Shown in pieces: positions 1 to 64,000 of a stretch of 64,000 bases of DNA. Below the pieces are notes generated by a model. That model was given only the letters and a program-made list of their open reading frames with translations, had not been told where the DNA came from and did not search any database. The position numbers were made by a program, and so were the translations under genes. Source of the DNA: Flavobacterium sp. KACC 22761 (GTDB taxonomy: Bacteria > Bacteroidota > Bacteroidia > Flavobacteriales > Flavobacteriaceae); contig NZ_CP139148.1 in assembly GCF_034058155.1 (NCBI RefSeq), positions 3,906,001 through 3,970,000 on the forward strand, given 5' to 3'. Within the stretch, counting starts at the first letter, position 1. Each line of letters starts with the position of its first letter.

Positions 1-2009
1 GGTTTCGGTTTTTCGACAACAGGTTTAAGTTTTTTCTCTTTTTTCTCTTTTCTAATCTCTTCGACTTTTACCTGAACTTCAGCAATAATTTCTTTTTGCT
101 TTTCAACTTTTGCTTTGACTTCTTTAGGAGTTGCTTTTTTACGTTTTGAATTTTCAATCTCAACAATTTTCAAAAATTCACCAATAAGTTCCTTTTTGTT
201 TTTGTTGTTGAAATATTTCTCAGCAATATCATCAATTTTTTGTCCGATGTAAATTATTTTTTGATTGCTGTCATACAATTCCTGATAACTTTCTAATTTC
301 TGCTGAATTTTAGTGTTGATGTTTTCCATCTTTTTACTTTCTTCACGAGCACGAGTTTCTTCTTCTTTTAAATTCAAAGAAGTTTTTTCCAATTTCGAAC
401 GCTCTTTCTGAAGAGTAGCAATTGTTTTGTCAAAACGAACTTTTCCGACTTCGATTTTCTTTTTCGCTCGATTAATCAATCCAAATGGAATTCCGTTTTT
501 TTGAGCAACTTCAAAAGTAAATGAACTTCCTGCTTGTCCCAAAGCCAATTTATACATAGGCTCAAGAGATTTTTCATCAAACATCATATTCGCATTCGTT
601 GCATAAGGCAATTCGTTGGCAAGAATTTTCAAATTGGAATAATGCGTTGTGATAATTCCGAATGCTTCACGATGGTAAAATTCTTCTAAGAAAATTTCAG
701 CCAATGCTCCACCCAATTCCGGATCAGAACCAGTACCAAATTCGTCAATTAAAAACATGGTTTTCTTATTACATTTCTTTAAAAAGTAATTCATGTTTTT
801 TAATCTATAACTATATGTACTTAAGTGGTTTTCAATAGATTGATTGTCTCCAATATCTGTTAAGATTCTGTCAAATAGGAATGTTTCGCTTCTTTCGTGA
901 ACTGGAATTAAAATTCCCGATTGCAACATTAATTGCAATAAACCAACTGTTTTTAAGGAAATGGTTTTTCCTCCAGCATTCGGTCCAGAAATTACGATAA
1001 TTCTGTTTTCTTGTTTTAGCTCAATGGTTTGCGGATGCGTAACTTCTTTTTTCTGTTTGTTGTTTAAATACAAAATCGGATGATAGGCTTCTCTAAAATA
1101 CAATCTTCTTTCTTCTGTAATGGTTGGCAAGATTCCGTTAATACGATTGGCGTATTTTGCTTTTCCGGCAACTACGTCAATATCGCTCAAAAAGTCCTGA
1201 TATTCAATTAATAAAGGAAGATAAGGCCTGATTACGTTTGATAAATTCTTCAGAATTCTTGTAATTTCTTCTTTCTCTTCGTATTCTAAATTGGCTAATT
1301 CTCTCGAGTATTTCAAAGTCGCTTCAGGTTCGATATAAGCGATACTGCCAGTTTTGGAACTTCCTAAAATGGAGCCTTTTACTTTTCGACGATACATTGC
1401 TAAAACTGCTAAAACTCTACGGTTTTGTACAAAGCTTTCCTTGATATCATCCAAATATCCTAAACCATTGTATTGCGTTAAAGCAACACCAAAACTTTGG
1501 TTTACTTTTCCTCGGACTAAATTCATATTTTGACGAATTCCGGCCAAAGCGGGAGATGCATTGTCTTTAATTTCTCCGTATTTATCAACAATTGTATCAA
1601 TTGCCGTAATAATGTCTTTAGTCAATTCGAGGCGAGAAGCTCTCGCATTTAAGTTTGGATAATAGTCGTCGAATTTTTTTAAGAAATTCAACAAGACATT
1701 CGTTGTTGCAGAAAGATTAGCGATTTTTCTAAAACTTCCAACTTCAAGAAAACTATCTTCAATGGCTAAGAATTTGATTTCGTACGTGATCGCGTCAAAT
1801 CCATGATTCGGAATGGCGTTGTTATTTTGAAAAGAAGAAACATATTCTGATGTCTGCATCAGCGACTGCATTAATTCTTCTTTATCTCTAAATGGTTTTA
1901 TTTGTAAAGCCTTTTCTTTTCCAATATCAGTGTTGCAACCCTCTGAAATGGTTTCAAGTACCGTTGGAAATTGTAAATCTTGTAATGTTTTTTCTGTAAT
2001 AGATACCAT
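1..2009 (-). CDS. mutS2: Endonuclease MutS2, 3' end cut by the window
   Basis: Reading leftward from ATG at 2009-2007 the frame is open to the window edge, giving 669 codons. The MutS-family ATPase core is clear: the Walker A motif GPNAGGKT is at about residues 342-349, followed by the Walker B-like FLIDEFGTGSDP and the ITTHY switch. A long charged coiled-coil tract follows, rich in Lys and Glu. The N-terminal MutS mismatch-binding domain I is absent, as in MutS2 rather than MutS. The C-terminal KOW and Smr nuclease domains would lie beyond the left edge. MutS2 proteins act on recombination intermediates or collided ribosomes, depending on species; which applies here cannot be told. It is divergent from ung. 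Confidence 0.95.
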   Translation of the reverse strand, partial: MVSITEKTLQDLQFPTVLETISEGCNTDIGKEKALQIKPFRDKEELMQSLMQTSEYVSSFQNNNAIPNHGFDAITYEIKFLAIEDSFLEVGSFRKIANLSATTNVLLNFLKKFDDYYPNLNARASRLELTKDIITAIDTIVDKYGEIKDNASPALAGIRQNMNLVRGKVNQSFGVALTQYNGLGYLDDIKESFVQNRRVLAVLAMYRRKVKGSILGSSKTGSIAYIEPEATLKYSRELANLEYEEKEEITRILKNLSNVIRPYLPLLIEYQDFLSDIDVVAGKAKYANRINGILPTITEERRLYFREAYHPILYLNNKQKKEVTHPQTIELKQENRIIVISGPNAGGKTISLKTVGLLQLMLQSGILIPVHERSETFLFDRILTDIGDNQSIENHLSTYSYRLKNMNYFLKKCNKKTMFLIDEFGTGSDPELGGALAEIFLEEFYHREAFGIITTHYSNLKILANELPYATNANMMFDEKSLEPMYKLALGQAGSSFTFEVAQKNGIPFGLINRAKKKIEVGKVRFDKTIATLQKERSKLEKTSLNLKEEETRAREESKKMENINTKIQQKLESYQELYDSNQKIIYIGQKIDDIAEKYFNNKNKKELIGEFLKIVEIENSKRKKATPKEVKAKVEKQKEIIAEVQVKVEEIRKEKKEKKLKPVVEKPK

Positions 2010-2119
2010 TATATATCGTAAGTTGTAAAGATTTCAAAGTTACAAAGTTTTGAAACTAAAACGCATTATTTATTGGCACTTTGAAGAAAACTTTGCGTAA
2101 TTTGTAATAAAATTTTAAA

Positions 2120-2791
2120 ATGAAAATTAATTTATCTCAAGATTGGCAAACTGTTTTGAAAGACGAAATTCAGAAACCTTATTTTAAGGAATTGATGGAT
2201 GCGTTGGAAATTGAATACAAAACACATACTTGCTATCCACCGGCTGAATTAATTTTCTCTGCTTTTGATAATTGCAGTTTTTTAGACTTGAAAGTTGTAA
2301 TTATTGGCCAAGATCCTTATCATGGAGAAGGAGAAGCCAATGGTTTGAGTTTTTCTGTAAATGATAATGTCAAAATTCCGCCATCACTTCGCAATATTTT
2401 CAGAGAAATAAATACCAATTTTGATTCGATTTTTATGCCAACTTCCGGCAATCTTGAAAAATGGGCACAGCAAGGAGTCTTGCTTTTGAATGCCTCTTTG
2501 ACCGTGCGAAAAGATAGTCCAAATAGTCATAAACATTTGAAATGGAATCTTTTTACCGATGCTGTAATCCAAGCAATTTCTGACCAGAAAGAAAATATTG
2601 TTTTTCTTTTATGGGGAAGTTTTGCTCAGAAAAAAGGATTAAAGATCGATCGTTCAAAACATCATGTTTTAGAATCCGGGCATCCGTCACCAATGAGTGC
2701 TAATCAAGGAAAATGGTTTGGAAACAAACATTTCAGCAAAACAAATGATTTTCTGAAATCGAATGGAATTGAAGAAATAAAGTGGTTTTGA
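2120..2791 (+). CDS. ung: Uracil-DNA glycosylase, family 1
   Basis: This enzyme removes uracil from DNA, starting base excision repair after cytosine deamination or dUTP misincorporation. The 223-residue length is normal for the family. The water-activating motif GQDPYHG is at residues 63-69, with catalytic Asp65, and the C-terminal HPSPMS loop that carries the catalytic His is present. The start at 2120 gives the usual N-terminus. It is transcribed alone, divergent from mutS2, and converges with the small gene ending at 2805, only 13 bases away. The 15-mer TTTGCGTAATTTGTA just upstream, at 2092-2106, recurs in front of ald. Confidence 0.98.
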   Translation: MKINLSQDWQTVLKDEIQKPYFKELMDALEIEYKTHTCYPPAELIFSAFDNCSFLDLKVVIIGQDPYHGEGEANGLSFSVNDNVKIPPSLRNIFREINTNFDSIFMPTSGNLEKWAQQGVLLLNASLTVRKDSPNSHKHLKWNLFTDAVIQAISDQKENIVFLLWGSFAQKKGLKIDRSKHHVLESGHPSPMSANQGKWFGNKHFSKTNDFLKSNGIEEIKWF

Positions 2792-2804
2792 GATATCAGA
2801 GAAA

Positions 2805-3191
2805 CTATTTTTCAGTTTCTTTCTTGATGATATCTTCTAAAACAGCTTTATTTTCATAATTCACTACTTTTAGAATAATTTCCTGATTTTTTACAGTTTT
2901 TCCTTCAATGATATAAAGTTTACCTTTTTTGAACGGAATATTGCTTTGATCAAAATCGACATCGCCATAAGTCAATGTGTTTTTGATGTCAGCAGTATCA
3001 ACCCATTTTTCATTTAAAGTTTGGATAGCTTTGTCTGAATATTGAAAAGGTTTTGTTCTAAGATTGTTTAAAACTCTGGCATTTGGAAAATAATTGCAAC
3101 GTGTATCTTTTCCAATAAAAAATCCTGATACAATAAAACATCCCAATACAAGGCCAATAAGATAATATGCAAAACGGTGTACGAACTTCAT
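2805..3191 (-). CDS. DUF4258-like small membrane-anchored protein
   Basis: The product has 128 residues from ATG at 3191. An upstream TTG at 3209 would add six residues, but a TAnnTTTG promoter (3207-3214) overlaps it, so I prefer the ATG. One hydrophobic segment (about residues 5-25) suggests an N-terminal membrane anchor or signal. It is followed by a mixed alpha/beta domain containing YSDKA, a DI helix and GDVDFD, which resembles the DUF4258 fold found in small Bacteroidota proteins. The family assignment is from memory of its pattern and is moderate. It lies 36 bases downstream of ald on the same strand but seems to have its own promoter. The function is unknown. Confidence 0.7.
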   Translation of the reverse strand: MKFVHRFAYYLIGLVLGCFIVSGFFIGKDTRCNYFPNARVLNNLRTKPFQYSDKAIQTLNEKWVDTADIKNTLTYGDVDFDQSNIPFKKGKLYIIEGKTVKNQEIILKVVNYENKAVLEDIIKKETEK

Positions 3192-3206
3192 GAAATAAAA
3201 TTTTTG

Positions 3207-3214
3207 CAAAGGTA
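3207..3214 (-). promoter_or_regulatory. Bacteroidota-type promoter for the DUF4258-like gene
   Basis: On the minus strand this reads TACCTTTG, a match to the TAnnTTTG -7 box, with TTG (3236-3238) placed 21 bases upstream as a -33 box. Transcription would start near 3200, nine bases before the ATG at 3191. It lies in the short gap after ald. Confidence 0.6.
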
Positions 3215-3227
3215 CGCTAAAGTTCCT

Positions 3228-4427
3228 TTAGAAAACAAGTAAATTAATATCGTTGTCTGGCAAATCAAACCAGTCACCAATAGCTTTATTGGTAAGGATT
3301 CCGTGGTACAAATAAATTCCGTTTTTAAGTCCTTTGTTGCATCTAATAGCACTTTCTAAACCACCATCTTCGGCTATCTGATGCAGGTATGGAGTCAAGA
3401 TGTTACTGATTGATAATGAAGCAGTTTTGGAATATCGAGAAGGAATGTTTGGTACACAATAATGCAAAACATTGTTTTTAATGAATGTCGGTTTTTCGTG
3501 TGTTGTAACTTCAGAGCTTTCAAAACAGCCACCAGTGTCAATGCTGACATCGACAATTACAGCACCTTTTTTCATATGCTCGACCATGGTTTCTGTTACT
3601 ACAATCGGACAACGTTCTTTTCCTCGCATGGCTCCAATCGCTACATCGCAACGACGTAGAGCTTTTAACAAGCCTTTTTGCTGGATTGTTGAAGTGAAAA
3701 TTCTTTGATTTAAATTGTTTTGCAAACGTCGCAATTTTGTAATTGAATTATCAAAAACTTTTACGTTCGCACCAAGTCCAATTGCAGTTTTAGCAGCAAA
3801 TTCGCCAACAGTTCCAGCTCCAAGAATCACGACTTCGGTAGGGGGAACGCCAGTAATATTTCCAAATAAAAGTCCTTTTCCAAATTCGTCCGTAATCATT
3901 AATTCGGCTGCAATAAGAATTGAGGCAGTTCCGGCAATTTCGCTTAAAGATTTTACTGCTGGATACGATCCATCTTCATCTTTAATATATTCAAAAGCTA
4001 ATGCTGTGATTTTCTTTTGTGCCAAAGCTTCGAAGTAGGCTTTCTTTTTAGTTTTAAGCTGAATGGCTGAAATAATAACCGTTTCAGGATTAATCATTTC
4101 GATTTCAGCTAGAGTAGGCGGTTCCACTTTTAATAAAAACGGACAACCAAAAACTCTTTTCGTATCTTTTGTAATTTCAGCGCCGGCGTCTGCATACTCT
4201 TTGTCGGTATAACTCGAACTTTCGCCCGCACCAGATTCAATCATCACTCTATGACCTTCATAAGTAAGTGAATTTACGGCATCAGGAGTTAGACATATAC
4301 GACGTTCCTGATAGCTGGTTTCTTTCGGAATTCCTATGAAAAGTTCTCTTTTAAAACGACCAATCTCAAGTTTTTCTTCTTGTGGGATTAATTGTTGTTT
4401 TGTAAATGGAGTTAACGTGATTGACAT
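3228..4427 (-). CDS. ald: Alanine dehydrogenase
   Basis: This is an NAD-dependent alanine dehydrogenase of the AlaDH/PNT family (L-alanine plus NAD and water to pyruvate, ammonia and NADH). The 399-residue protein has the N-terminal substrate-domain signature (GIPKE near residue 33, then RRICLTPD) and a Rossmann NAD site around GAGTVGEFAA. The stretch KGAVIVDVSIDTGGCFE is typical of the family. It is longer than the usual ~370 residues because of an N-terminal extension of about 25, common in Bacteroidota homologues. It is co-oriented with tsaE and porX, but gaps of about 85-100 bases suggest partly separate transcription. The 15-mer TTTGCGTAATTTGTA shared with ung lies upstream at 4450-4464. 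Confidence 0.95.
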   Translation of the reverse strand: MSITLTPFTKQQLIPQEEKLEIGRFKRELFIGIPKETSYQERRICLTPDAVNSLTYEGHRVMIESGAGESSSYTDKEYADAGAEITKDTKRVFGCPFLLKVEPPTLAEIEMINPETVIISAIQLKTKKKAYFEALAQKKITALAFEYIKDEDGSYPAVKSLSEIAGTASILIAAELMITDEFGKGLLFGNITGVPPTEVVILGAGTVGEFAAKTAIGLGANVKVFDNSITKLRRLQNNLNQRIFTSTIQQKGLLKALRRCDVAIGAMRGKERCPIVVTETMVEHMKKGAVIVDVSIDTGGCFESSEVTTHEKPTFIKNNVLHYCVPNIPSRYSKTASLSISNILTPYLHQIAEDGGLESAIRCNKGLKNGIYLYHGILTNKAIGDWFDLPDNDINLLVF

Positions 4428-4512
4428 GGGTTGTGCAAAAAATTAAAGGTACAAATTACGCAAAAAGATTTAAAATTAATGCAAAAATTCTGCTAATACT
4501 ATAATGACAATG

Positions 4513-4986
4513 TTAAGAAATTTTTTTCTCCATTTTTATGTCGGCTCTTTCGTAAATGCCCGATTCTAAAGGGATTTCGACGAAACCAAATTTTTTGTAC
4601 AAATGAATAGCCGGAAGTAAAATAGTATTTGAATATAAAAAGAGCGTTTTGATGCCTTTTTCTTTAGCAATTTTTACGCAATGTTCAAGAAGTTTATTCC
4701 CAATTCCGAGTCCTTGAGCTTTATCAGAAACGGCCATTTTGCTTAATTCGAAAGTAGAATCGTTTACTTTTAATAATGAAGCTGTTCCAATAATTTCGTT
4801 GTTGTATTGCGCATAGAAAATCATGCCACCTTTATCAATAATTTCTTCTTGCGGATTGGAAAGCGTGATTTTGTCTTTGTCTTCAACTCTGAAATATTTT
4901 TCCAGCCAAGCTATATTCAGCGTTTTGATGTGTTCTTTTAAATCTGAAGAAAAAGGAATTATTTCTACTTGTTCTGAGGTATTCAT
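4513..4986 (-). CDS. GNAT family N-acetyltransferase
   Basis: The 157-residue protein begins at ATG 4986. The frame stays open to 5085, but that extension translates a low-complexity intergenic repeat (TTTGTG/CTCTGTG words), so the inner ATG is the likely start. The GNAT core is visible: a beta-strand AQYNNEIIGTASLL, then the acetyl-CoA pyrophosphate loop DKAQGLGIGNKLL (the Q/RxxGxG/A motif), then a C-terminal LYKKFGF segment typical of MarR-linked and YhbS-like acetyltransferases. The substrate cannot be deduced. It sits between ald and tsaE on the same strand. Confidence 0.88.
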   Translation of the reverse strand: MNTSEQVEIIPFSSDLKEHIKTLNIAWLEKYFRVEDKDKITLSNPQEEIIDKGGMIFYAQYNNEIIGTASLLKVNDSTFELSKMAVSDKAQGLGIGNKLLEHCVKIAKEKGIKTLFLYSNTILLPAIHLYKKFGFVEIPLESGIYERADIKMEKKIS

Positions 4987-5088
4987 TTTTGTTATTTTTT
5001 CTTTGTGAATCTCTGTGAATTCTTTGTGTGTCTCTGTGGAAAAAATGCCACAAAGATTGATGAAGAATTTCGCAAAGTCTCGCAAAGT

Positions 5089-5496
5089 TTATGCTAATTC
5101 AAGTTGTCGTTTCCCATCTGTCAATAATTCAATATTGATAGTCGAATATTCTTCAGGAAGCAAATTGGCGATTTTTTCAGACCACTCAATAAAACACCAG
5201 CTTCCAGAATATAAGTAATCATCAACGCCCATATCAAGCGCTTCTGTTTCTTTGTTTAATCGGTAAAAATCAAAATGATAAACGGTTTGATTGTTAGAAG
5301 TTTGGTATTCGTTTACCAAAGAAAAAGTTGGGCTGCTTGTGGCATCTTCAACTCCTAAAGTTTTGCATAATTGTTTAATCAAGGTTGTTTTTCCGACGCC
5401 CATTTCTCCATTGAAAAGAATGATTTTTTTAGGATTTGAAGCAATAATCTGCTCTGCAACTTCTTGAATTTGATCTAATGAAAAAACGATGTTCAT
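5089..5496 (-). CDS. tsaE: tRNA threonylcarbamoyladenosine biosynthesis ATPase TsaE
   Basis: TsaE (YjeE) is the P-loop ATPase that works with TsaB and TsaD to make t6A37 in ANN-decoding tRNAs. The 135-residue product from ATG 5496 has Walker A GEMGVGKTT near residues 29-37, the switch PTFSLVNEY, and the FDFYRL and EWSE motifs that define the family. The frame extends to 5526, but that part overlaps the start of a 24-bp inverted repeat and encodes no family sequence. It is downstream of porX on the same strand; the porX-tsaE-ald neighbourhood is, as I recall, common in Flavobacteriia. Confidence 0.96.
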   Translation of the reverse strand: MNIVFSLDQIQEVAEQIIASNPKKIILFNGEMGVGKTTLIKQLCKTLGVEDATSSPTFSLVNEYQTSNNQTVYHFDFYRLNKETEALDMGVDDYLYSGSWCFIEWSEKIANLLPEEYSTINIELLTDGKRQLELA

Positions 5497-5512
5497 TGTG
5501 GTGTTTGTTTTT

Positions 5513-5594
5513 GCCACGAATTTCACAAATTTTCACGAATTAAATTCACTTTTTGTTTAAAAATAAATTTGTGAAAATTTGTGAAATTCGTGGC
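5513..5594. repeat. 24-bp perfect inverted repeat between porX and tsaE
   Basis: The left arm at 5513-5536 (gccacgaatttcacaaattt then tcac) is perfectly complementary to the right arm at 5571-5594, around a 34-base AT-rich centre. Each arm is itself made of near-repeats of a TTTCAC/AATTT unit. The GCCACGAATT core recurs in the hairpin at 45703-45752, which points to a dispersed element family. The RNA would fold into a strong hairpin, but it lacks an adjoining T-run on either side. Confidence 0.9.
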
Positions 5595-5603
5595 GATATA
5601 CTT

Positions 5604-7157
5604 TTATTTTGGGTTAAAAACTAAAAACGGAATAATCATTTCTTCCAATGAAATGCCACCGTGCTGGTATGTATTTTTGTAATAACTTACATAATGATTG
5701 TAGTTGTTTACATATGCCAAAAAGAAATCGTTTTTGGCAAAAATAAACGAACTGCTCATGTTGATGGCAGGCAGACCAATCGTTTTTGGCTCTTTTACTA
5801 CATAAACATCTTTTTGCTCGTATGTCAAACTACGTCCAGTTTTGTAGCGCAAATTTAGGCTTGTATTTTTATCTCCCACAACTTTCGACGGATTTTTTAC
5901 ATTTATTGTTCCGTGGTCTGTTGTTAAAATCAGTTTGAAACCTAAAAGCTGTGCTTGCTGAATGATTTCTAACAAAGGTGAATTTTTGAACCAGCTCAAA
6001 GTCAAGGAACGATAAGCTTTATCATCAGAAGCCAATTCTTTTACTACTTCCATTTCGGTTTTAGCGTGCGAAAGCATATCAACGAAATTGTAAACTACAG
6101 TAACTAAGTCGTTTCCTTTTAAGGCTTTAAAGTTTTCTGCGAGTTTTTTTCCACCAGCATAATTCGTGATTTTGAAATAATCTTCCTTAATATTTAAGCC
6201 TAAACGTTTTAATTGAGCTGAAAGGAATTCAGCTTCGTAAAGATTTTTTCCGCCGTCTTCCACGTCATTTTTCCAATATTCAGGAAATTGTTTTTCCATT
6301 TCAAGAGGAGTCAATCCAGAGAAAATCGCATTTCTGGCATATTGCGTAGCAGTAGGAAGGATAGAGTAGTACGGAACTTCTTTTTCCAGCTTGTAATAAT
6401 TTGCAACCACACTTTCAAAAGATTTCCATTGATCATAACGCAGATTGTCGATTACAACAAAAAGGATAGGCTTATCTTTTTTTTTGATTTCTGGAACAAC
6501 CAATTCTTTGAACAAAGTGTTGGATTGGATAGGTTTGTCTGCTTTTGGTGCAAACCAATCTTCGTAATTTCGTTCAATATATTTCCCAAATTGTGAATTG
6601 GCTTCTACTTTTTGAGATTCCAAGATTTCAATCATCGCCGTGTCGTTGATGTCTTCCAGTTTTAATTCCCAAAAAAGCAATTTCTTGTATAATTCAATCC
6701 AGTCTTCATAAGAATTCACCATAGCCAATTCCATTGAAATTTTTCGGAATTCTTTCTGATAATCCAATGTTGTTTTTTCGGTGATCAACCTTGAATCATC
6801 TAGGTTTTTCTTCAGACTCAACAGAATTTGATTCGGATTTACTGGTTTTATCAAGTAGTCAGCGATTTTAGAGCCAATTGCTTCTTCCATAATATATTCT
6901 TCCTCGCTTTTGGTGATCATAATCATTGGAATAGCCGATTTTTTCTCTTTCATTTCTGAAAGTGTTTCCAAACCGCTCATTCCGGGCATATTTTCATCCA
7001 AAAAAACAATATCAAAATTATCTTCTTCGAATAAAGTGACTGCATCAAGGCCGTTGTTGCAGGTCGTTACCGAATAATTTTTTTTCTCCAGAAATAATAT
7101 ATGTGGCTTTAAAAGATCGATTTCATCATCGACCCAAAGTATTTTTATCTTATCCAT
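5604..7157 (-). CDS. porX: PorX-type response regulator with PglZ phosphatase domain
   Basis: The 517-residue protein starts with a receiver domain (acidic pair D10-D11, phospho-acceptor Asp54 in FLDENMPG, Lys in LIKPVNP at about 102-108). After a helical linker comes a PglZ domain of the alkaline phosphatase superfamily from about residue 200 (VVIDNLRYDQW, LTTDHGT, and the terminal YQHGGISLEEM). This receiver-PglZ layout is that of PorX, which with the histidine kinase PorY controls type IX secretion genes in Bacteroidota. No porY gene is nearby. A T9SS cargo protein is encoded at 15639-18170 in the same window. It has no DNA-binding domain, so regulation probably works through a partner sigma factor. 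Confidence 0.95.
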   Translation of the reverse strand: MDKIKILWVDDEIDLLKPHILFLEKKNYSVTTCNNGLDAVTLFEEDNFDIVFLDENMPGMSGLETLSEMKEKKSAIPMIMITKSEEEYIMEEAIGSKIADYLIKPVNPNQILLSLKKNLDDSRLITEKTTLDYQKEFRKISMELAMVNSYEDWIELYKKLLFWELKLEDINDTAMIEILESQKVEANSQFGKYIERNYEDWFAPKADKPIQSNTLFKELVVPEIKKKDKPILFVVIDNLRYDQWKSFESVVANYYKLEKEVPYYSILPTATQYARNAIFSGLTPLEMEKQFPEYWKNDVEDGGKNLYEAEFLSAQLKRLGLNIKEDYFKITNYAGGKKLAENFKALKGNDLVTVVYNFVDMLSHAKTEMEVVKELASDDKAYRSLTLSWFKNSPLLEIIQQAQLLGFKLILTTDHGTINVKNPSKVVGDKNTSLNLRYKTGRSLTYEQKDVYVVKEPKTIGLPAINMSSSFIFAKNDFFLAYVNNYNHYVSYYKNTYQHGGISLEEMIIPFLVFNPK

Positions 7158-7337
7158 AAACAGATTTATTTTTAATGCAATTTAGAGTTATAGAACTTAA
7201 AAAGTATTAAAAATAGTATAAATTTAAGATAAATGAAACCTATTTTTTAGATAAAATCTTTTTGATATTTAAGTATTTGTCTCAAAATCAGTTGAATTTA
7301 ATGTCAACTTTTAAATGAAAAACTATAGTTATTTACT

Positions 7338-7345
7338 TATATTTG
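7338..7345 (+). promoter_or_regulatory. TAnnTTTG promoter for the HD phosphohydrolase
   Basis: TATATTTG matches the Bacteroidota -7 box. It lies inside the 5' extension of the HD-domain reading frame (7315-7368), so transcription would start near 7350 and translation at the GTG at 7369. I see no good -33 box. Confidence 0.6.
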
Positions 7346-7368
7346 TTCACCTAAAAAATAACCAAATA

Positions 7369-8598
7369 GTGACTCATATCAATAAGTTAAAAATATTCAA
7401 TGATCCCATTTACGGGTTTATTACAATCCCGAACGAACTTATTTACGACCTAATTCAGCATCCATATTTTCAGCGTTTGCGCCGTATTTCACAAATGGGT
7501 TTGTCGTATTTGGTTTATCCTGGTGCCAATCATACACGTTTTCATCATGCATTAGGATGTATGCATTTAATGAAAAAAGCGATAGACACACTTCGTTTTA
7601 AAGATGTTGCAATTTCTGAAGAAGAAGAAAATGCATTATTAATAGCGATTTTGCTTCATGATATAGGACACGGACCGTTTTCTCATGCAATGGAAAAAAG
7701 CATTGTTGAAGATGTGCATCATGAAGCGATTTCTTTATTGTTCATGAATCAGTTGAATGAAGAATTTGACGGAAGATTAAGTTTGGCCATTCAGGTTTTT
7801 AAAGGAGAATACCACAGAAAATTCATGCTGCAATTAATTTCGAGCCAATTGGATATGGATCGAATGGATTATTTAAAGCGTGACAGTTTTTATACAGGAG
7901 TTGCAGAAGGAAATGTCAATTCTGAGCGATTGATTCAGATGATGAATGTTGAAAATGATGTTTTGGTTATTGAAGAAAAAGGAATTTATTCTGTAGAGAA
8001 ATTTCTGCTTTCAAGACGATTGATGTATTGGCAGGCTTATTTGCATAAAACAAGTTTGGTTGCCGAATTAATTTTGATGAAAGTATTAAAAAGAGCAAAA
8101 GAACTTACTTTAAAAGGAATTAATCTTCCTTGCAGCGAACCGCTTTTGTTTTTTATGCAAAACAAAATCACACTTGAAGATTTTGATGCCGAAAAACTGG
8201 ATTTATTTTCTCAATTGGATGATTTTGATATCATCAGCGCGTTAAAAGCATGGCAAAGACAAGATGATTTTATACTTTCGACTTTGAGCAAAATGATCAT
8301 TAACAGAGATTTGCTTAAAATAAAAATGAGCGCAGAGAAAATTTCGATCGAAGAATCTCAGGCAATGAAAGAAGAGTTTGCGCAAGATCATCATATTTCA
8401 TTGTTAGAAGCTGGTTATTTTATCTTTAGAGGAAAAATTAAAAATCAAGCCTACAGCAAAGCCGCCGAACCGATACGAATTTTGAAAAAAGATAAGACAA
8501 TTGAGGATGTTGTCGAAGCCTCTGACCAGCTGAATTTGAAATCATTATCTAAATTGGTCACAAAATATTACATCTGTTTTCCAAAACAACTTATCTAA
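7369..8598 (+). CDS. HD-domain phosphohydrolase (SAMHD1/dGTPase-like)
   Basis: The HD metal-binding residues are visible: the H...HD...D signature is formed by HTRFHHALG, LLHDIGHGPFSHAME and the later SSQLDMDRMDY. These mark the SAMHD1/dNTP triphosphohydrolase-like branch of the HD family. I take the start as GTG 7369, giving 409 residues that begin at VTHINKLKIFNDPIYGF. The alternative ATG at 7315 adds 18 residues unlike the family and spans a promoter box. Substrate is unknown; nucleotide triphosphates are the family's best known substrates. It is divergent from porX and immediately precedes lpxD. Confidence 0.88.
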   Translation: MTHINKLKIFNDPIYGFITIPNELIYDLIQHPYFQRLRRISQMGLSYLVYPGANHTRFHHALGCMHLMKKAIDTLRFKDVAISEEEENALLIAILLHDIGHGPFSHAMEKSIVEDVHHEAISLLFMNQLNEEFDGRLSLAIQVFKGEYHRKFMLQLISSQLDMDRMDYLKRDSFYTGVAEGNVNSERLIQMMNVENDVLVIEEKGIYSVEKFLLSRRLMYWQAYLHKTSLVAELILMKVLKRAKELTLKGINLPCSEPLLFFMQNKITLEDFDAEKLDLFSQLDDFDIISALKAWQRQDDFILSTLSKMIINRDLLKIKMSAEKISIEESQAMKEEFAQDHHISLLEAGYFIFRGKIKNQAYSKAAEPIRILKKDKTIEDVVEASDQLNLKSLSKLVTKYYICFPKQLI

Positions 8599-8624
8599 AA
8601 TTAACATTTAAAATCTATTTTTTA

Positions 8625-8632
8625 TATTTTTG
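8625..8632 (+). promoter_or_regulatory. TAnnTTTG promoter directly before lpxD
   Basis: TATTTTTG ends five bases before the lpxD ATG at 8638. With the usual -7 spacing the transcript would begin at or next to the ATG, which implies a leaderless or almost leaderless mRNA. Confidence 0.5.
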
Positions 8633-8637
8633 TCGCG

Positions 8638-9681
8638 ATGAAATTTACAGCAGAACAAATAGCAGGAATTTTAGAAGGAGAAGTTGTTGGGAATCCCAAT
8701 GCAGAAGTTTCTCGGCTATCTAAAATCGAAGAAGGCGAAGATGGATCGCTTACTTTTTTGGCTAATCCAAAGTATGTCAATTATATATATACTACAAAAG
8801 CGACAGTTACAATTGTCAATGACAGCTTTATTCCAGAACAAGAAATTACCACAACTTTAATAAAAGTAGAAGATGCCTATGCTGCTTTTTCTAAGCTTTT
8901 GCATTTTTACAATCAAGTAAAATTGAATAAGACAGGAATCGAAGCGCAGTCGTTTATGTCTGAAGGAACAAAATATGGAGAAAATCTATATTTAGGAAGC
9001 TTTAGCTATATTGGACAAAATGTTGTTTTGGGTGATAATGTGAAAATTTATCCAAACAGTTTTATTGGGGACAACGTTGTGATTGGTAATAATGTGTACA
9101 TTTTTGCAGGAGCGAAAATTTATTCAGAAACCGTAATTGGTAACAATTGTACAATACATTCTGGTACTATTATAGGCGCAGATGGTTTTGGTTTTGTGCC
9201 AAATGAGGAAGGCGTATATAGCAAAGTGCCACAAATTGGAAATGTTATCATTGAAGATAATGTTGATATTGGTGCAAATACAACAATTGACAGAGCGACT
9301 CTTGGTTCTACGATTATCAGACAGGGAGTTAAACTAGACAATCAAATTCAGATTGCCCACAATGTTGAAATTGGCAAAAATACTGTTATTGCGGCGCAAA
9401 GCGGTGTTGCTGGTTCTACAAAAATTGGAGAAAGCTGTATGATTGGCGGACAGGTTGGTATCGCAGGCCACTTAATTATAGGGAATAATGTAAGGCTTCA
9501 GGCACAGTCTGGAGTAGCAAGAAACATTAAAGATGACGAAGTTTTACAAGGTTCGCCATCACTTGGATATAGCGATTTTAATAAATCATATGTTCATTTT
9601 AAAAACTTCCCTAAAATTGTTGCCGAAGTAGAAGAATTAAAGAAACAAATAATAAACCCAAAAAATGGAAATAATGGTTAA
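8638..9681 (+). CDS. lpxD: UDP-3-O-(3-hydroxyacyl)glucosamine N-acyltransferase LpxD
   Basis: LpxD adds the second hydroxyacyl chain to UDP-3-O-acyl-glucosamine in lipid A synthesis. The 347-residue protein has an N-terminal uridine-binding domain (about 1-100) and then a left-handed beta-helix of hexapeptide repeats such as [13 protein letters not shown]. Both family histidines are present: one in [12 protein letters not shown] and one in [14 protein letters not shown]-terminal helical extension follows. Its last 17 bases overlap lpxC-fabZ, indicating translational coupling in an lpxD, lpxC-fabZ, lpxA operon. A paralogue lacking the second histidine lies at 12701. Confidence 0.97.
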
Positions 9682-11062
9682 ACAGAAGACCATCAAAAAT
9701 GAAATTTCACTAACAGGCGTTGGATTACACACTGGAAAAGAAGTTACAATGACTTTCAAACCAGCTCCTATTAATAATGGTTTCACTTTTGTTAGAGTAG
9801 ATTTGCAAGGTCAGCCAATCATTGAGGCTGATGCTAATTATGTTGTTAATACGCAAAGAGGTACTAATTTAGAAAAATTAGGTGTAAAAATACAAACTCC
9901 AGAGCACGTTTTAGCGGCAGTAGTTGGTTGCGATTTGGATAATATTATTATTGAATTAGATGCCTCTGAACTTCCTATTATGGACGGTTCATCAAAATAT
10001 TTTGTTGAAGCGATTGAAAAAGCAGGAATTGAAGAACAAGATGCGCAACGTAATGTTTATGTTGTAAAAGAAGTGATTTCTTTTACTGACGAAGCAACGG
10101 GAAGCGAAATCCTTGTTATGCCAAGCGATGAATATCAGGTTACAACAATGGTAGATTTTGGTACAAAAGTTTTAGGTACTCAAAATGCTACACTTAAAAG
10201 TATTGCAGATTTCAAAAGCGAAATCGCAAATTCTAGAACTTTTAGTTTCTTGCATGAATTAGAATCATTATTAGAAAACGGCCTTATTAAAGGTGGTGAT
10301 TTGAATAATGCAATTGTTTATGTAGATAAAGAGATTTCTGAATCTACAATGGAGAATTTAAAGAAAGCTTTTGGAAAAGATGAAATCTCTGTTAAGCCAA
10401 ACGGAGTTTTAGATAATTTAACTTTACACTATCCAAATGAAGCAGCAAGACACAAATTACTTGATGTGATTGGTGATTTGTCTTTAATTGGAGTTCGTAT
10501 TCAAGGAAAAATCATTGCAAACAAACCAGGTCACTTTGTGAATACTCAGTTTGCTAAAAAATTGGCAAAAATTATCAAAATTGAACAAAGAAATCACGTT
10601 CCAGTTTATGATTTGAACCAAGAGCCATTGATGGATATTCATAAAATCATGGCAATGCTTCCTCACAGGCCTCCATTTTTGTTGATCGACAGAATTATTG
10701 AAATGTCTGATCGTCATGTTGTTGGTTTGAAAAATGTTACTATGAATGAAAATTTCTTTGTAGGACACTTTCCAGAAGCACCAGTTATGCCAGGAGTTTT
10801 GATTGTTGAAGCTATGGCGCAAACAGGAGGAATTTTAGTTTTAAGCACAGTTCCAGATCCTGAAAATTATTTGACATATTTCATGAAAATTGACAATGTT
10901 AAATTCAAACACAAAGTATTGCCAGGTGATACCTTAATTTTCAAATGTGAATTGATTTCTCCTATCAGAAGAGGAATTTGCCACATGCAAGCAAATGCAT
11001 ATGCAAACGGAAAATTAGTAACTGAGGCAGAATTAATGGCACAAATTGCAAGAAAACAATAA
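9665..11062 (+). CDS. lpxC/fabZ: Bifunctional LpxC deacetylase / FabZ dehydratase
   Basis: This 465-residue fusion joins two steps that share hydroxyacyl-ACP metabolism. Residues about 4-305 are LpxC, the zinc-dependent UDP-3-O-acyl-GlcNAc deacetylase and committed lipid A step, with [16 protein letters not shown] and [12 protein letters not shown] carrying the metal and catalytic residues. Residues about 315-465 are FabZ, the 3-hydroxyacyl-ACP dehydratase, with [14 protein letters not shown] and the active-site [11 protein letters not shown] and EAMAQ. The fusion is characteristic of Bacteroidota. ATG 9665 and ATG 9674 are both possible starts; both overlap the end of lpxD. Confidence 0.97.
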
Positions 11063-11134
11063 ATAATCAAATTTATTGTTTAGGTTTGTTGCCCTCAAAT
11101 TAGACTATTTTAATTTAAAATATAAAACATACAG

Positions 11135-11920
11135 ATGAATCAACCATTAGCATATGTTCATCCTGGCGCTAAAATCGCTAAAAATGTTGTAATTGAGCCT
11201 TTTACAACAATTCACAATAATGTTGTTATTGGTGATGGTACTTGGATTGGTTCAAATGTGACCATCATGGAAGGTGCACGCATCGGTAAAAATTGCAACA
11301 TTTTTCCGGGAGCTGTAATTTCTGCGGTGCCACAAGATTTAAAATTCGGCGGAGAAGATTCTCTTGCTATCATTGGAGATAATTGTACCATTAGAGAGTG
11401 CGTAACGATCAATAGAGGTACAGTTGCATCTGGACAAACTGTTCTAGGAAACAATTGCTTAGTAATGGCTTATGCGCATATTGCACACGATTGCGAAATT
11501 GGAAACAATGCAATTATTGTTAATGGTGTTGCTTTAGCAGGTCACGTAGTTGTTGGAAATCATGCCGTAATTGGCGGATTAGCGGCAATTCATCAATTTA
11601 TTCATATTGGAGATCATGCCATGATTTCTGGTGGATCGTTGGTAAGAAAAGATGTTCCTCCTTATACAAAAGCAGCAAAAGAACCATTGTCATACGTGGG
11701 AATCAATTCAGTTGGTTTAAGAAGAAGAGGTTTCACTACTGAGAAAATCAGAGAAATTCAGGAAATCTACAGAATTTTGTACCAAAAAAACTATAATACA
11801 ACACAGGCTTTGAGTATTATTGAAGCTGAAATGGAAGCGACTCCTGAGAGAGATGAAATTCTTGATTTTATTAGAAATTCATCAAGAGGAATTATGAAAG
11901 GTTATTCAGGAAATTATTAA
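11135..11920 (+). CDS. lpxA: Acyl-ACP--UDP-N-acetylglucosamine O-acyltransferase LpxA
   Basis: LpxA performs the first acylation of UDP-GlcNAc for lipid A. The 261-residue length is standard. A left-handed beta-helix of hexapeptide repeats begins at VHPGAKIAKNVVI, the catalytic His lies in AYAHIAHDCEIGN, and the family motifs FGGED and GINSVGLRRRGF are present, followed by the helical C-terminal domain. It follows lpxC-fabZ by 72 bases on the same strand, completing the early lipid A enzymes in order. Confidence 0.97.
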   Translation: MNQPLAYVHPGAKIAKNVVIEPFTTIHNNVVIGDGTWIGSNVTIMEGARIGKNCNIFPGAVISAVPQDLKFGGEDSLAIIGDNCTIRECVTINRGTVASGQTVLGNNCLVMAYAHIAHDCEIGNNAIIVNGVALAGHVVVGNHAVIGGLAAIHQFIHIGDHAMISGGSLVRKDVPPYTKAAKEPLSYVGINSVGLRRRGFTTEKIREIQEIYRILYQKNYNTTQALSIIEAEMEATPERDEILDFIRNSSRGIMKGYSGNY

Positions 11921-12013
11921 AAATAAAGTTTAATTGTTTATTTGTTTAATCGTGCAACCGAATAAACAGTCAAACGATTCAACAATTCAACAATAAAATA
12001 AAATTAAAACAAA

Positions 12014-12580
12014 ATGGCATCTACAGCAGATATTAGAAACGGATTGTGTATTAAATTTAATCACGACATCTATAAAATTATTGAATTTCTTCACGTTAAA
12101 CCTGGAAAAGGACCAGCTTTCGTAAGAACAAAATTGAAAAGTTTAACTTCAGGTAAAGTATTGGATAATACTTTTTCTGCAGGACACAAAATTGATGTGA
12201 TTCGTGTTGAAACACATACATTCCAATTTTTATATCCAGAAGGTGATGAATTTCACTTCATGAATGCTGAAACATTTGAGCAAATTTCTTTAAACAAAAA
12301 CATCTTAGATGCTCCAGATTTGTTGAAAGAAGGTACAAACGTAATGGTACAGATCAATACTGAGACAGATTTGCCTTTATCAGTAGATATGCCTGCATCT
12401 GTAATTCTTGAAGTTACTTATGCTGAACCAGGAGTAAAAGGAAATACCGCTACAAACGCTACAAAAAATGCTACTGTTGAAACAGGTGCATCTGTAAACG
12501 TTCCTTTGTTCATCAACGAAGGTGATAAAATCAAAATTGATACAGCTTCAGGTTCTTACATGGAGCGTGTAAAAGAGTAA
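12014..12580 (+). CDS. efp: Elongation factor P
   Basis: EF-P relieves ribosome stalling at polyproline. The 188-residue protein has the N-terminal KOW-like domain with the tip loop HVKPGKGPAFVRTKLK, whose Lys within PGKGP is the position modified in many bacteria. Two OB-type domains follow, ending in the GDKIKIDTASGSYMERVKE signature. I see no epmA or epmB modification gene nearby. It sits between lpxA and a second lpxD-like gene on the same strand; the 93-base upstream spacer is low-complexity AT-rich filler. Confidence 0.97.
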   Translation: MASTADIRNGLCIKFNHDIYKIIEFLHVKPGKGPAFVRTKLKSLTSGKVLDNTFSAGHKIDVIRVETHTFQFLYPEGDEFHFMNAETFEQISLNKNILDAPDLLKEGTNVMVQINTETDLPLSVDMPASVILEVTYAEPGVKGNTATNATKNATVETGASVNVPLFINEGDKIKIDTASGSYMERVKE

Positions 12581-12603
12581 TTCTTAATTAAGATAAATTT
12601 GAC

Positions 12604-12669
12604 AATGAGTCAATTAGAAAATTTGTGAATCGACAAAAATTTGTATATTCATATTCTAATTGACTCATT
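12604..12669. repeat. 16-bp inverted repeat in the efp-lpxD2 spacer
   Basis: The arms aatgagtcaattagaa (12604-12619) and ttctaattgactcatt (12654-12669) are perfectly complementary. The surrounding spacer (12590-12692) is made of repeated TCAATTAGAAAATT-like words. Similar words fill the hisA-hisF spacer at 48440-48550. Confidence 0.85.
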
Positions 12670-12700
12670 TTCTAATTGACAAATTTTCTAATTATACTAT

Positions 12701-13630
12701 ATGAAATTTCCAAAGAGTCATTCTTTACAAGAAATTGCAAATTTGCTGCATTGCGAATTTATTGGTGACAAAGACTTTCAGGTTTTGGGCATGAACGAAA
12801 TTCATGTTGTAGAGCCTGGAGATATCGTTTTTGTTGATCATCCAAAATATTACGATAAAGCTTTGCAATCTGCAGCGACTATTGTTTTAATTAATAAAAA
12901 AGTAGATTGCCCAGAAGGAAAAGCGCTTCTGATTTCTGATGATCCTTTCAGAGATTTCAATACTTTGACCAAACATTTCAAACCTTTTAAATTTGCAAAT
13001 GTTGCCATTGCTCCAACTGCAGAAATTGGCGAAGGAACTTTGATTCAGCCAAATAGTTTTATTGGAAATCATGTAAAAATTGGTAAAAACTGTTTGATTC
13101 ATTCGAATGTTTCAATTTATGATCATACAGTTATTGGCGACAATGTTATTATTCATGCAGGAACAATTTTAGGAGCAGATGCATTTTATTACAAAAAACG
13201 TCCAGAAGGTTTCGATCAATTAATTTCTGGTGGAAGAGTAGTAATTGAGGATAACGTGGGAATTGGTGCTCTGTGCACAATTGACAAAGGAGTTACGGGA
13301 GATACAACAATTGGAGCCGGAACAAAAATTGACAATCAAGTTCACGTTGGGCATGACACTATTATCGGAAAAAAATGCTTAATTGCATCACAAACTGGTA
13401 TTGCTGGATGTGTAATTATTGAAGATGAAGTTACACTTTGGGGACAAGTAGGGACAACAAGTGGCATCACAATAGGAGCAAAAGCTGTTATTATGGGGCA
13501 AACTGGTGTAACGAAATCAGTTGAAGGCGGAAAATCTTATTTTGGAACACCAATTGAAGAATCAAGAGAAAAGTTAAAGCAATTAGCCAATATCAAAAAG
13601 ATTCCTGAAATTCTAAATAAATTGAAGTAA
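12701..13630 (+). CDS. LpxD-like acyltransferase paralogue
   Basis: The 309-residue protein has the LpxD layout: an N-terminal domain (HSLQEIANLL, GDIVFVDHPKYYDKAL) followed by hexapeptide beta-helix repeats. The first family histidine is kept in NQVHVGHDTIIG. The second, present in lpxD at 8638 as GIAGHLIIG, is replaced here by the segment GTTSGITIG. Losing this residue suggests altered chemistry or substrate, so I do not assign lpxD. It is 38 residues shorter than LpxD. It ends one base before the NTF2-like gene, implying cotranscription. Confidence 0.85.
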   Translation: MKFPKSHSLQEIANLLHCEFIGDKDFQVLGMNEIHVVEPGDIVFVDHPKYYDKALQSAATIVLINKKVDCPEGKALLISDDPFRDFNTLTKHFKPFKFANVAIAPTAEIGEGTLIQPNSFIGNHVKIGKNCLIHSNVSIYDHTVIGDNVIIHAGTILGADAFYYKKRPEGFDQLISGGRVVIEDNVGIGALCTIDKGVTGDTTIGAGTKIDNQVHVGHDTIIGKKCLIASQTGIAGCVIIEDEVTLWGQVGTTSGITIGAKAVIMGQTGVTKSVEGGKSYFGTPIEESREKLKQLANIKKIPEILNKLK

Positions 13631-13631
13631 T

Positions 13632-13994
13632 ATGTCTATAAAAGAATTTGTTCAAAAATTTTATAAGTCGGATGCCTTAATTGATAGCGAAATCATGAAA
13701 ACGTACTTGCATCCAGAAATAAAATTGGAGTGGCACAGCACAAAAGGATTGATCGAAATGGATTATAATTCGATGTTGGATATGGCAAATGATTTAAGTC
13801 GCGCGTATGTGCGTTCTAAGGTCAGAATTAGTCATATTATTGAAGAAGATGACTTAGTTTCAATACGTTACTCACATTATGTAAAAACGATTGAAAACCC
13901 TCGAGAAGAGATGTTATTGGCACATTTTTCAACCATTTGGCAAATAAAAGATGATAAACTTTTCAGAGGTTATCAGATGAGTCAATTTTCTTAA
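13632..13994 (+). CDS. NTF2/SnoaL-like small protein
   Basis: The 120-residue product has the size and pattern of a cone-shaped NTF2-like (SnoaL) domain: an N-terminal helix, YLHPEIKLEWHSTKGLIEMD, then alternating strands ending in FSTIWQIKDDKLFRGYQMSQ. It lies one base after the LpxD-like paralogue and is presumably cotranscribed with it. NTF2-like proteins range from enzymes to ligand-binding proteins, so no reaction can be given. No signal peptide is visible. Confidence 0.8.
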   Translation: MSIKEFVQKFYKSDALIDSEIMKTYLHPEIKLEWHSTKGLIEMDYNSMLDMANDLSRAYVRSKVRISHIIEEDDLVSIRYSHYVKTIENPREEMLLAHFSTIWQIKDDKLFRGYQMSQFS

Positions 13995-14037
13995 TATTTT
14001 TTTGACAATAAAAGAGGCAAAATACATTACAAAACCT

Positions 14038-14045
14038 TATTTTTG
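14038..14045 (+). promoter_or_regulatory. TAnnTTTG promoter of sucD
   Basis: TATTTTTG lies 35 bases before the sucD ATG at 14081 in an 86-base AT-rich gap. No convincing -33 box is at the expected distance. Confidence 0.5.
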
Positions 14046-14080
14046 CAACACAATTTTAAAAACTACATAAAATATATATC

Positions 14081-14953
14081 ATGAGTGTTTTAGTTAATAA
14101 AGATTCCAAGATAATTGTTCAGGGATTTACAGGAAGTGAAGGAACTTTCCACGCTTCTCAAATGATTGAGTACGGTACTAATGTTGTTGGTGGTGTTACT
14201 CCAGGAAAAGGAGGTACAAGCCATTTAGATCGTCCGGTTTTTAATACAGTAAAAGACGCTGTTGATCAAGCTGGAGCTGATACATCTATCATTTTTGTTC
14301 CGCCAGCTTTTGCTGCTGATGCAATTATGGAAGCTGCTGACGCGGGAATTAAAGTAATTATCGCTATTACAGAAGGAATTCCTGTAGCAGATATGATTAA
14401 AGCAAATAATTATGTTAAAGAAAGAAGTTCAAGATTAATTGGGCCAAACTGTCCAGGAGTTATTACTCCAGGTGAAGCTAAAGTTGGTATCATGCCAGGT
14501 TTCGTTTTCAAAAAAGGAACAGTTGGTATCGTTTCTAAATCAGGAACTTTAACTTATGAAGCTGCTGACCAAGTTGTAAAGCAAGGTTTAGGAATTACTA
14601 CAGCTATTGGTATTGGTGGAGATCCAATCATTGGAACTACAACTAAAGAAGCTGTTGAATTATTAATGAATGATCCAGAAACTGAAGCAATCATTATGAT
14701 TGGTGAAATTGGTGGTCAATTAGAAGCTGATGCTGCTAAATGGGTAAAAGCTGATGGTAACCGCAAACCAGTTATTGGATTTATCGCTGGAGAAACTGCT
14801 CCTGCTGGTAGAACAATGGGTCATGCAGGTGCAATTGTTGGTGGTTCTGATGATACAGCTGCTGCTAAAAAGCAAATCATGAGAGACAACGGAATTCACG
14901 TTGTTGATTCACCAGCTGAAATTGGTAAAAAAGTAAAAGAAGTACTTGGATAA
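14081..14953 (+). CDS. sucD: Succinyl-CoA ligase alpha subunit
   Basis: The alpha subunit of succinyl-CoA synthetase carries CoA and the phosphohistidine for the TCA-cycle substrate-level phosphorylation step. The 290-residue length is typical. Visible signatures are the CoA-binding region [13 protein letters not shown], the GPNCPG motif, the nucleotide-related segment SGTLTYEA, and the active-site His in [13 protein letters not shown]. The beta subunit gene sucC is not in the window. A strong intrinsic terminator follows, so sucD is probably transcribed alone. Confidence 0.97.
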
Positions 14954-14980
14954 TCTTCAAGTCTTGAAATAATAAATTCC

Positions 14981-15013
14981 AAAAAGTCTCAATTATTAGT
15001 TGAGACTTTTTTA
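14981..15013 (+). terminator. Terminator after sucD
   Basis: The stem aaaaagtctcaa (14981-14992) pairs with ttgagactttt (15000-15010), followed by T residues. Confidence 0.85.
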
Positions 15014-15091
15014 CATTTTAAAAACTGAGGTATATATAGAAAAAACTTAGCATCTCAGAACCTCAGTATCTTAGAAGCTAGAAAAGAAAAT

Positions 15092-15520
15092 ATGAGTAAA
15101 GAATTAGAAAAGTTTAAAGCAACAAGTAGTTTTGCTTTTACTATTGAGGACAGTTTAGAAGAAGTTTGCAACGCTCCAGAAGGAAGCGCTGGAATTTTTG
15201 TAGTTTATGCTGTTGAAGAAGGAGAGAAAGAGTTAATTATGGTTGGTTCGACAGGAACAGTTCAAAATGATGGAACGCTAAAGACTAAAAATGGCGGTTT
15301 ATACGATAAAATTGTAAACGGACATCAATTTGCAAAAACAGGAAGAAAATATTCTTGGCCAGCGCAAATGAAATTAGAAAACATTGCGGCTCTTGAAGTG
15401 GTTTGGTACGAAACTTTTAATGGTGATGTAAAAGCAATTCCAACGGCTGTTGAAGGGCAAGTTTTGCAAAATTTCCTAGATACGACCGGAAAATTACCAC
15501 GCTGGAATGTAGCTTTCTAA
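15092..15520 (+). CDS. Degenerate GIY-YIG-like protein
   Basis: The 142-residue protein shows a GIY-YIG-like outline: a GIFVVYA strand, MVGSTG, a GLYDKI helix where nucleases usually carry a catalytic Arg, then LEVVWYE and VEGQVLQNFLDTTGKLPRWN, where the Glu matches the metal-binding Glu of the fold. The second tyrosine/isoleucine strand and the Arg look altered, so it may be a non-catalytic relative. This is my inference from the pattern; the fallback is a conserved hypothetical protein. It is monocistronic, with a terminator at 15544. Confidence 0.6.
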   Translation: MSKELEKFKATSSFAFTIEDSLEEVCNAPEGSAGIFVVYAVEEGEKELIMVGSTGTVQNDGTLKTKNGGLYDKIVNGHQFAKTGRKYSWPAQMKLENIAALEVVWYETFNGDVKAIPTAVEGQVLQNFLDTTGKLPRWNVAF

Positions 15521-15543
15521 AGCTATTAAAAAAAAACATTCAG

Positions 15544-15577
15544 AAAGCCTTACTTGAATTAGTAAGGCTTTTTTTAT
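15544..15577 (+). terminator. Terminator after the GIY-YIG-like gene
   Basis: aaagccttact (15544-15554) pairs with agtaaggcttt (15561-15571), followed by a run of T. Confidence 0.9.
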
Positions 15578-15638
15578 GAAATTTTAGGTTTCGTTTTTTT
15601 GATTTTATATATTTAAAAACCAAAACAAAACTAACCCT

Positions 15639-18170
15639 ATGATCAAGAACTACTTGCTATTACTGGTACTGTGTATTTTTTCCTCAGTAAATTCCCAAAC
15701 AATTACTATTCCTGACGTTGATTTTAAGGCTAAACTTCTAGAAGCGGATGTTACTAATGATATTGCCAAAGATAATAATCAAAAAAATATCAAAATTGAT
15801 TCAAACGGAGATGGCGAGATTCAGGAAAGCGAAGCATTAGAAGTGCGTTTTTTAAAGATAACGTTTACTAAAGCAGTTAGTCTAGAAGGGATTAAAAAGT
15901 TTACTAATTTATGGGATTTGCAATGTAGCAAAAATCAATTGACAAGTTTAGATGTAAGCAATTTGCCAAATTTAACAGCAGTTTCGTGCTATGATAATAT
16001 GCTGACTTCGATAAATTTGAGTGGCTCAAATAAAATACTTGAATTAAATTGTTCAAGTAATTTTTTGACAGATTTAAATTTAACAGGATTAACTAAGCTC
16101 TTTAGGCTTGAATTTTATAGTAATTCTGTTGAAAATTTAGATCTTTCGAATTTACCTGAATTACTTTTTTTAGAGTGTGATGGCAATAGGTTAAAAAATC
16201 TAGATTTGAGTGGAAACCCCAAATTAGTATTTTTAAGTTGTGCAAATAATGAAATTTCGAACTTAGATTTATTAGATTTAAAACTTGTTAATTTATTTGT
16301 AAGTGGAAATAAGCTATCAGCACTAAATTTAGATAATAAAACCGAACTCCAAGCACTGAATTTTGAAAACAACCCATTATTAGATATTGAACTTGGCAAG
16401 CTAAATATGCCAAATTTGAAGATTTTGGTGTGCGGTGGTACTGCTACAACGAAATTTGATATTTCAAAGTTCAAAAACCTAACAATGTTATCTTGCGATG
16501 GGTTAAATTTGGAGGAATTAGATCTTACAAATCATAAATTTATAGAGTATTTGTGGTGTAGCAATAATAAATTTAAAAAATTGGATGTAAGCAATTTATC
16601 AAATCTAAAATCGTTTTATTTTGATTGGAATCCATTGTTAGAAACTGTTTTTATGAAAAATGGAAGCATTGAAAATGAGATATCTATGAATGAAACACCA
16701 AATTTAAAATACATTTGCGCAGATGATGATCAGTTGTCTGAAGTTCAAAGCATTGTGTCTTACTATAATTATAATAATTGTTTGGTTAATTCTTATTGTT
16801 CTTTTGAACCAGGAGGAGAGAATTATTCAATTCAGTTGACAAATCGTAATGATTTGAATAATAATGGCTGTGATGCTTTGGATATTCCAGCTTCTTTCTT
16901 AAAATTCAAAATTGATGATGGCGTCAAAGCAGGAAATTTTATAAGTAATGAAGCAGGAAAGTATGATGTAAAAGTTTCGGCAGGAAATTATAAAGTTACT
17001 CCAGTTTTTGAAAATCCAAGCTACTTTTCAATTTCTCCAACTTCAACCCAAGTTGAGTTTCCAACGGTTTCAAGCCCATTTCAACAGGATTTTTGTGTCA
17101 AAGCAGTAGGAGTTCATAATGACTTAGAAATTACATTTTTGCCAATTTGGCCATCGAGGCCTGGTTTTGCCGCTAGATACAAAATTGTGTATAAAAATAA
17201 AGGAAATGTTGCCCAATCGGGGACAATTAGTTTAGCATTTGATGATTCCGTTCTTGATTTAACTGGTGCAAATCCTTTAGTTTCGACAACCGCATCAAAT
17301 AAAATTTCATGGAATTTCACTAATTTAAAGCCTTTTGAATCGAGACAAATTTTACTAAATTTTAATATAAACGCTCCAACTGATATTCCAGCAGTAAATA
17401 ATGGCGATATTCTTTCTTATGTTGCAACCATAACTTCTTTTGCAACAGATGAATTGCCTATTGATAATACTTTTTCATATAATGAAACTGTTGTTGGCTC
17501 TTATGATCCAAATGATAAAACCTGTCTTGAAGGAAATATTGTTACTCCAAGTTTGATAGGTGAATATGTTCATTATATGATTCGTTTTGAAAATACAGGA
17601 ACTTATATGGCTCAAAATATTGTAGTTAAGGATTTGATTGATCTTTCAAAATTTGATATTTCGACTTTGGTTCCTACTAGTTCAAGCCATTCTTATACGA
17701 CAAAAATTTCTGATGGAAATAAAGTCGAATTTATTTTCGAAAATATAAATCTTCCTTTTAATAGTGTCAATCGAAATGGGTATATCGCCTTTAAAATCAA
17801 AACATTGCCAACTTTAAAAGTTGGTGACACTTTTGCAAATGAAGCTAATATTTATTTTGATTACAATTTCCCTATTTTAACCAATAAAGCGACTTCAACA
17901 TTTAAGGCGTTGGGAATACAAGACTTTGAGTTTTCTAAATATTTTAATATTCATCCAAATCCTGTAAAAGATGTTTTAAATATCAATTCAAATATTGAAA
18001 TGGAGAAACAAGCGATTTATGTTTATGATGCGCTAGGACAATTAGTAATTTCTGTTCCACATGCTGAGAAGGTTTCAAATATTGATGTTTCGAGACTTCA
18101 GGCTGGAAATTATATTTTAAAAATAAAATCAGATAAAGGAATTTCAGCCGTGAAATTTATTAAAAACTAA
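15639..18170 (+). CDS. Secreted leucine-rich-repeat protein with T9SS sorting domain
   Basis: The 843-residue protein starts with a Sec signal peptide (residues 1-20, ending NSQ). Near residue 50 is a calcium-loop-like DSNGDGEIQESEA. Residues about 75-360 are leucine-rich repeats of roughly 20 residues (LTSLDVSNLPNL pattern). A beta-sandwich region with the SYDPNDK motif follows, of a type found in many flavobacterial surface proteins. The end (HPNPVKDVLN ... LQAGNYILKIKSDKG ... KFIKN) is a type A T9SS C-terminal domain, so the protein should cross the outer membrane by T9SS and be anchored or released. The ligand is unknown. PorX at 5604 is a likely regulator of its export system. Confidence 0.93.
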   Translation: MIKNYLLLLVLCIFSSVNSQTITIPDVDFKAKLLEADVTNDIAKDNNQKNIKIDSNGDGEIQESEALEVRFLKITFTKAVSLEGIKKFTNLWDLQCSKNQLTSLDVSNLPNLTAVSCYDNMLTSINLSGSNKILELNCSSNFLTDLNLTGLTKLFRLEFYSNSVENLDLSNLPELLFLECDGNRLKNLDLSGNPKLVFLSCANNEISNLDLLDLKLVNLFVSGNKLSALNLDNKTELQALNFENNPLLDIELGKLNMPNLKILVCGGTATTKFDISKFKNLTMLSCDGLNLEELDLTNHKFIEYLWCSNNKFKKLDVSNLSNLKSFYFDWNPLLETVFMKNGSIENEISMNETPNLKYICADDDQLSEVQSIVSYYNYNNCLVNSYCSFEPGGENYSIQLTNRNDLNNNGCDALDIPASFLKFKIDDGVKAGNFISNEAGKYDVKVSAGNYKVTPVFENPSYFSISPTSTQVEFPTVSSPFQQDFCVKAVGVHNDLEITFLPIWPSRPGFAARYKIVYKNKGNVAQSGTISLAFDDSVLDLTGANPLVSTTASNKISWNFTNLKPFESRQILLNFNINAPTDIPAVNNGDILSYVATITSFATDELPIDNTFSYNETVVGSYDPNDKTCLEGNIVTPSLIGEYVHYMIRFENTGTYMAQNIVVKDLIDLSKFDISTLVPTSSSHSYTTKISDGNKVEFIFENINLPFNSVNRNGYIAFKIKTLPTLKVGDTFANEANIYFDYNFPILTNKATSTFKALGIQDFEFSKYFNIHPNPVKDVLNINSNIEMEKQAIYVYDALGQLVISVPHAEKVSNIDVSRLQAGNYILKIKSDKGISAVKFIKN

Positions 18171-18267
18171 TAATGCATATTAAGAGATAAAATCGTACAA
18201 AGTAAATATATCGACTTAATAGAATTAATTTTAACATTTGGCTTAGAGCCTTGTCAAATCAATATAT

Positions 18268-18304
18268 AGAGGCAGTTTCGAAATTAAGAAACTGTCTCTT
18301 TTTT
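18268..18304 (+). terminator. Terminator after the LRR protein
   Basis: agaggcagtttc (18268-18279) pairs with gaaactgtctct (18288-18299) with one G-U pair, followed by TTTTT. Confidence 0.85.
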
Positions 18305-18431
18305 GTAAAATAATTGTTTTTCAAAAATCGCTTTTATATATTTATCACACAAAACCGAAGGATAATGTTAAAAAAATGAAATCCTTATATTAAGTAAAAT
18401 CTCAAAGAAGAAAATCTTGCCCCAAAATATC

Positions 18432-19046
18432 ATGAAGACTTCTACTTTACTATTTGATGTTGTTGACGATAACACGCTTTGGAACAAATTGAAAGATGGT
18501 GATGAAAAATCATTTTCAATGTTGTTCGAAAGATATTATGCCGATTTAGTTCGATATGGAAATTCGCTTTCTCCATTTGAGGAAAAGGTGCAAGATTGTA
18601 TTCAGGACGTTTTTACAGATATTTGGATTTATCGCGATACACTTCAAAATTCGGTTGTTGTAAAAGCATATTTATTGTCGAGTGTGCGAAAACGCATTGC
18701 ACGTTTGCATGAGCGCGATCATATCTTTCGAAAAACAACAAGCACAGATTCTGTTGCTTTTCTTCTTGAATTTTCGGTTGATCATGAACTTTTAGACGAA
18801 GCTGATGACGATGCGAAGGAAAAAATTATTCACTTGAACAAACTGTTGAATGAATTACCGGCGCGACAGAAAGAAGCTTTATATCTTCGTTATCATCAAG
18901 GTCTTAGTGTAGAACAAATTGCAGAAATGTTAGATGTTAATTATCAGTCTGCTAGCAATTTGTTGCATCGCGGTTTGATGAGTCTTCGCAAGGATTGGAA
19001 AGGCAGTTTTGGCTTATTTCTTCTGCTATCTGCAAGCAGTTTTTAG
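18432..19046 (+). CDS. ECF RNA polymerase sigma factor
   Basis: The 204-residue protein from ATG 18432 has region 2 (FSMLFERYYADLVRYG, DCIQDVFTDIW) and region 4 with a helix-turn-helix (LPARQKEALYLRYHQGLSVEQIAEMLDVNYQSASNLLHRGL). An upstream TTG at 18417 would add five residues and is less likely. It is the first gene of a sigma, FecR, SusC, SusD locus, which fits the ECF sigma factors of Bacteroidota that respond to an outer membrane receptor. The C-terminus ends in a hydrophobic stretch, GLFLLLSASSF, which is slightly unusual. Confidence 0.93.
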   Translation: MKTSTLLFDVVDDNTLWNKLKDGDEKSFSMLFERYYADLVRYGNSLSPFEEKVQDCIQDVFTDIWIYRDTLQNSVVVKAYLLSSVRKRIARLHERDHIFRKTTSTDSVAFLLEFSVDHELLDEADDDAKEKIIHLNKLLNELPARQKEALYLRYHQGLSVEQIAEMLDVNYQSASNLLHRGLMSLRKDWKGSFGLFLLLSASSF

Positions 19047-19135
19047 TTTTCTTTCAAAAAAAATAAAAAAAATCACAATTTAGTGAGTATATAATAAGAG
19101 TGCTGTCCTCTATGTTTTTGTAACCTTATTTTTAG

Positions 19136-20248
19136 ATGCAAAAACGTAACACATATACTCAAATTGAAGACTTCTTGTCTGACGAATCTTTCCAATCCTG
19201 GATTTTGCTTAAAGTGGATCAAGATGGTTGGGAGGAATGGACTTTAGAAAACTTAGAACGCGCCAAATTGGTAGAAGATGCTAGGCATTTACTACTGGCA
19301 ATGCAAATTCCTGATTCAGATTTAGAAAGATCTGATATTCAAAAAGCACTTCAAAAGACATGGCTGAAAATCGAAGAAAAAGAAAATGAAATTCTATTCA
19401 GCAAAAATGCCGATACTAAGTTTTTCAAAAACTATTTTTTTACAGGAGTTGCGGCCAGTTTATTCTTCTGCTTCATTTCAGTTTGGTATTATAAAAACTA
19501 CATGACGGCAGACAATATTGTCACTTATAAGGAACTGATAGCCGAAAATAGTGAAGGATTAGTGGAGCAGACTAACAATTCCAATAATCCGCAAATTATC
19601 ACATTATCTGACGGTAGTTCTGTTTTATTACAGCCAAATAGTAAATTAAGTTATCCTAAAATCTTTACCGGTAACGAAAGAAAGGTGTATTTATCCGGCG
19701 AAGGTTTCTTTGAAATTAGTAAAAATCCTAAAAAGCCTTTTTTCGTTTACGCAAATGAGATTGTCACAAAAGTTGTTGGAACTAGTTTTAGAGTTAAAGC
19801 TTTTTATGATCAGCCAGATGTTGAAGTTTTAGTGCGCACCGGTAAAGTGAAGGTAAAATCTAATGATTTGGTTGCCAAATCGAATCAGGAGGAAGTGGTG
19901 CTTCTTCCAAATCAGGCGCTTCGTTTTTTCAGAAATGAGCAGAAATTTAATAAAATAACAAATATTACGCAAGACAAAGAATTGGTTCAGAGCGCAGGCA
20001 ATATTGAACAATTGAGTTTTGAGTTTAGTGATATTCCGGTTTCTCAAATCTTTGAAACCATTGAACAAGCTTATCAAGTCAAAATCGATTATCCTAAAAA
20101 TAAATTGAAAGACTGTCATTTGACCACTTCGCTCAGCGATCAGCCGTTGCCAGAAAAACTTAAGATTGTCTGTAAAAGTATCAGCGCCACGACGAATTTT
20201 GAAATGAATGGAAATCAAATCATTATAACTTCTGAAGGTTGCAATTAA
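19136..20248 (+). CDS. FecR family anti-sigma factor
   Basis: The 370-residue protein has a cytoplasmic N-terminal part that would bind the sigma factor, one transmembrane segment (about residues 102-120, NYFFTGVAASLFFCFISVW), and a periplasmic FecR domain (ITLSDGSSVLLQPNSKLSYP, RKVYLSGEGFFEISKNPKKPFFVYA, VKVVGTSFRVKAF-like). A C-terminal domain includes FSDIPVSQIFETIEQAY, the DUF4974-type STN-like end common in Bacteroidota FecR proteins. It lies 89 bases after the sigma factor and before the STN-bearing receptor, so it should relay substrate binding at the outer membrane to the sigma factor. Confidence 0.95.
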   Translation: MQKRNTYTQIEDFLSDESFQSWILLKVDQDGWEEWTLENLERAKLVEDARHLLLAMQIPDSDLERSDIQKALQKTWLKIEEKENEILFSKNADTKFFKNYFFTGVAASLFFCFISVWYYKNYMTADNIVTYKELIAENSEGLVEQTNNSNNPQIITLSDGSSVLLQPNSKLSYPKIFTGNERKVYLSGEGFFEISKNPKKPFFVYANEIVTKVVGTSFRVKAFYDQPDVEVLVRTGKVKVKSNDLVAKSNQEEVVLLPNQALRFFRNEQKFNKITNITQDKELVQSAGNIEQLSFEFSDIPVSQIFETIEQAYQVKIDYPKNKLKDCHLTTSLSDQPLPEKLKIVCKSISATTNFEMNGNQIIITSEGCN

Positions 20249-20369
20249 TTTTTGTTTTATAACTGTAATTGTAAAGCATTTTTTGATTGAAACTAAAATT
20301 TAACACCAAAAAATAACCAAAAACCAAACTAATTGTATAAGCCTATGTAAAACAAAAAGCATAAAAAAA

Positions 20370-20400
20370 AGTGCCGAAATGCTGTAACATTCTCGACACT
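20370..20400. other. Interrupted hairpin between fecR and susC
   Basis: The sequence AGTG-CGA-ATG pairs with CAT-TCG-CACT across mismatches and a small loop, preceded by eight A residues. It has no T-run on the plus strand. It might be a weak terminator read from the minus strand, an RNA-stabilising hairpin that sets the ratio of receptor to sigma genes, or a binding site. The gap 20249-20489 holds nothing else I recognise. Confidence 0.4.
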
Positions 20401-20489
20401 TATTGGGTTGAATTTCTCTCTGTAAAGAGCAATTCAGTTCGTTTCTTAAAATACACGCGAATCAGTATTAATCAAAACAAACCAAAATT

Positions 20490-23400
20490 ATGAAAAAACC
20501 AGTTGGTAAACAACGATTACTCCATCGAATCATGAAAATAACACTATTTCAGTTTGTCTTAGCACTTATATTTTCAAGTGTTACTATGGCAAACAGTGTA
20601 AATGGACAAAAAAAATTAGATACTAAAGTTACCATTACAGTTGAGAATTTGACTTTAGACAATGCTTTATCTAAAATTGAAAAGTCGGCACAGGTAAAAT
20701 TTTCTTATAACTCAAGATTACCTCAGTTAAACCAAAAAGTTAGCATCGAGGCCAATCAAGAAACGCTTTCAAGTATCTTGAACAGAATTTTATTGCCTTT
20801 TAATATTACTTTTTCTGAAGTAAGCAATCAAATTGTTTTGCAAAAAAGTGTATCTGAAGATTCATTTTCAAGCACAGCAAATCACGACGCTTTATCAAAT
20901 ATATTTACGGCGGGGCCAATTATAAAAGGAAAAGTGACTGATGTGACGGGAAACCCGCTTCCTGGCGCAACAGTATTGGCTAAAGGAACCAAAATTGCAG
21001 TTTTGACAGATTTTGATGGAAATTTTTCTATCGAAATGCCAGTAAATAGCACAGTTTTAGTGATTTCTTATGTTGGTATGGAGACAAAAGAAATTGGAAC
21101 TTCTAATACTTCGCCAACCATTGTTTTGACAGAATTAGGTCAAAACTTGAAAGAAGTAGTAGTAACAACAGGTTATGAAAAAACATCTAAAAGAACTTTT
21201 ACAGGAGCAATCAGTAAAATTTCTGGAAATGAGTTAAAAATAGATGGAGTAGTTGACGTAAGCCGAATGATCGAAGGAAAAGCTGCCGGAGTTACAGTTC
21301 AAAATGTCACGGGGACTTTTGGTACAGCGCCAAAAATTACAGTTCGTGGTTCGTCTTCAATTTTTGGAGATACAAAACCATTGTGGGTAATTGACGGTGT
21401 GGTACAAGAGGACATTATTAATTTAACATTTGCCGACTTGGCATCTGGAAATTCTGAAACTTTATTAAGCTCATCTGTTGCCGGTTTGAATGCAAATGAC
21501 ATTCAAAGCATTGAAATTCTTAAAGATGCATCGGCTACGTCAATTTATGGTTCAAGATCACTAAATGGAGTAGTGGTCGTTAATACCAAACAAGGAAGAA
21601 GAGATTCTCCTCTAAAAATAAGCTATTCAGTCGAGCAAACTGCGAGAACAGTACCAAATTACAGTCAGTACGATATCTTGAATTCGCAGGAATCAATGAG
21701 TATTTTCAAAGAAATGGAAGCAAAAGGATATCTTGATTTGCCATCGACAGTAAATGGAAGATATGGTGGAGCATACAACCTTTTAGGCAGAGCAATCAAT
21801 ACGTACAATCCTGAAACAGGAACTTATTTGGTAAATAATGATCCTGTAAGCCGCAATAATTTCTTGAAGAAATATGAATTGGCAAATACAGATTGGTTTG
21901 GCACTTTGTTCAGGCCTTCTTTGACTCAAAACCACTCTTTGAGTTTTTCTGGCGGAGGAAAAAATAACACGTTTTATGCTTCTTTAGGCTATTATACAGA
22001 TCCAGGATGGACAATTGCCGATGACGTTAAACAGCTTTCTTCAAATATTAAAGGAACATTTTTCATCAATGACAAATTAAATGTTACGTTATCTACACTT
22101 GCTTCAGTTCGTGATCAAGGCGCGCCTGGAAGTTATGAAAGCGAAAAAGACATGGTTTTTGGAAAAGTAACGCGTGATTTTGACATCAATCCGTTCAATT
22201 ATGTTTTAAATACCAGCAGAACGCTTAGGCCTTATGATGAAAACGGAAATTTAGAATATTACAGGAACAATTGGGCACCAATGAATATCATCAATGAATT
22301 GGCAAACAATTTTATGGAGATTAATGTAAAAGATGTTCGTTTTCAATTGGATTTGGAGTATAAAATAAATCCGCATTGGACTTATAATTTGACTGGTTCT
22401 GCGCGTTATGCAAACACCACTCGTGAGCACAAAATTTTAGAAAATTCTAACGTAGTTGGTGCTTATAATGCAATGGAAAATACGCTTGTAAGAGATGAAA
22501 ATATCTTTTTATACCAAGATCCAAATGATTTGACAGCACCAAAAGTTTCGGTATTGCCAAATGGAGGTTTCTTAAGAAAATTTACAAACGACATGACTTC
22601 TTATAATATGAGAAACAGTGTTAGTTATAGAAATACATTCAATGAAAAACATGAATTAGAAGGTTTCTTCGGAACAGAAATGAGAGCAATTGATAGAACG
22701 AGCGATAATTTTGTTGCAGCAGGAATTCAATATGACAGAGGAATGACGGCTTTTACAGATCCGAGATTATTGGAAAAAATCATCAACGCTGGAGATTCAT
22801 ATTATGGTTTTAATGAAGAGAAAGAAAGAACAGTTGGTTTCTTCGGAAAAGTAGGATATACGTACGATCGTCGTTATACAGCTTCGGTTACAGGACGTTA
22901 TGATGGTTCAAACAGACAAGGAGACAGTGGTTCATCAAGATGGCTTCCAACTTATACTTTCAGTGGAAAATGGAATCTTTCTGAAGAAAAGTTCATGAAA
23001 AATGTTGAATCTGTAAACAATTTAAGTTTAAGAGGTTCTTATGGTTTGACTGCAACTGCTGGTCCTGCAACAAATTCATTAGCAATCTATAAAAGTTTTA
23101 TTACAGATCGTTTAAATCTAGACGACAGAGAAACTGGAATCAGAATTGACGAATTGCAAAATGGAGATTTGACTTGGGAAAAACAATACGAAACCAACAT
23201 AGGTCTTGATCTTGGGATGTTCCGCAACAGAATTTCATTTACAACCGATGTATATCGCCGTAAAGCGTTTGATTTGGTTGATTATGTTGTGACTTCAGGC
23301 ATTGGAGGACAAAGAATAAAACAAGGAAATAATGCCAATATGGAGACAAAAGGTCTTGAAATTGGTTTTACAACAAGAAATATTGTTGCAGATAAATTCA

Positions 23401-24197
23401 AGTGGTCAACAACGCTTAATTTCTCTGTTTACGACCAAAAAATCACAAAATTGGAAAACAAGCCAACTACTTTTGACTTGATTGACGGAAACGGAGGAAA
23501 TACCGTTGGTCATCCAAGAAATTCATTGTATTCATACCAATTTACAGGTCTGAATGAACAAGGTTTGCCAACTTTTATTATGCCAGAAGGAGAAACAGAT
23601 AATATTACTGGAGCTGATTTTCAGGATAATAAAGACGTTACAAAATACTTGAAATATGAAGGTTCAATTGAGCCGAATAAATCTATTGGTCTTGCGAATA
23701 CGTTCACATATAAAGATTGGTCATTATATATCTTTTTTGTTGGTTCAGGCGGAAACAAAGTGCGTTTAAATCCGGTTTACGATAGTTCGTATGATGATTT
23801 AACCGTATTTACGAAAGATTTTACAAACAGATGGATCAATCCAGGTGATGAAGAATTTACAAATGTTCCTGTAATTGCAGACAAACGATTGAATGCAAAT
23901 TACGGTGGAGAGCGTACGCTTGCAAGAGCTTACAATACGTATAATTATTCTGATGTTAGAATTGCAAGTGGTGATTTTGTGCGATTGAAAAATATTTCAT
24001 TAGGCTGGGAGTTTCCTCGTGATTTCAAGAAAAAAATCGGTGTGAGCACTTTTAATTTAAAAGCATCTGCAGTGAATCCTTGGTTGGTTTATTCAGATAA
24101 AAAACTAAACGGACAAGATCCTGAGTTTAGAAATTCTGGTGGTGTTGCGTTGCCAGTTACGTCTCAATATACTTTTACTCTAAACATTTCATTATAA
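20490..24197 (+). CDS. SusC/RagA-type TonB-dependent receptor with STN signalling domain
   Basis: This is an outer membrane active transporter powered by TonB. The 1235-residue protein has a signal sequence (about 1-38), an STN domain (about 48-110, ITVENLTLDNALSKIEKSAQVKFSYNS-like) that in other systems contacts FecR, and a carboxypeptidase-regulatory-like domain (about 145-230, IKGKVTDVTGNPLPGATV). Next come a TonB plug (GYEKTSKRTFTGAIS onward, with SATSIYGSRSLNGVVVV) and a long beta-barrel ending in the aromatic-rich TFTLNISL. It pairs with SusD 11 bases downstream. The STN domain and the sigma/FecR genes upstream indicate transport coupled to transcription. The imported substrate is not evident; no glycoside hydrolase is present. 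Confidence 0.97.
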   Translation: MKKPVGKQRLLHRIMKITLFQFVLALIFSSVTMANSVNGQKKLDTKVTITVENLTLDNALSKIEKSAQVKFSYNSRLPQLNQKVSIEANQETLSSILNRILLPFNITFSEVSNQIVLQKSVSEDSFSSTANHDALSNIFTAGPIIKGKVTDVTGNPLPGATVLAKGTKIAVLTDFDGNFSIEMPVNSTVLVISYVGMETKEIGTSNTSPTIVLTELGQNLKEVVVTTGYEKTSKRTFTGAISKISGNELKIDGVVDVSRMIEGKAAGVTVQNVTGTFGTAPKITVRGSSSIFGDTKPLWVIDGVVQEDIINLTFADLASGNSETLLSSSVAGLNANDIQSIEILKDASATSIYGSRSLNGVVVVNTKQGRRDSPLKISYSVEQTARTVPNYSQYDILNSQESMSIFKEMEAKGYLDLPSTVNGRYGGAYNLLGRAINTYNPETGTYLVNNDPVSRNNFLKKYELANTDWFGTLFRPSLTQNHSLSFSGGGKNNTFYASLGYYTDPGWTIADDVKQLSSNIKGTFFINDKLNVTLSTLASVRDQGAPGSYESEKDMVFGKVTRDFDINPFNYVLNTSRTLRPYDENGNLEYYRNNWAPMNIINELANNFMEINVKDVRFQLDLEYKINPHWTYNLTGSARYANTTREHKILENSNVVGAYNAMENTLVRDENIFLYQDPNDLTAPKVSVLPNGGFLRKFTNDMTSYNMRNSVSYRNTFNEKHELEGFFGTEMRAIDRTSDNFVAAGIQYDRGMTAFTDPRLLEKIINAGDSYYGFNEEKERTVGFFGKVGYTYDRRYTASVTGRYDGSNRQGDSGSSRWLPTYTFSGKWNLSEEKFMKNVESVNNLSLRGSYGLTATAGPATNSLAIYKSFITDRLNLDDRETGIRIDELQNGDLTWEKQYETNIGLDLGMFRNRISFTTDVYRRKAFDLVDYVVTSGIGGQRIKQGNNANMETKGLEIGFTTRNIVADKFKWSTTLNFSVYDQKITKLENKPTTFDLIDGNGGNTVGHPRNSLYSYQFTGLNEQGLPTFIMPEGETDNITGADFQDNKDVTKYLKYEGSIEPNKSIGLANTFTYKDWSLYIFFVGSGGNKVRLNPVYDSSYDDLTVFTKDFTNRWINPGDEEFTNVPVIADKRLNANYGGERTLARAYNTYNYSDVRIASGDFVRLKNISLGWEFPRDFKKKIGVSTFNLKASAVNPWLVYSDKKLNGQDPEFRNSGGVALPVTSQYTFTLNISL

Positions 24198-24208
24198 TAT
24201 TTAAAAAT

Positions 24209-25696
24209 ATGAAAAAGATAAAAATAACTTTATTTCTATTAGTACTTCTAAGTATTACTAGTTGTGATGATTTTCTTTCTGAAAAGCCAGATAACAGAAC
24301 CGAAATAGATACTCCCGAAAAAATCTCTGAATTATTAGTTAACGCTTATCCGCAGGATAGTTATTTCGACTTTGCTGAAACAATGTCTGATAATGTTTTT
24401 GACAGCGGTTTGGCTAATACATTGAGAAAAAATGAGCAAAACTACAATTGGGAAATCCAAAGCGAGACAGATACAGACAGTCAAGCCGCATATTGGGATG
24501 CTTGCTATAGAGCGATTGCTCATGCAAACAAAGCATTGGTTGCAATTGAAGAATTAGGAAGCCCAAAAAGTCTGAATCCGCAAAAAGGAGAAGCATTGTT
24601 AGCAAGAGCGTATTCGCATTTCATGCTGGTTTCTTTCTGGTCACAACGATACAATCCAGCAACAGCCGATAAAGATTTGGGAATTCCGTATGTAACAAAA
24701 CCAGAAACGGCTTTGATTACAAAATATACAAGAAACACAATGGCTGAAGTTTTTGATTTTATTCAGAAAGATATTGAAGAAGGTTTGCCATTATTGACAA
24801 ATGATTATAAAGAGCCAAAATTTCATTTTAATAAAGAGGCCGGAAAAGCGTTTGCAAGCCGTTTTTATTTGATAAAAGGAAATTGGGATCGTGTGATTGA
24901 GTTGTCTAATGATTTAGGTTCAAGACCCGTTGGGAAATTAAGAGATTACGCTTCATACTTGGCAAATGACTTCCAGACTCAAAACATGCGTTATGCAAAA
25001 AGCGACGAAGCGACAAATTTATTGATTGCTTCACCAGAATCGTATTATGCAAGAGCTTCTTATGGCGGGTCTAACGCGTATCGCTTTTTTCTTGCGGGAA
25101 ACAAAACAGAAGAAATCATTGGTACGCAGACAAATATTTTTGGGAAACCTTGGTATTATCTAATTTATTCTCGAAACAGTTTCATTACGGCTTTTGTGCC
25201 AAAATTCTATGAATATTTCAAGTACAGCAACGTGACGGCAAACATCGGAAATGGATATTTAGCCCAAGTTCTATTGAGCAATGACGAATTTTTCTTGAAC
25301 AGAATTGAAGCGCATGTAATGAAAGGACAAATTACAGAAGCAAATGCCGAATTGGAATATTTTCTTTCAACAAGAACCAATGGTTATAATGCGACGACAG
25401 ATAAATTGACACAAGCAAAAATTGTTGCAAAATATCCTGTAATCGACAATGAATTTACTCCATTTTATGCGTTGACGCCAGTTCAAACTTCTTATATCAA
25501 AGCACTTGCAGAAACTAGAAGAAGAGATTTTATTCACGAAGGAATGAGATGGTTTGATGTAAAACGATTCAATATCGTTGTAAAACATGAAACGATCAAT
25601 AAACCGACAAATACGCTTGCAAAAGATGATAAACGTAGAGCAATCCAAATTCCGCTTCACGCTTCAAGCAACGGTATTGAGTCAAATCCTAGATAA
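24209..25696 (+). CDS. SusD/RagB-type nutrient-binding lipoprotein
   Basis: The 495-residue protein has a lipoprotein signal (LLSITSC, lipobox Cys at residue 19) and then the SusD start CDDFLSEKPDNR. Helical TPR-like segments follow (YWDACYRAIAHANKALVAIEEL, KGEALLARAYSHFMLVSFWSQRYNP), with the C-terminal RRRDFIHEGMRWFDVKRFNI signature. SusD proteins cap the SusC barrel and capture substrate at the cell surface. It lies between the receptor and the metallohydrolase lipoprotein, with gaps of 11 and 19 bases, so one transcript is likely. Confidence 0.96.
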   Translation: MKKIKITLFLLVLLSITSCDDFLSEKPDNRTEIDTPEKISELLVNAYPQDSYFDFAETMSDNVFDSGLANTLRKNEQNYNWEIQSETDTDSQAAYWDACYRAIAHANKALVAIEELGSPKSLNPQKGEALLARAYSHFMLVSFWSQRYNPATADKDLGIPYVTKPETALITKYTRNTMAEVFDFIQKDIEEGLPLLTNDYKEPKFHFNKEAGKAFASRFYLIKGNWDRVIELSNDLGSRPVGKLRDYASYLANDFQTQNMRYAKSDEATNLLIASPESYYARASYGGSNAYRFFLAGNKTEEIIGTQTNIFGKPWYYLIYSRNSFITAFVPKFYEYFKYSNVTANIGNGYLAQVLLSNDEFFLNRIEAHVMKGQITEANAELEYFLSTRTNGYNATTDKLTQAKIVAKYPVIDNEFTPFYALTPVQTSYIKALAETRRRDFIHEGMRWFDVKRFNIVVKHETINKPTNTLAKDDKRRAIQIPLHASSNGIESNPR

Positions 25697-25715
25697 AAAC
25701 TTTAATTGAAAAGAC

Positions 25716-26576
25716 ATGAAATTATCAAAATATAACAAAATAGCAGGGTTGTTTCTATTAATCATATCACTTGTTTCTTGTGCTCATGAAGAGCAGCCGG
25801 GAGAAAGTCAATTAGATTTTACGCAACCACAAAAAACAGCTTTAGATAATTGGATTACAACAAATTATTTGATTCCGTACAACATTAATGTGCAGTACAA
25901 GTGGAACCAAAATACGGTTGATAATAACCGTTATTTATTTCCTCCTTTGACAGAAAAAGTGCAACCAGCTCTAGAAATCGTTCAGAAAATCTGGCTGGAC
26001 AGTTACAGAGTAATTGGTGGAGCCGATTTTGTAAAAAAAGTGGCTCCAAGAGAATTTGTTTTAGTTGGAGGCGTGAACTTGAATACAGTTGGTACAAAAA
26101 CACTTGGTTTAGCAGAAGGTGGCCAGCGCGTTACACTTTTTGAAACCGATTATGTAGATAAAGAGGATAGAGAAAACATCAAACAATTTCTGCATACAAT
26201 TCAGCACGAATATGTTCATATTTTAAATCAAAACAAGCCTTTTGACGAAAAAACATGGGCAACGATCACTCCGGTTGGTTATACGGCAAGCTGGCATTTA
26301 TATACAGACGCAGCGTCTAGAGAAATTGGCTTTATTACCAATTATGCAAGAAGCAATATCAACGAAGATTTTGCTGAAATGGCGTCAATGATGCTAATTA
26401 ATTCTAAAGCGGAATACGCAGCAATTTTAGCTGGAATTAAAAGCACTACTGCAGTTGCGCAACTAAAAGCGAAAGAAGCTCTTGTGGTTAAGTATTATAA
26501 AGATGCTTACAATATAGATTTCTATGCATTGCGAGACGAGGCTGAAAAAAATACTAACGCTGTAATAAACAACTAA
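25716..26576 (+). CDS. Substrate import-associated zinc metallohydrolase lipoprotein
   Basis: The 286-residue protein has a lipoprotein signal (LLIISLVSC) and a gluzincin-like HEYVH motif at residues 164-168 (TIQHEYVHILNQ), with a downstream NEDFAEMASMM segment that may supply the third zinc ligand. This matches the group of putative zinc peptidases encoded beside SusC/SusD genes (Peptidase_Mx1 type). The natural substrate is not known to me. Position between SusD and a DUF4302 lipoprotein suggests it processes the imported ligand at the cell surface. Confidence 0.9.
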   Translation: MKLSKYNKIAGLFLLIISLVSCAHEEQPGESQLDFTQPQKTALDNWITTNYLIPYNINVQYKWNQNTVDNNRYLFPPLTEKVQPALEIVQKIWLDSYRVIGGADFVKKVAPREFVLVGGVNLNTVGTKTLGLAEGGQRVTLFETDYVDKEDRENIKQFLHTIQHEYVHILNQNKPFDEKTWATITPVGYTASWHLYTDAASREIGFITNYARSNINEDFAEMASMMLINSKAEYAAILAGIKSTTAVAQLKAKEALVVKYYKDAYNIDFYALRDEAEKNTNAVINN

Positions 26577-26579
26577 TAA

Positions 26580-27935
26580 ATGAAGATTATGAAAGCAAAA
26601 AATATATTGAAATATCTGGTTTTGATACTAATTTCATTGCAGTTCTTCGGTTGTAGCAGTACCGATGCAGAACAAAAATTTGATCAAACACCAACGGAGA
26701 GATTAAATGCACAGAAAAAAGAATTAGCTGATCTTTTGCTTACTTCTGAATACGGATGGAAAGCAGTTTATTTTACAGATAATACCCTTTTAGGCGGTTA
26801 TACACATTTGTTCAAATTTGCTGCTGACGGAACTGTCCAAATGGCATCAGATTTTGACAGCGACACCAATACATACAAAAGTGAATATGCCGTACAATTA
26901 GGAAGCACAGTAAGTTTGACCTTTACTACCAAAAACAGGATTCACCTTTTGTCTGATTCAGAAAGTTATCCAATTGATGTATTGCGTGGAAAAGGATATT
27001 TAGGCGATTTTCAGTTTCTGTATTACGGACAAGAAAATGGTGAAATCATTTTCAAAACAAACAGAACTGTTCAAGAACTTCGTTTTGTGAAAGCAAATGC
27101 CGCTGATTGGGCAAATCTTCCAAAACATACTATAATGGAACAAAATGTTATTGGTTCAGATGCACGCCCATTATTTAGATTGTTAGAAACGAATGATGGA
27201 ACAACAAAACATCAGTTTGATTTTAATTTTGCTGTTGAAACCAGATTTGCCGAGGCTAATTCATTGGAATCAGGATTTGCTATGACCTATGATATGGGAA
27301 TCGCATACACGCCTGACGGAATTATTGTAAGTCCGGCTGTGCAAGTTGGAAGCCAAAAATTATCTGTATTTAAATATAATGATACCGATGGAAGTTTTAC
27401 AGCTACTGGAACTGGAGGCGTAAGTGCAACCATAAAATACAGCACTAAACCTTTAATTATTACAGAGGATTACAAAGCATTATTAGATGGGAAGCCACAA
27501 ATGGTAATCGGTTATATCGCTGCAAATTTATATACAGCGCCAACAACTTCTAAATATTGCAAAGCATTATTAGATAAAGCGAATGCAACGCTTCCAGTAA
27601 ATCAGAAAATCAGCAGAATACAAATTTATTTTAATTCTCCATTTGGAAATTACATTGAATATCGTTTTGGTGGAGGAAAACCTACCGTTTATCACAACTT
27701 TACTACTACTGAAGATGCAACAAATAAGACACTAATTCTAAATCACGATTCATGGGATAATGGAAGCGCTTATATTCCGGCACCGGCTTTCTTAAAAGAA
27801 CTTGATGATGAATTTATGAATCCTAAAGGATTGTACATCAAGAAGGAAAGTTTCAAAATAACATATAGTAATACTATTTGGACGCTTACAAGTGCAACGT
27901 CAAACTTTAGGATTACTACATATCAACTTAATTAG
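26580..27935 (+). CDS. DUF4302 family lipoprotein
   Basis: The 451-residue protein starts three bases after the metallohydrolase gene. It has a lipoprotein signal (LQFFGC near residue 24). The family start ERLNAQKKELADLLLTSEYGWKAVYF-type region is followed by a beta-rich body. DUF4302 proteins recur in SusCD loci next to this type of metallohydrolase. Their role is unknown, and ligand binding at the surface is the plain inference. A start at the second Met (residue 4) is possible. A terminator at 27970 closes the operon. Confidence 0.88.
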   Translation: MKIMKAKNILKYLVLILISLQFFGCSSTDAEQKFDQTPTERLNAQKKELADLLLTSEYGWKAVYFTDNTLLGGYTHLFKFAADGTVQMASDFDSDTNTYKSEYAVQLGSTVSLTFTTKNRIHLLSDSESYPIDVLRGKGYLGDFQFLYYGQENGEIIFKTNRTVQELRFVKANAADWANLPKHTIMEQNVIGSDARPLFRLLETNDGTTKHQFDFNFAVETRFAEANSLESGFAMTYDMGIAYTPDGIIVSPAVQVGSQKLSVFKYNDTDGSFTATGTGGVSATIKYSTKPLIITEDYKALLDGKPQMVIGYIAANLYTAPTTSKYCKALLDKANATLPVNQKISRIQIYFNSPFGNYIEYRFGGGKPTVYHNFTTTEDATNKTLILNHDSWDNGSAYIPAPAFLKELDDEFMNPKGLYIKKESFKITYSNTIWTLTSATSNFRITTYQLN

Positions 27936-27969
27936 TTTTTAGTTTTTAGTTTTGTTTTAATTTTGGAAG

Positions 27970-28003
27970 AAAAGCAACTCATTTTATGAGTTGCTTTTTT
28001 TTC
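27970..28003 (+). terminator. Terminator closing the SusCD operon
   Basis: aaaagcaactcat (27970-27982) pairs with atgagttgctttt (27986-27998), with a T-run. The stem sequence GCAACTCAT closely resembles the next terminator at 28364. Confidence 0.92.
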
Positions 28004-28055
28004 ACTTTTTCAAAGAATGTAGATCACTTTTAAATAATTAAAATATTTGTAAAAT

Positions 28056-28331
28056 ATGATAAAAAAAATAGTAACACCAGTAAATGTTATTTTCCTTTTT
28101 TGGGGATTAGTATTGTTGACGTTTTCAGAATCATATCCGCAATACACAAGGTATTATTTGTATATGTCAATTCTCGTTATCCTTCCAATAATCATTTTCG
28201 ACATGATGAAACAGAGAAAACAAGACAAACAAAACGGAACAGCAAAATTTCAATCAGCGATTTTTAGAATGTTTATTATGGCAATATTGCTTGTAATCGC
28301 ATATTTAGTAACGCGACAGAATTATTTATAG
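28056..28331 (+). CDS. Small membrane protein of unknown function
   Basis: The 91-residue protein has three hydrophobic segments (about residues 9-24, 34-49 and 70-86) separated by a basic loop, DMMKQRKQDKQNG. I do not recognise a family. It stands alone between two terminators, so it forms its own transcription unit after the SusCD locus. Confidence 0.75.
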   Translation: MIKKIVTPVNVIFLFWGLVLLTFSESYPQYTRYYLYMSILVILPIIIFDMMKQRKQDKQNGTAKFQSAIFRMFIMAILLVIAYLVTRQNYL

Positions 28332-28363
28332 ATTTTTATTTTTTGTTTTTATTTTTTTTGAGC

Positions 28364-28395
28364 AAAAAGCAATCCAATTATGGGTTGCTTTTTTG
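28364..28395 (+). terminator. Terminator after the small membrane protein
   Basis: aaaaagcaatcca (28364-28376) pairs with tgggttgcttttt (28381-28393) with one G-U pair and a T-run. Confidence 0.9.
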
Positions 28396-28459
28396 GGTTA
28401 AAAAAGAAGATTAAATGCCATTTTTTGCAATCCAAATTTTATTAAACGCCCAAATAATC

Positions 28460-28467
28460 TATATTTG
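28460..28467 (+). promoter_or_regulatory. TAnnTTTG promoter of fabG
   Basis: TATATTTG lies 31 bases before the ATG at 28499 and inside the false upstream extension of the reading frame. This supports the inner start. Confidence 0.65.
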
Positions 28468-28498
28468 TAGTTCAAAAAATAAAAACGAATACCTTAAT

Positions 28499-29245
28499 AT
28501 GAAATTACTAGAAGGAAAAGTAGCAATCATTACGGGCGCTAGCCGCGGAATTGGAAAAGGAATTGCAGAAGTTTTTGCTAAACACGGCGCAAACGTAGCA
28601 TTTACATATAGTTCATCTGCTGCATCTGCAGAGGCTCTTGAAGCTGAATTGAATAGTTTAGGAGTTAAAGCAAAAGGTTACCAATCAAACGCAGCCGATT
28701 TCAATGAAGCTCAAGCTTTTGTTGATGCTGTTTTGGCTGATTTTGGAACTGTTGATATTTTGATCAACAACGCCGGAATCACAAAAGATAACTTATTAAT
28801 GCGTATGTCTGAAGCTGATTTTGACCAAGTTATTGATGTTAACTTGAAGTCGGTTTTTAATATGACAAAAGCGATCCAAAAAACATTTTTGAAACAACGT
28901 GCTGGTTCAATCATCAATATTAGCTCTGTTGTTGGTGTTTCTGGAAATGCAGGTCAAACTAACTACGCAGCTTCTAAAGCGGGTGCAATTGGTTTTACAA
29001 AATCTGTAGCGCTTGAATTAGGTTCTCGTAATATTCGTTGCAATGCAATCGCTCCTGGTTTCATCGAAACTGAAATGACTGCAAAATTACCTGAAGATGT
29101 AGTAAAAGGATGGAGAGACGGAATTCCGTTGAAACGTGGAGGAACTACAGAAGATGTTGCAAATGCTTGTCTTTTCTTAGCTTCAGATATGAGTGCATAC
29201 GTTACAGGACAAGTTCTTAACGTTTGCGGAGGAATGCTTACATAA
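28499..29245 (+). CDS. fabG: 3-oxoacyl-ACP reductase FabG
   Basis: This NADPH-dependent short-chain dehydrogenase reduces 3-oxoacyl-ACP in fatty acid elongation. From ATG 28499 the product has 248 residues, the standard length. Motifs: TGASRGIGKGIA at residues 12-23, NNAG, the catalytic Ser in INISSVVG, YAASKAG with catalytic Tyr and Lys, and the end DMSAYVTGQVLNVCGGM. The frame extends upstream to 28415, but a promoter lies in that part. FabZ activity for the same cycle is encoded at 9665. Confidence 0.95.
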   Translation: MKLLEGKVAIITGASRGIGKGIAEVFAKHGANVAFTYSSSAASAEALEAELNSLGVKAKGYQSNAADFNEAQAFVDAVLADFGTVDILINNAGITKDNLLMRMSEADFDQVIDVNLKSVFNMTKAIQKTFLKQRAGSIINISSVVGVSGNAGQTNYAASKAGAIGFTKSVALELGSRNIRCNAIAPGFIETEMTAKLPEDVVKGWRDGIPLKRGGTTEDVANACLFLASDMSAYVTGQVLNVCGGMLT

Positions 29246-29324
29246 GGAGTTGATTGTTTGTTGTTTATTGTTCTGCAACCAAAACTATATACCAAAAACT
29301 ATAAACTATAAACCCAAATAATAT

Positions 29325-31352
29325 ATGACTTCAAATACGATATTTTTATTATTGCTTTCTTTAATAATAGCTGGTGGATTGTCGTATTTTCAATATTTTT
29401 TTAAGGCCAAAAACAAATCAAATCTGATTTGGTTTTTGGCTTTTTTGCGTTTTTCAGCGATTTTTGGATTATTGGTTTTATTGATAAACCCAATAATTTC
29501 TAAAAGTTCGCTTGAAATAACTAAAACACCTCTGGCAATTGCCGTTGATAATTCAAGTTCTATAACCGCTTTAAAATCGGATAAAAAAGTTGTCGAATTA
29601 TATCAAAAACTGATTTCGAATCCTGCTTTAAAAGAGAAATTTGAAATTCAATCGTATCAGTTTGATGCTGATTTTAAATCTTCGGATAAATTTGATTTCA
29701 AAGGCAATCAAACCAATCTTGATGAAGTTGCCAAAAATCTAAAAAACATCAACAAAAACTTGATTTTTCCAACGGTTATTATTACCGACGGAAATCAGAC
29801 TACAGGAAACGACTACGTTTATAGATTTGATCCTGTCAATAAAGTTTATCCTTTGGTTGTGGGAGATACAACTACTTTTTTTGATTTAAAAATCAATCAA
29901 CTCAACGTAAACAAATACGCTTTTCATAAAAATAAATTTCCTGTCGAGGTTTTTCTTCAATATTCAGGCGATAAGCCAGCAACTGCAGATTTTACTATTT
30001 CACAAGGAAGTTCTGTTGTGGCAAAAGAGAAAGTTTCTTTTTCGCCATCTAAGAAAACTGCTTCTTTAAATTTGCTTTTGCCTGCTGATAAAGTTGGATT
30101 GCAGATTTTTAGAGCGTCAATTTCTTCAAATGCAAAAGAGAAAAACAGCTACAATAACATCAAAAATTTTGCTGTCGAAATAATCGATCAAAAATCGACA
30201 ATTGCAATTGTTTCGGCTATAAATCATCCAGATATTGCGGCATTGAAACGTTCAATAGAGGTTAACGCACAACGTAAAGTGATTTTGGTTAAACCAAATG
30301 ATATCAGTCAATTACAAGAAGCTTCGGTTTTGGTTTTATATCAGCCAAATGCTTCTTTCAAAGCGGTTTTCGACAATAATAAAAATGCAGGAAGAAACAC
30401 CTTTATCATTACCGGAAACAATACCGATTTTAATTTTTTAAATCAGCAACAAAATAATTTGATTTTTAAAATGAGCGGCCAAATTGAAGATTATCTTTCA
30501 GAATTTCAACCTCAGTTTAATTTGTTTGCCATCGATAATATTGGTTTCGAAAACTTTCCTCCATTGCAAAATGCTTTTGGAAATATTTCTACAAACGGAA
30601 ATGTTTCAGTTTTGCTTTCTTCAAGAATTAGAAATGTTTCTACAAATGCGCCTTTATTGGCTTTTGCCGAAAATCAAGGAAAAAGAACCGCTTTTCTTTT
30701 AGGAGAAAACAGCTGGAAATGGCGTTTGCAGAGTCATATCGACAATCAATCTTTTGAGAAATATGATATTTTTATAGATAAAATCATTCAGTTTTTGGCA
30801 ACTTCGGCTTCAAAAAAATCTTTGGTGGTAACACATGAAAGTTTTTATAATTCCGGAGACGAGCTTGTAATCAATGCGCAATATTTCAATAAAAACTATG
30901 AATTTGACGAAAAAGCGAGATTGACAATTTCGGTTACAAATGCCGAAACGAAACAAAGCAAAAACTACGATTTATTGAAAGGGAATAATTCATACTCCGT
31001 CAATCTGGACGGATTAACGGCTGGAAAATACAATTTCACAGTAAAAGAATTAAATTCAAATACTTCGTATTCAAGTCATTTTGAAATTTTAGATTTTGAT
31101 ATCGAAAAACAATTTGTAAATCCTGACGTTATAAAATTAAAGCAATTGGCATTACAAACTAACGGAAAAGCTTTCTTCGAAAATCAGGCTGACGATTTGA
31201 TTAATGCACTTTTGGAAAACAAGGAATACAAATCAATCGAGAAAAACGTTTCAACTAAAACTCCAATTATTGACTGGGTTTGGTTGTTAATCTTAATTGC
31301 CACTTTATTAACAACGGAATGGTTTGTTAGAAAATATAATGGGCTATTGTAA
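29325..31352 (+). CDS. VWA-like membrane protein
   Basis: The 675-residue protein has two N-terminal transmembrane segments (about 5-23 and 33-55), a large extracytoplasmic part, and a C-terminal transmembrane segment (about 646-663). The first soluble domain resembles a von Willebrand A domain (PLAIAVDNSSSI, FPTVIITDGNQTTGND), with a DNSSS sequence where the usual metal site has DxSxS, so the metal site may be intact but atypical. Bacteroidota homologues belong with BatA/BatD-like aerotolerance and cell-surface VWA proteins, but no Bat cluster is present here. It follows fabG by 79 bases of low-complexity spacer. The function is unknown. Confidence 0.8.
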   Translation: MTSNTIFLLLLSLIIAGGLSYFQYFFKAKNKSNLIWFLAFLRFSAIFGLLVLLINPIISKSSLEITKTPLAIAVDNSSSITALKSDKKVVELYQKLISNPALKEKFEIQSYQFDADFKSSDKFDFKGNQTNLDEVAKNLKNINKNLIFPTVIITDGNQTTGNDYVYRFDPVNKVYPLVVGDTTTFFDLKINQLNVNKYAFHKNKFPVEVFLQYSGDKPATADFTISQGSSVVAKEKVSFSPSKKTASLNLLLPADKVGLQIFRASISSNAKEKNSYNNIKNFAVEIIDQKSTIAIVSAINHPDIAALKRSIEVNAQRKVILVKPNDISQLQEASVLVLYQPNASFKAVFDNNKNAGRNTFIITGNNTDFNFLNQQQNNLIFKMSGQIEDYLSEFQPQFNLFAIDNIGFENFPPLQNAFGNISTNGNVSVLLSSRIRNVSTNAPLLAFAENQGKRTAFLLGENSWKWRLQSHIDNQSFEKYDIFIDKIIQFLATSASKKSLVVTHESFYNSGDELVINAQYFNKNYEFDEKARLTISVTNAETKQSKNYDLLKGNNSYSVNLDGLTAGKYNFTVKELNSNTSYSSHFEILDFDIEKQFVNPDVIKLKQLALQTNGKAFFENQADDLINALLENKEYKSIEKNVSTKTPIIDWVWLLILIATLLTTEWFVRKYNGLL

Positions 31353-31359
31353 TTTTTAA

Positions 31360-31611
31360 TTGAACATTATGAAAAATGATCATCCCATATATCATATATT
31401 AGAAGAATTAGATAAAGCGGAAATTTTTTATCAATTGCAGCGCACAAGAGAAAACTCAATTATGATTTGTGCATCAGTCATTGGGTCACGAATCGAAATA
31501 GAAGTTTTTAATGATGGAAGTATAGAATCAAGTATATTCACTGGAGATGAAAGCATAATATCAGGTTCTGATTTTGTAAAAAAAATAGTTGAAAGTAGCC
31601 GAGACAAATAG
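31360..31611 (+). CDS. Small immunity-like protein
   Basis: The 83-residue protein reads ILEELDKAEIFYQLQRTRENSIMICASVIGSRIEIEVFNDGSIE in pieces. It recalls the small alpha/beta proteins with an NSIMV...GERWEIEFFxDGxIE pattern that accompany polymorphic toxins in many bacteria. No toxin gene is adjacent: upstream is a VWA-like protein 7 bases away and downstream a DUF4846 gene. It may be an orphan immunity gene. The assignment is pattern memory, so confidence in function is low although the gene looks real. ATG 31369 is an alternative start. Confidence 0.65.
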   Translation: MNIMKNDHPIYHILEELDKAEIFYQLQRTRENSIMICASVIGSRIEIEVFNDGSIESSIFTGDESIISGSDFVKKIVESSRDK

Positions 31612-31673
31612 CTGATATCTAATTGAATTATTCATTTTGTAATCGTGTGGTTATAAATCAAAAGTCTCAAATT

Positions 31674-32507
31674 ATGAAAGTTAAATTCTTCTTTGTTGTA
31701 GCAATTTTGATGGTAATTTTTTGTTTTTTTTCATTTTCAGAGATAAATAATACCAACAAAAACAATCTTTCGGAAAACACGATTCAGCAACGTTTTCAAT
31801 TACCTCAGGGATTTGTGAGAGAAGAGGAATCTAAAACTTCGTTTGACTTTTTTTTACGAAATCTTCCATTAAAACCCTTGGGTTCAAATGTTTTGTATTT
31901 TGATGGAACTATAAAGCCAAATCGAAACGTTTATGAAGCGGTTGTGGATTTGCCCATTGGAAAACAGGATTTGCATCAATGTGCCGATGCCGTGATGCGT
32001 TTGCGAGCAGATTATTTTTATAGCCAAAAACAGTACGATAAAATACATTTTAATTTTACAAATGGTTTTCGAGCTGATTTTAGTAAATGGGCCGAAGGTT
32101 ACAGAATTGCAGTTAAAGGCAACAAAACGAGTTGGGTTAAAACTGCAAAACCATCTGACAGTTATGAAACGTATTGGAAATACTTAGAGACGGTTTTTAT
32201 GTATGCAGGAACGGCTTCGCTAGAAAAAGAACTGAAGCCAATCAATGTTTTAGACATAAAAATAGGTGATGTTTTTATAAAAGGAGGTTTTCCAGGTCAC
32301 GCTGTTATTGTGGTTGATATGGCTGTGAATCCAAAAAACAATCAAAAAATTATGCTTTTAGCACAAAGTTATATGCCAGCACAGGAAATTCAAGTATTGA
32401 AAAATCCAAATAATAGTTCGTTGAGTCCTTGGTACGCTGTCGATTCTGGAACTTCTGTGAAAACTCCTGAATGGACTTTTAGTTCTTCACAATTAAAACG
32501 TTTTTAA
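31674..32507 (+). CDS. DUF4846 secreted protein
   Basis: The 277-residue protein begins at ATG 31674 with a signal or anchor segment (MKVKFFFVVAILMVIFCFFS). The longer frame from 31623 would place charged residues before it. The DUF4846 features are LPQGFVREE, FDFFLRNLPLKP, DLHQCADAVMRLRADY, and GDVFIKGGFPGHAVIVVDMA near the C-terminus. The last two resemble an NlpC/P60-like arrangement with a Cys in HQCADA and a His in GFPGHA, so hydrolase activity is plausible. It ends directly before an M15 peptidase gene, which suggests a shared wall-related role. Confidence 0.82.
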   Translation: MKVKFFFVVAILMVIFCFFSFSEINNTNKNNLSENTIQQRFQLPQGFVREEESKTSFDFFLRNLPLKPLGSNVLYFDGTIKPNRNVYEAVVDLPIGKQDLHQCADAVMRLRADYFYSQKQYDKIHFNFTNGFRADFSKWAEGYRIAVKGNKTSWVKTAKPSDSYETYWKYLETVFMYAGTASLEKELKPINVLDIKIGDVFIKGGFPGHAVIVVDMAVNPKNNQKIMLLAQSYMPAQEIQVLKNPNNSSLSPWYAVDSGTSVKTPEWTFSSSQLKRF

Positions 32508-33254
32508 ATGAAACAATTCCTTTTTTTAGTCCTCATATTTCAAAATGCTTTTTCTCAAGAAATTCCATTGAATGTTCAAAAATTAATTAAAGCATATCCA
32601 GATCAAATTGTTGGTTACAACGACAATAAAATTATTTTTAGTGACAAATCAAGCTTGATTTATGATGATTTTAAAAATAAAACGAATCAAGAATTATTAG
32701 ATAATCCTGATATTGAGGATCAATTTAGGTTTGTTTATACTAAAGGAGCTAAAAGTTTAATTCCAAAGGAAGATCCAGGAAGAATTCGAAATGAAGATTT
32801 TTTTAAGAAAATTTACGGAAATTCAAAATCAGAAGTTGAATCAAAAATGACTGAAATTATTTGGTGCCCGAAATTAGTCAATCAAAAAGTTAAAATAACA
32901 ACCGTAAATGGAATTGATAAAATAATAAAAAAACTCTCATCAGAATTAGATAATAATCCAGAATTTAAAAAATACATTACTGATATTGGAGGTACATTTA
33001 ATTGGAGAAAAATTTCAGGAACAAACCGATTGAGTATGCATAGTTTCGGAATGACAATAGATATTAATGTCAAAAATTCTAGTTATTGGCAATGGGATTG
33101 TAAATGTAAAAATGAAGAAGCTGCTCTTTCGTATAAAAATCAAATTCCCCTCAAGCTAGTTTCAATTTTTGAAAAATATGGCTTTATTTGGGGAGGAAAT
33201 TGGAAACATTATGACACAATGCACTTTGAGTATCGACCTGAACTTTTGTTATAA
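32508..33254 (+). CDS. M15-family peptidase (D-Ala-D-Ala carboxypeptidase-like)
   Basis: The start codon follows the previous stop codon with no gap. The 248-residue protein has a signal peptide (residues 1-17, ending AFSQ). The zinc site of the M15/VanY family is visible: His178 and Asp185 in MHSFGMTID, and His239 in DTMHFEYRPE, with an HYD motif just before. The likely substrate is peptidoglycan stem peptide in the periplasm. Tight coupling to the DUF4846 gene suggests both act on cell wall. Confidence 0.9.
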   Translation: MKQFLFLVLIFQNAFSQEIPLNVQKLIKAYPDQIVGYNDNKIIFSDKSSLIYDDFKNKTNQELLDNPDIEDQFRFVYTKGAKSLIPKEDPGRIRNEDFFKKIYGNSKSEVESKMTEIIWCPKLVNQKVKITTVNGIDKIIKKLSSELDNNPEFKKYITDIGGTFNWRKISGTNRLSMHSFGMTIDINVKNSSYWQWDCKCKNEEAALSYKNQIPLKLVSIFEKYGFIWGGNWKHYDTMHFEYRPELLL

Positions 33255-33323
33255 ATTTTAAAATTGTTTTATTGCAAAAAGAATATTGCAAAGGAAAGTG
33301 TAGTGTTTAGGAATTAAAAATTT

Positions 33324-34226
33324 ATGATTATGGATTTCAGGCTAAAAGTATTTTACACCGTTGCGCTCCGCCTTAATTTTACTAAAGCGGCGACAGAATT
33401 ATATATTACACAGCCAGCTGTTTCCAAACACATTCAGGAACTCGAAGAAACCTATAAAACCAAACTTTTTGAACGAAATGGTTCTAAAATTGCCTTGACT
33501 CCAGCGGGGCAAATTCTATTAAAACATACAAAAGATATTTTTGAAATTTACCGAGAAATTGATTTTGAAATGAGTTCATTCATCAGTGAACGCCAAGGTT
33601 TATTACGACTAGGGGCGAGTACAACTATTTCACAATATGTTATTTCTCCCGTTTTGGCGCGTTTTCATCAAAAACAAAAAGATATAAAAGTCAATTTGCT
33701 GAATGGAAATACAGAACAAATTGAAAATGCTTTGATCAATAAAGAAATCGAAATTGGAATTGTAGAAGGGCAATCAAAAAATCAGTCGATTAAATATATT
33801 CCGTTTTTGAAAGATGAATTGGTTTTGGTCTGCAACAGTAAAAATCCGTTAGCAAAGCAAAACGAAATTTCAGTAAATGATTTAAAATCAATGAAATTCA
33901 TAACCAGAGAACGTGGTTCAGGAACACTTGAAGTTATAGAATTTGCTTTGAAAAATTTAAATTTAAAACTTTCTGATTTGCAGATTGAAATGCAATTGGG
34001 AAGTACAGAAAGCATAAAATCATATCTCCTAAATTCAGATTGTTTTGCATTTATGTCCATTCATGCTGTTGGTAATGAATTGAAAAATAAAGAATTAATG
34101 GTTTTAGATGTGGAAGGATTAACAATCGAAAGATATTTCTATATTATTACTTTATTAGGAAAATCAGACCCGTTGTCAGAGTTGTTTATTCATGATATTT
34201 CATCTCATTATAACTTGAGGTTATAG
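33324..34226 (+). CDS. LysR family transcriptional regulator
   Basis: The 300-residue protein has an N-terminal winged helix-turn-helix (YTVALRLNFTKAATELYITQPAVSKHIQELE) and a LysR effector-binding domain (RLGASTTISQYVISPVLARF, ERGSGTLEVIE). Met at residue 3 (33330) is an alternative start giving MDFRLKVF, the usual beginning. It precedes a YeiH-type transporter by 75 bases on the same strand. LysR-YeiH pairs are common, so this gene probably controls the transporter, perhaps in response to a sulfur compound. Confidence 0.93.
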   Translation: MIMDFRLKVFYTVALRLNFTKAATELYITQPAVSKHIQELEETYKTKLFERNGSKIALTPAGQILLKHTKDIFEIYREIDFEMSSFISERQGLLRLGASTTISQYVISPVLARFHQKQKDIKVNLLNGNTEQIENALINKEIEIGIVEGQSKNQSIKYIPFLKDELVLVCNSKNPLAKQNEISVNDLKSMKFITRERGSGTLEVIEFALKNLNLKLSDLQIEMQLGSTESIKSYLLNSDCFAFMSIHAVGNELKNKELMVLDVEGLTIERYFYIITLLGKSDPLSELFIHDISSHYNLRL

Positions 34227-34301
34227 CAGATTGTTATTTGCGATTGGCGATTCTGTTGAAAAGAACAGAACTTTGCAAAGTAAATACCAATTATCTTTAT
34301 T

Positions 34302-35279
34302 TTGAAAACAAAACAACAAACAGCATCACAATTATTTGAAATCAATCAATCTTTGCAAAAATTACTTTTTGCAGTAATAATTCTTTTGTGCTTATTTTCG
34401 ATTATTTCTCCGCCAATTGCTTTGCTATTGGGTGTTGTGCTTGTAAATTTTTTCGGAAATCCATTTGTAGAATTTAATGCCAAAGCAATCACATTTTTAT
34501 TACAGTTTTCTGTAGTTGGATTGGGCTTCGGAATGAATGCTTCAAGCGCTTTTTCAGCTGGAAAAGAAGGTTTTGTATTAACTGTATTTTCAATTTTCAG
34601 CACATTAATTTTTGGTTTTCTATTGGGAAAATGGCTTAAAACCGAGAAAAAAACTTCTCATTTAATTTCATGCGGAACGGCAATATGTGGTGGAAGCGCA
34701 ATTGCAGCGATTTCGCCAGTGATCAAGTCAAATGAAAATCAGACTTCTATTGCTTTAGGAGTGATTTTTATCCTAAATTCAATTGCATTATTTGTTTTTC
34801 CTTTTATTGGACATCAATTAGATTTGTCACAAAAAGACTTCGGTTTATGGTGTGCAATTGCTATTCATGATACCAGTTCTGTAGTGGGCGCAGCAAATAA
34901 ATACGGCGCCGAAGCTTTGCAAGTGGCAACAACTGTAAAACTGGCCAGAGTGTTATGGATTATTCCAATTTCGTTGATTACGGCATTTGTTTTCAAGAAC
35001 AAATCCCAAAGCGTCGGGACAAAAATCAAAATTCCTTATTTTATCGGTTTCTTTATTTTGGCAATGCTATTGAATTCGTATGTTTCAAGCGTTTCTGTTT
35101 TTGCATCGCATATTGTAAATGTTGCAAAAATCGGATTGACAATAACCTTGTTTTTAATTGGTGCAACTTTGAATTTTACAACGTTAAAAGCGGTAGGAGT
35201 AAAGCCTTTGCTTCAAGGTGTTTTTCTTTGGGTTTTTATAGCGGTTTTAAGTTTGCTATCCATTTTGTATTTAAGTTAA
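34302..35279 (+). CDS. YeiH-family putative sulfate/anion exporter
   Basis: The 325-residue integral membrane protein has about ten hydrophobic segments and the family motifs NFFGNPF, FSVVGLGFGMNASS, CGGSAIAAISPVIKS and AIHDTSSVVGAANKYG, as in UPF0324/YeiH. The start is a TTG at 34302, because no ATG or GTG gives a full first membrane segment. Direction and substrate of transport are not established for the family. The adjacent LysR gene suggests regulated expression. Confidence 0.9.
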   Translation: MKTKQQTASQLFEINQSLQKLLFAVIILLCLFSIISPPIALLLGVVLVNFFGNPFVEFNAKAITFLLQFSVVGLGFGMNASSAFSAGKEGFVLTVFSIFSTLIFGFLLGKWLKTEKKTSHLISCGTAICGGSAIAAISPVIKSNENQTSIALGVIFILNSIALFVFPFIGHQLDLSQKDFGLWCAIAIHDTSSVVGAANKYGAEALQVATTVKLARVLWIIPISLITAFVFKNKSQSVGTKIKIPYFIGFFILAMLLNSYVSSVSVFASHIVNVAKIGLTITLFLIGATLNFTTLKAVGVKPLLQGVFLWVFIAVLSLLSILYLS

Positions 35280-35280
35280 A

Positions 35281-36231
35281 TCACTTGGCATTAGAAATTT
35301 TTACAATTGGTTTTCCTGTCATTTTATAGAATTTTCCTTTGAATTCAAAACGTCGTTCAATTACAAAATCAAATTGTTTTTTGGTTTTGGCTATGGTAGC
35401 GAACTCTTCTGGCAAATCAACTTCGTAATCGTCTTCTGTGTTTTTTGCTTTTTTATAAGAACCCGTTGTTTTGATTATAAAATCCCTAAAAAACTTTTTG
35501 TTGTTATCTGTTACTACAGTGTAGGAACTTGACCAGTTTGTACTTGGACTATTGGAAAGCGTATAGTAATCTACGTCCATTAATGGTTGATATTTGCCGT
35601 CAAATCCTGCAATTAAATATAAATAGCCATTATATGGCGCGCCAGGGCCTCCATTAGTATGCCAAATTGTGAAAGCATATTGATTTTCTCCAATTTCTAC
35701 AAGTTTGGGTTTTGGTGCTTGAGAAAATGAACCAAATGCCGCAATAGCAGGCTGAAATGACTTCATTTCCCAAATCTTTTCGTTTTTGGCAAATTTAGCA
35801 ACACCGACAAGACCTCCAGAAAAACGGCCTGTTTGCAGTCCGTCTTCGTCGTGATTAGAATGATTAAAGAAAAGCAACTTGTATTGATTTCCCTGAGAGT
35901 CGGAATAATCAATGTTTTCAAGAAGTCTTGTTGCAACACCTTCGGTATATGGAAATAACTGATCGCCTTCAGTGCCATTTACATCCAAAAAAGGAGCAGG
36001 TTTGCAAGATTTACATTTCCAACTTATAAAAGTGTTTTTATCAGCGTAATGGTATATTTTTCCTGGAAATAATTTCAACATTGCAGTTTCCACATTAAAT
36101 GGATCGGCAATTTTTAGTGTTCTTTTGGTATTTAAAATAGTGTCGCTAACATTTTTTAGCTGGATGTCAGCTTCTTGTGCGAATGAAATAGTTGTTATGA
36201 AAAGAAATAAATGTAAAGCTACAAGGCGCAT
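35281..36231 (-). CDS. Secreted protein of unknown function
   Basis: From ATG 36231 the product has 316 residues starting with a signal peptide (MRLVALHLFLFITTISFAQ). The frame extends to 36258, but the nine extra residues spoil the signal peptide. The body includes CKSC (a possible metal or disulfide pair), YKLLFFNHSNHDEDGLQTGRFSGG and WHTNGGPGAPYNGYLYL. I do not recognise a domain. It converges with the YeiH gene, whose stop codon is one base away, and diverges from the S1/P1-like gene. Confidence 0.78.
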   Translation of the reverse strand: MRLVALHLFLFITTISFAQEADIQLKNVSDTILNTKRTLKIADPFNVETAMLKLFPGKIYHYADKNTFISWKCKSCKPAPFLDVNGTEGDQLFPYTEGVATRLLENIDYSDSQGNQYKLLFFNHSNHDEDGLQTGRFSGGLVGVAKFAKNEKIWEMKSFQPAIAAFGSFSQAPKPKLVEIGENQYAFTIWHTNGGPGAPYNGYLYLIAGFDGKYQPLMDVDYYTLSNSPSTNWSSSYTVVTDNNKKFFRDFIIKTTGSYKKAKNTEDDYEVDLPEEFATIAKTKKQFDFVIERRFEFKGKFYKMTGKPIVKISNAK

Positions 36232-36354
36232 AGTAATTTTGTTAAATTGTAAAATCAAACGTACAAATAAAAATTGAGTCAGAAATAAACTTAGGTAACT
36301 TATAAAGCGTAAAATGGATAAAAAATTAAATTAGTACAATCTTAAATAGTATTC

Positions 36355-36386
36355 TTTGAATTATCTTTAAATTATGTGTAGATTTG
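36355..36386 (+). promoter_or_regulatory. Complete Bacteroidota promoter for the S1/P1-like gene
   Basis: TTTG at 36355-36358, a 20-base spacer and TAGATTTG at 36379-36386 match the TTTG / TAnnTTTG pair. The ATG is at 36409. This is the best full promoter match in the window. Confidence 0.75.
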
Positions 36387-36408
36387 CCCCCTCAAATAAC
36401 AAAAACAA

Positions 36409-37407
36409 ATGAAAAACTTCAGAATGAGACCAAGGTTAATTGCCTTATTTGCTTTAATTATTGGTTTTTTTACTTTATCATGGGGTATTGTTGGCCATGA
36501 AAGAATCAACAAAGCAGCTGTAATGGCTTTGCCAAAACAAGTACAAGTATTCTTTTACAATCACATTGATTTTATTACTCAGGAAGCTTCAGTTCCAGAC
36601 ATCCGCAAATATGCCTTAAATTACAAAGAGGAAAATGGGAGACATTATTTTGATATGGAAAATTTTGGACCTGTTGAGAGTTTGCCACAGACATTAGAAG
36701 AAGCAAAACAAAAATATGATGCTAAGTTTTTGAATGACAACGGAATTTTGCCTTGGTACATTGAAGAAATGATGGCAAAGTTGACAAAAGCTTTTAAAGA
36801 TAAAAACAGAGCTGAAATTTTGTTTCTTGCTGCAGATTTAGGTCATTATATTGGAGATGCGCATATGCCTTTGCATACTTCTGCAAATCATGATGGTCAA
36901 TTAAGTGATCAAAAAGGAATTCACTCACTTTGGGAAAGCCGTTTACCTGAATTATTTGCGAAAAATTACAAGTATAATGTTCCTGAGGCACAATATTATG
37001 AAGATGTTCATAAGGCAACTTGGGCTATGATTAATGATACGCACAGCCTGGTTAAGCCTTTATTAGATATTGATAAAAAATTGAGAACTTCGACTCCGGA
37101 AGATGGTGTGTTCAAAAAAGATGCTGAAGGCAAAATTTTGAAAACAAAATACAACACTGCTGTTTTCTCTGAAGAATATGCTGAGAAATTGCACAAAGAT
37201 TTGAATGGAATGGTTGAGTCTCAAATGAGAAAAGCAATCGCTGCAACAGCAAGTTTTTGGTACACAGCGTGGGTAAATGCAGGGAAGCCAGATTTAAGCA
37301 CTTTGGATGCTCCAGCTGTTACACAAAGAAATTATCCTTTCTTACAAGAAGATTTGAAACTATATCAAAAAGGTGATTTATTTGGAATGAAGAATCAAAA
37401 CGATTAA
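36409..37407 (+). CDS. Zinc-dependent phospholipase C / S1-P1 nuclease-like protein
   Basis: The 332-residue protein has an N-terminal signal segment followed by WGIVGHERIN, the tryptophan-plus-histidine start of zinc-dependent phospholipase C and S1/P1 nucleases. Further zinc ligands are suggested by VPDIRKYAL, LGHYIGDAHMPLHTSANHDG and HSLWESRL. It should act in the periplasm or outside the cell. Whether it cuts nucleic acid or phospholipid cannot be told. Its own promoter and a strong downstream terminator make it monocistronic. Confidence 0.85.
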   Translation: MKNFRMRPRLIALFALIIGFFTLSWGIVGHERINKAAVMALPKQVQVFFYNHIDFITQEASVPDIRKYALNYKEENGRHYFDMENFGPVESLPQTLEEAKQKYDAKFLNDNGILPWYIEEMMAKLTKAFKDKNRAEILFLAADLGHYIGDAHMPLHTSANHDGQLSDQKGIHSLWESRLPELFAKNYKYNVPEAQYYEDVHKATWAMINDTHSLVKPLLDIDKKLRTSTPEDGVFKKDAEGKILKTKYNTAVFSEEYAEKLHKDLNGMVESQMRKAIAATASFWYTAWVNAGKPDLSTLDAPAVTQRNYPFLQEDLKLYQKGDLFGMKNQND

Positions 37408-37463
37408 ATCTTTTTGTTTCACGTTTCATGTTTGAAGTTTCAAGTTACTTTGGATTTAAACAA

Positions 37464-37510
37464 AAAAGAGAAAGCCTCAAGTTCAAGATGAATTTGAGGC
37501 TTTCTCTTTT
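37464..37510. terminator. Bidirectional terminator between convergent genes
   Basis: A 17-bp perfect stem, aaaagagaaagcctcaa (37464-37480) with ttgaggctttctctttt (37494-37510), lies between the S1/P1-like gene and the sulfatase gene ending at 37524, with A and T runs on either side serving both strands. Confidence 0.95.
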
Positions 37511-37523
37511 GTTTTATGGTTTG

Positions 37524-39662
37524 TTATAATTTTTCGGTTGCGTAGAGCTTGGCATTTTTTACTTTAAAATTATTAAGCTGATATTGTTTTTCTTTTAATA
37601 AATAAGAAGCTGATTGATAAAATGAAATTGCATCGTTTACCAAATCGGTTTTTTCTACTTTCAATGGACTTTCTTCATACATAATTTGAAATTCTGGTGC
37701 AACACCTGCTGTTGGTTTTACTTTTAAAGCGTATTGTTTTACTACTTGTTTTGGCGACAAAATAGTCAAAACATTGTCCTTAATAAGTCCTAAGTCTTGA
37801 TAAGTTGCAATGAAGGCTCTTGGTTTATAGTCGGCTTTAAAAACATCTTGGCCAAAAAATTTGCTTTCATAATCAAAATGCAACATTCCAAAAAGTGTTG
37901 GCATTAAATCAATTTGCGACATCAATTGATTGTATTGCGCTGGTTTTTGATTTGGTTGATAAATGAAAGCTGGAATTCTATACTTGTCTAATGGAAGTTG
38001 CGTTTTTCCAGCACTTGATGCGCAATGATCAGCCACAATAACAAACACAGTATTATTGAACCAAGGTTGTTTGCTCGCCATTTCAAAGAATTTTCGAAGG
38101 GCAAAATCAGTATATTTTACACCGCCTTCACGAGATTTAATATCACCTGGAATATCAATTTTATTGTTTGGATATGTAAATGGCCTGTGATTGCTCACCG
38201 TCATGATATGATTAAAGAAAGGTTTGTTTTCCTTGGCTTCAGCATTCATTACCTTGATTGCTTTGTTGTACATATCTTCATCGCAAACTCCCCAAACATT
38301 TGAAAACGTAATTTCTTCTGGCGAAAAGCTTGATTTGTCTACAATTTGATAGCCGTTTCCAGAATAAAAATCTCTCATATTGTCAAAAAAAGCATCGCCT
38401 CCGTACATGAATTTTACATTGTATCCTTTTTCTTTGAAAACAGATCCAGTTGAAAACTTGTTTTTGTTGTCTTCACGTTTTACAACGCTTTCGCCCGCAG
38501 TTGGAGGCAAACATAAAGTTACTGCTTCTAGACCTCTAACAGTTCGGTTACCGGCTGCATATAAATTAGTAAACTGTAAACTTTTTTGCGCTAAGCTATC
38601 TAGGAAAGGCGTAATGTTTTGCTTATTTCCGTAAGCTTTCATAAAATCGGCACTATAGCTTTCGATTGTAATCAAAACAACGTTTTTGCGAATTTCAATA
38701 GAATCACCAGCAATTTTTCTCGTAGTATTTTCGCCCGAAATATTAGGGAAATTTTCTTTTAGATTAGCAAATGCTTGATCATTTGGCAATGTTTTATAAA
38801 ACTTGAAATAATCTAATTTGTTGTTTTGGAAAGCCAAGTAAAATTTATATATACCGTTGGATTGCAATTCGTTGACAAAAACATTTTTAGAGTTTTCTGT
38901 TTTTGACATCGTTGGAACTGCAAATAAAGAAATCAGAAATAAGCTTAAATAAACTCCTGAAATTTTTAATTTTTCACCCACATTCGGAATATCTTCAATA
39001 TAATTTTTGGATCTTTGTAAAATAAAATACGTAATCGTAGCAGTTACAATAAAAAGAACTGAAAAAATAGGAACAACAGGGTAGGACTGCATGATATTTC
39101 CAATGACTTCATTTGTGTAAATCAAATAATTAACGGCAATAAAGTTGTATTTTACTCCAAATTCATTCCAAAAGAAATATTCACTCAATCCATTTTGAAG
39201 AATCAATAAAACGTAAAGAAAAATAACAAAAGCAAATAACCAGTATCTGATTTTGTCTCTCCATTTTGGAAGAAAAAGCAACAAAGCGAAAAGAAGTGTT
39301 TTTATTCCAACAAATATTAAAACAATTCGTGGCAAAGCACCGCCATATTCATCAAATATGCTTTTTCCTGAAGCGATATATAAAAGTAAAGCAACAAAAC
39401 CACCAAGAATGATATATCCGTAAGGTTTGTTGTATTTTGCATTAGAAATGAAAATCAAATAAAGCCATAAAAATCCACTTGCCAATACAAAAACAAAAAA
39501 ATCAGAAATTAATCCTAAGCTGAAAATCTTCAAACTTTCAACAATTGTAAAGGAGCTTTGCGTGATTGGGTGGAAAAAAAGCACAATTCGCAATAAGAAA
39601 CTAATTAGAAAATAGAAAATTGCGAGATTGTAAAAAGGTGAAAACTTCTTATAAAAAACCAT
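37524..39662 (-). CDS. LTA-synthase-like membrane sulfatase/phosphotransferase
   Basis: The 712-residue protein has five or so N-terminal membrane segments (within residues 1-260) and an extracytoplasmic sulfatase-fold domain. Catalytic features are VLITIESYSADFMKAYG (metal Glu), AAGNRTVRGLEA with nucleophile Thr374, MYGGDAFFDNM, NHIMTVSNHRPF and FVIVADHCASS. This is the LtaS/OpgB-like group. Gram-negative members transfer glycerophosphate or phosphoethanolamine-type groups to envelope glycans; the acceptor here is unknown. A two-component system diverges from it. Confidence 0.92.
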   Translation of the reverse strand: MVFYKKFSPFYNLAIFYFLISFLLRIVLFFHPITQSSFTIVESLKIFSLGLISDFFVFVLASGFLWLYLIFISNAKYNKPYGYIILGGFVALLLYIASGKSIFDEYGGALPRIVLIFVGIKTLLFALLLFLPKWRDKIRYWLFAFVIFLYVLLILQNGLSEYFFWNEFGVKYNFIAVNYLIYTNEVIGNIMQSYPVVPIFSVLFIVTATITYFILQRSKNYIEDIPNVGEKLKISGVYLSLFLISLFAVPTMSKTENSKNVFVNELQSNGIYKFYLAFQNNKLDYFKFYKTLPNDQAFANLKENFPNISGENTTRKIAGDSIEIRKNVVLITIESYSADFMKAYGNKQNITPFLDSLAQKSLQFTNLYAAGNRTVRGLEAVTLCLPPTAGESVVKREDNKNKFSTGSVFKEKGYNVKFMYGGDAFFDNMRDFYSGNGYQIVDKSSFSPEEITFSNVWGVCDEDMYNKAIKVMNAEAKENKPFFNHIMTVSNHRPFTYPNNKIDIPGDIKSREGGVKYTDFALRKFFEMASKQPWFNNTVFVIVADHCASSAGKTQLPLDKYRIPAFIYQPNQKPAQYNQLMSQIDLMPTLFGMLHFDYESKFFGQDVFKADYKPRAFIATYQDLGLIKDNVLTILSPKQVVKQYALKVKPTAGVAPEFQIMYEESPLKVEKTDLVNDAISFYQSASYLLKEKQYQLNNFKVKNAKLYATEKL

Positions 39663-39813
39663 GGTACTATATTTTATGTAAAATTAATTTGCATTAATGA
39701 ATAGCAGATGAAGATATGCTTTTACCTTGCTTAGTATTAACTTAATGTTGTCTTAAGATGATTAAATTGGTTTATTCTAGAGCATTGAGGTTACTTCTAA
39801 GTATGAAAATTTT

Positions 39814-39821
39814 TATCTTTG
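39814..39821 (+). promoter_or_regulatory. TAnnTTTG promoter of the two-component operon
   Basis: TATCTTTG lies 44 bases before the ATG at 39866, inside the false upstream extension of the response regulator frame. Upstream, near 39730-39750, two CTTAA words about a helical turn apart could be a regulator site. Confidence 0.6.
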
Positions 39822-39865
39822 ACAAACCAAGAAGGGATTCAATTTTAAATCTAAATCGGAAATAC

Positions 39866-40531
39866 ATGCATATTTTAATAGTTGAAGATGAATTAGGAAT
39901 TGTTCAATTTTTGCAACAAGGACTACAAGAAGAAGGTTATTTGGTGACAACTGCCAATGACGGCTCAAAAGGATTTGAGTTGGTTCAAGAGCACCAATAT
40001 GACTTGATTTTGTTGGATTGGATGTTGCCTAAAATTAATGGTTTGGATTTGTGCAAAGCAATCAGAATCAAAGATCAGCACACGCCAATTATTTTTTTGA
40101 CTGCAAAAGATACCGTACAGGAAACGATTGCCGGCCTAAAAGCGGGTGCAAATGATTATATCAAGAAGCCATTTAGTTTTGAGGAGCTTGTAGAGCGCAT
40201 TAAAATTCATTTTAGACATAAAAAAGGAGATCAGGAATTGACGCTTGGAACCATAAAAATCGATTTGGCAAAGCATATTGTGCTTAAAGACGAGGAAGAA
40301 GTGGCGCTTACGCAACGAGAGTTTGAATTGTTGACCTATTTGATTCAGAATAAAGGTAAAGTTTGTACCCGAAACCAGATTTTGAAAGATGTTTGGGAGA
40401 TTAATTTTGAGTATGACACTGGTGTTATTGATGTTTTTATGAATGCCATCAGAAAAAAACTCAATTTGAAAATTGAAGAAGATTATATAAAAACAATTCG
40501 TGGTATTGGTTATATCGCTAATGATTTATAA
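39866..40531 (+). CDS. OmpR-family response regulator
   Basis: From ATG 39866 the protein has 221 residues. The receiver has E7-D8, phospho-acceptor Asp51 (LILLDWMLPK), a Thr in FLTAKD and a Lys in IKKPF. The C-terminal winged helix (LTQREFELLTYLIQNKGKVCTRNQIL ... GVIDVFMNAIRKKL ... IRGIGYIA) is the OmpR/PhoB DNA-binding domain. The frame runs back to 39758, but the first 36 codons are unlike the family and contain a promoter. The next codon after its stop begins the sensor kinase, so they are cotranscribed. Confidence 0.95.
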   Translation: MHILIVEDELGIVQFLQQGLQEEGYLVTTANDGSKGFELVQEHQYDLILLDWMLPKINGLDLCKAIRIKDQHTPIIFLTAKDTVQETIAGLKAGANDYIKKPFSFEELVERIKIHFRHKKGDQELTLGTIKIDLAKHIVLKDEEEVALTQREFELLTYLIQNKGKVCTRNQILKDVWEINFEYDTGVIDVFMNAIRKKLNLKIEEDYIKTIRGIGYIANDL

Positions 40532-41917
40532 ATGGAGCAACTATCCTTTAAACACAGAATCGCTTTAAATTATATCATAACAACAGGATTGTTGATATTG
40601 GTGGTTTTTTCAGCAACTTATTTTACCGTAAAATTTACTGTTTATAAGCATATTGATGAAAATTTGATGATTGAAATTAACGATCATTTAAAAGAAGTCA
40701 GAGTCGAAAATAATAAAGTGATTTTTATGGATGCCCAAGAGTGGGAGGAGCGAGAGCACAATTCTGTTGATGTGAATCCTGTTTTTGTTCAGTTTTTAGA
40801 TTTGAATAAAAAAATCATTGAAAAATCGCCGAATTTAAAAATCGAAAAATTAGTTTATCACGAAAGCAAAGACCATTATGAATTGTTTGATACCAAATTA
40901 TTAGGCAATAAAATCAGGCAAATTCAGGTTCCGCTTTATGTAAAGTCAAAAAAAGTTGGCTATTTAATTATTGCAATGTCGCTTTCTGACTCGGCTAAAG
41001 TATTGAAGAATCTTTTTGATACCTTGCTGATTGCTTTTCCGATTATTTTGGTTGTGCTGTATTTAATTGCGAGGTTTTTTGCGGGCCGAAGCATAAGGCC
41101 AATAAATGCAATTATAAATACGTCTAAAGTAATTACAAAAGATAATCTGAAAACGAGAATTCCGTTGCCGAAAACGCGCGACGAATTGTTCACACTTTCA
41201 AAAACAATAAACAATTTATTGAACCGAATTGAAGATGCAATTGAGCGAGAAAAACAATTTACTTCAGATGCTTCACATGAGTTAAGAACACCTTTAACTG
41301 TTATTAAAGGAACTCTTGAAGTATTGATTCGTAAACCTCGTGATAATAAGGAGTATGAAGAAAAAATTAACTATTGCATAAATGAAGTCGATCACTTAAA
41401 TGCACTTGTCGATCAGTTGCTTTTAATGGCGCGTTTTGAGAATCAAAAACAGAATATTAAAACAGAATCGGTTTATTTGAATTCAATGATTTTAGATGTT
41501 TTGACGTTGAATTCTGAGAAGATAAATGCGAAGAATCTTAATGTAAAATTCGATGCGATTACCGACTGCTATATCCAGTCGGATACTTTTTTAATGATTA
41601 CGATTTTAAGAAATATCATTTCAAACGCAATTAAATATACAAATAACGGAGGAAGCATTTTGATTTTGCTTCTGAAACAAAATGGCAAAATAATCTGTAA
41701 AATAAAAGATAACGGAATCGGAATTGCAAAAGGTGATTTGGAATCTATTGTGAATCCGTTTTTTAGGTCAAATTCAACTGATCATCCTGAAATTAAAGGA
41801 ACTGGACTGGGTTTGTCTATTGTTAAAAGAACTACTGAATTGCTTGATATCAAGTTTAAAATAGAAAGCGAATTAGAAGAAGGAACAACTGTGACTTTGA
41901 CTTTTAACGAGGGCTAA
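40532..41917 (+). CDS. Sensor histidine kinase
   Basis: The 461-residue protein has two transmembrane segments (about residues 14-34 and 163-187) flanking a periplasmic sensor region, a HAMP-like linker (FFAGRSIRPINAIINTSKVI), phospho-acceptor His249 in SDASHELRTPL, and an ATPase domain with N-box IISNAIKYT and G boxes DNGIGIAKGD and GTGLGLSIV. It is the partner of the regulator immediately upstream. The signal is unknown. The layout resembles CusS/QseC-type kinases. Confidence 0.95.
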   Translation: MEQLSFKHRIALNYIITTGLLILVVFSATYFTVKFTVYKHIDENLMIEINDHLKEVRVENNKVIFMDAQEWEEREHNSVDVNPVFVQFLDLNKKIIEKSPNLKIEKLVYHESKDHYELFDTKLLGNKIRQIQVPLYVKSKKVGYLIIAMSLSDSAKVLKNLFDTLLIAFPIILVVLYLIARFFAGRSIRPINAIINTSKVITKDNLKTRIPLPKTRDELFTLSKTINNLLNRIEDAIEREKQFTSDASHELRTPLTVIKGTLEVLIRKPRDNKEYEEKINYCINEVDHLNALVDQLLLMARFENQKQNIKTESVYLNSMILDVLTLNSEKINAKNLNVKFDAITDCYIQSDTFLMITILRNIISNAIKYTNNGGSILILLLKQNGKIICKIKDNGIGIAKGDLESIVNPFFRSNSTDHPEIKGTGLGLSIVKRTTELLDIKFKIESELEEGTTVTLTFNEG

Positions 41918-42030
41918 GAAAACGTTATCGTAAATTGAAAATCCACAGTAAAAACGGTACTTCAATTTTTATTTAACAATAAACTATCGTTAAGTTATAT
42001 TAAAAATTGTTTTTTTATGAAATTAACTAG

Positions 42031-42038
42031 TATATTTG
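42031..42038 (+). promoter_or_regulatory. Promoter of the his operon
   Basis: TATATTTG matches the -7 box, with TTG at 42008-42010 placed 20 bases upstream as a -33 box. Transcription would start near 42045, about 30 bases before the leader peptide ATG at 42074. Confidence 0.75.
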
Positions 42039-42073
42039 CAACCGAATCAAAGAATTATAAAACAAACCAAACA

Positions 42074-42133
42074 ATGATTTCAAATCAATTACATCATCAT
42101 CATTTTCATTATTGCTCTCAGGCGATGTGTTAA
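42074..42133 (+). CDS. hisL: His operon leader peptide
   Basis: A 19-codon frame reads MISNQLHHHHFHYCSQAMC, then stop. Five of 19 codons are CAT, four of them consecutive (42092-42103) plus one at 42107. It lies between a good promoter and a strong intrinsic terminator directly ahead of hisG. This is the layout of a ribosome-mediated attenuator: scarce charged tRNA-His would stall the ribosome on the CAT run and favour read-through. The gene name follows its role; sequence similarity to enterobacterial HisL is limited to the histidine run. Confidence 0.88.
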   Translation: MISNQLHHHHFHYCSQAMC

Positions 42134-42194
42134 TGGTATGTGTGTAAATCATCATATTTTAAAACCCGTTTGAGTACATCAAACGGGTTTTTTT
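42117..42194 (+). promoter_or_regulatory. His attenuator: antiterminator and terminator arms
   Basis: The terminator arms aaaacccgtttga (42161-42173) and tcaaacgggtttt (42179-42191) form 13 perfect pairs with loop gtaca and end in a T-run. An alternative helix pairs ctcaggcg (42117-42124, inside the last leader codons) with cgtttgag (42167-42174), eight pairs including two G-U. It would use up the 5' arm of the terminator. A ribosome paused on the CAT codons leaves ctcaggcg free, and one that finishes the leader covers it. The folding is by eye. Confidence 0.8.
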
Positions 42195-42244
42195 ATACCA
42201 ATTCTTTGTACTCAAACTATTAATCAAACAACAACTAAAAAAAA

Positions 42245-43102
42245 ATGAGTACTTTAAAAATTGCAATTCAAAAATCTGGTCGTTTAAACGAAGACAGCAT
42301 TCAAATCCTTAAAGATTGCGGTATTTCAATCAACAACGGGATTGATCAGTTAAAAGCAGAAGCTTCAAACTTTCCTCTTGAAGTTTTATATCTTAGAAAT
42401 TCAGACATTCCTCAATATTTAATTGATGGAGTAGTAGATTTGGCCATTGTTGGCGACAATCTTTTGGTAGAAAAAGGAAAAGGAATCGAAGTGGTTCAAA
42501 AATTAGGATTCTCAAAATGCAAAGTTTCTGTAGCAGTTCCTAAAACATTTGACTACAATTCTGTGCAAGATTTAGCAGGTTTGCGAATTGCAACCTCTTA
42601 TCCAAACACTGTAAATGAATATTTTAGTAAATTTGGTTTAAAAGTCGATATTCACCAAATCTCTGGTTCTGTTGAAATTGCACCAAACATTGGGCTTGCA
42701 GATGCTATTGTTGATATTGTTTCAAGCGGAAGTACATTATTTAAAAACAACTTAAAAGAAGTTGAAGTAATCTTAAAAAGCGAAGCAGTTTTAGCAGTTT
42801 CTCCAAAAGTTTCTCCAGAAATCCAAAAACACATCGATACTTTAAAGTTCAGAATTCAGGCCGTTTTGCGTGCCAGAAATTCAAAATATATTCTGATGAA
42901 CGTTCCAAATGATAAAATTGATGCTGTAGGGAAGATTCTTCCTGTTTTAAGGAGTTTAACAGTTCTTCCATTGGCACAAGAAGGCTGGAGTAGTGTTCAC
43001 TCCGTAATTGACAAAGATACTTTCTGGGATGTAATTGATCAGTTAAAAGAAGTTGGAGCCGAAGGAATTTTGGTTTGTCCAATCGAGAAAATGGTTCTTT
43101 AA
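42245..43102 (+). CDS. hisG: ATP phosphoribosyltransferase, long form
   Basis: HisG catalyses the first histidine step, joining PRPP and ATP. The 285-residue length and the C-terminal ACT-like part (from about residue 210, VLRSLTVLPLAQEGWSSVHSVI) mark the long, HisZ-independent form, which is feedback-inhibited by histidine in characterised members. Motifs include IAIQKSGRLNEDS, LRIATSYPNTVNEYF and VDIVSSGSTL in the PRPP region. It is the first gene behind the attenuator. The 127-base gap to hisD is filled with low-complexity sequence. Confidence 0.97.
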   Translation: MSTLKIAIQKSGRLNEDSIQILKDCGISINNGIDQLKAEASNFPLEVLYLRNSDIPQYLIDGVVDLAIVGDNLLVEKGKGIEVVQKLGFSKCKVSVAVPKTFDYNSVQDLAGLRIATSYPNTVNEYFSKFGLKVDIHQISGSVEIAPNIGLADAIVDIVSSGSTLFKNNLKEVEVILKSEAVLAVSPKVSPEIQKHIDTLKFRIQAVLRARNSKYILMNVPNDKIDAVGKILPVLRSLTVLPLAQEGWSSVHSVIDKDTFWDVIDQLKEVGAEGILVCPIEKMVL

Positions 43103-43229
43103 AAAAAAGAAAATCTGAAGTGGAAATTCCAAATCCGAAGTTGTAGATGCAGCTTTGAAAACTTAGTGTTTTTCAAGACAAAGAGAATAATAAAACCTTG
43201 CGCCCTTTGCGATAAAAAAAAATAAAGGC

Positions 43230-44513
43230 ATGAATAAAATAGACAATCCAAAACCAGAAATCTGGTCAGAAATATTAAAAAGACCAACTCAAACTATTGA
43301 TGATATTGAGGTTACGGTAAAAGAAATTTTCAGAGAAGTACAGAAAAAAGGAGATGAAGCTGTAGCTAAATATACTTCAATTTTCGATGGTATTTCACAA
43401 GACAATTATGAAGTTTCTTTAGAAGAAATAAATGAAGCAATCGAATTGATTCCGAATGAATTGAAAGAAGCAATTCAATTGGCAAAAGACAATATTTACA
43501 AATTTCACAGAGCGCAGAAAACCGACAGAATTGAAGTTGAAACTGTTGAAGGAGTAAATTGCTGGCAGGAAAAAAGACCAATTCAGAAAATTGGTTTATA
43601 TATTCCAGGTGGAACTGCACCTTTGTTTTCTACAGTTTTAATGTTGGCAGTTCCAGCAGAAATCGCAGGTTGTAAAGAAATCGTGTTGTGTTCGCCACCA
43701 GATAAAAAAGGAAAAATTAATCCGGCAATTTTGTATGCTGCAAATTTATGTGGCGTAACTAAAATTTTAAAAGTTGGTGGTATCCAGGCTATTGCAGGAA
43801 TGACTTTTGGAACACAATCCATTCCGAAAGTATATAAAATCTTCGGACCTGGAAATCAATTTGTGACTGTAGCCAAACAATTAGCAACGCAATTTGGTGT
43901 GGCGATTGATATGCCGGCCGGACCATCAGAATTATTAATTGTGGCGGATGATACAGCAGTTCCGGCTTTCGTGGCTTCAGATTTATTGTCTCAAGCAGAA
44001 CACGGAACAGACAGTCAAGTGATTTTGGTTTCGACTTCGAGAAAATTAATCAATGAAGTTGAGGATGAAATTCAGTCGCAATTAGAGGTTCTTCCGAGAA
44101 AAACCATTGCAGAAAAAGCAATTGAAAATTCGAAATTGATTTACGTTGAAAACGATCAAATTGCTTTAGATTTAATCAACGAATATGGGCCTGAGCACTT
44201 TATAATCTGTTCAGAATATGATGATTTTTATTGTAACGGGATCGTAAACGCAGGTTCAGTTTTCATTGGGAATTATACTCCGGAAAGTGCCGGAGATTAT
44301 GCTTCAGGAACAAATCATACACTTCCAACAAATGGTTACGCGAAGAATTACAGCGGTGTAAACTTGGATAGTTTTATGAAATCGATGACGTTTCAAAAAA
44401 TATCTAAAACCGGAATTCAAAACATCGGAAAAGCGATTGAAGCTATGGCTGAAGCCGAAGGTTTGCAAGCGCATAAAAACGCGGTGACGTTGAGATTGAA
44501 GAGTTTAAAATAA
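43230..44513 (+). CDS. hisD: Histidinol dehydrogenase
   Basis: HisD makes the last two oxidations, L-histidinol to L-histidine, with NAD and zinc. The 427-residue length is typical. Visible motifs are YIPGGTAPLFSTVLM, the conserved GPGNQFVTVAK and MPAGPSELLIVAD, SQAEHGTDSQ with zinc ligands, and YGPEHFIIC and ASGTNHTLPT with the catalytic Glu and His. The operon order is hisG-hisD-hisC-hisB-hisH-hisA-hisF-hisIE. Confidence 0.97.
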   Translation: MNKIDNPKPEIWSEILKRPTQTIDDIEVTVKEIFREVQKKGDEAVAKYTSIFDGISQDNYEVSLEEINEAIELIPNELKEAIQLAKDNIYKFHRAQKTDRIEVETVEGVNCWQEKRPIQKIGLYIPGGTAPLFSTVLMLAVPAEIAGCKEIVLCSPPDKKGKINPAILYAANLCGVTKILKVGGIQAIAGMTFGTQSIPKVYKIFGPGNQFVTVAKQLATQFGVAIDMPAGPSELLIVADDTAVPAFVASDLLSQAEHGTDSQVILVSTSRKLINEVEDEIQSQLEVLPRKTIAEKAIENSKLIYVENDQIALDLINEYGPEHFIICSEYDDFYCNGIVNAGSVFIGNYTPESAGDYASGTNHTLPTNGYAKNYSGVNLDSFMKSMTFQKISKTGIQNIGKAIEAMAEAEGLQAHKNAVTLRLKSLK

Positions 44514-44600
44514 AAGACAAAGGGAGAAGAAAGAGCAAAGAAGTAAGATTTTAAAAAAAAAATCTTTCATCTTGGTTCTTGCTTCTAAAAAAATAAAGCA

Positions 44601-45650
44601 ATGAGTACTTTCGATATAAATACAATTACACGTGAAAACGTAAAATCCTTAAAACCTTATTCTTCCGCGAGAGACGAGTTTGAAGATTTTGATACTGCCG
44701 AAATGATTTTTTTAGATGCCAATGAAAATCCGTTTCAAAATGGCGTAAACCGTTATCCGGATCCACAGCAGAATTCGGTTAAAGCGATTTTGGCTAAAAA
44801 TAATTTAATAAAACAAAATCAGATTTTGTTAGGAAACGGAAGCGATGAAGTTTTAGACTTGCTTTTCAGAGCTTTCTGTGAGCCAAATAAAGACAATATT
44901 ATTTCGTTGCCACCAACATACGGGATGTATGGTGTTTTGGCGAATATCAATGCAGTTGAAAATAGAGAAATTCTTTTAACTACTGATTTTCAGCCACAAG
45001 TAGAAAAAATTATAGAAGCGGTTGATGAAAATACCAAAATCATTTTTTTATGCTCGCCAAATAATCCAACAGGAAATTCTTTTTCAGATGAAAGCGTGGT
45101 GAAATTGCTTCAAAATTTCAAAGGTTTGGTGGTGATAGATGAAGCGTATATAGATTTTTCAGAGAAAGAAAGCTGGCTGGCAGAAATCGATGCTTATCCG
45201 AATTTAGTAATTACGCAAACACTTTCTAAAGCCTATGGTTTAGCAGGAATTCGCTTAGGGATTTGCTATGCTTCTGAAGCGGTAATTTCAATTTTGAATA
45301 AAATAAAGCCACCTTATAATGTAAACGAATTAACACAGCAAAGAGCAATTGAACGCTTAAAAGATTCTGATAAAATAAAACAAGAAATAGCTTCAATTAT
45401 CGAACAAAGAGAAGAGTTACTTAAAGTTTTGCTTGAAGTGAGTTTTGTAGAAAAAGTATATCCAACTGAGGCCAATTTTATCTTGGCAAAAGTAGATGAC
45501 GCGAATAAAAGATACGATCAATTAATCGAAAAAGGAATAGTAATTAGAAACAGAACAACACAGCCTTTATGTGAAAATTGTCTTCGTTTTACAATAGGAA
45601 CAAAAGAAGAAAACGCTGTTGTAATTAGAGAATTGAAATTATTAAACTAG
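44601..45650 (+). CDS. hisC: Histidinol-phosphate aminotransferase
   Basis: HisC is a PLP-dependent class II aminotransferase converting imidazole acetol-phosphate to histidinol-phosphate. The 349-residue protein shows LDANENPF, NRYPDPQQ, LLGNGSDEVLDLL, CSPNNPTGN, VVIDEAYIDFS and the PLP lysine in TLSKAYGLAGIRLG, followed by the RNRT and LRFTIGT substrate-binding arginines. It is 86 bases after hisD; the spacer is purine-rich filler. Confidence 0.97.
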   Translation: MSTFDINTITRENVKSLKPYSSARDEFEDFDTAEMIFLDANENPFQNGVNRYPDPQQNSVKAILAKNNLIKQNQILLGNGSDEVLDLLFRAFCEPNKDNIISLPPTYGMYGVLANINAVENREILLTTDFQPQVEKIIEAVDENTKIIFLCSPNNPTGNSFSDESVVKLLQNFKGLVVIDEAYIDFSEKESWLAEIDAYPNLVITQTLSKAYGLAGIRLGICYASEAVISILNKIKPPYNVNELTQQRAIERLKDSDKIKQEIASIIEQREELLKVLLEVSFVEKVYPTEANFILAKVDDANKRYDQLIEKGIVIRNRTTQPLCENCLRFTIGTKEENAVVIRELKLLN

Positions 45651-45702
45651 AAATTATTAGCTACAGATTAGAAAGATTAAAATGATTTCTTTCTGTTCGT
45701 GA

Positions 45703-45752
45703 TTTTTAGCCACGAATTAAATTAGAGAAATTCGTGAATTCGTGGCTAAAAA
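45703..45752. repeat. 16-bp inverted repeat in the hisC-hisB spacer
   Basis: tttttagccacgaatt (45703-45718) pairs perfectly with aattcgtggctaaaaa (45737-45752) around an 18-base loop. The GCCACGAATT core is identical to that in the 5513-5594 element. A related TCTGTGAAATCTGTGGC tract follows up to hisB. The A-run after the stem argues against a plus-strand terminator, as expected inside an operon. Confidence 0.88.
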
Positions 45753-45794
45753 AATCATATTAATCTGTGAAATCTGTGGCAGAAAAAATAAATT

Positions 45795-46931
45795 ATGAAA
45801 AAAGTACTTTTTATCGATCGTGACGGAACGATTGTTTTAGAACCTGAAAATTATCAATTAGACAGCTTAGATAAATTAGAATTTTATCCGAAAGCCTTTC
45901 AATATTTGGCTAAAATCGCTACTGAATTAGATTACGAATTGGCAATGGTAACCAATCAGGACGGATTAGGGACAGACAGTTTTCCAGAAAATACATTTTG
46001 GCCAACACAAAATTTTATCCTGAAAGCATTTGAAAACGAAGGAGTTGTTTTTGATGAAATTTTTGTAGACAGAACTTTCCCTGAAGAAAATGCGCCTACA
46101 CGCAAACCAAGAACTGGAATGTTGACTAAATATTTAAACAATCCAGAATATGATTTAGAAAATTCTTTTGTTTTAGGCGATCGTTTAACTGATGTAGAAT
46201 TGGCTAAAAACCTTGGTGCAAAAGCCATTTTTATGAATGATACGGATGGTGCGGGAAGTAACGAAATTTCGGCAAAACGTGAAGAATTGAATGAAACAAT
46301 CGTTCTGCAAACAATGGATTGGAAGAAAATCTATGAGTTTTTGAAATTAGAAGCGCGTTCAGCTTCAATTACAAGAAAAACAAACGAAACTGATATTTAC
46401 ATCAATCTAAATCTTGACGGAACAGGAAAAAGCAAAATTGATACTGGAATTGCATTTTTCGACCATATGTTAGACCAAATCTCACGTCACGGTCAAATGG
46501 ACTTAGAAATCACTGTAAAAGGCGATTTAGAAGTCGATGAGCATCATACCATCGAAGATACAGCAATTGCTCTAGGAGAAGTTTTCGCGAAAGCGTTGGG
46601 GAACAAATTAGGAATCGAACGTTACGGATTCTGTCTTCCAATGGATGATTGTTTAGCACAAGCAGCAATTGATTTCGGAGGAAGAAATTGGTTGATTTGG
46701 GAAACAGAATTCAAACGTGAAATGGTCGGAAAAATGCCGACTGAAATGTTTTATCATTTCTTCAAATCTTTCACAGACGGGGCAAAAGCCAATTTAAACA
46801 TCAAAGCAGAAGGAATCAATGAGCATCATAAAATCGAAGCCATTTTTAAAGCTTTCGCAAAAGCGATAAAAGTAGCCGTAAAAAGAGATACCGAAAAAAT
46901 GATTTTGCCTTCAACGAAGGGAATGCTTTAA
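45795..46931 (+). CDS. hisB: Bifunctional histidinol-phosphatase / imidazoleglycerol-phosphate dehydratase
   Basis: The 378-residue fusion carries two histidine steps. Residues about 1-170 are a HAD phosphatase ([43 protein letters not shown]). Residues about 185-378 are the manganese-dependent dehydratase, with the two metal-binding repeats [10 protein letters not shown] and [15 protein letters not shown], and later [15 protein letters not shown] and [16 protein letters not shown]. This is the same fusion as in enterobacteria. It follows hisC by 144 bases of hairpin-forming filler. Confidence 0.97.
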
Positions 46932-47033
46932 ATTAGTCAAAAGTGGAAAGTCATAAAGTCAAAAGATTCCAAAATTGTAGGTATTAAAAATAGACTTTAA
47001 GACTTTCGACTTTCGACTTTAAGACTAAACAAA

Positions 47034-47615
47034 ATGAAAATAGTAATTATAAATTACGGAGCAGGAAATATTCAAAGCATTATGTTTGCTATTGAAAGAT
47101 TGGGTTTTAAAGCTGTTCTGAGTAATAATCGGGAGGAAATTAAATCGGCAGATAAAGTGATTTTTCCTGGCGTTGGCGAGGCGAGTTCTGCTATGACAAA
47201 ACTTCGAGAAAGTGGTTTAAATAGTTTGATTCCTGAATTGAAACAACCTGTTTTAGGGATTTGCCTGGGAATGCAATTAATGTGCAATCAAACGGAAGAA
47301 GGAAATACAAAAGGTTTAGGAATTTTTGATGTTGACGTTTTGAAATTTTCAAACAACGTAAAAGTGCCTCAAATGGGCTGGAATCAGATTTATGATTTAA
47401 AAACCGATTTGTTTAAAGGAATTTCTGAAAATGAATTTATGTATTTGGTTCACAGTTTTTATGCACCAAATTGCGCAGAAGCCATCGCAAAAACAAATTA
47501 CGATGTTGAATATGCGTCGGCTTTACAAAAAGATAATTTTTACGGAACACAATTTCACCCAGAAAAAAGCGGTGACGTTGGAGAGAAAATCCTTGGAAAT
47601 TTTCTAAAAATGTAG
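47034..47615 (+). CDS. hisH: Imidazole glycerol phosphate synthase, glutaminase subunit
   Basis: HisH supplies ammonia from glutamine to HisF. The 193-residue class I glutaminase shows FPGVGEASSAM, the nucleophile Cys in GICLGMQLM, and the catalytic His and Glu in TQFHPEKSG. The gaps to hisB (102 bases) and hisA (98 bases) contain tandem GACTTTAAGACTTT-like words. The cognate hisF is two genes downstream. Confidence 0.97.
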   Translation: MKIVIINYGAGNIQSIMFAIERLGFKAVLSNNREEIKSADKVIFPGVGEASSAMTKLRESGLNSLIPELKQPVLGICLGMQLMCNQTEEGNTKGLGIFDVDVLKFSNNVKVPQMGWNQIYDLKTDLFKGISENEFMYLVHSFYAPNCAEAIAKTNYDVEYASALQKDNFYGTQFHPEKSGDVGEKILGNFLKM

Positions 47616-47713
47616 AATTTTAAAATTTCAATATCAAAAATCAATTTCAATTTTTAGAGACTCTAAAATTTTGACTTTAAGACTTTAGACTTTCAAACTT
47701 TAAGACTAAAAAA

Positions 47714-48439
47714 ATGAGAATAATACCAGCCATAGATATCATTGAAGGAAAATGCGTTCGTTTGTCCAAAGGTGATTATGATACTAAGATAATTTACAAT
47801 GAAAATCCGCTTGAAGTGGCAAAATCATTTGAAGCACACGGAATTGAATATTTACATTTAGTAGATCTTGACGGAGCAAAATCAAGCAAAATTGTCAATT
47901 ATAAAATATTAGAGCAAATCGCAACTCAAACCGGTTTAAAAATTGATTTTGGCGGCGGATTAAAATCAGATGATGATTTAAGAATTGCTTTTGAAAGCGG
48001 AGCAAATCAAATAACTGGCGGAAGTATTGCCGTAAAAAACAGAGCAATTTTCGAAAAATGGATTTCAGAATACGGTTCAGAAAAAATTATTTTAGGCGCT
48101 GATGCAAAAGATGAAAAAATAGCAGTTTCTGGCTGGCTAGAAGAATCAAATGAAGATTTGGTGCCGTTTATTCAGGATTATCAATCAAAAGGAATTCAGT
48201 ATGTTATTTGTACCGATATTGCAAAAGACGGAATGCTTCAAGGACCAAGTTTTGATTTGTACAGTAAAATTTTGGCTGAAGCTGGCGGCATAAAGTTAAT
48301 CGCTTCTGGAGGAATTTCAACTTTCGACGAATTGCCAAAATTAGCCGAATTAGGCTGTGAAGGAACAATTATCGGAAAAGCGATTTACGAAGGAAGAATT
48401 TCCTTGAAACAACTAGAGGATTTTATAATTAGAAAATAG
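47714..48439 (+). CDS. hisA: ProFAR isomerase (HisA)
   Basis: HisA is the TIM-barrel isomerase opening the ribose of ProFAR. The 241-residue protein has the half-barrel phosphate motifs [12 protein letters not shown] and [12 protein letters not shown], and begins with the usual [20 protein letters not shown]. The catalytic Asp residues are in PAIDI and [10 protein letters not shown]. It sits between hisH and hisF, as in many his operons. Confidence 0.97.
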
Positions 48440-48555
48440 AACAATTGAAATAATGTGTCAATTAGAAAATTAGTCAATTATTTAGCGTATGGTTAAAATT
48501 ATCTAATTTTCTAATTTTCAAATTATCTAATTGTACAAATTGATACATTAAAAAC

Positions 48556-49311
48556 ATGTTAGCAAAAAGAATCATACCTTGCTTAGATATAAAAAACGGA
48601 AGAACCGTAAAAGGCGTTAATTTCGTTGACTTGCGTGATGCCGGAGATCCTGTAGAATTAGCTGCAATTTATTCGGCTGAAGGCGCAGACGAATTGGTTT
48701 TTCTGGATATTTCGGCAACAGAAGAACGACGCAAAACACTTGTAAATATGGTGCGAAGCGTGGCAGAAAAAATCAATATTCCGTTTACAGTTGGTGGCGG
48801 AATTTCATCTGTAGAAGATGTTGATATTCTGCTGAATAACGGAGCAGATAAAGTTTCGATCAATTCATCGGCAGTAAAAAATCCGCAATTGATTAATGAC
48901 TTGGCACAGAAATTTGGAAGCCAATGCGTTGTCGTTGCTATAGATGCCAAACAAATTGATGGTCAATGGATTGTGCATTTAGTTGGCGGTAAAGTGCCAA
49001 CAGAATTAAATTTATTCGATTGGGCGGTAGAAGTTGCAGAACGTGGTGCAGGAGAAATTTTATTCACTTCGATGGATAACGACGGAACTAAAAACGGTTT
49101 TGCAAACGAAGCTTTGGCTAAACTTTCAGAATTAGTAAATATTCCAATTATAGCTTCTGGAGGAGCTGGAAACATACAGCATTTTGTAGATTCATTTAAA
49201 GAAGGAAAAGCAGACGCAGCTTTAGCAGCAAGTGTTTTTCACTTTAAAGAAATCGAAATCAAAGCGTTGAAACAAGAGTTAAGAAATAATAATATAGAAG
49301 TTCGATTATAG
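48556..49311 (+). CDS. hisF: Imidazole glycerol phosphate synthase, cyclase subunit
   Basis: HisF closes the imidazole ring using ammonia channelled from HisH. The 251-residue TIM barrel starts [20 protein letters not shown] and carries catalytic Asp residues in CLDI and [11 protein letters not shown], with phosphate-binding VGGGISS and ASGGAGN. It follows hisA by 116 bases, a spacer made of AATTAGAAAATTA-type words that could fold on themselves. Confidence 0.97.
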
Positions 49312-49355
49312 TTTTAACTTTAAGACTTTGGACTTTACAACTTTAGACTAAAATT

Positions 49356-49952
49356 ATGGAAATCGATATCAAAAGCGCACACGGATTAATTCCGGCAATT
49401 ATTCAGGACTCAGAAACAAAAAATGTTTTGATGTTGGGGTATATGAACGAAGAATCGCTTCAAAAAACAATAGAAACACAAAAAGTAACTTTTTTCAGTC
49501 GTTCGAAGCAAAGACTTTGGACAAAAGGTGAGGAGAGTGGCAATTTTTTGAATTTGGTAAGCATTAAAAATGATTGTGACGGAGATACGCTTTTAATTCA
49601 GGCAAAACCAGTTGGCCCAACATGTCACACAGGCGCAGATACGTGCTGGCAAGAACCAAATGATGCCAATTACGGTTTTATTTCTCAGTTGGAGAATACA
49701 ATAAAAACCCGAAGAGAAAATGCTGATTCTGAGAAAAGTTATGTAGCTTCTTTGTTTGAAAAAGGAATCAATAAAATTGCTCAAAAAGTAGGAGAAGAGG
49801 CTGTTGAAGTTGTTATTGAAGCAAAAGACAATAATGATGATTTATTTCTAAGCGAAAGCGCCGATTTGCTTTTTCATTATCTAATTTTATTGCAAGCAAA
49901 AGGTTATCAATTGAATGACGTTGTTGAAGTATTGAAAAAACGTCAGAAGTAG
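49356..49952 (+). CDS. hisIE: Bifunctional phosphoribosyl-AMP cyclohydrolase / phosphoribosyl-ATP pyrophosphatase
   Basis: The 198-residue fusion performs steps 2 and 3 of histidine synthesis. The HisI part (about 1-105) has MLGYMNEESL, FFSRSKQRLWTKGEESGN, and metal-binding DCDGD and PTCHTGADTCW. The HisE part (about 110-198) has a helical MazG-like core with KVGEEAVEVVIEAKD and ESADLLFHYLILL. It is last in the operon, 44 bases after hisF. No clear terminator follows before 50030. Confidence 0.97.
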   Translation: MEIDIKSAHGLIPAIIQDSETKNVLMLGYMNEESLQKTIETQKVTFFSRSKQRLWTKGEESGNFLNLVSIKNDCDGDTLLIQAKPVGPTCHTGADTCWQEPNDANYGFISQLENTIKTRRENADSEKSYVASLFEKGINKIAQKVGEEAVEVVIEAKDNNDDLFLSESADLLFHYLILLQAKGYQLNDVVEVLKKRQK

Positions 49953-50029
49953 TGAATTTGCGAAAAAATATTTACTAAATTATGTTAAAATAGAAATTAT
50001 TTTTTGATATTTACGTAAATATTTAATTT

Positions 50030-50737
50030 ATGGATATCGAAACTTTCAGAAAACGTTTTGTAGATCATTCAGATGATGATTTGATTTTAATGGTGACTAA
50101 AAACGCCAGCAAATACAATCCTGATGCCCTGCTTGTAGCAAAGGAAATCTTGATTTCAAGAAATGTTGATATCGAAACTATTCTCAAAGAAGAAAGTGAA
50201 AATAACCAATCGGAGAAAGAACCTGAAATAAGACATATTGAGGATCTTTCTCCTTTGGAACAAATCGAATATTTATCGGAGAAAAGGCTTGAATTTGAAG
50301 AGAATATTGAGGAAATTATTGAAAACAGCAAAAAAGATTTGACAGATGAAGAACTGCTTCAAAATTTTGAAAGCATTCTTGACAAGATTATAGAAAACGG
50401 AAAATTCGGGGAATTTTCAGACAGTCATTCTAAAGAAAATTACTTTATTGTCAGTACTATTATTGAGCAGCGAAGCATCAAAATTCCAGTTTCAATTCTG
50501 AAAAAAATTGACAGTTTAAACGGCCTTGCCCGAAAAGATTTTTCAAGAAAATTTACTAGAAATATTATAATCGGACTTGTTCTTTCAACTCTTGGGCTAG
50601 TATTTTCTATAGGAACGGGTGGTGGCATTATTTTTTATGGTGCTGTATTATCTGGCTTAGGACTTATTGTTAATGGTATTGTAGGAAAAAGGCAATTGAA
50701 AAGAGGAGATCAAATTGTGCTTGAATCTTACGGTTAA
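50030..50737 (+). CDS. Membrane protein of unknown function
   Basis: The 235-residue protein has a charged N-terminal part, including an acidic stretch with coiled-coil character (about residues 60-125, EYLSEKRLEFEENIEEIIENSKKD-like). Two C-terminal membrane segments follow (about 183-201 and 205-221, rich in Gly). I do not recognise a family. It starts 77 bases after hisIE and could be read through from the his operon, or use its own promoter. Confidence 0.75.
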   Translation: MDIETFRKRFVDHSDDDLILMVTKNASKYNPDALLVAKEILISRNVDIETILKEESENNQSEKEPEIRHIEDLSPLEQIEYLSEKRLEFEENIEEIIENSKKDLTDEELLQNFESILDKIIENGKFGEFSDSHSKENYFIVSTIIEQRSIKIPVSILKKIDSLNGLARKDFSRKFTRNIIIGLVLSTLGLVFSIGTGGGIIFYGAVLSGLGLIVNGIVGKRQLKRGDQIVLESYG

Positions 50738-50761
50738 TAGTTGCCATAATTTTTTTTTGCT

Positions 50762-51334
50762 ATGAAACTTTTTGTATGCTTGATTTTGACTTTATTGCCC
50801 TCTTTCAATTTTGATTACAAAAAAATGGAAATACCATATTCGATTGTAATTTCAAAAGCTGACCTGATTGTTGACGGTACAATTTTAAAAGTTTCAAAAA
50901 ACAGTTACGAATTCAAAGCGAATCAGTTCATTAAAGGAAAATCAAATTCAAAAATCAATGTTGAAATTTGGGATGAATGGCTTTGCGATCCGAGAAATAA
51001 AGAATTAAAAGCGGGACAGCGATTAATCTTGTTTTTAGAAAAAAAGGCGAATGGTAATTTTTATCCAATAAATGAAAGTACTGGCGAATTGTATATTGAT
51101 AATGATGCTTTTCTGAATATATTTCTTCCAAAAGATTTTTCTTCTCCAACAGTCTTAAAAGAAGGCGTTTCTATGTTTTCTAGAACATTTACAATACATG
51201 GAAATTTAAATGATAGATATTTTCAAGATATTTACTTTCAATCCAATAAGTCAATATTCGAAATTTATAAGATGAAAGAAAGCAATTCCTGTTTTAAATT
51301 TATAGTTGATCATAATTTAGTTACTCCACTGTAA
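50762..51334 (+). CDS. Secreted protein, possible TIMP/netrin-like OB domain
   Basis: The 190-residue protein has a short hydrophobic N-terminus that may be a signal peptide (MKLFVCLILTLLPSFNF). The next part (SKADLIVDGTILKVSKNSYEFKANQFIKG, then VEIWDEWLCDPR and LKAGQRLILFLEKK) looks like an OB-fold of the TIMP/netrin type seen in other secreted bacterial proteins. This is inference from strand pattern and the LKxGQRxLxFL segment. It is 24 bases after the preceding membrane protein gene. Confidence 0.65.
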   Translation: MKLFVCLILTLLPSFNFDYKKMEIPYSIVISKADLIVDGTILKVSKNSYEFKANQFIKGKSNSKINVEIWDEWLCDPRNKELKAGQRLILFLEKKANGNFYPINESTGELYIDNDAFLNIFLPKDFSSPTVLKEGVSMFSRTFTIHGNLNDRYFQDIYFQSNKSIFEIYKMKESNSCFKFIVDHNLVTPL

Positions 51335-51393
51335 AATATATTTCGGAATCGCAATTTCCTAACTAAATGATTTGTTAATAATAAAGTTATTCT

Positions 51394-53046
51394 ATGAAAA
51401 AGTATTTTGGTGTTGTTTTGATTGCTTTTATTTCCAATTTTCCAACACAGGCACAATCCATTTTTAGTAAAACTGATGTTTTGACACATCAAGACACTTT
51501 GCGCGGAAGCATCACAAAAGAAAGAGCTTGGTGGGATTTGAAATATTATCACTTAGATATAAAAGTAAATCCGTCTGATAAAACAATTACGGGTTCAAAT
51601 ACAGTGCGTTACACTGTTTTATCTGAAAATAATAAAATGCAGATTGATCTTCAAGAACCAATGAACATTTCAAAGGTAACTCAAAATGGAAAAGATCTAA
51701 AATTTGAAAGAAACGGAAGCGCTTTTTTTATTACGTTAATCGAAAATCAAAAAATTGGTGAAACAAAAGAGATTGTAATTTCTTTTGGAGGAAAACCTAA
51801 GGAAGCCGTTAATCCGCCTTGGGACGGAGGAATTACTTGGAAAAAAGATAAAAACGGAAAAGATTTTATTGCCTCATCATGTCAAGGACTTGGCGCTAGT
51901 ATTTGGTGGCCGTGCAAGGATCATATGTATGATGAAGTAGAAAATATGCTAATCAGTGTAAATGTTCCAGGAGATTTAACTGATGTTTCAAACGGAAGAC
52001 TGCAAAGCGTTAAAAAGCAAAAAGACGGAACCAAAACTTTCAATTGGTATGTTGCCAATCCAATCAATAATTACGGAGTAAACATCAATATTGGGGATTA
52101 TGTAAGTTTTTCTGAAAAATTTAAAGGAGAAAAAGGTGATTTAGACTGTGTTTATTATGTTTTAAAAGATAATTTGGCTGTTGCCAAAGAACATTTTAAA
52201 GACGCTCCCCGAATGCTAAAAGCTTTTGAAAACTGGTTTGGTCCTTATCCGTTTTATGAAGATAGCTATAAATTAGTCGAAGCACCATATTTAGGAATGG
52301 AACATCAAAGTTCTGTGACATACGGAAATGAGTTTAAAAATGGCTATCTAGGTCATGACTTAAGCAGAACGGGCTGGGGTTTGAAATTTGATTATATAAT
52401 TATTCATGAATCTGGGCATGAGTGGTTTGCCAATAATATCACTTATAAAGATATTGCTGATATGTGGATTCATGAGAGTTTCACTAATTATTCAGAAGCG
52501 TTGTTTGTGGAATATTATTATGGAAAAGATGCTGCAAATGCCTACATAAAAGGTTTAAGAAAACAAATTAGCAATGACAAACCAATTATTGGCATTTATG
52601 ATGTAAACAAGGAAGGTTCAGGAGACATGTATCCAAAAGGGGCAAACATGCTTCATACAATTCGCCAACTAGTGAATAATGACGACAAATGGAAATCAAT
52701 TTTAAGAGGCTTAAATAGTACTTTTTATCATCAAACGGTTACCACCAAGCAAATTGAAGATTATATCAGTGCACAATCGGGGATTAATTTAAAGACTGTT
52801 TTTGATCAATATTTAAGAACAGCGCAAGTGCCAACTTTAGAATATTTTTTCGCTAATCATAAATTAGGTTTTCATTGGATCAATTGCAATTCAAATTTTG
52901 ACATGCCTATAAAAGTCACTTTAAATGGCGTTGAAACTTGGTTAAAACCAACCGCAGAATGGCAAGATATGAATGTGAAAGGAGAACAGAATACTTTAGT
53001 AGTTGACGAGAATTTTTATATCATAAAATCCAATTTGAATAATTAA
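51394..53046 (+). CDS. M1 family zinc aminopeptidase, first tandem copy
   Basis: The 550-residue protein has a signal peptide (residues 1-20, ending TQAQ) and M1 metallopeptidase domains. The zinc site is HESGH at 338-342 plus Glu361, the classical HExxH-18-E spacing. The usual GAMEN exopeptidase motif is GMEHQSS here, keeping the Glu. It lacks the long C-terminal helical domain of ERAP-type enzymes, as in shorter bacterial M1 members. A very similar copy lies at 53212. A terminator at 53069 separates the two, so each is its own unit. Presumed periplasmic or surface peptide trimming. Confidence 0.94.
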   Translation: MKKYFGVVLIAFISNFPTQAQSIFSKTDVLTHQDTLRGSITKERAWWDLKYYHLDIKVNPSDKTITGSNTVRYTVLSENNKMQIDLQEPMNISKVTQNGKDLKFERNGSAFFITLIENQKIGETKEIVISFGGKPKEAVNPPWDGGITWKKDKNGKDFIASSCQGLGASIWWPCKDHMYDEVENMLISVNVPGDLTDVSNGRLQSVKKQKDGTKTFNWYVANPINNYGVNINIGDYVSFSEKFKGEKGDLDCVYYVLKDNLAVAKEHFKDAPRMLKAFENWFGPYPFYEDSYKLVEAPYLGMEHQSSVTYGNEFKNGYLGHDLSRTGWGLKFDYIIIHESGHEWFANNITYKDIADMWIHESFTNYSEALFVEYYYGKDAANAYIKGLRKQISNDKPIIGIYDVNKEGSGDMYPKGANMLHTIRQLVNNDDKWKSILRGLNSTFYHQTVTTKQIEDYISAQSGINLKTVFDQYLRTAQVPTLEYFFANHKLGFHWINCNSNFDMPIKVTLNGVETWLKPTAEWQDMNVKGEQNTLVVDENFYIIKSNLNN

Positions 53047-53068
53047 TTCCTATAATTGTTTAAAAATC

Positions 53069-53108
53069 AATCCCGACAAGCGTTTTTGACTTTTGTCGGG
53101 ATTTGTTT
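53069..53108 (+). terminator. Terminator between the two M1 genes
   Basis: aatcccgacaa (53069-53079) pairs perfectly with ttgtcgggatt (53093-53103), followed by TGTTTTTT. Confidence 0.9.
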
Positions 53109-53154
53109 TTTGTTTCAAAAATCATAAAATTTTCAAAAACTTAATCAGTTTGTT

Positions 53155-53162
53155 TACATTTG
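53155..53162 (+). promoter_or_regulatory. TAnnTTTG promoter of the second M1 gene
   Basis: TACATTTG lies 49 bases before the ATG at 53212 and after the terminator, so the second copy has its own start. Confidence 0.6.
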
Positions 53163-53211
53163 CTGAAGACTATATAGGTCTATGTATCTTTTTTTTACAA
53201 ATTTTTAAATA

Positions 53212-54867
53212 ATGAAGAAATATTTTGGTAGCGCTTTTATCGCTTTTTTAGTTGGTTTCGGCGCAAATGCACAAGGGCTTTTAAATAAGTCAGAAACTGT
53301 TTTTACACATCAGGATACTTTACGCGGAAGCATTACAAAAGAAAGAGCTTGGTGGGATTTGAAATATTATCATTTGGATGTAAAGGTAAATCCGTCAGAA
53401 AAAACAATTACGGGTTCAAATACAATGCGTTATACTGTTTTGAGTGAAAACAACAGAATGCAGATTGATTTGCAGGAACCAATGAACATTACTAAGGTGA
53501 CTCAAAATGGAAAAGATTTAAAATTCGAAAGAGACGGAAACGCTTTTTTTATCACTTTGACTGAAAAACAAAAAGTTGGAGAAACAAAAGAAATCGTAGT
53601 TTCTTTTGGAGGAAAACCTAAAGAAGCCGTGAGACCGCCATGGGACGGAGGAATTACGTGGAAAAAAGATAAAAACGGAAAGGACTTTATTGCTTCATCT
53701 TGTCAAGGACTTGGCGCGAGTGTTTGGTGGCCATGTAAAGACCACATGTACGACGAAGTCGAAAATATGTTGATAAGCGTAAATGTTCCTGGAGATTTAA
53801 CCGATGTTTCAAACGGAAGATTAAAAAGCGTTAAAAAAGAAAAAGACGGTACTAAAACTTTCAATTGGTACGTTTCAAACCCAATCAATAATTATGGTGT
53901 AAACATCAATATTGGGGATTATGTGAATTTCTCTGAAAAGTATAAAGGAGAAAAAGGTGATTTAGATTGTAATTACTACGTTTTAAGAGATAATTTGGCT
54001 CTAGCCAAAGAACAATTTAAAGATGCACCAAGAATGCTGAAAGCTTTTGAAAACTGGTTCGGACCTTATCCTTGGTATGAGGACAGTTATAAGTTAGTTG
54101 AAGCACCCTATTTAGGAATGGAGCATCAAAGTTCTGTAACTTACGGAAATGGCTATAAAAATGGTTATTTAGGCCGAGATTTAAGCGGAACAGGCTGGGG
54201 ATTGAAATTCGATTTTATTATTATCCACGAGTCTGGACACGAATGGTTTGCTAACAATATTACATATAAAGATATTGCAGATATGTGGGTTCACGAAAGT
54301 TTCACAAACTATTCTGAAAGCCTTTTTCTAGAATATTATTATGGAAAAGACGCTGCTGCAGAATATATTATCGGTTGCAGAAAAAACATTAAAAATGACA
54401 CTCCAATTATTGGACATTATGATGTAAACAACGAAGGTTCAGGCGATATGTATCCAAAAGGAGCTTCAATGCTTCACATGATTCGTCAGGTGATTAATGA
54501 TGATGCAAAATGGAAATCAATTTTGAGAGGAATGAATAAAAAATTCTACCATCAAACGGTTACCGGAAAGCAAATTCAGGATTATATCAACGAACAATCT
54601 GGAATTAATTTCAATAGAGTTTTTGCACAATATTTGACTACAACTCAAATTCCGGTTTTTGAATATATGTTTAAAAATGGAACTTTTGGATATCATTGGA
54701 CAAATTGCGTAGCCAAATTTGATATGCCGATAAGAGTAAAATTAAACGGTGTCGAAATGTGGCTAAAGCCAACAACAGAATGGCAGTCTGAAAAAACAAC
54801 AAACGAAGATAGAAAAGTAGAAGTTGATAAAGATTTTTATGTGACGAGTTCTAATATTGTCGAATAA
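53212..54867 (+). CDS. M1 family zinc aminopeptidase, second tandem copy
   Basis: The 551-residue protein is collinear with the first copy and nearly identical over long stretches (from HQDTLRGSITKERAWWDL onward). Zinc site HESGH is at 339-343 with Glu362, and GMEHQSS is kept. Differences cluster in the signal peptide and in the last about 170 residues (for example LRKQISNDKP against CRKNIKNDTP). This suggests a tandem duplication followed by change of the C-terminal part. It has its own promoter (53155) and terminator (54891). Confidence 0.94.
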   Translation: MKKYFGSAFIAFLVGFGANAQGLLNKSETVFTHQDTLRGSITKERAWWDLKYYHLDVKVNPSEKTITGSNTMRYTVLSENNRMQIDLQEPMNITKVTQNGKDLKFERDGNAFFITLTEKQKVGETKEIVVSFGGKPKEAVRPPWDGGITWKKDKNGKDFIASSCQGLGASVWWPCKDHMYDEVENMLISVNVPGDLTDVSNGRLKSVKKEKDGTKTFNWYVSNPINNYGVNINIGDYVNFSEKYKGEKGDLDCNYYVLRDNLALAKEQFKDAPRMLKAFENWFGPYPWYEDSYKLVEAPYLGMEHQSSVTYGNGYKNGYLGRDLSGTGWGLKFDFIIIHESGHEWFANNITYKDIADMWVHESFTNYSESLFLEYYYGKDAAAEYIIGCRKNIKNDTPIIGHYDVNNEGSGDMYPKGASMLHMIRQVINDDAKWKSILRGMNKKFYHQTVTGKQIQDYINEQSGINFNRVFAQYLTTTQIPVFEYMFKNGTFGYHWTNCVAKFDMPIRVKLNGVEMWLKPTTEWQSEKTTNEDRKVEVDKDFYVTSSNIVE

Positions 54868-54890
54868 AAGTTCAACAAATTTCAATTTTT

Positions 54891-54936
54891 AAAATCCCAA
54901 ATTCCAATTTTAAGTGGAGTTTGGGATTTTTTTACG
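54891..54936 (+). terminator. Terminator after the second M1 gene
   Basis: aaaatcccaaa (54891-54901) pairs with tttgggatttt (54920-54930), followed by TTT. Confidence 0.85.
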
Positions 54937-54954
54937 TTTGGTTTGTGCAAAGTA

Positions 54955-55056
54955 TGTCATTTCGAGGAAGGAGAAATCTCCGCAAGTAGCTCCGCAAGCA
55001 ATGTCATCAATCTTTGTAGAGTTTCTCGCGAAGATTTCTCCTTCCTCGAAATGACA
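54955..55056. repeat. 25-bp perfect inverted repeat with 52-base centre
   Basis: The arms 54955-54979 (starting tgtcatttcgaggaagg) and 55032-55056 (ending ccttcctcgaaatgaca) are perfectly complementary. The centre is GC-richer than its surroundings (CGCAAGTAGCTCCGCAAG). The element lies between convergent genes, has no coding frame and resembles the TCATTTCGA-GAAGGAGAAATCT intergenic repeats I recall from several Bacteroidota genomes. Confidence 0.93.
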
Positions 55057-55092
55057 AAAAGCGTGGAAAATTAAATTTTCCACGCTTTTTTT
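55056..55092. terminator. Bidirectional terminator after the inverted repeat
   Basis: aaaaagcgtggaaaa (55056-55070) pairs perfectly with ttttccacgcttttt (55076-55090) around loop ttaaa. It abuts the repeat above and serves the gene ending at 55137 on the minus strand as well. Confidence 0.92.
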
Positions 55093-55096
55093 ATTG

Positions 55097-55130
55097 GAAT
55101 TTAGAATTTAGAATTTAGAATTTAGAATTG
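55097..55130. repeat. Tandem 7-bp repeat (GAATTTA)
   Basis: Four and a half perfect copies of gaattta lie between the terminator and the end of the leftward gene at 55137. Copy number at such tracts often varies by slippage. Confidence 0.9.
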
Positions 55131-55136
55131 AAAATT

Positions 55137-56681
55137 TTATCGACTATTTAGCTTCGCCTTTTCTTTAATAATATCAGCAATTTTGCGATTCTCAATTTTG
55201 CTTTCCAACCACGAAATAATATCTAAATACAAGAAAGCTCTTTTTTCATAAGTATTCTTTTCAAGTTCTACAAAACGGGCGTGCATTTTTTTGAATTCCT
55301 TCTTGATATCTGCCGGATAAAAGTTATTTAAGTTTCTTAGAAATTTAATGATTTCCTTTTGGACTTCATGTAAATCATTCATTTTCAGCAAGAACTTATA
55401 AGTGCTTTTAAGATGATTCTCTAAATAATAATCTTTTCCTAATTCATAATGTGCAATCAAAGATAAAAGTCTTGCAAAGCACATTAAATCTTCACGCATC
55501 GTTAAATTCTTGTTGTTGATGATTTTATCCAAATAATTGATGCACTCGTTGTATTTTTCGTTTCCAAAATAAATTGAAGCAATTTTATAGAAAAACAACA
55601 TTTCGTGATGCTCATCCAAGTGTTCACTGTGAAGTTTTAGTTTTTCTAAAATCTCCGGAATCAAATATTCGCTTTCTGCAAAAGTTCCTTCCAGAATATG
55701 CAAATTCAATTTATTATTATAGATGTACAGAAATGATAGCGATGCAATGTTATCGTTTACCGGAAATTTATCATCAGCAATAGTTTCTTCTAAAAGCGAA
55801 AGGTATCTTTTGAAATTCGAAGTATATTTCAGCATATAAAGTGATTCCAAAAAATAATGATTTCCTTTTAAGAAAAACACCGGATTCAAATAAATCATAT
55901 TCGGATTATCATAAAACAAAGTCACCCATTTATAGGCATATTTGTAGCTCGCCAAGAAATCCTGAACCAAGAAACTACGCCATAAATTGGCATTGTAAAA
56001 CCAGTATTTTTCTCTGAAACCAAATTTGCTTTCGTCAAGTTTTGCAATATGTCGGTTGAAATAATCGTCGATATATTTATATTCGGCATCACTTTTTACG
56101 TAACCTGTTTTTAACATGATTCCGTACAATTGAAGCGATAAATTCGATAGTTTGCTTGAAATCGTATTTCTGTAATTCAATTCTTTTGCTTGAATAACTA
56201 ATTCATCAGCGCGGCCTTGAATACTTCGGGTAATATATTGTGATTCGATCAATTTTTCGAATTCTACAATTTCATACGCCATATATTTTTCATCGTTTTC
56301 TAAAGCTTGCTGTTTTGTCTTGTCTAGAATTTTTAAACTCTGTTTATACAAACCTTTATTATAAAGAATAACAGCAAAATCTATCTGTTCGCGCAATTGA
56401 TAACGAATATTCTGACTCGGAATATTTAATCGGATGCTAACTAAAATTTGCTTGTATAAGTATGATTTTAAGTTAGATAATTGAACTTTTTTGATGCTTC
56501 CGCTTTTTAAAATGAGCTTTTCATCATACGTTTCAGACTTGTCTAAAATATTGAACAGTTCGATAAATTTTGTATTCGAACTGGTTTCTAAGCGACTCGC
56601 AAAAATTTTAAATTGTCTTTTTTCAGATTTGGAAAGCGATTTAATCAGAACAAATAAGAAATCTTTTTGATGGTTAGCCAT
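55137..56681 (-). CDS. Large helical (TPR-like) cytoplasmic protein of unknown function
   Basis: The 514-residue protein has no signal peptide or membrane segment. It is almost entirely helical and rich in Leu, Lys, Tyr and Phe, with paired-helix units such as LYNKGLYKQSLKILDKTKQQAL and YFGNEKYNECINYLDKIINN that resemble tetratricopeptide repeats. The start MANHQKDFLFVLIKSLSKSEKRQFKIFAS is distinctive, and I recall homologues as conserved hypotheticals in Flavobacteriia. It diverges from leuA, sharing a 149-base upstream region. The function is unknown. Confidence 0.82.
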   Translation of the reverse strand: MANHQKDFLFVLIKSLSKSEKRQFKIFASRLETSSNTKFIELFNILDKSETYDEKLILKSGSIKKVQLSNLKSYLYKQILVSIRLNIPSQNIRYQLREQIDFAVILYNKGLYKQSLKILDKTKQQALENDEKYMAYEIVEFEKLIESQYITRSIQGRADELVIQAKELNYRNTISSKLSNLSLQLYGIMLKTGYVKSDAEYKYIDDYFNRHIAKLDESKFGFREKYWFYNANLWRSFLVQDFLASYKYAYKWVTLFYDNPNMIYLNPVFFLKGNHYFLESLYMLKYTSNFKRYLSLLEETIADDKFPVNDNIASLSFLYIYNNKLNLHILEGTFAESEYLIPEILEKLKLHSEHLDEHHEMLFFYKIASIYFGNEKYNECINYLDKIINNKNLTMREDLMCFARLLSLIAHYELGKDYYLENHLKSTYKFLLKMNDLHEVQKEIIKFLRNLNNFYPADIKKEFKKMHARFVELEKNTYEKRAFLYLDIISWLESKIENRKIADIIKEKAKLNSR

Positions 56682-56774
56682 TGTAAAAAATAATAATATA
56701 ACTTATTGATTATAAGGTTATTAGATGGATATAAAATGATTTATGAACAGTATAATTTCATTAAATTGAATTTC

Positions 56775-56789
56775 GTACTGCATAAGTAC
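56775..56789. promoter_or_regulatory. Palindrome in the leuA promoter, possible operator
   Basis: GTACT-gcata-AGTAC is a perfect 5-bp inverted repeat placed five bases upstream of the -7 box of leuA, within the space RNA polymerase would occupy. It could bind a dimeric regulator; this is inference. Confidence 0.45.
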
Positions 56790-56793
56790 AATA

Positions 56794-56801
56794 TATATTT
56801 G
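56794..56801 (+). promoter_or_regulatory. TAnnTTTG promoter of leuA
   Basis: TATATTTG lies 29 bases before the ATG at 56831, with TTG at 56766-56768 as a possible -33 box at a longer than usual 25-base spacing. Confidence 0.65.
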
Positions 56802-56815
56802 TTATCACAATGTGA

Positions 56816-58012
<1,197 letters not shown>

Positions 58013-58080
58013 TTGAAAAGAAAATAGAATAAAGAAGAAAGAAAAATAACAAAGATTTAAATCATAAAGAACGAGACGTT

Positions 58081-59199
58081 ATGAATTTGAAAATAGCAGT
58101 TTTACCAGGAGACGGAATTGGACCAGAAGTAATTTTACAAGCCAAAAAAGCATTATACGCTATTGGTGAGGTGTATAATCACGAATTTGTTTTTGAAGAG
58201 GCACTTATGGGTGCTGTTGCAATTGATAAAACAGGAAATCCGCTCCCGGAACAAACGCTAAATCTTTGTTTAAATACAGATGCAGTTTTGCTTGGTGCAA
58301 TTGGTGATCCAAAATACGATAACAACCCAAATGCAAAGGTTCGTCCTGAACAAGGATTATTAAAACTGCGAAAAGAATTAGGATTGTTTGCTAATATTCG
58401 TCCAATTAAGCCTTATAAAGCTTTAATTGAATCTTCTCCTTTAAAAAGAGAAATTATTGAAGGAGCTGATTTTACCATTTTTAGAGAATTAACAGGTGGA
58501 GCTTATTTTGGCACAAAAACACTTAATGAAGAAGGAACACATGCTTCAGATTTATGTGAATATTCAGAAGAAGAAATTACCAGAATTGCACATTTAGCTT
58601 TTAAATCGGCTCAAAAAAGACGTAAAAAGCTGACAATGGTTGATAAAGCAAATGTTTTGGAAACTTCAAGATTGTGGAGAAAAGTAGTTCAGAAAGTGAG
58701 TGAAGAGTATTCAGATGTTAAACTTGATTTCTTATTTGTTGACAACGCAGCAATGCAGTTGATTTTGAATCCAAAACAATTTGATGTGATTTTGACTGAG
58801 AATTTGTTTGGAGATATTTTATCTGATGAAGCCAGCGTAATTACTGGATCTATTGGTTTGTTGCCGTCAATTTCTTTAGGAGAAAAAAATGCTTTGTTTG
58901 AGCCAATTCACGGATCGTATCCGCAGGCAAAAGGAAAAAATATTGCCAATCCGATTGCTTCGATTTTGGCAGCAGCACTTTTGTTGGAGCATTTTGGATT
59001 AACTAAAGAAGCTAATGTAATTTATAAAGCGGTAGAAAAAGCAATTGAATACCAGGTGGTTACAGTTGATTTGAAATCAGATTCAAAATTTGGAACAAAC
59101 GAGGTTGGAGAGTTTGTTTCTAATTTTATTTTTAGCAAAGATGATTTGCTGTATTTCAATAATGATAACGTAAGTATTGGGCAATCGACAATTGTTTAA
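58081..59199 (+). CDS. leuB: 3-isopropylmalate dehydrogenase
   Basis: LeuB oxidatively decarboxylates 3-isopropylmalate with NAD. The 372-residue protein shows LPGDGIGPEV, the substrate loop LRKELGLFANIRPIK, TGGAYFG, DKANVLETSRLWRKVV with the catalytic Lys, and FEPIHGSYPQAKGKN. It follows leuA by 68 bases on the same strand. The isomerase genes leuC and leuD are not between them and must lie elsewhere. Confidence 0.97.
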   Translation: MNLKIAVLPGDGIGPEVILQAKKALYAIGEVYNHEFVFEEALMGAVAIDKTGNPLPEQTLNLCLNTDAVLLGAIGDPKYDNNPNAKVRPEQGLLKLRKELGLFANIRPIKPYKALIESSPLKREIIEGADFTIFRELTGGAYFGTKTLNEEGTHASDLCEYSEEEITRIAHLAFKSAQKRRKKLTMVDKANVLETSRLWRKVVQKVSEEYSDVKLDFLFVDNAAMQLILNPKQFDVILTENLFGDILSDEASVITGSIGLLPSISLGEKNALFEPIHGSYPQAKGKNIANPIASILAAALLLEHFGLTKEANVIYKAVEKAIEYQVVTVDLKSDSKFGTNEVGEFVSNFIFSKDDLLYFNNDNVSIGQSTIV

Positions 59200-59281
59200 T
59201 ATTTTTTGTTAAAACGTAGAGGAAATAACAAGAAGTCTTTAAAATGTTGAGATTTTATTTTTTTAGTTCTTAAAGTTTGTT

Positions 59282-59289
59282 TACTTTTG
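59282..59289 (+). promoter_or_regulatory. Promoter of the ilv leader
   Basis: TACTTTTG matches the -7 box. Transcription would start near 59296, about 15 bases before the leader peptide ATG at 59311. Confidence 0.65.
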
Positions 59290-59310
59290 TGACACTAAAA
59301 AATAGAAAAG

Positions 59311-59388
59311 ATGCAAATCTCAGTTATTATTATTACTTCTGTCGTTGTTGTCAATGTGATTAGCACATCTGCGTCGGGAATGGTATAA
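59311..59388 (+). CDS. ilvL: Ilv operon leader peptide
   Basis: A 25-codon frame reads MQISVIIITSVVVVNVIS, then TSASGMV and stop. Eleven of 25 codons are Ile or Val, with runs III and VVVV, and none are Leu. It lies between a promoter and an intrinsic terminator ahead of ilvD-ilvB-ilvN-ilvC, genes whose products are isoleucine and valine. The codon content matches the products of the downstream genes, which argues strongly for ribosome-mediated attenuation. The name follows its role and not a sequence match. Confidence 0.88.
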   Translation: MQISVIIITSVVVVNVISTSASGMV

Positions 59389-59442
59389 ATATAATTGAAA
59401 GACTATATTATAAACCTTCCAAATACTGGAAGGTTTTTTTTT
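59377..59442 (+). promoter_or_regulatory. Ilv attenuator: antiterminator and terminator arms
   Basis: The terminator arms aaaccttcca (59412-59421) and tggaaggttt (59427-59436) form ten perfect pairs with loop aatac and a T-run to 59442. An alternative helix pairs GGAA-GGT (59377-59384, one T bulged, at the end of the leader frame) with ACCTTCC (59414-59420). It would occupy the 5' arm of the terminator. A ribosome stalled at the Val run leaves GGAA-GGT free. Folding was done by eye. Confidence 0.78.
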
Positions 59443-59471
59443 GAACAAAAATTAAAATAAAATAATACATA

Positions 59472-61145
59472 ATGGAATTAAATAAGTACAGCAAGACCAT
59501 CACTCAAGATCAGACACAGCCTGCAGCGCAAGCGATGTTATACGGGATTGGTTTAACTGAAGAAGACTTGAAAAAAGCACAAGTTGGAATTGTGAGCATG
59601 GGTTACGATGGTAACACTTGCAACATGCACTTGAATGATTTAGCTAAAGATGTCAAAAAAGGTGTTTGGGATGCTGATCTGGTCGGACTTATTTTTAATA
59701 CTATTGGTGTTAGTGACGGAATTTCAAACGGAACTGAAGGAATGCGTTATTCATTAGTTTCTCGTGATGTAATTGCTGATTCTATTGAAACAGTTGCCGG
59801 AGCACAATGGTACGATGGTATAATTGCAATTCCTGGATGTGACAAAAATATGCCTGGAGCACTTATTGCAATGGGAAGATTGAACCGTCCATCAATGATG
59901 GTTTACGGAGGATCTATTCATTCAGGAAAATGGAAAGGAGAATCTTTGAATATCGTTTCTGCTTTTGAAGCTTTAGGGAAAAAAGTGAAAGGCGAAATTA
60001 CTCCAGAAGATTTTAAAGGCGTTATCCAAAATGCTTGTCCAGGCGCTGGCGCTTGCGGCGGTATGTACACTGCAAATACAATGTCATCTGCAATTGAAGC
60101 ATTAGGAATGAGTATGCCATATAGTTCTTCAAATCCTGCTTTAAGTCAGGAGAAGAGAGATGAATGTGTTGCTGCGGGAGCTGCAATTAAAATTTTATTA
60201 GAGAAAGATATTAAGCCAAGAGACATTATGACTCGCAAGGCTTTTGAAAATGCTATTACAATTGTAGCGGTTTTGGGAGGTTCTACAAATGCAGTTATGC
60301 ACTTAATCGCGATGGCACATTCGGTTGGAATTACAATCACTTTGGATGATTTTCAAGCAATTAATGACAGGACTCCTGTTCTTGCTGATATGAAACCAAG
60401 TGGTAAGTACATGATGGAAGATATTCATGAAGTTGGAGGAATTCCTGCAGTAATGAAATATTTATTAAAAGTTGGATTGATTCACGGAGAATGTTTAACT
60501 GTAACAGGAAAGACAGTTGCTGAAAATTTAGCTGCAACTCCAGATTTACAAGATGGACAAGAAGTAATTCACGAAATTCAAAAAGCGTTGAAGCCAACAG
60601 GAAATATTCAGGTTTTATATGGAAATCTTGCTTCTGAAGGCGCTGTCGCAAAAATCAGCGGAAAAGAAGGAGAATATTTCGAAGGTCCAGCTGTAGTATT
60701 TGAAGGTGAATTTGAAGTAATTCCAGGTCTTCAAGCCGGAAAAATTAAACCAGGTAATGTAGTCGTCATTAGAGGTTGTGGACCAAAAGGTGGTCCGGGA
60801 ATGCCTGAGATGCTGAAGCCTACATCCGCTATTATTGGTGCTGGATTAGGAAGCAGCTGTGCACTAATTACAGATGGTAGATTCTCGGGCGGTTCGCACG
60901 GTTTCGTGGTAGGACACGTTACACCAGAAGCATATGACGGTGGAGGTATTGCACTAGTAAAAGATGGAGATATTATCGCTATTGATGCTGTGAAAAATAC
61001 AATCGACTTAAAGATATCTGAAGAAGAATTTGCAGCTAGAAAAGCTAGCTGGGTTCAGCCTCCTTTAAAAGTTGACAGAGGAGTTTTGCTTAAATACGCT
61101 AAATCGGTATCAAGCGCTTCTACAGGTTGCGTTACCGATAATTAA
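59472..61145 (+). CDS. ilvD: Dihydroxy-acid dehydratase
   Basis: IlvD dehydrates dihydroxy acids to the keto acids of valine and isoleucine with an iron-sulfur cluster. The 557-residue protein has the three expected cysteine sites: [23 protein letters not shown] and [16 protein letters not shown]. The end region [19 protein letters not shown] is also typical. It is the first structural gene after the ilv attenuator. Confidence 0.97.
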
Positions 61146-61161
61146 TTTAAAAACAATAATA

Positions 61162-61197
61162 TCAAGAATCAATTGAAATACGGATATTGATTCTTGA
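61162..61197. repeat. 12-bp inverted repeat between ilvD and ilvB
   Basis: tcaagaatcaat (61162-61173) pairs perfectly with attgattcttga (61186-61197) around a 12-base loop. It ends 13 bases before the ilvB ATG and lacks a T-run, so it is more likely to affect RNA stability or ilvB translation than to terminate. Confidence 0.85.
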
Positions 61198-61210
61198 AAA
61201 ACAATATACT

Positions 61211-62899
61211 ATGAGAATATCAGGGGCAGAAGCCGTTATAAGATGTTTGTTAGCAGAAGGTGTAGACTTGATTTATGGTTATCCAGGTGGAGCGATCATG
61301 CCAGTTTACGATGAATTATATAAATTTCAGGATCAGTTGCACCACGTTTTAGTACGTCACGAACAAGGTGCAACGCATGCCGCTCAAGGTTATGCAAGAG
61401 CTACAGGGAAAGTAGGAGTAGCGATTGCGACTTCTGGACCAGGAGCAACTAATTTGGTAACAGGAATCGCTGATGCTCAGATCGATTCGACTCCAATGGT
61501 TTGTATTACAGGACAAGTTGGAAGACATTTATTAGGTTCTGATGCATTTCAGGAAACGGATATTATTGGAATTTCAACTCCAGTTACAAAATGGAATTTT
61601 CAGGTAACTGAGGCTTCTCAAATTCCAGAAATTATTGCAAAAGCGTTTTATATCGCTCGTTCTGGACGTCCAGGGCCAGTTTTGATTGACATTACTAAAA
61701 ATGCTCAGTTTGATGAGTTTGATTTTAGCTATGAAAAATGTACAGGAATCAGAAGTTATGTTCCTGTTCCAAAATTAAATTTAGATAAAGTTGCCGAAGC
61801 GGCTGCATTGATCAATAGTGCAAAGAAACCATTAATCGTTTTTGGGCAAGGAATTATTCTTGGTCAAGCAGAAGCAGAATTTAAAGCGGTAATCGAAAAA
61901 TCTGGAATTCCAGCAGCATGGACAATTTTAGGGCTTTCAGCTTTACCTACAGATCATCCTTTAAATGTTGGAATGCTTGGAATGCATGGAAATTATGCGC
62001 CAAATTTATTGACAAATGAGTGTGATGTTTTAATTGCTTTCGGAATGCGTTTTGACGACCGTGTTACAGGTAAATTAAGTACTTATGCAAAACAGGCAAA
62101 AGTAATTCACTTCGAAATTGATCCTGCTGAAATTGATAAAAACGTTAAAACTGAAATTGCAGTTTTAGGTGATGTAAAAGAATCTCTTGCGGCTTTATTG
62201 CCTTTATTGGATGAAAAATCACACGATTTATGGCACAATGAATTTAAGGCATTGCAAGAAGTTGAATTTAACTCGGTAATAAAAGAAGAATTGAATCCAA
62301 CGAATGGTAAAGGAATTTCAATGGGAGAAACTATTGAAATGATCAACAAACATTCAAAAGGTGATGCAATTATCGTTTCAGATGTTGGTCAGCACCAAAT
62401 GTTTGCTTGTCGTTATGCAAAATTCAATTCGACTAAAAGCAATATCACTTCTGGTGGATTAGGAACAATGGGATTTGCGCTTCCAGCAGCAATTGGAGCA
62501 AAAATGGGAAAACCAGAACGAGAAGTGGTAGCGATTATTGGTGATGGTGGATTCCAAATGACAATTCAGGAATTGGGAACAATTTTCCAGACTGAAGTTC
62601 CAGTTAAAATTGTGGTTTTAAATAATGAATTCTTAGGAATGGTGCGTCAATGGCAGGAATTGTTTTTTGACAATCGTTATGCATCAACAAAAATGATTAA
62701 TCCAAATTTTGTTGCAATTGCAGAAGGGTATCATATTAAATCTAAAAAAGTAACACAACGTGAAGATTTAGACGAGGCTGTTGCAGAAATGCTTGCTTCT
62801 AAAGATTCTTTCTTCCTAGAAGTCATGGTGGAAAAAGAAAACAACGTTTTCCCAATGATTCCAACAGGGGCATGTGTTTCAGAAATTAGATTAAGCTAA
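61211..62899 (+). CDS. ilvB: Acetolactate synthase, catalytic subunit
   Basis: IlvB is the TPP- and FAD-dependent large subunit joining pyruvate with pyruvate or 2-oxobutyrate. From ATG 61211 the protein has 562 residues; the TTG at 61187 lies within an inverted repeat and is unlikely. Motifs: GYPGGAIMPVYDEL, RHEQGATHAAQGYARATGK with the TPP-activating Glu, QETDIIGISTPVTKWN, and the TPP-Mg site GDGGFQMTIQELGT followed by NNEFLGMVRQWQ. It pairs with ilvN downstream. Confidence 0.97.
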   Translation: MRISGAEAVIRCLLAEGVDLIYGYPGGAIMPVYDELYKFQDQLHHVLVRHEQGATHAAQGYARATGKVGVAIATSGPGATNLVTGIADAQIDSTPMVCITGQVGRHLLGSDAFQETDIIGISTPVTKWNFQVTEASQIPEIIAKAFYIARSGRPGPVLIDITKNAQFDEFDFSYEKCTGIRSYVPVPKLNLDKVAEAAALINSAKKPLIVFGQGIILGQAEAEFKAVIEKSGIPAAWTILGLSALPTDHPLNVGMLGMHGNYAPNLLTNECDVLIAFGMRFDDRVTGKLSTYAKQAKVIHFEIDPAEIDKNVKTEIAVLGDVKESLAALLPLLDEKSHDLWHNEFKALQEVEFNSVIKEELNPTNGKGISMGETIEMINKHSKGDAIIVSDVGQHQMFACRYAKFNSTKSNITSGGLGTMGFALPAAIGAKMGKPEREVVAIIGDGGFQMTIQELGTIFQTEVPVKIVVLNNEFLGMVRQWQELFFDNRYASTKMINPNFVAIAEGYHIKSKKVTQREDLDEAVAEMLASKDSFFLEVMVEKENNVFPMIPTGACVSEIRLS

Positions 62900-62912
62900 G
62901 AAAAAAAAGTTT

Positions 62913-62956
62913 CATGTTTCAAGTTTTAAGTTCCAAGTTCGACAACTTGAAACATG
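62913..62956. repeat. 13-bp inverted repeat in the ilvB-ilvN spacer
   Basis: catgtttcaagtt (62913-62925) pairs with aacttgaaacatg (62944-62956). The spacer is built of GTTTCAAGTT words. The far arm contains the ATG at 62954, the upstream candidate start of ilvN, which argues that this ATG is not used. Confidence 0.85.
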
Positions 62957-62986
62957 GAACTTGAAACTAAAAAAACTAAAAAACAA

Positions 62987-63508
62987 ATGGAAGATAAAAC
63001 TTTTACCATATCGGTATACTCAGAAAATAATGTGGGTTTGTTGAACAGGATATCTGGAATATTCTTAAAGCGTCACATTAATATATTAAGCCTAAATGTT
63101 TCTGAATCAGAAATAGAGAATGTTTCAAGATTTATTATTGTAGTAAATACAACTGAAAAATGGGTTCAAAATATTGTTGGCCAAATTGAAAAACAAATTG
63201 AAGTAATAAAAGCATTTTATCACACAGATGAAGAGACGATTTTCTTAGAAAATGCTTTATTCAAGATCGCTTCAAGTTTGTTGTTTGACGAGAAACAAAT
63301 TCAGAATATCATCAAAGAGAGCCAATCAACGATTGTGACAGTTTCTCGTGATTTCTTCGTGATTTCAAAATCGGGAAGACGTTCTGAAATTGAAGAATTG
63401 TACGAAAAATTCAAACCATACGGAATTATGCAATTTGTTCGTTCTGGAAGAATTTCGGTTTCTAAAGAAAAAATGGAGATTTCAACATTATTAGAAACTT
63501 TCAAATAA
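62987..63508 (+). CDS. ilvN: Acetolactate synthase, regulatory subunit
   Basis: IlvN is the small subunit that gives valine feedback control to IlvB. From ATG 62987 it has 173 residues: an N-terminal ACT domain (FTISVYSENNVGLLNRISGIFLKRHINILSLNVS, with the conserved NxGxLxR pattern) and a C-terminal domain (SRDFFVISKSGRRSEIEELYEKFKPYGIMQFVRSGRISV). The frame is open from ATG 62954, but those 11 residues come from hairpin filler DNA. Confidence 0.95.
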   Translation: MEDKTFTISVYSENNVGLLNRISGIFLKRHINILSLNVSESEIENVSRFIIVVNTTEKWVQNIVGQIEKQIEVIKAFYHTDEETIFLENALFKIASSLLFDEKQIQNIIKESQSTIVTVSRDFFVISKSGRRSEIEELYEKFKPYGIMQFVRSGRISVSKEKMEISTLLETFK

Positions 63509-63568
63509 AATCATTCATACTTAAATATAGATTACTTATTAAATTACACATTCATTAAATAAAAAAAA

Positions 63569-64000
63569 ATGGCAAATTATTTCAACACATTACCACTTAG
63601 ATTACAATTAGAGCAACTTGGAGTTTGCGAATTTATGGAGCAGTCTGAATTTGCAGACGGAATCGCAGCTTTAGCAGGAAAAAAAGTTGTTATCGTAGGT
63701 TGTGGTGCACAAGGTTTGAATCAAGGTTTAAACATGAGAGATTCTGGTTTAGACATTTCTTATGCATTGCGTGCAGATGCAATTGCTGAAAAGAGAGCTT
63801 CATATAAAAATGCAACTGAAAATGGATTTAAAGTAGGAACTTATGAAGAATTGATTCCAACTGCTGATTTAGTTTGCAACTTAACTCCAGACAAACAGCA
63901 TACTGCTGTAGTTACTGCAATTATGCCATTAATGAAACAAGGATCAACTTTAGCATATTCTCACGGTTTCAACATTGTTGAAGAAGGAATGCAGATTCGT
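63569..64000 (+). CDS. ilvC: Ketol-acid reductoisomerase, 3' end cut by the window
   Basis: IlvC reduces and isomerises acetolactate with NADPH and magnesium. The visible 144 codons start [23 protein letters not shown], with the Rossmann motif [33 protein letters not shown] and LTPDKQH, and the catalytic-type His in [11 protein letters not shown]. This matches the long class II (E. coli-like) enzyme rather than the short class I form. It follows ilvN by 60 bases and completes the ilvD-B-N-C order. Confidence 0.96.

Follow-up and report, generated by a model that had tools for sequence, protein, structure and literature searches.

The window, by which we mean the whole 64,000-nucleotide stretch of Flavobacterium sp. 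KACC 22761 DNA analysed here, contains eight histidine biosynthesis genes, presumed to be cotranscribed as hisGDCBHAF(IE), and a leader ahead of hisG. The features of this region (42031–49952) are as follows:

42031–42038, + strand: −7 promoter box TATATTTG of the TAnnTTTG type, identified by sequence
42074–42133, + strand: leader peptide gene MISNQLHHHHFHYCSQAMC, ATG at 42074 to TAA at 42131–42133, 19 sense codons, with a conserved, His-rich frame
42089–42147, + strand: protector hairpin (pause-type, 1:2), in which the His codons pair with RNA spanning and following the leader stop, predicted by folding
42092–42109, + strand: regulatory codons CAT CAT CAT CAT TTT CAT, identified by sequence
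42117–42124, + strand: antiterminator 5' arm CTCAGGCG, in the leader frame shortly 5' of the stop, identified by complementarity, folding and alignment
42161–42173, + strand: terminator 5' arm AAAACCCGTTTGA; 42167–42174 doubles as the antiterminator 3' arm
42179–42191, + strand: terminator 3' arm TCAAACGGGTTTT, then a T-tract to about 42195
42245–43102, + strand: hisG, first gene of the operon (TIGR00070 and TIGR03455 above cut-off)
43230–44513, + strand: hisD (NCBIfam above cut-off)
44601–45650, + strand: hisC (NCBIfam above cut-off)
45795–46931, + strand: hisB (NCBIfam above cut-off)
47034–47615, + strand: hisH (NCBIfam above cut-off)
47714–48439, + strand: hisA (NCBIfam above cut-off)
48556–49311, + strand: hisF (NCBIfam above cut-off)
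49356–49952, + strand: hisIE (NCBIfam above cut-off)

The original prediction, made from the letters of the sequence, had described a TAnnTTTG box, a 19-codon frame with five CAT codons (at 42092, 42095, 42098, 42101 and 42107) and a 13-bp terminator before hisG, together with an 8-bp helix competing for the terminator 5' arm and eight his genes downstream. All of these are present: the terminator stem is perfect and followed by a U-tract, with the hisG start 53 nt downstream, the competing helix joins 42117–42124 with 42167–42174 and includes two G.U pairs, and each of the eight genes matches an NCBIfam model above its curated cut-off. Our analysis added two features, the protector hairpin at 42089–42147 and an inner helix that lengthens the antiterminator.

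We propose, at a probability of roughly 90%, that this leader controls the his operon by ribosome-mediated transcription attenuation. RNA polymerase would start near 42044, a position assumed from the promoter box, and transcribe the leader, on which a ribosome would initiate at 42074 without Shine-Dalgarno pairing. When charged His-tRNA is short, the ribosome would stall within the CAT codons, its leading edge stopping shortly before 42117, which would free arm 42117–42124 to pair with 42167–42174; with the terminator 5' arm sequestered in this way, the polymerase would read on into hisGDCBHAF(IE). When His-tRNA is plentiful, the ribosome would reach the stop at 42131 and cover the arm, allowing the terminator at 42161–42191 to form. 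In the case of no ribosome at all, the His-codon stretch would pair around and after the stop, half of the arm would be tied up, and the terminator would again form. We infer the transcription start, translation of the leader, stalling, termination and the control of all eight genes. A switch of this type, familiar from E. coli, is ordinary in kind and expected, and will not surprise a specialist.

Leader RNA from 42043 to 42195 folds to −36.7 kcal/mol (z = −5.2), and 0 of 200 dinucleotide shuffles were as stable. We folded the RNA from the assumed start at 42044 to 42178, i.e. before the terminator 3' arm exists, and placed a ribosome on it with an assumed footprint of the A-site codon plus 12 nt downstream and 13 nt upstream of the P site. 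In co-transcriptional folding with no ribosome, the hairpin at 42089–42147 formed and the antiterminator was absent; this hairpin pairs 42121–42124, half of the antiterminator arm, and 42117–42120 stay in its loop. With the A site at the first, second, third or fourth His codon, an antiterminator of 15–16 bp formed (−15.3 to −15.6 kcal/mol), and with the A site at the fifth a weaker one formed (11 bp, −7.7 kcal/mol). With the ribosome at the leader stop codon, the antiterminator was absent. In silico, then, stalling frees an antiterminator that excludes the terminator and a ribosome at the stop covers it, and the mutually exclusive hairpins of the original prediction behave as proposed once a ribosome is placed on the window's RNA. 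Protection in untranslated RNA was seen in the window as pairing of half of the arm, and in relatives by energy (discussed below). The free RNA to 42178 also formed 7 pairs between the 5' untranslated stretch and the terminator 5' arm, which in these predicted folds is a competitor outside the simple scheme. At equilibrium, the terminator was the lowest-energy fold of the full leader for every ribosome position, and therefore the switch must be kinetic, dependent on the order of synthesis. Known trp and his attenuation likewise depend on the order of RNA synthesis. The antiterminator duplex of the window alone beat only 93 of 100 shuffles (p = 0.07); the significance of the antiterminator is drawn from relatives.

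The leader was found before hisG throughout the close relatives. Among named contigs we took the best 80 of 560 hisG matches, one of which was excluded as its contig ends just before hisG, and a leader with HHHH and a terminator was present in all 79 usable contigs. A same-genus sample of 150 genomes, partly overlapping the named contigs, had hisG in 101 genomes at 102 places; we examined 70 loci (30 given plus 40 chosen from the remaining 72 places, mainly more distant ones), and all 70 had both leader and terminator. The original prediction had set loss of the CAT run or the frame in close relatives as its refutation, and no such loss was found in these 79 contigs and 70 loci. Histidine codons in the leaders of the 79 contigs were CAT in 382 cases and CAC in 9. 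In these contigs the leader stop codon was always TAA.

Within the family, 103 of 120 sampled genomes had hisG, two of them being the window's own genome and a genus member already included. Of the other 101 loci we examined 68 (28 returned and 40 of 73 further), each from another genus. A simple rule picked out a His-rich leader in 67 of the 68, and in 66 a comparison of the locus with 100 of its dinucleotide shuffles gave p ≤ 0.05; of the rule's picks one (L198) is doubtful, and its single miss (L202, HHRF) resembles a real leader. The 67 family leaders carried 238 CAT and 33 CAC codons, and their stop codons were TGA in 37, TAA in 20 and TAG in 10.

At the level of the phylum, 128 of 148 sampled genomes had hisG. 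It was at least 40% identical to the window's in 76 genomes, of which 5 were already included and 65 were examined; one at 39% was left out, and 20 of the 51 at about 27–31% were examined. A first set of 45 loci (L244–L288) gave a leader at p ≤ 0.05 in 40, comprising 10/10 genus or family loci (the genomes of L250 and L251 being already in the family set) and 30/35 outside the family, where weak picks include L268, L271, L283 and L284. A second set, with hisG 40–46% identical, had the leader in 18/20, whereas in a third (L328–L347, hisG 28–31% identical) a His leader better than shuffles was found in 0/20 within 300 nt before hisG. In this sample, then, the leader accompanies the more similar kind of hisG and was not found beside the divergent kind, where control of the his genes is probably different. 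A terminator lay between leader and hisG in 241 of the 255 regions with a leader, and these 241 comprise 197 distinct leader sequences.

Several observations on hisG itself emerged from the sampling. In 18 same-genus genomes (L158–L175), hisG is only 51–55% identical to the window's, and yet a His leader with a terminator was present in each of them; the operon may have been exchanged as a unit, leader included. A hisG match was missing from 49 of the 150 sampled same-genus genomes; of the 124 with completeness of 90% or more and contamination of 5% or less, 30 were without one. Judged by gene content, histidine synthesis appears to have been lost frequently in the genus.

Leaders of another form were seen in the same phylum but another class, in the family that we label f21 (L285, L286, L288, L317–L319, L321 and L323–L327). 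These are 23–34 residues long and carry 9–11 His, e.g. ...HHAHHGHHH..., ahead of hisG. In L285, L286 and L288 a search for terminators gave no hairpin followed by a U-tract, and the folds of L318, L319, L323, L324, L326 and L327 contained no clear terminator, so that the output step of these very His-rich leaders may differ. Such lineages, with long His-rich leaders lacking a clear terminator, lend something to the view that the window's leader, too, acts mainly on hisG translation, through re-initiation or masking of the start site, with the terminator secondary, as does a 7-bp helix adjoining the hisG start that the RNA after the terminator can form. However, the window has a perfect 13-bp terminator with a U-tract, 53 nt ahead of hisG; the 7-bp helix does not exceed shuffles in stability (z −0.73), and neither does any fold between terminator and hisG start. 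We consider a mainly translational role very unlikely.

We looked at complementarity between the antiterminator arm and the terminator in the 241 loci with a terminator, many of which are close relatives. The best upstream complement of the terminator 5' arm was significant at p ≤ 0.05 in 218 of them and at p ≤ 0.01 in 152 (100 shuffles), and not significant in 23; at p ≤ 0.05 the counts were 60/65 in the family and 69/79 in the named contigs. The complement usually lay no more than 20 nt ahead of the leader stop or extended into the first bases of the stop: it was at −19 to −6 of the stop in 72/79 contigs, and its commonest places in the family were −13 to +1 (14/65), −13 to −3 (11) and −12 to −3 (9). 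In its fullest family form the antiterminator pairs CTCARGCGAGGT with ACCCGTTTGAG through 8 bp and, beyond a bulged A, a further 3 bp. All of the 8 bp are present in the window, where the last three positions are an unpaired T-C, then G-C and T-A. In loci outside the family, the two arms were replaced as pairs (L256, L260, L263, L270 and L281), for example by GGGTAAGC with GCTTACCC in L270, AGCCGGG with CCCGGCT in L281, and GCAGGTAG with CTACCTG in L256.

Covariation was counted in an alignment (A1) of 81 leaders: the window's own and 80 from relatives. Two of the 82 prepared from relatives were excluded before counting, L182 because its frame is shorter and L232 because its arm is no better than shuffles (p = 0.31). 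For the antiterminator, 88.1% of cells were paired, compared with 21–48% (at most 47.8%) in slid controls, and for the terminator 94.0%, compared with 16–57% (at most 57.0%). Compensatory changes upstream of relatives' hisG, suggested as a check in the original prediction, were found: 34 antiterminator cells and 21 terminator cells were changed on both sides (shuffled means 13.6 and 2.8, each count reached in 0/500 shuffles, which take no account of relatedness). Both-side change occurred in 5 antiterminator pairs (2/500 shuffles), and further pair types, at 12, were barely above the shuffled 10.5 (31/500). The antiterminator changes came mostly from one outermost pair (25 of the 34 cells), which is unformed in 33 of the 81 rows, the window (T-T) among them.

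The antiterminator arm is in the leader's frame in 207 of 209 scorable genus and family loci (7 were unscorable). The peptide tail, CSQAMC in the window, becomes AQAR, TQAK, LTRE or another sequence in relatives, yet complementarity of the RNA arm is mostly preserved. We therefore read the tail as an RNA constraint and set aside selection at the level of the peptide; the tail may also have a peptide role, given that the arm is in the same frame in 207/209. A hairpin straddling the leader stop codon was significant (p ≤ 0.05) in 9/48 loci outside the family and in 0/66 family loci. Short hairpins enclosing or straddling the leader stop, such as ATTCCTC-TTGA-GAGGAAT, were noticed in L266, L269, L274, L277, L286 and L323.

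We then asked of each leader how much free energy the terminator 5' arm gains by upstream pairing in four situations: free RNA, a ribosome at the first His codon, one at the last His codon, and one at the stop. Thresholds of −6 (stalled) and −2.5 (stop) were our own choice, fixed before results, and a protector condition required the gain in free RNA to be at least 3 kcal/mol weaker. This criterion replaced an earlier base-pair score, because that score counted weak helices as antiterminators; it had given 9/79 contigs, 25/70 genus, 31/65 family and 16/27 phylum loci (controls 11–14%), and, with free RNA included, 8/79, 15/70, 14/65 and 8/27 (controls 5–6%). By energy, the family means were −2.9 in free RNA, −8.7 at the first His, −9.2 at the last His and −1.3 at the stop, and the shuffled means −3.4, −3.3, −3.3 and −2.9, respectively. 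The switch criterion was passed by 58/65 family, 48/79 contig, 43/70 genus and 17/27 phylum loci (shuffles 2.2–3.1%), and with the protector condition by 54/65, 48/79, 42/70 and 15/27 (shuffles 0.5–1.0%). Counted as distinct leaders, these were 139/197 and 132/197, with shuffled controls of 2.8% and 0.8%. The window's leader passes both (free −2.8, first His −6.6, last His −4.0, stop −1.4). The switch thresholds were missed by 31/79 contigs and 27/70 genus loci, and the stalled energy beat all 30 shuffles in only 42/65 family, 27/79 contig, 24/70 genus and 13/27 phylum loci. At the level of sequence and folding, the first reading of this locus as an attenuator is supported: the his leader has the parts, the geometry and the folds, and its conservation and preserved complementarity are observed across relatives.

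A strong conserved structure with an alternative fold would also be seen if a riboswitch, T-box or protein-bound leader sensed histidine or tRNA directly, without translation. This is extremely unlikely, however, in light of the conserved His run in an open frame, with the stop codon at the arm and the arm in frame as counted above, and no Rfam family, T-box included, reached its gathering score anywhere in the 64-kb window; the T-box model gave no match up to E 1 around the leader.

Other leaders sharing the arm CTCAGGCGATGTG were sought in the window's own genome, and among 25 sites with at most 2 mismatches only the hisG leader was of this kind. A search of 60 genomes with model R1, in which we inspected 14 matches among those listed, gave four strong ones, all His leaders before hisG, and one weak match (L296) that is likewise a His leader before hisG; other genes under the same leader were not supported among the matches listed, the remaining nine weak ones resembling plain terminators or chance.

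In the 80 nt preceding the leader ATG, a TAnnTTTG box was found in 79/79 contigs and in 70/70 same-genus loci, and equal control stretches further upstream had one in 1/79 and 3/70; in the other sets the box was present in only 17/67 family loci (control 4) and 18/39 phylum loci (control 2). That the hairpin only terminates the upstream gene pair (39758–41917), with the His frame a chance reading, is hardly credible: intrinsic terminators between gene groups are ordinary, and the nine weak matches elsewhere resemble plain terminators or chance, but the box lies just before the leader in 149/149 same-genus loci, a His frame better than shuffles is present in 66/68 family loci and the complementary arm is conserved. 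The position of the box places the terminator most likely inside the his transcript.

A four-base piece of AGGAGG 5–18 nt before the leader start was found in 0/79 contigs, 1/67 family and 0/39 phylum leaders; the absence of a Shine-Dalgarno core that had been foreseen holds for the window's leader and its relatives. The bases before the leader start are rich in A, most markedly in the genus, and the window's start has A at −3. F. johnsoniae and its phylum are reported to lack Shine-Dalgarno sequences, with A at −3 aiding initiation (PMC6847099), and Bacteroidia ribosomes to sequester their anti-Shine-Dalgarno tail (PMC9976891). Leader initiation must work without Shine-Dalgarno pairing, and the timing of polymerase and ribosome would then have to be set otherwise. 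The protector hairpin is a candidate pause site that would keep ribosome and polymerase in step, and perhaps the timing is set by this hairpin together with the A-rich start site.

The locus thus offers a simple, strongly predicted attenuator in a group whose translation starts without Shine-Dalgarno pairing. It makes coupling of the polymerase to the first ribosome without such pairing directly testable, in a clean test system for attenuation. The comparative set outlines a group of His leaders missed by the curated Rfam model in the window, and with it many his operons in the phylum could be annotated as attenuated. More tentatively, and with the odds against so broad a reading, the His-leader attenuator could be old and vertically kept in much of Bacteroidota, its frame staying while antiterminator and terminator arms were repeatedly co-replaced and f21-type leaders, grown to 9–11 His, came to drive another output that uses no recognisable intrinsic terminator, all without Shine-Dalgarno pairing.

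Among known systems, the leader resembles enterobacterial hisL (RF00514), with a His-codon run, protector, antiterminator and terminator ahead of hisG and a compact his operon. RF00514 (His_leader) was its best Rfam match, spanning the whole model length at 33.9 bits (E 0.0004 over 231 bases), below the gathering score of 49. Among family relatives, 1/20 matched at E ≤ 1 (L212, 29.2 bits, E 0.15), and descent from the enterobacterial leader, or ancestry shared with RF00514, is therefore unsupported. The Flavobacterium leader differs from the enterobacterial his attenuator in having no Shine-Dalgarno core ahead of its start.

In Firmicutes, leader peptides with His-codon runs are reported before his operons or hisS/hisZ (PMC9413887, PMC2965389), with terminator and antiterminator (PMC9413887), in other phyla and with other sequences than the window's. 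In 2010, the authors of PMC2965389 wrote that they knew of no leader peptide system demonstrated outside Proteobacteria and Actinobacteria. PMC3766115, PMC4833913 and PMC8305728 treat attenuators or his genes elsewhere, and no Bacteroidota hisG leader peptide was found in the accessible portions of these five papers. A close precedent is the mapped transcriptome of F. psychrophilum (PMC9723704), which reports structured 5' elements upstream of hisG and pheA and strong indications that amino-acid operons are preceded by leader-peptide attenuators; its hisG element, at the same gene and in the same bacterial family as the window's leader, is also found in other Flavobacteriaceae genera, without an Rfam hit. 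As covered here, that study gives no hisG peptide, antiterminator or covariation, which its supplement (Table S7) may contain. In the full-text literature searched, which includes few subscription papers, no description of a Bacteroidota hisG leader peptide was found besides PMC9723704.

The kind of attenuator is thus already known, and its presence at hisG in Flavobacteriaceae already indicated. Attenuators in some members of Bacteroidetes/Chlorobi are reportedly mentioned by Vitreschak and colleagues (2004, FEMS Microbiol Lett), in which case priority would be older. To these known systems the present analysis adds, as far as we have seen, the peptide, the three states of the leader, the covariation, and the spread of the attenuator and its limits within the phylum.
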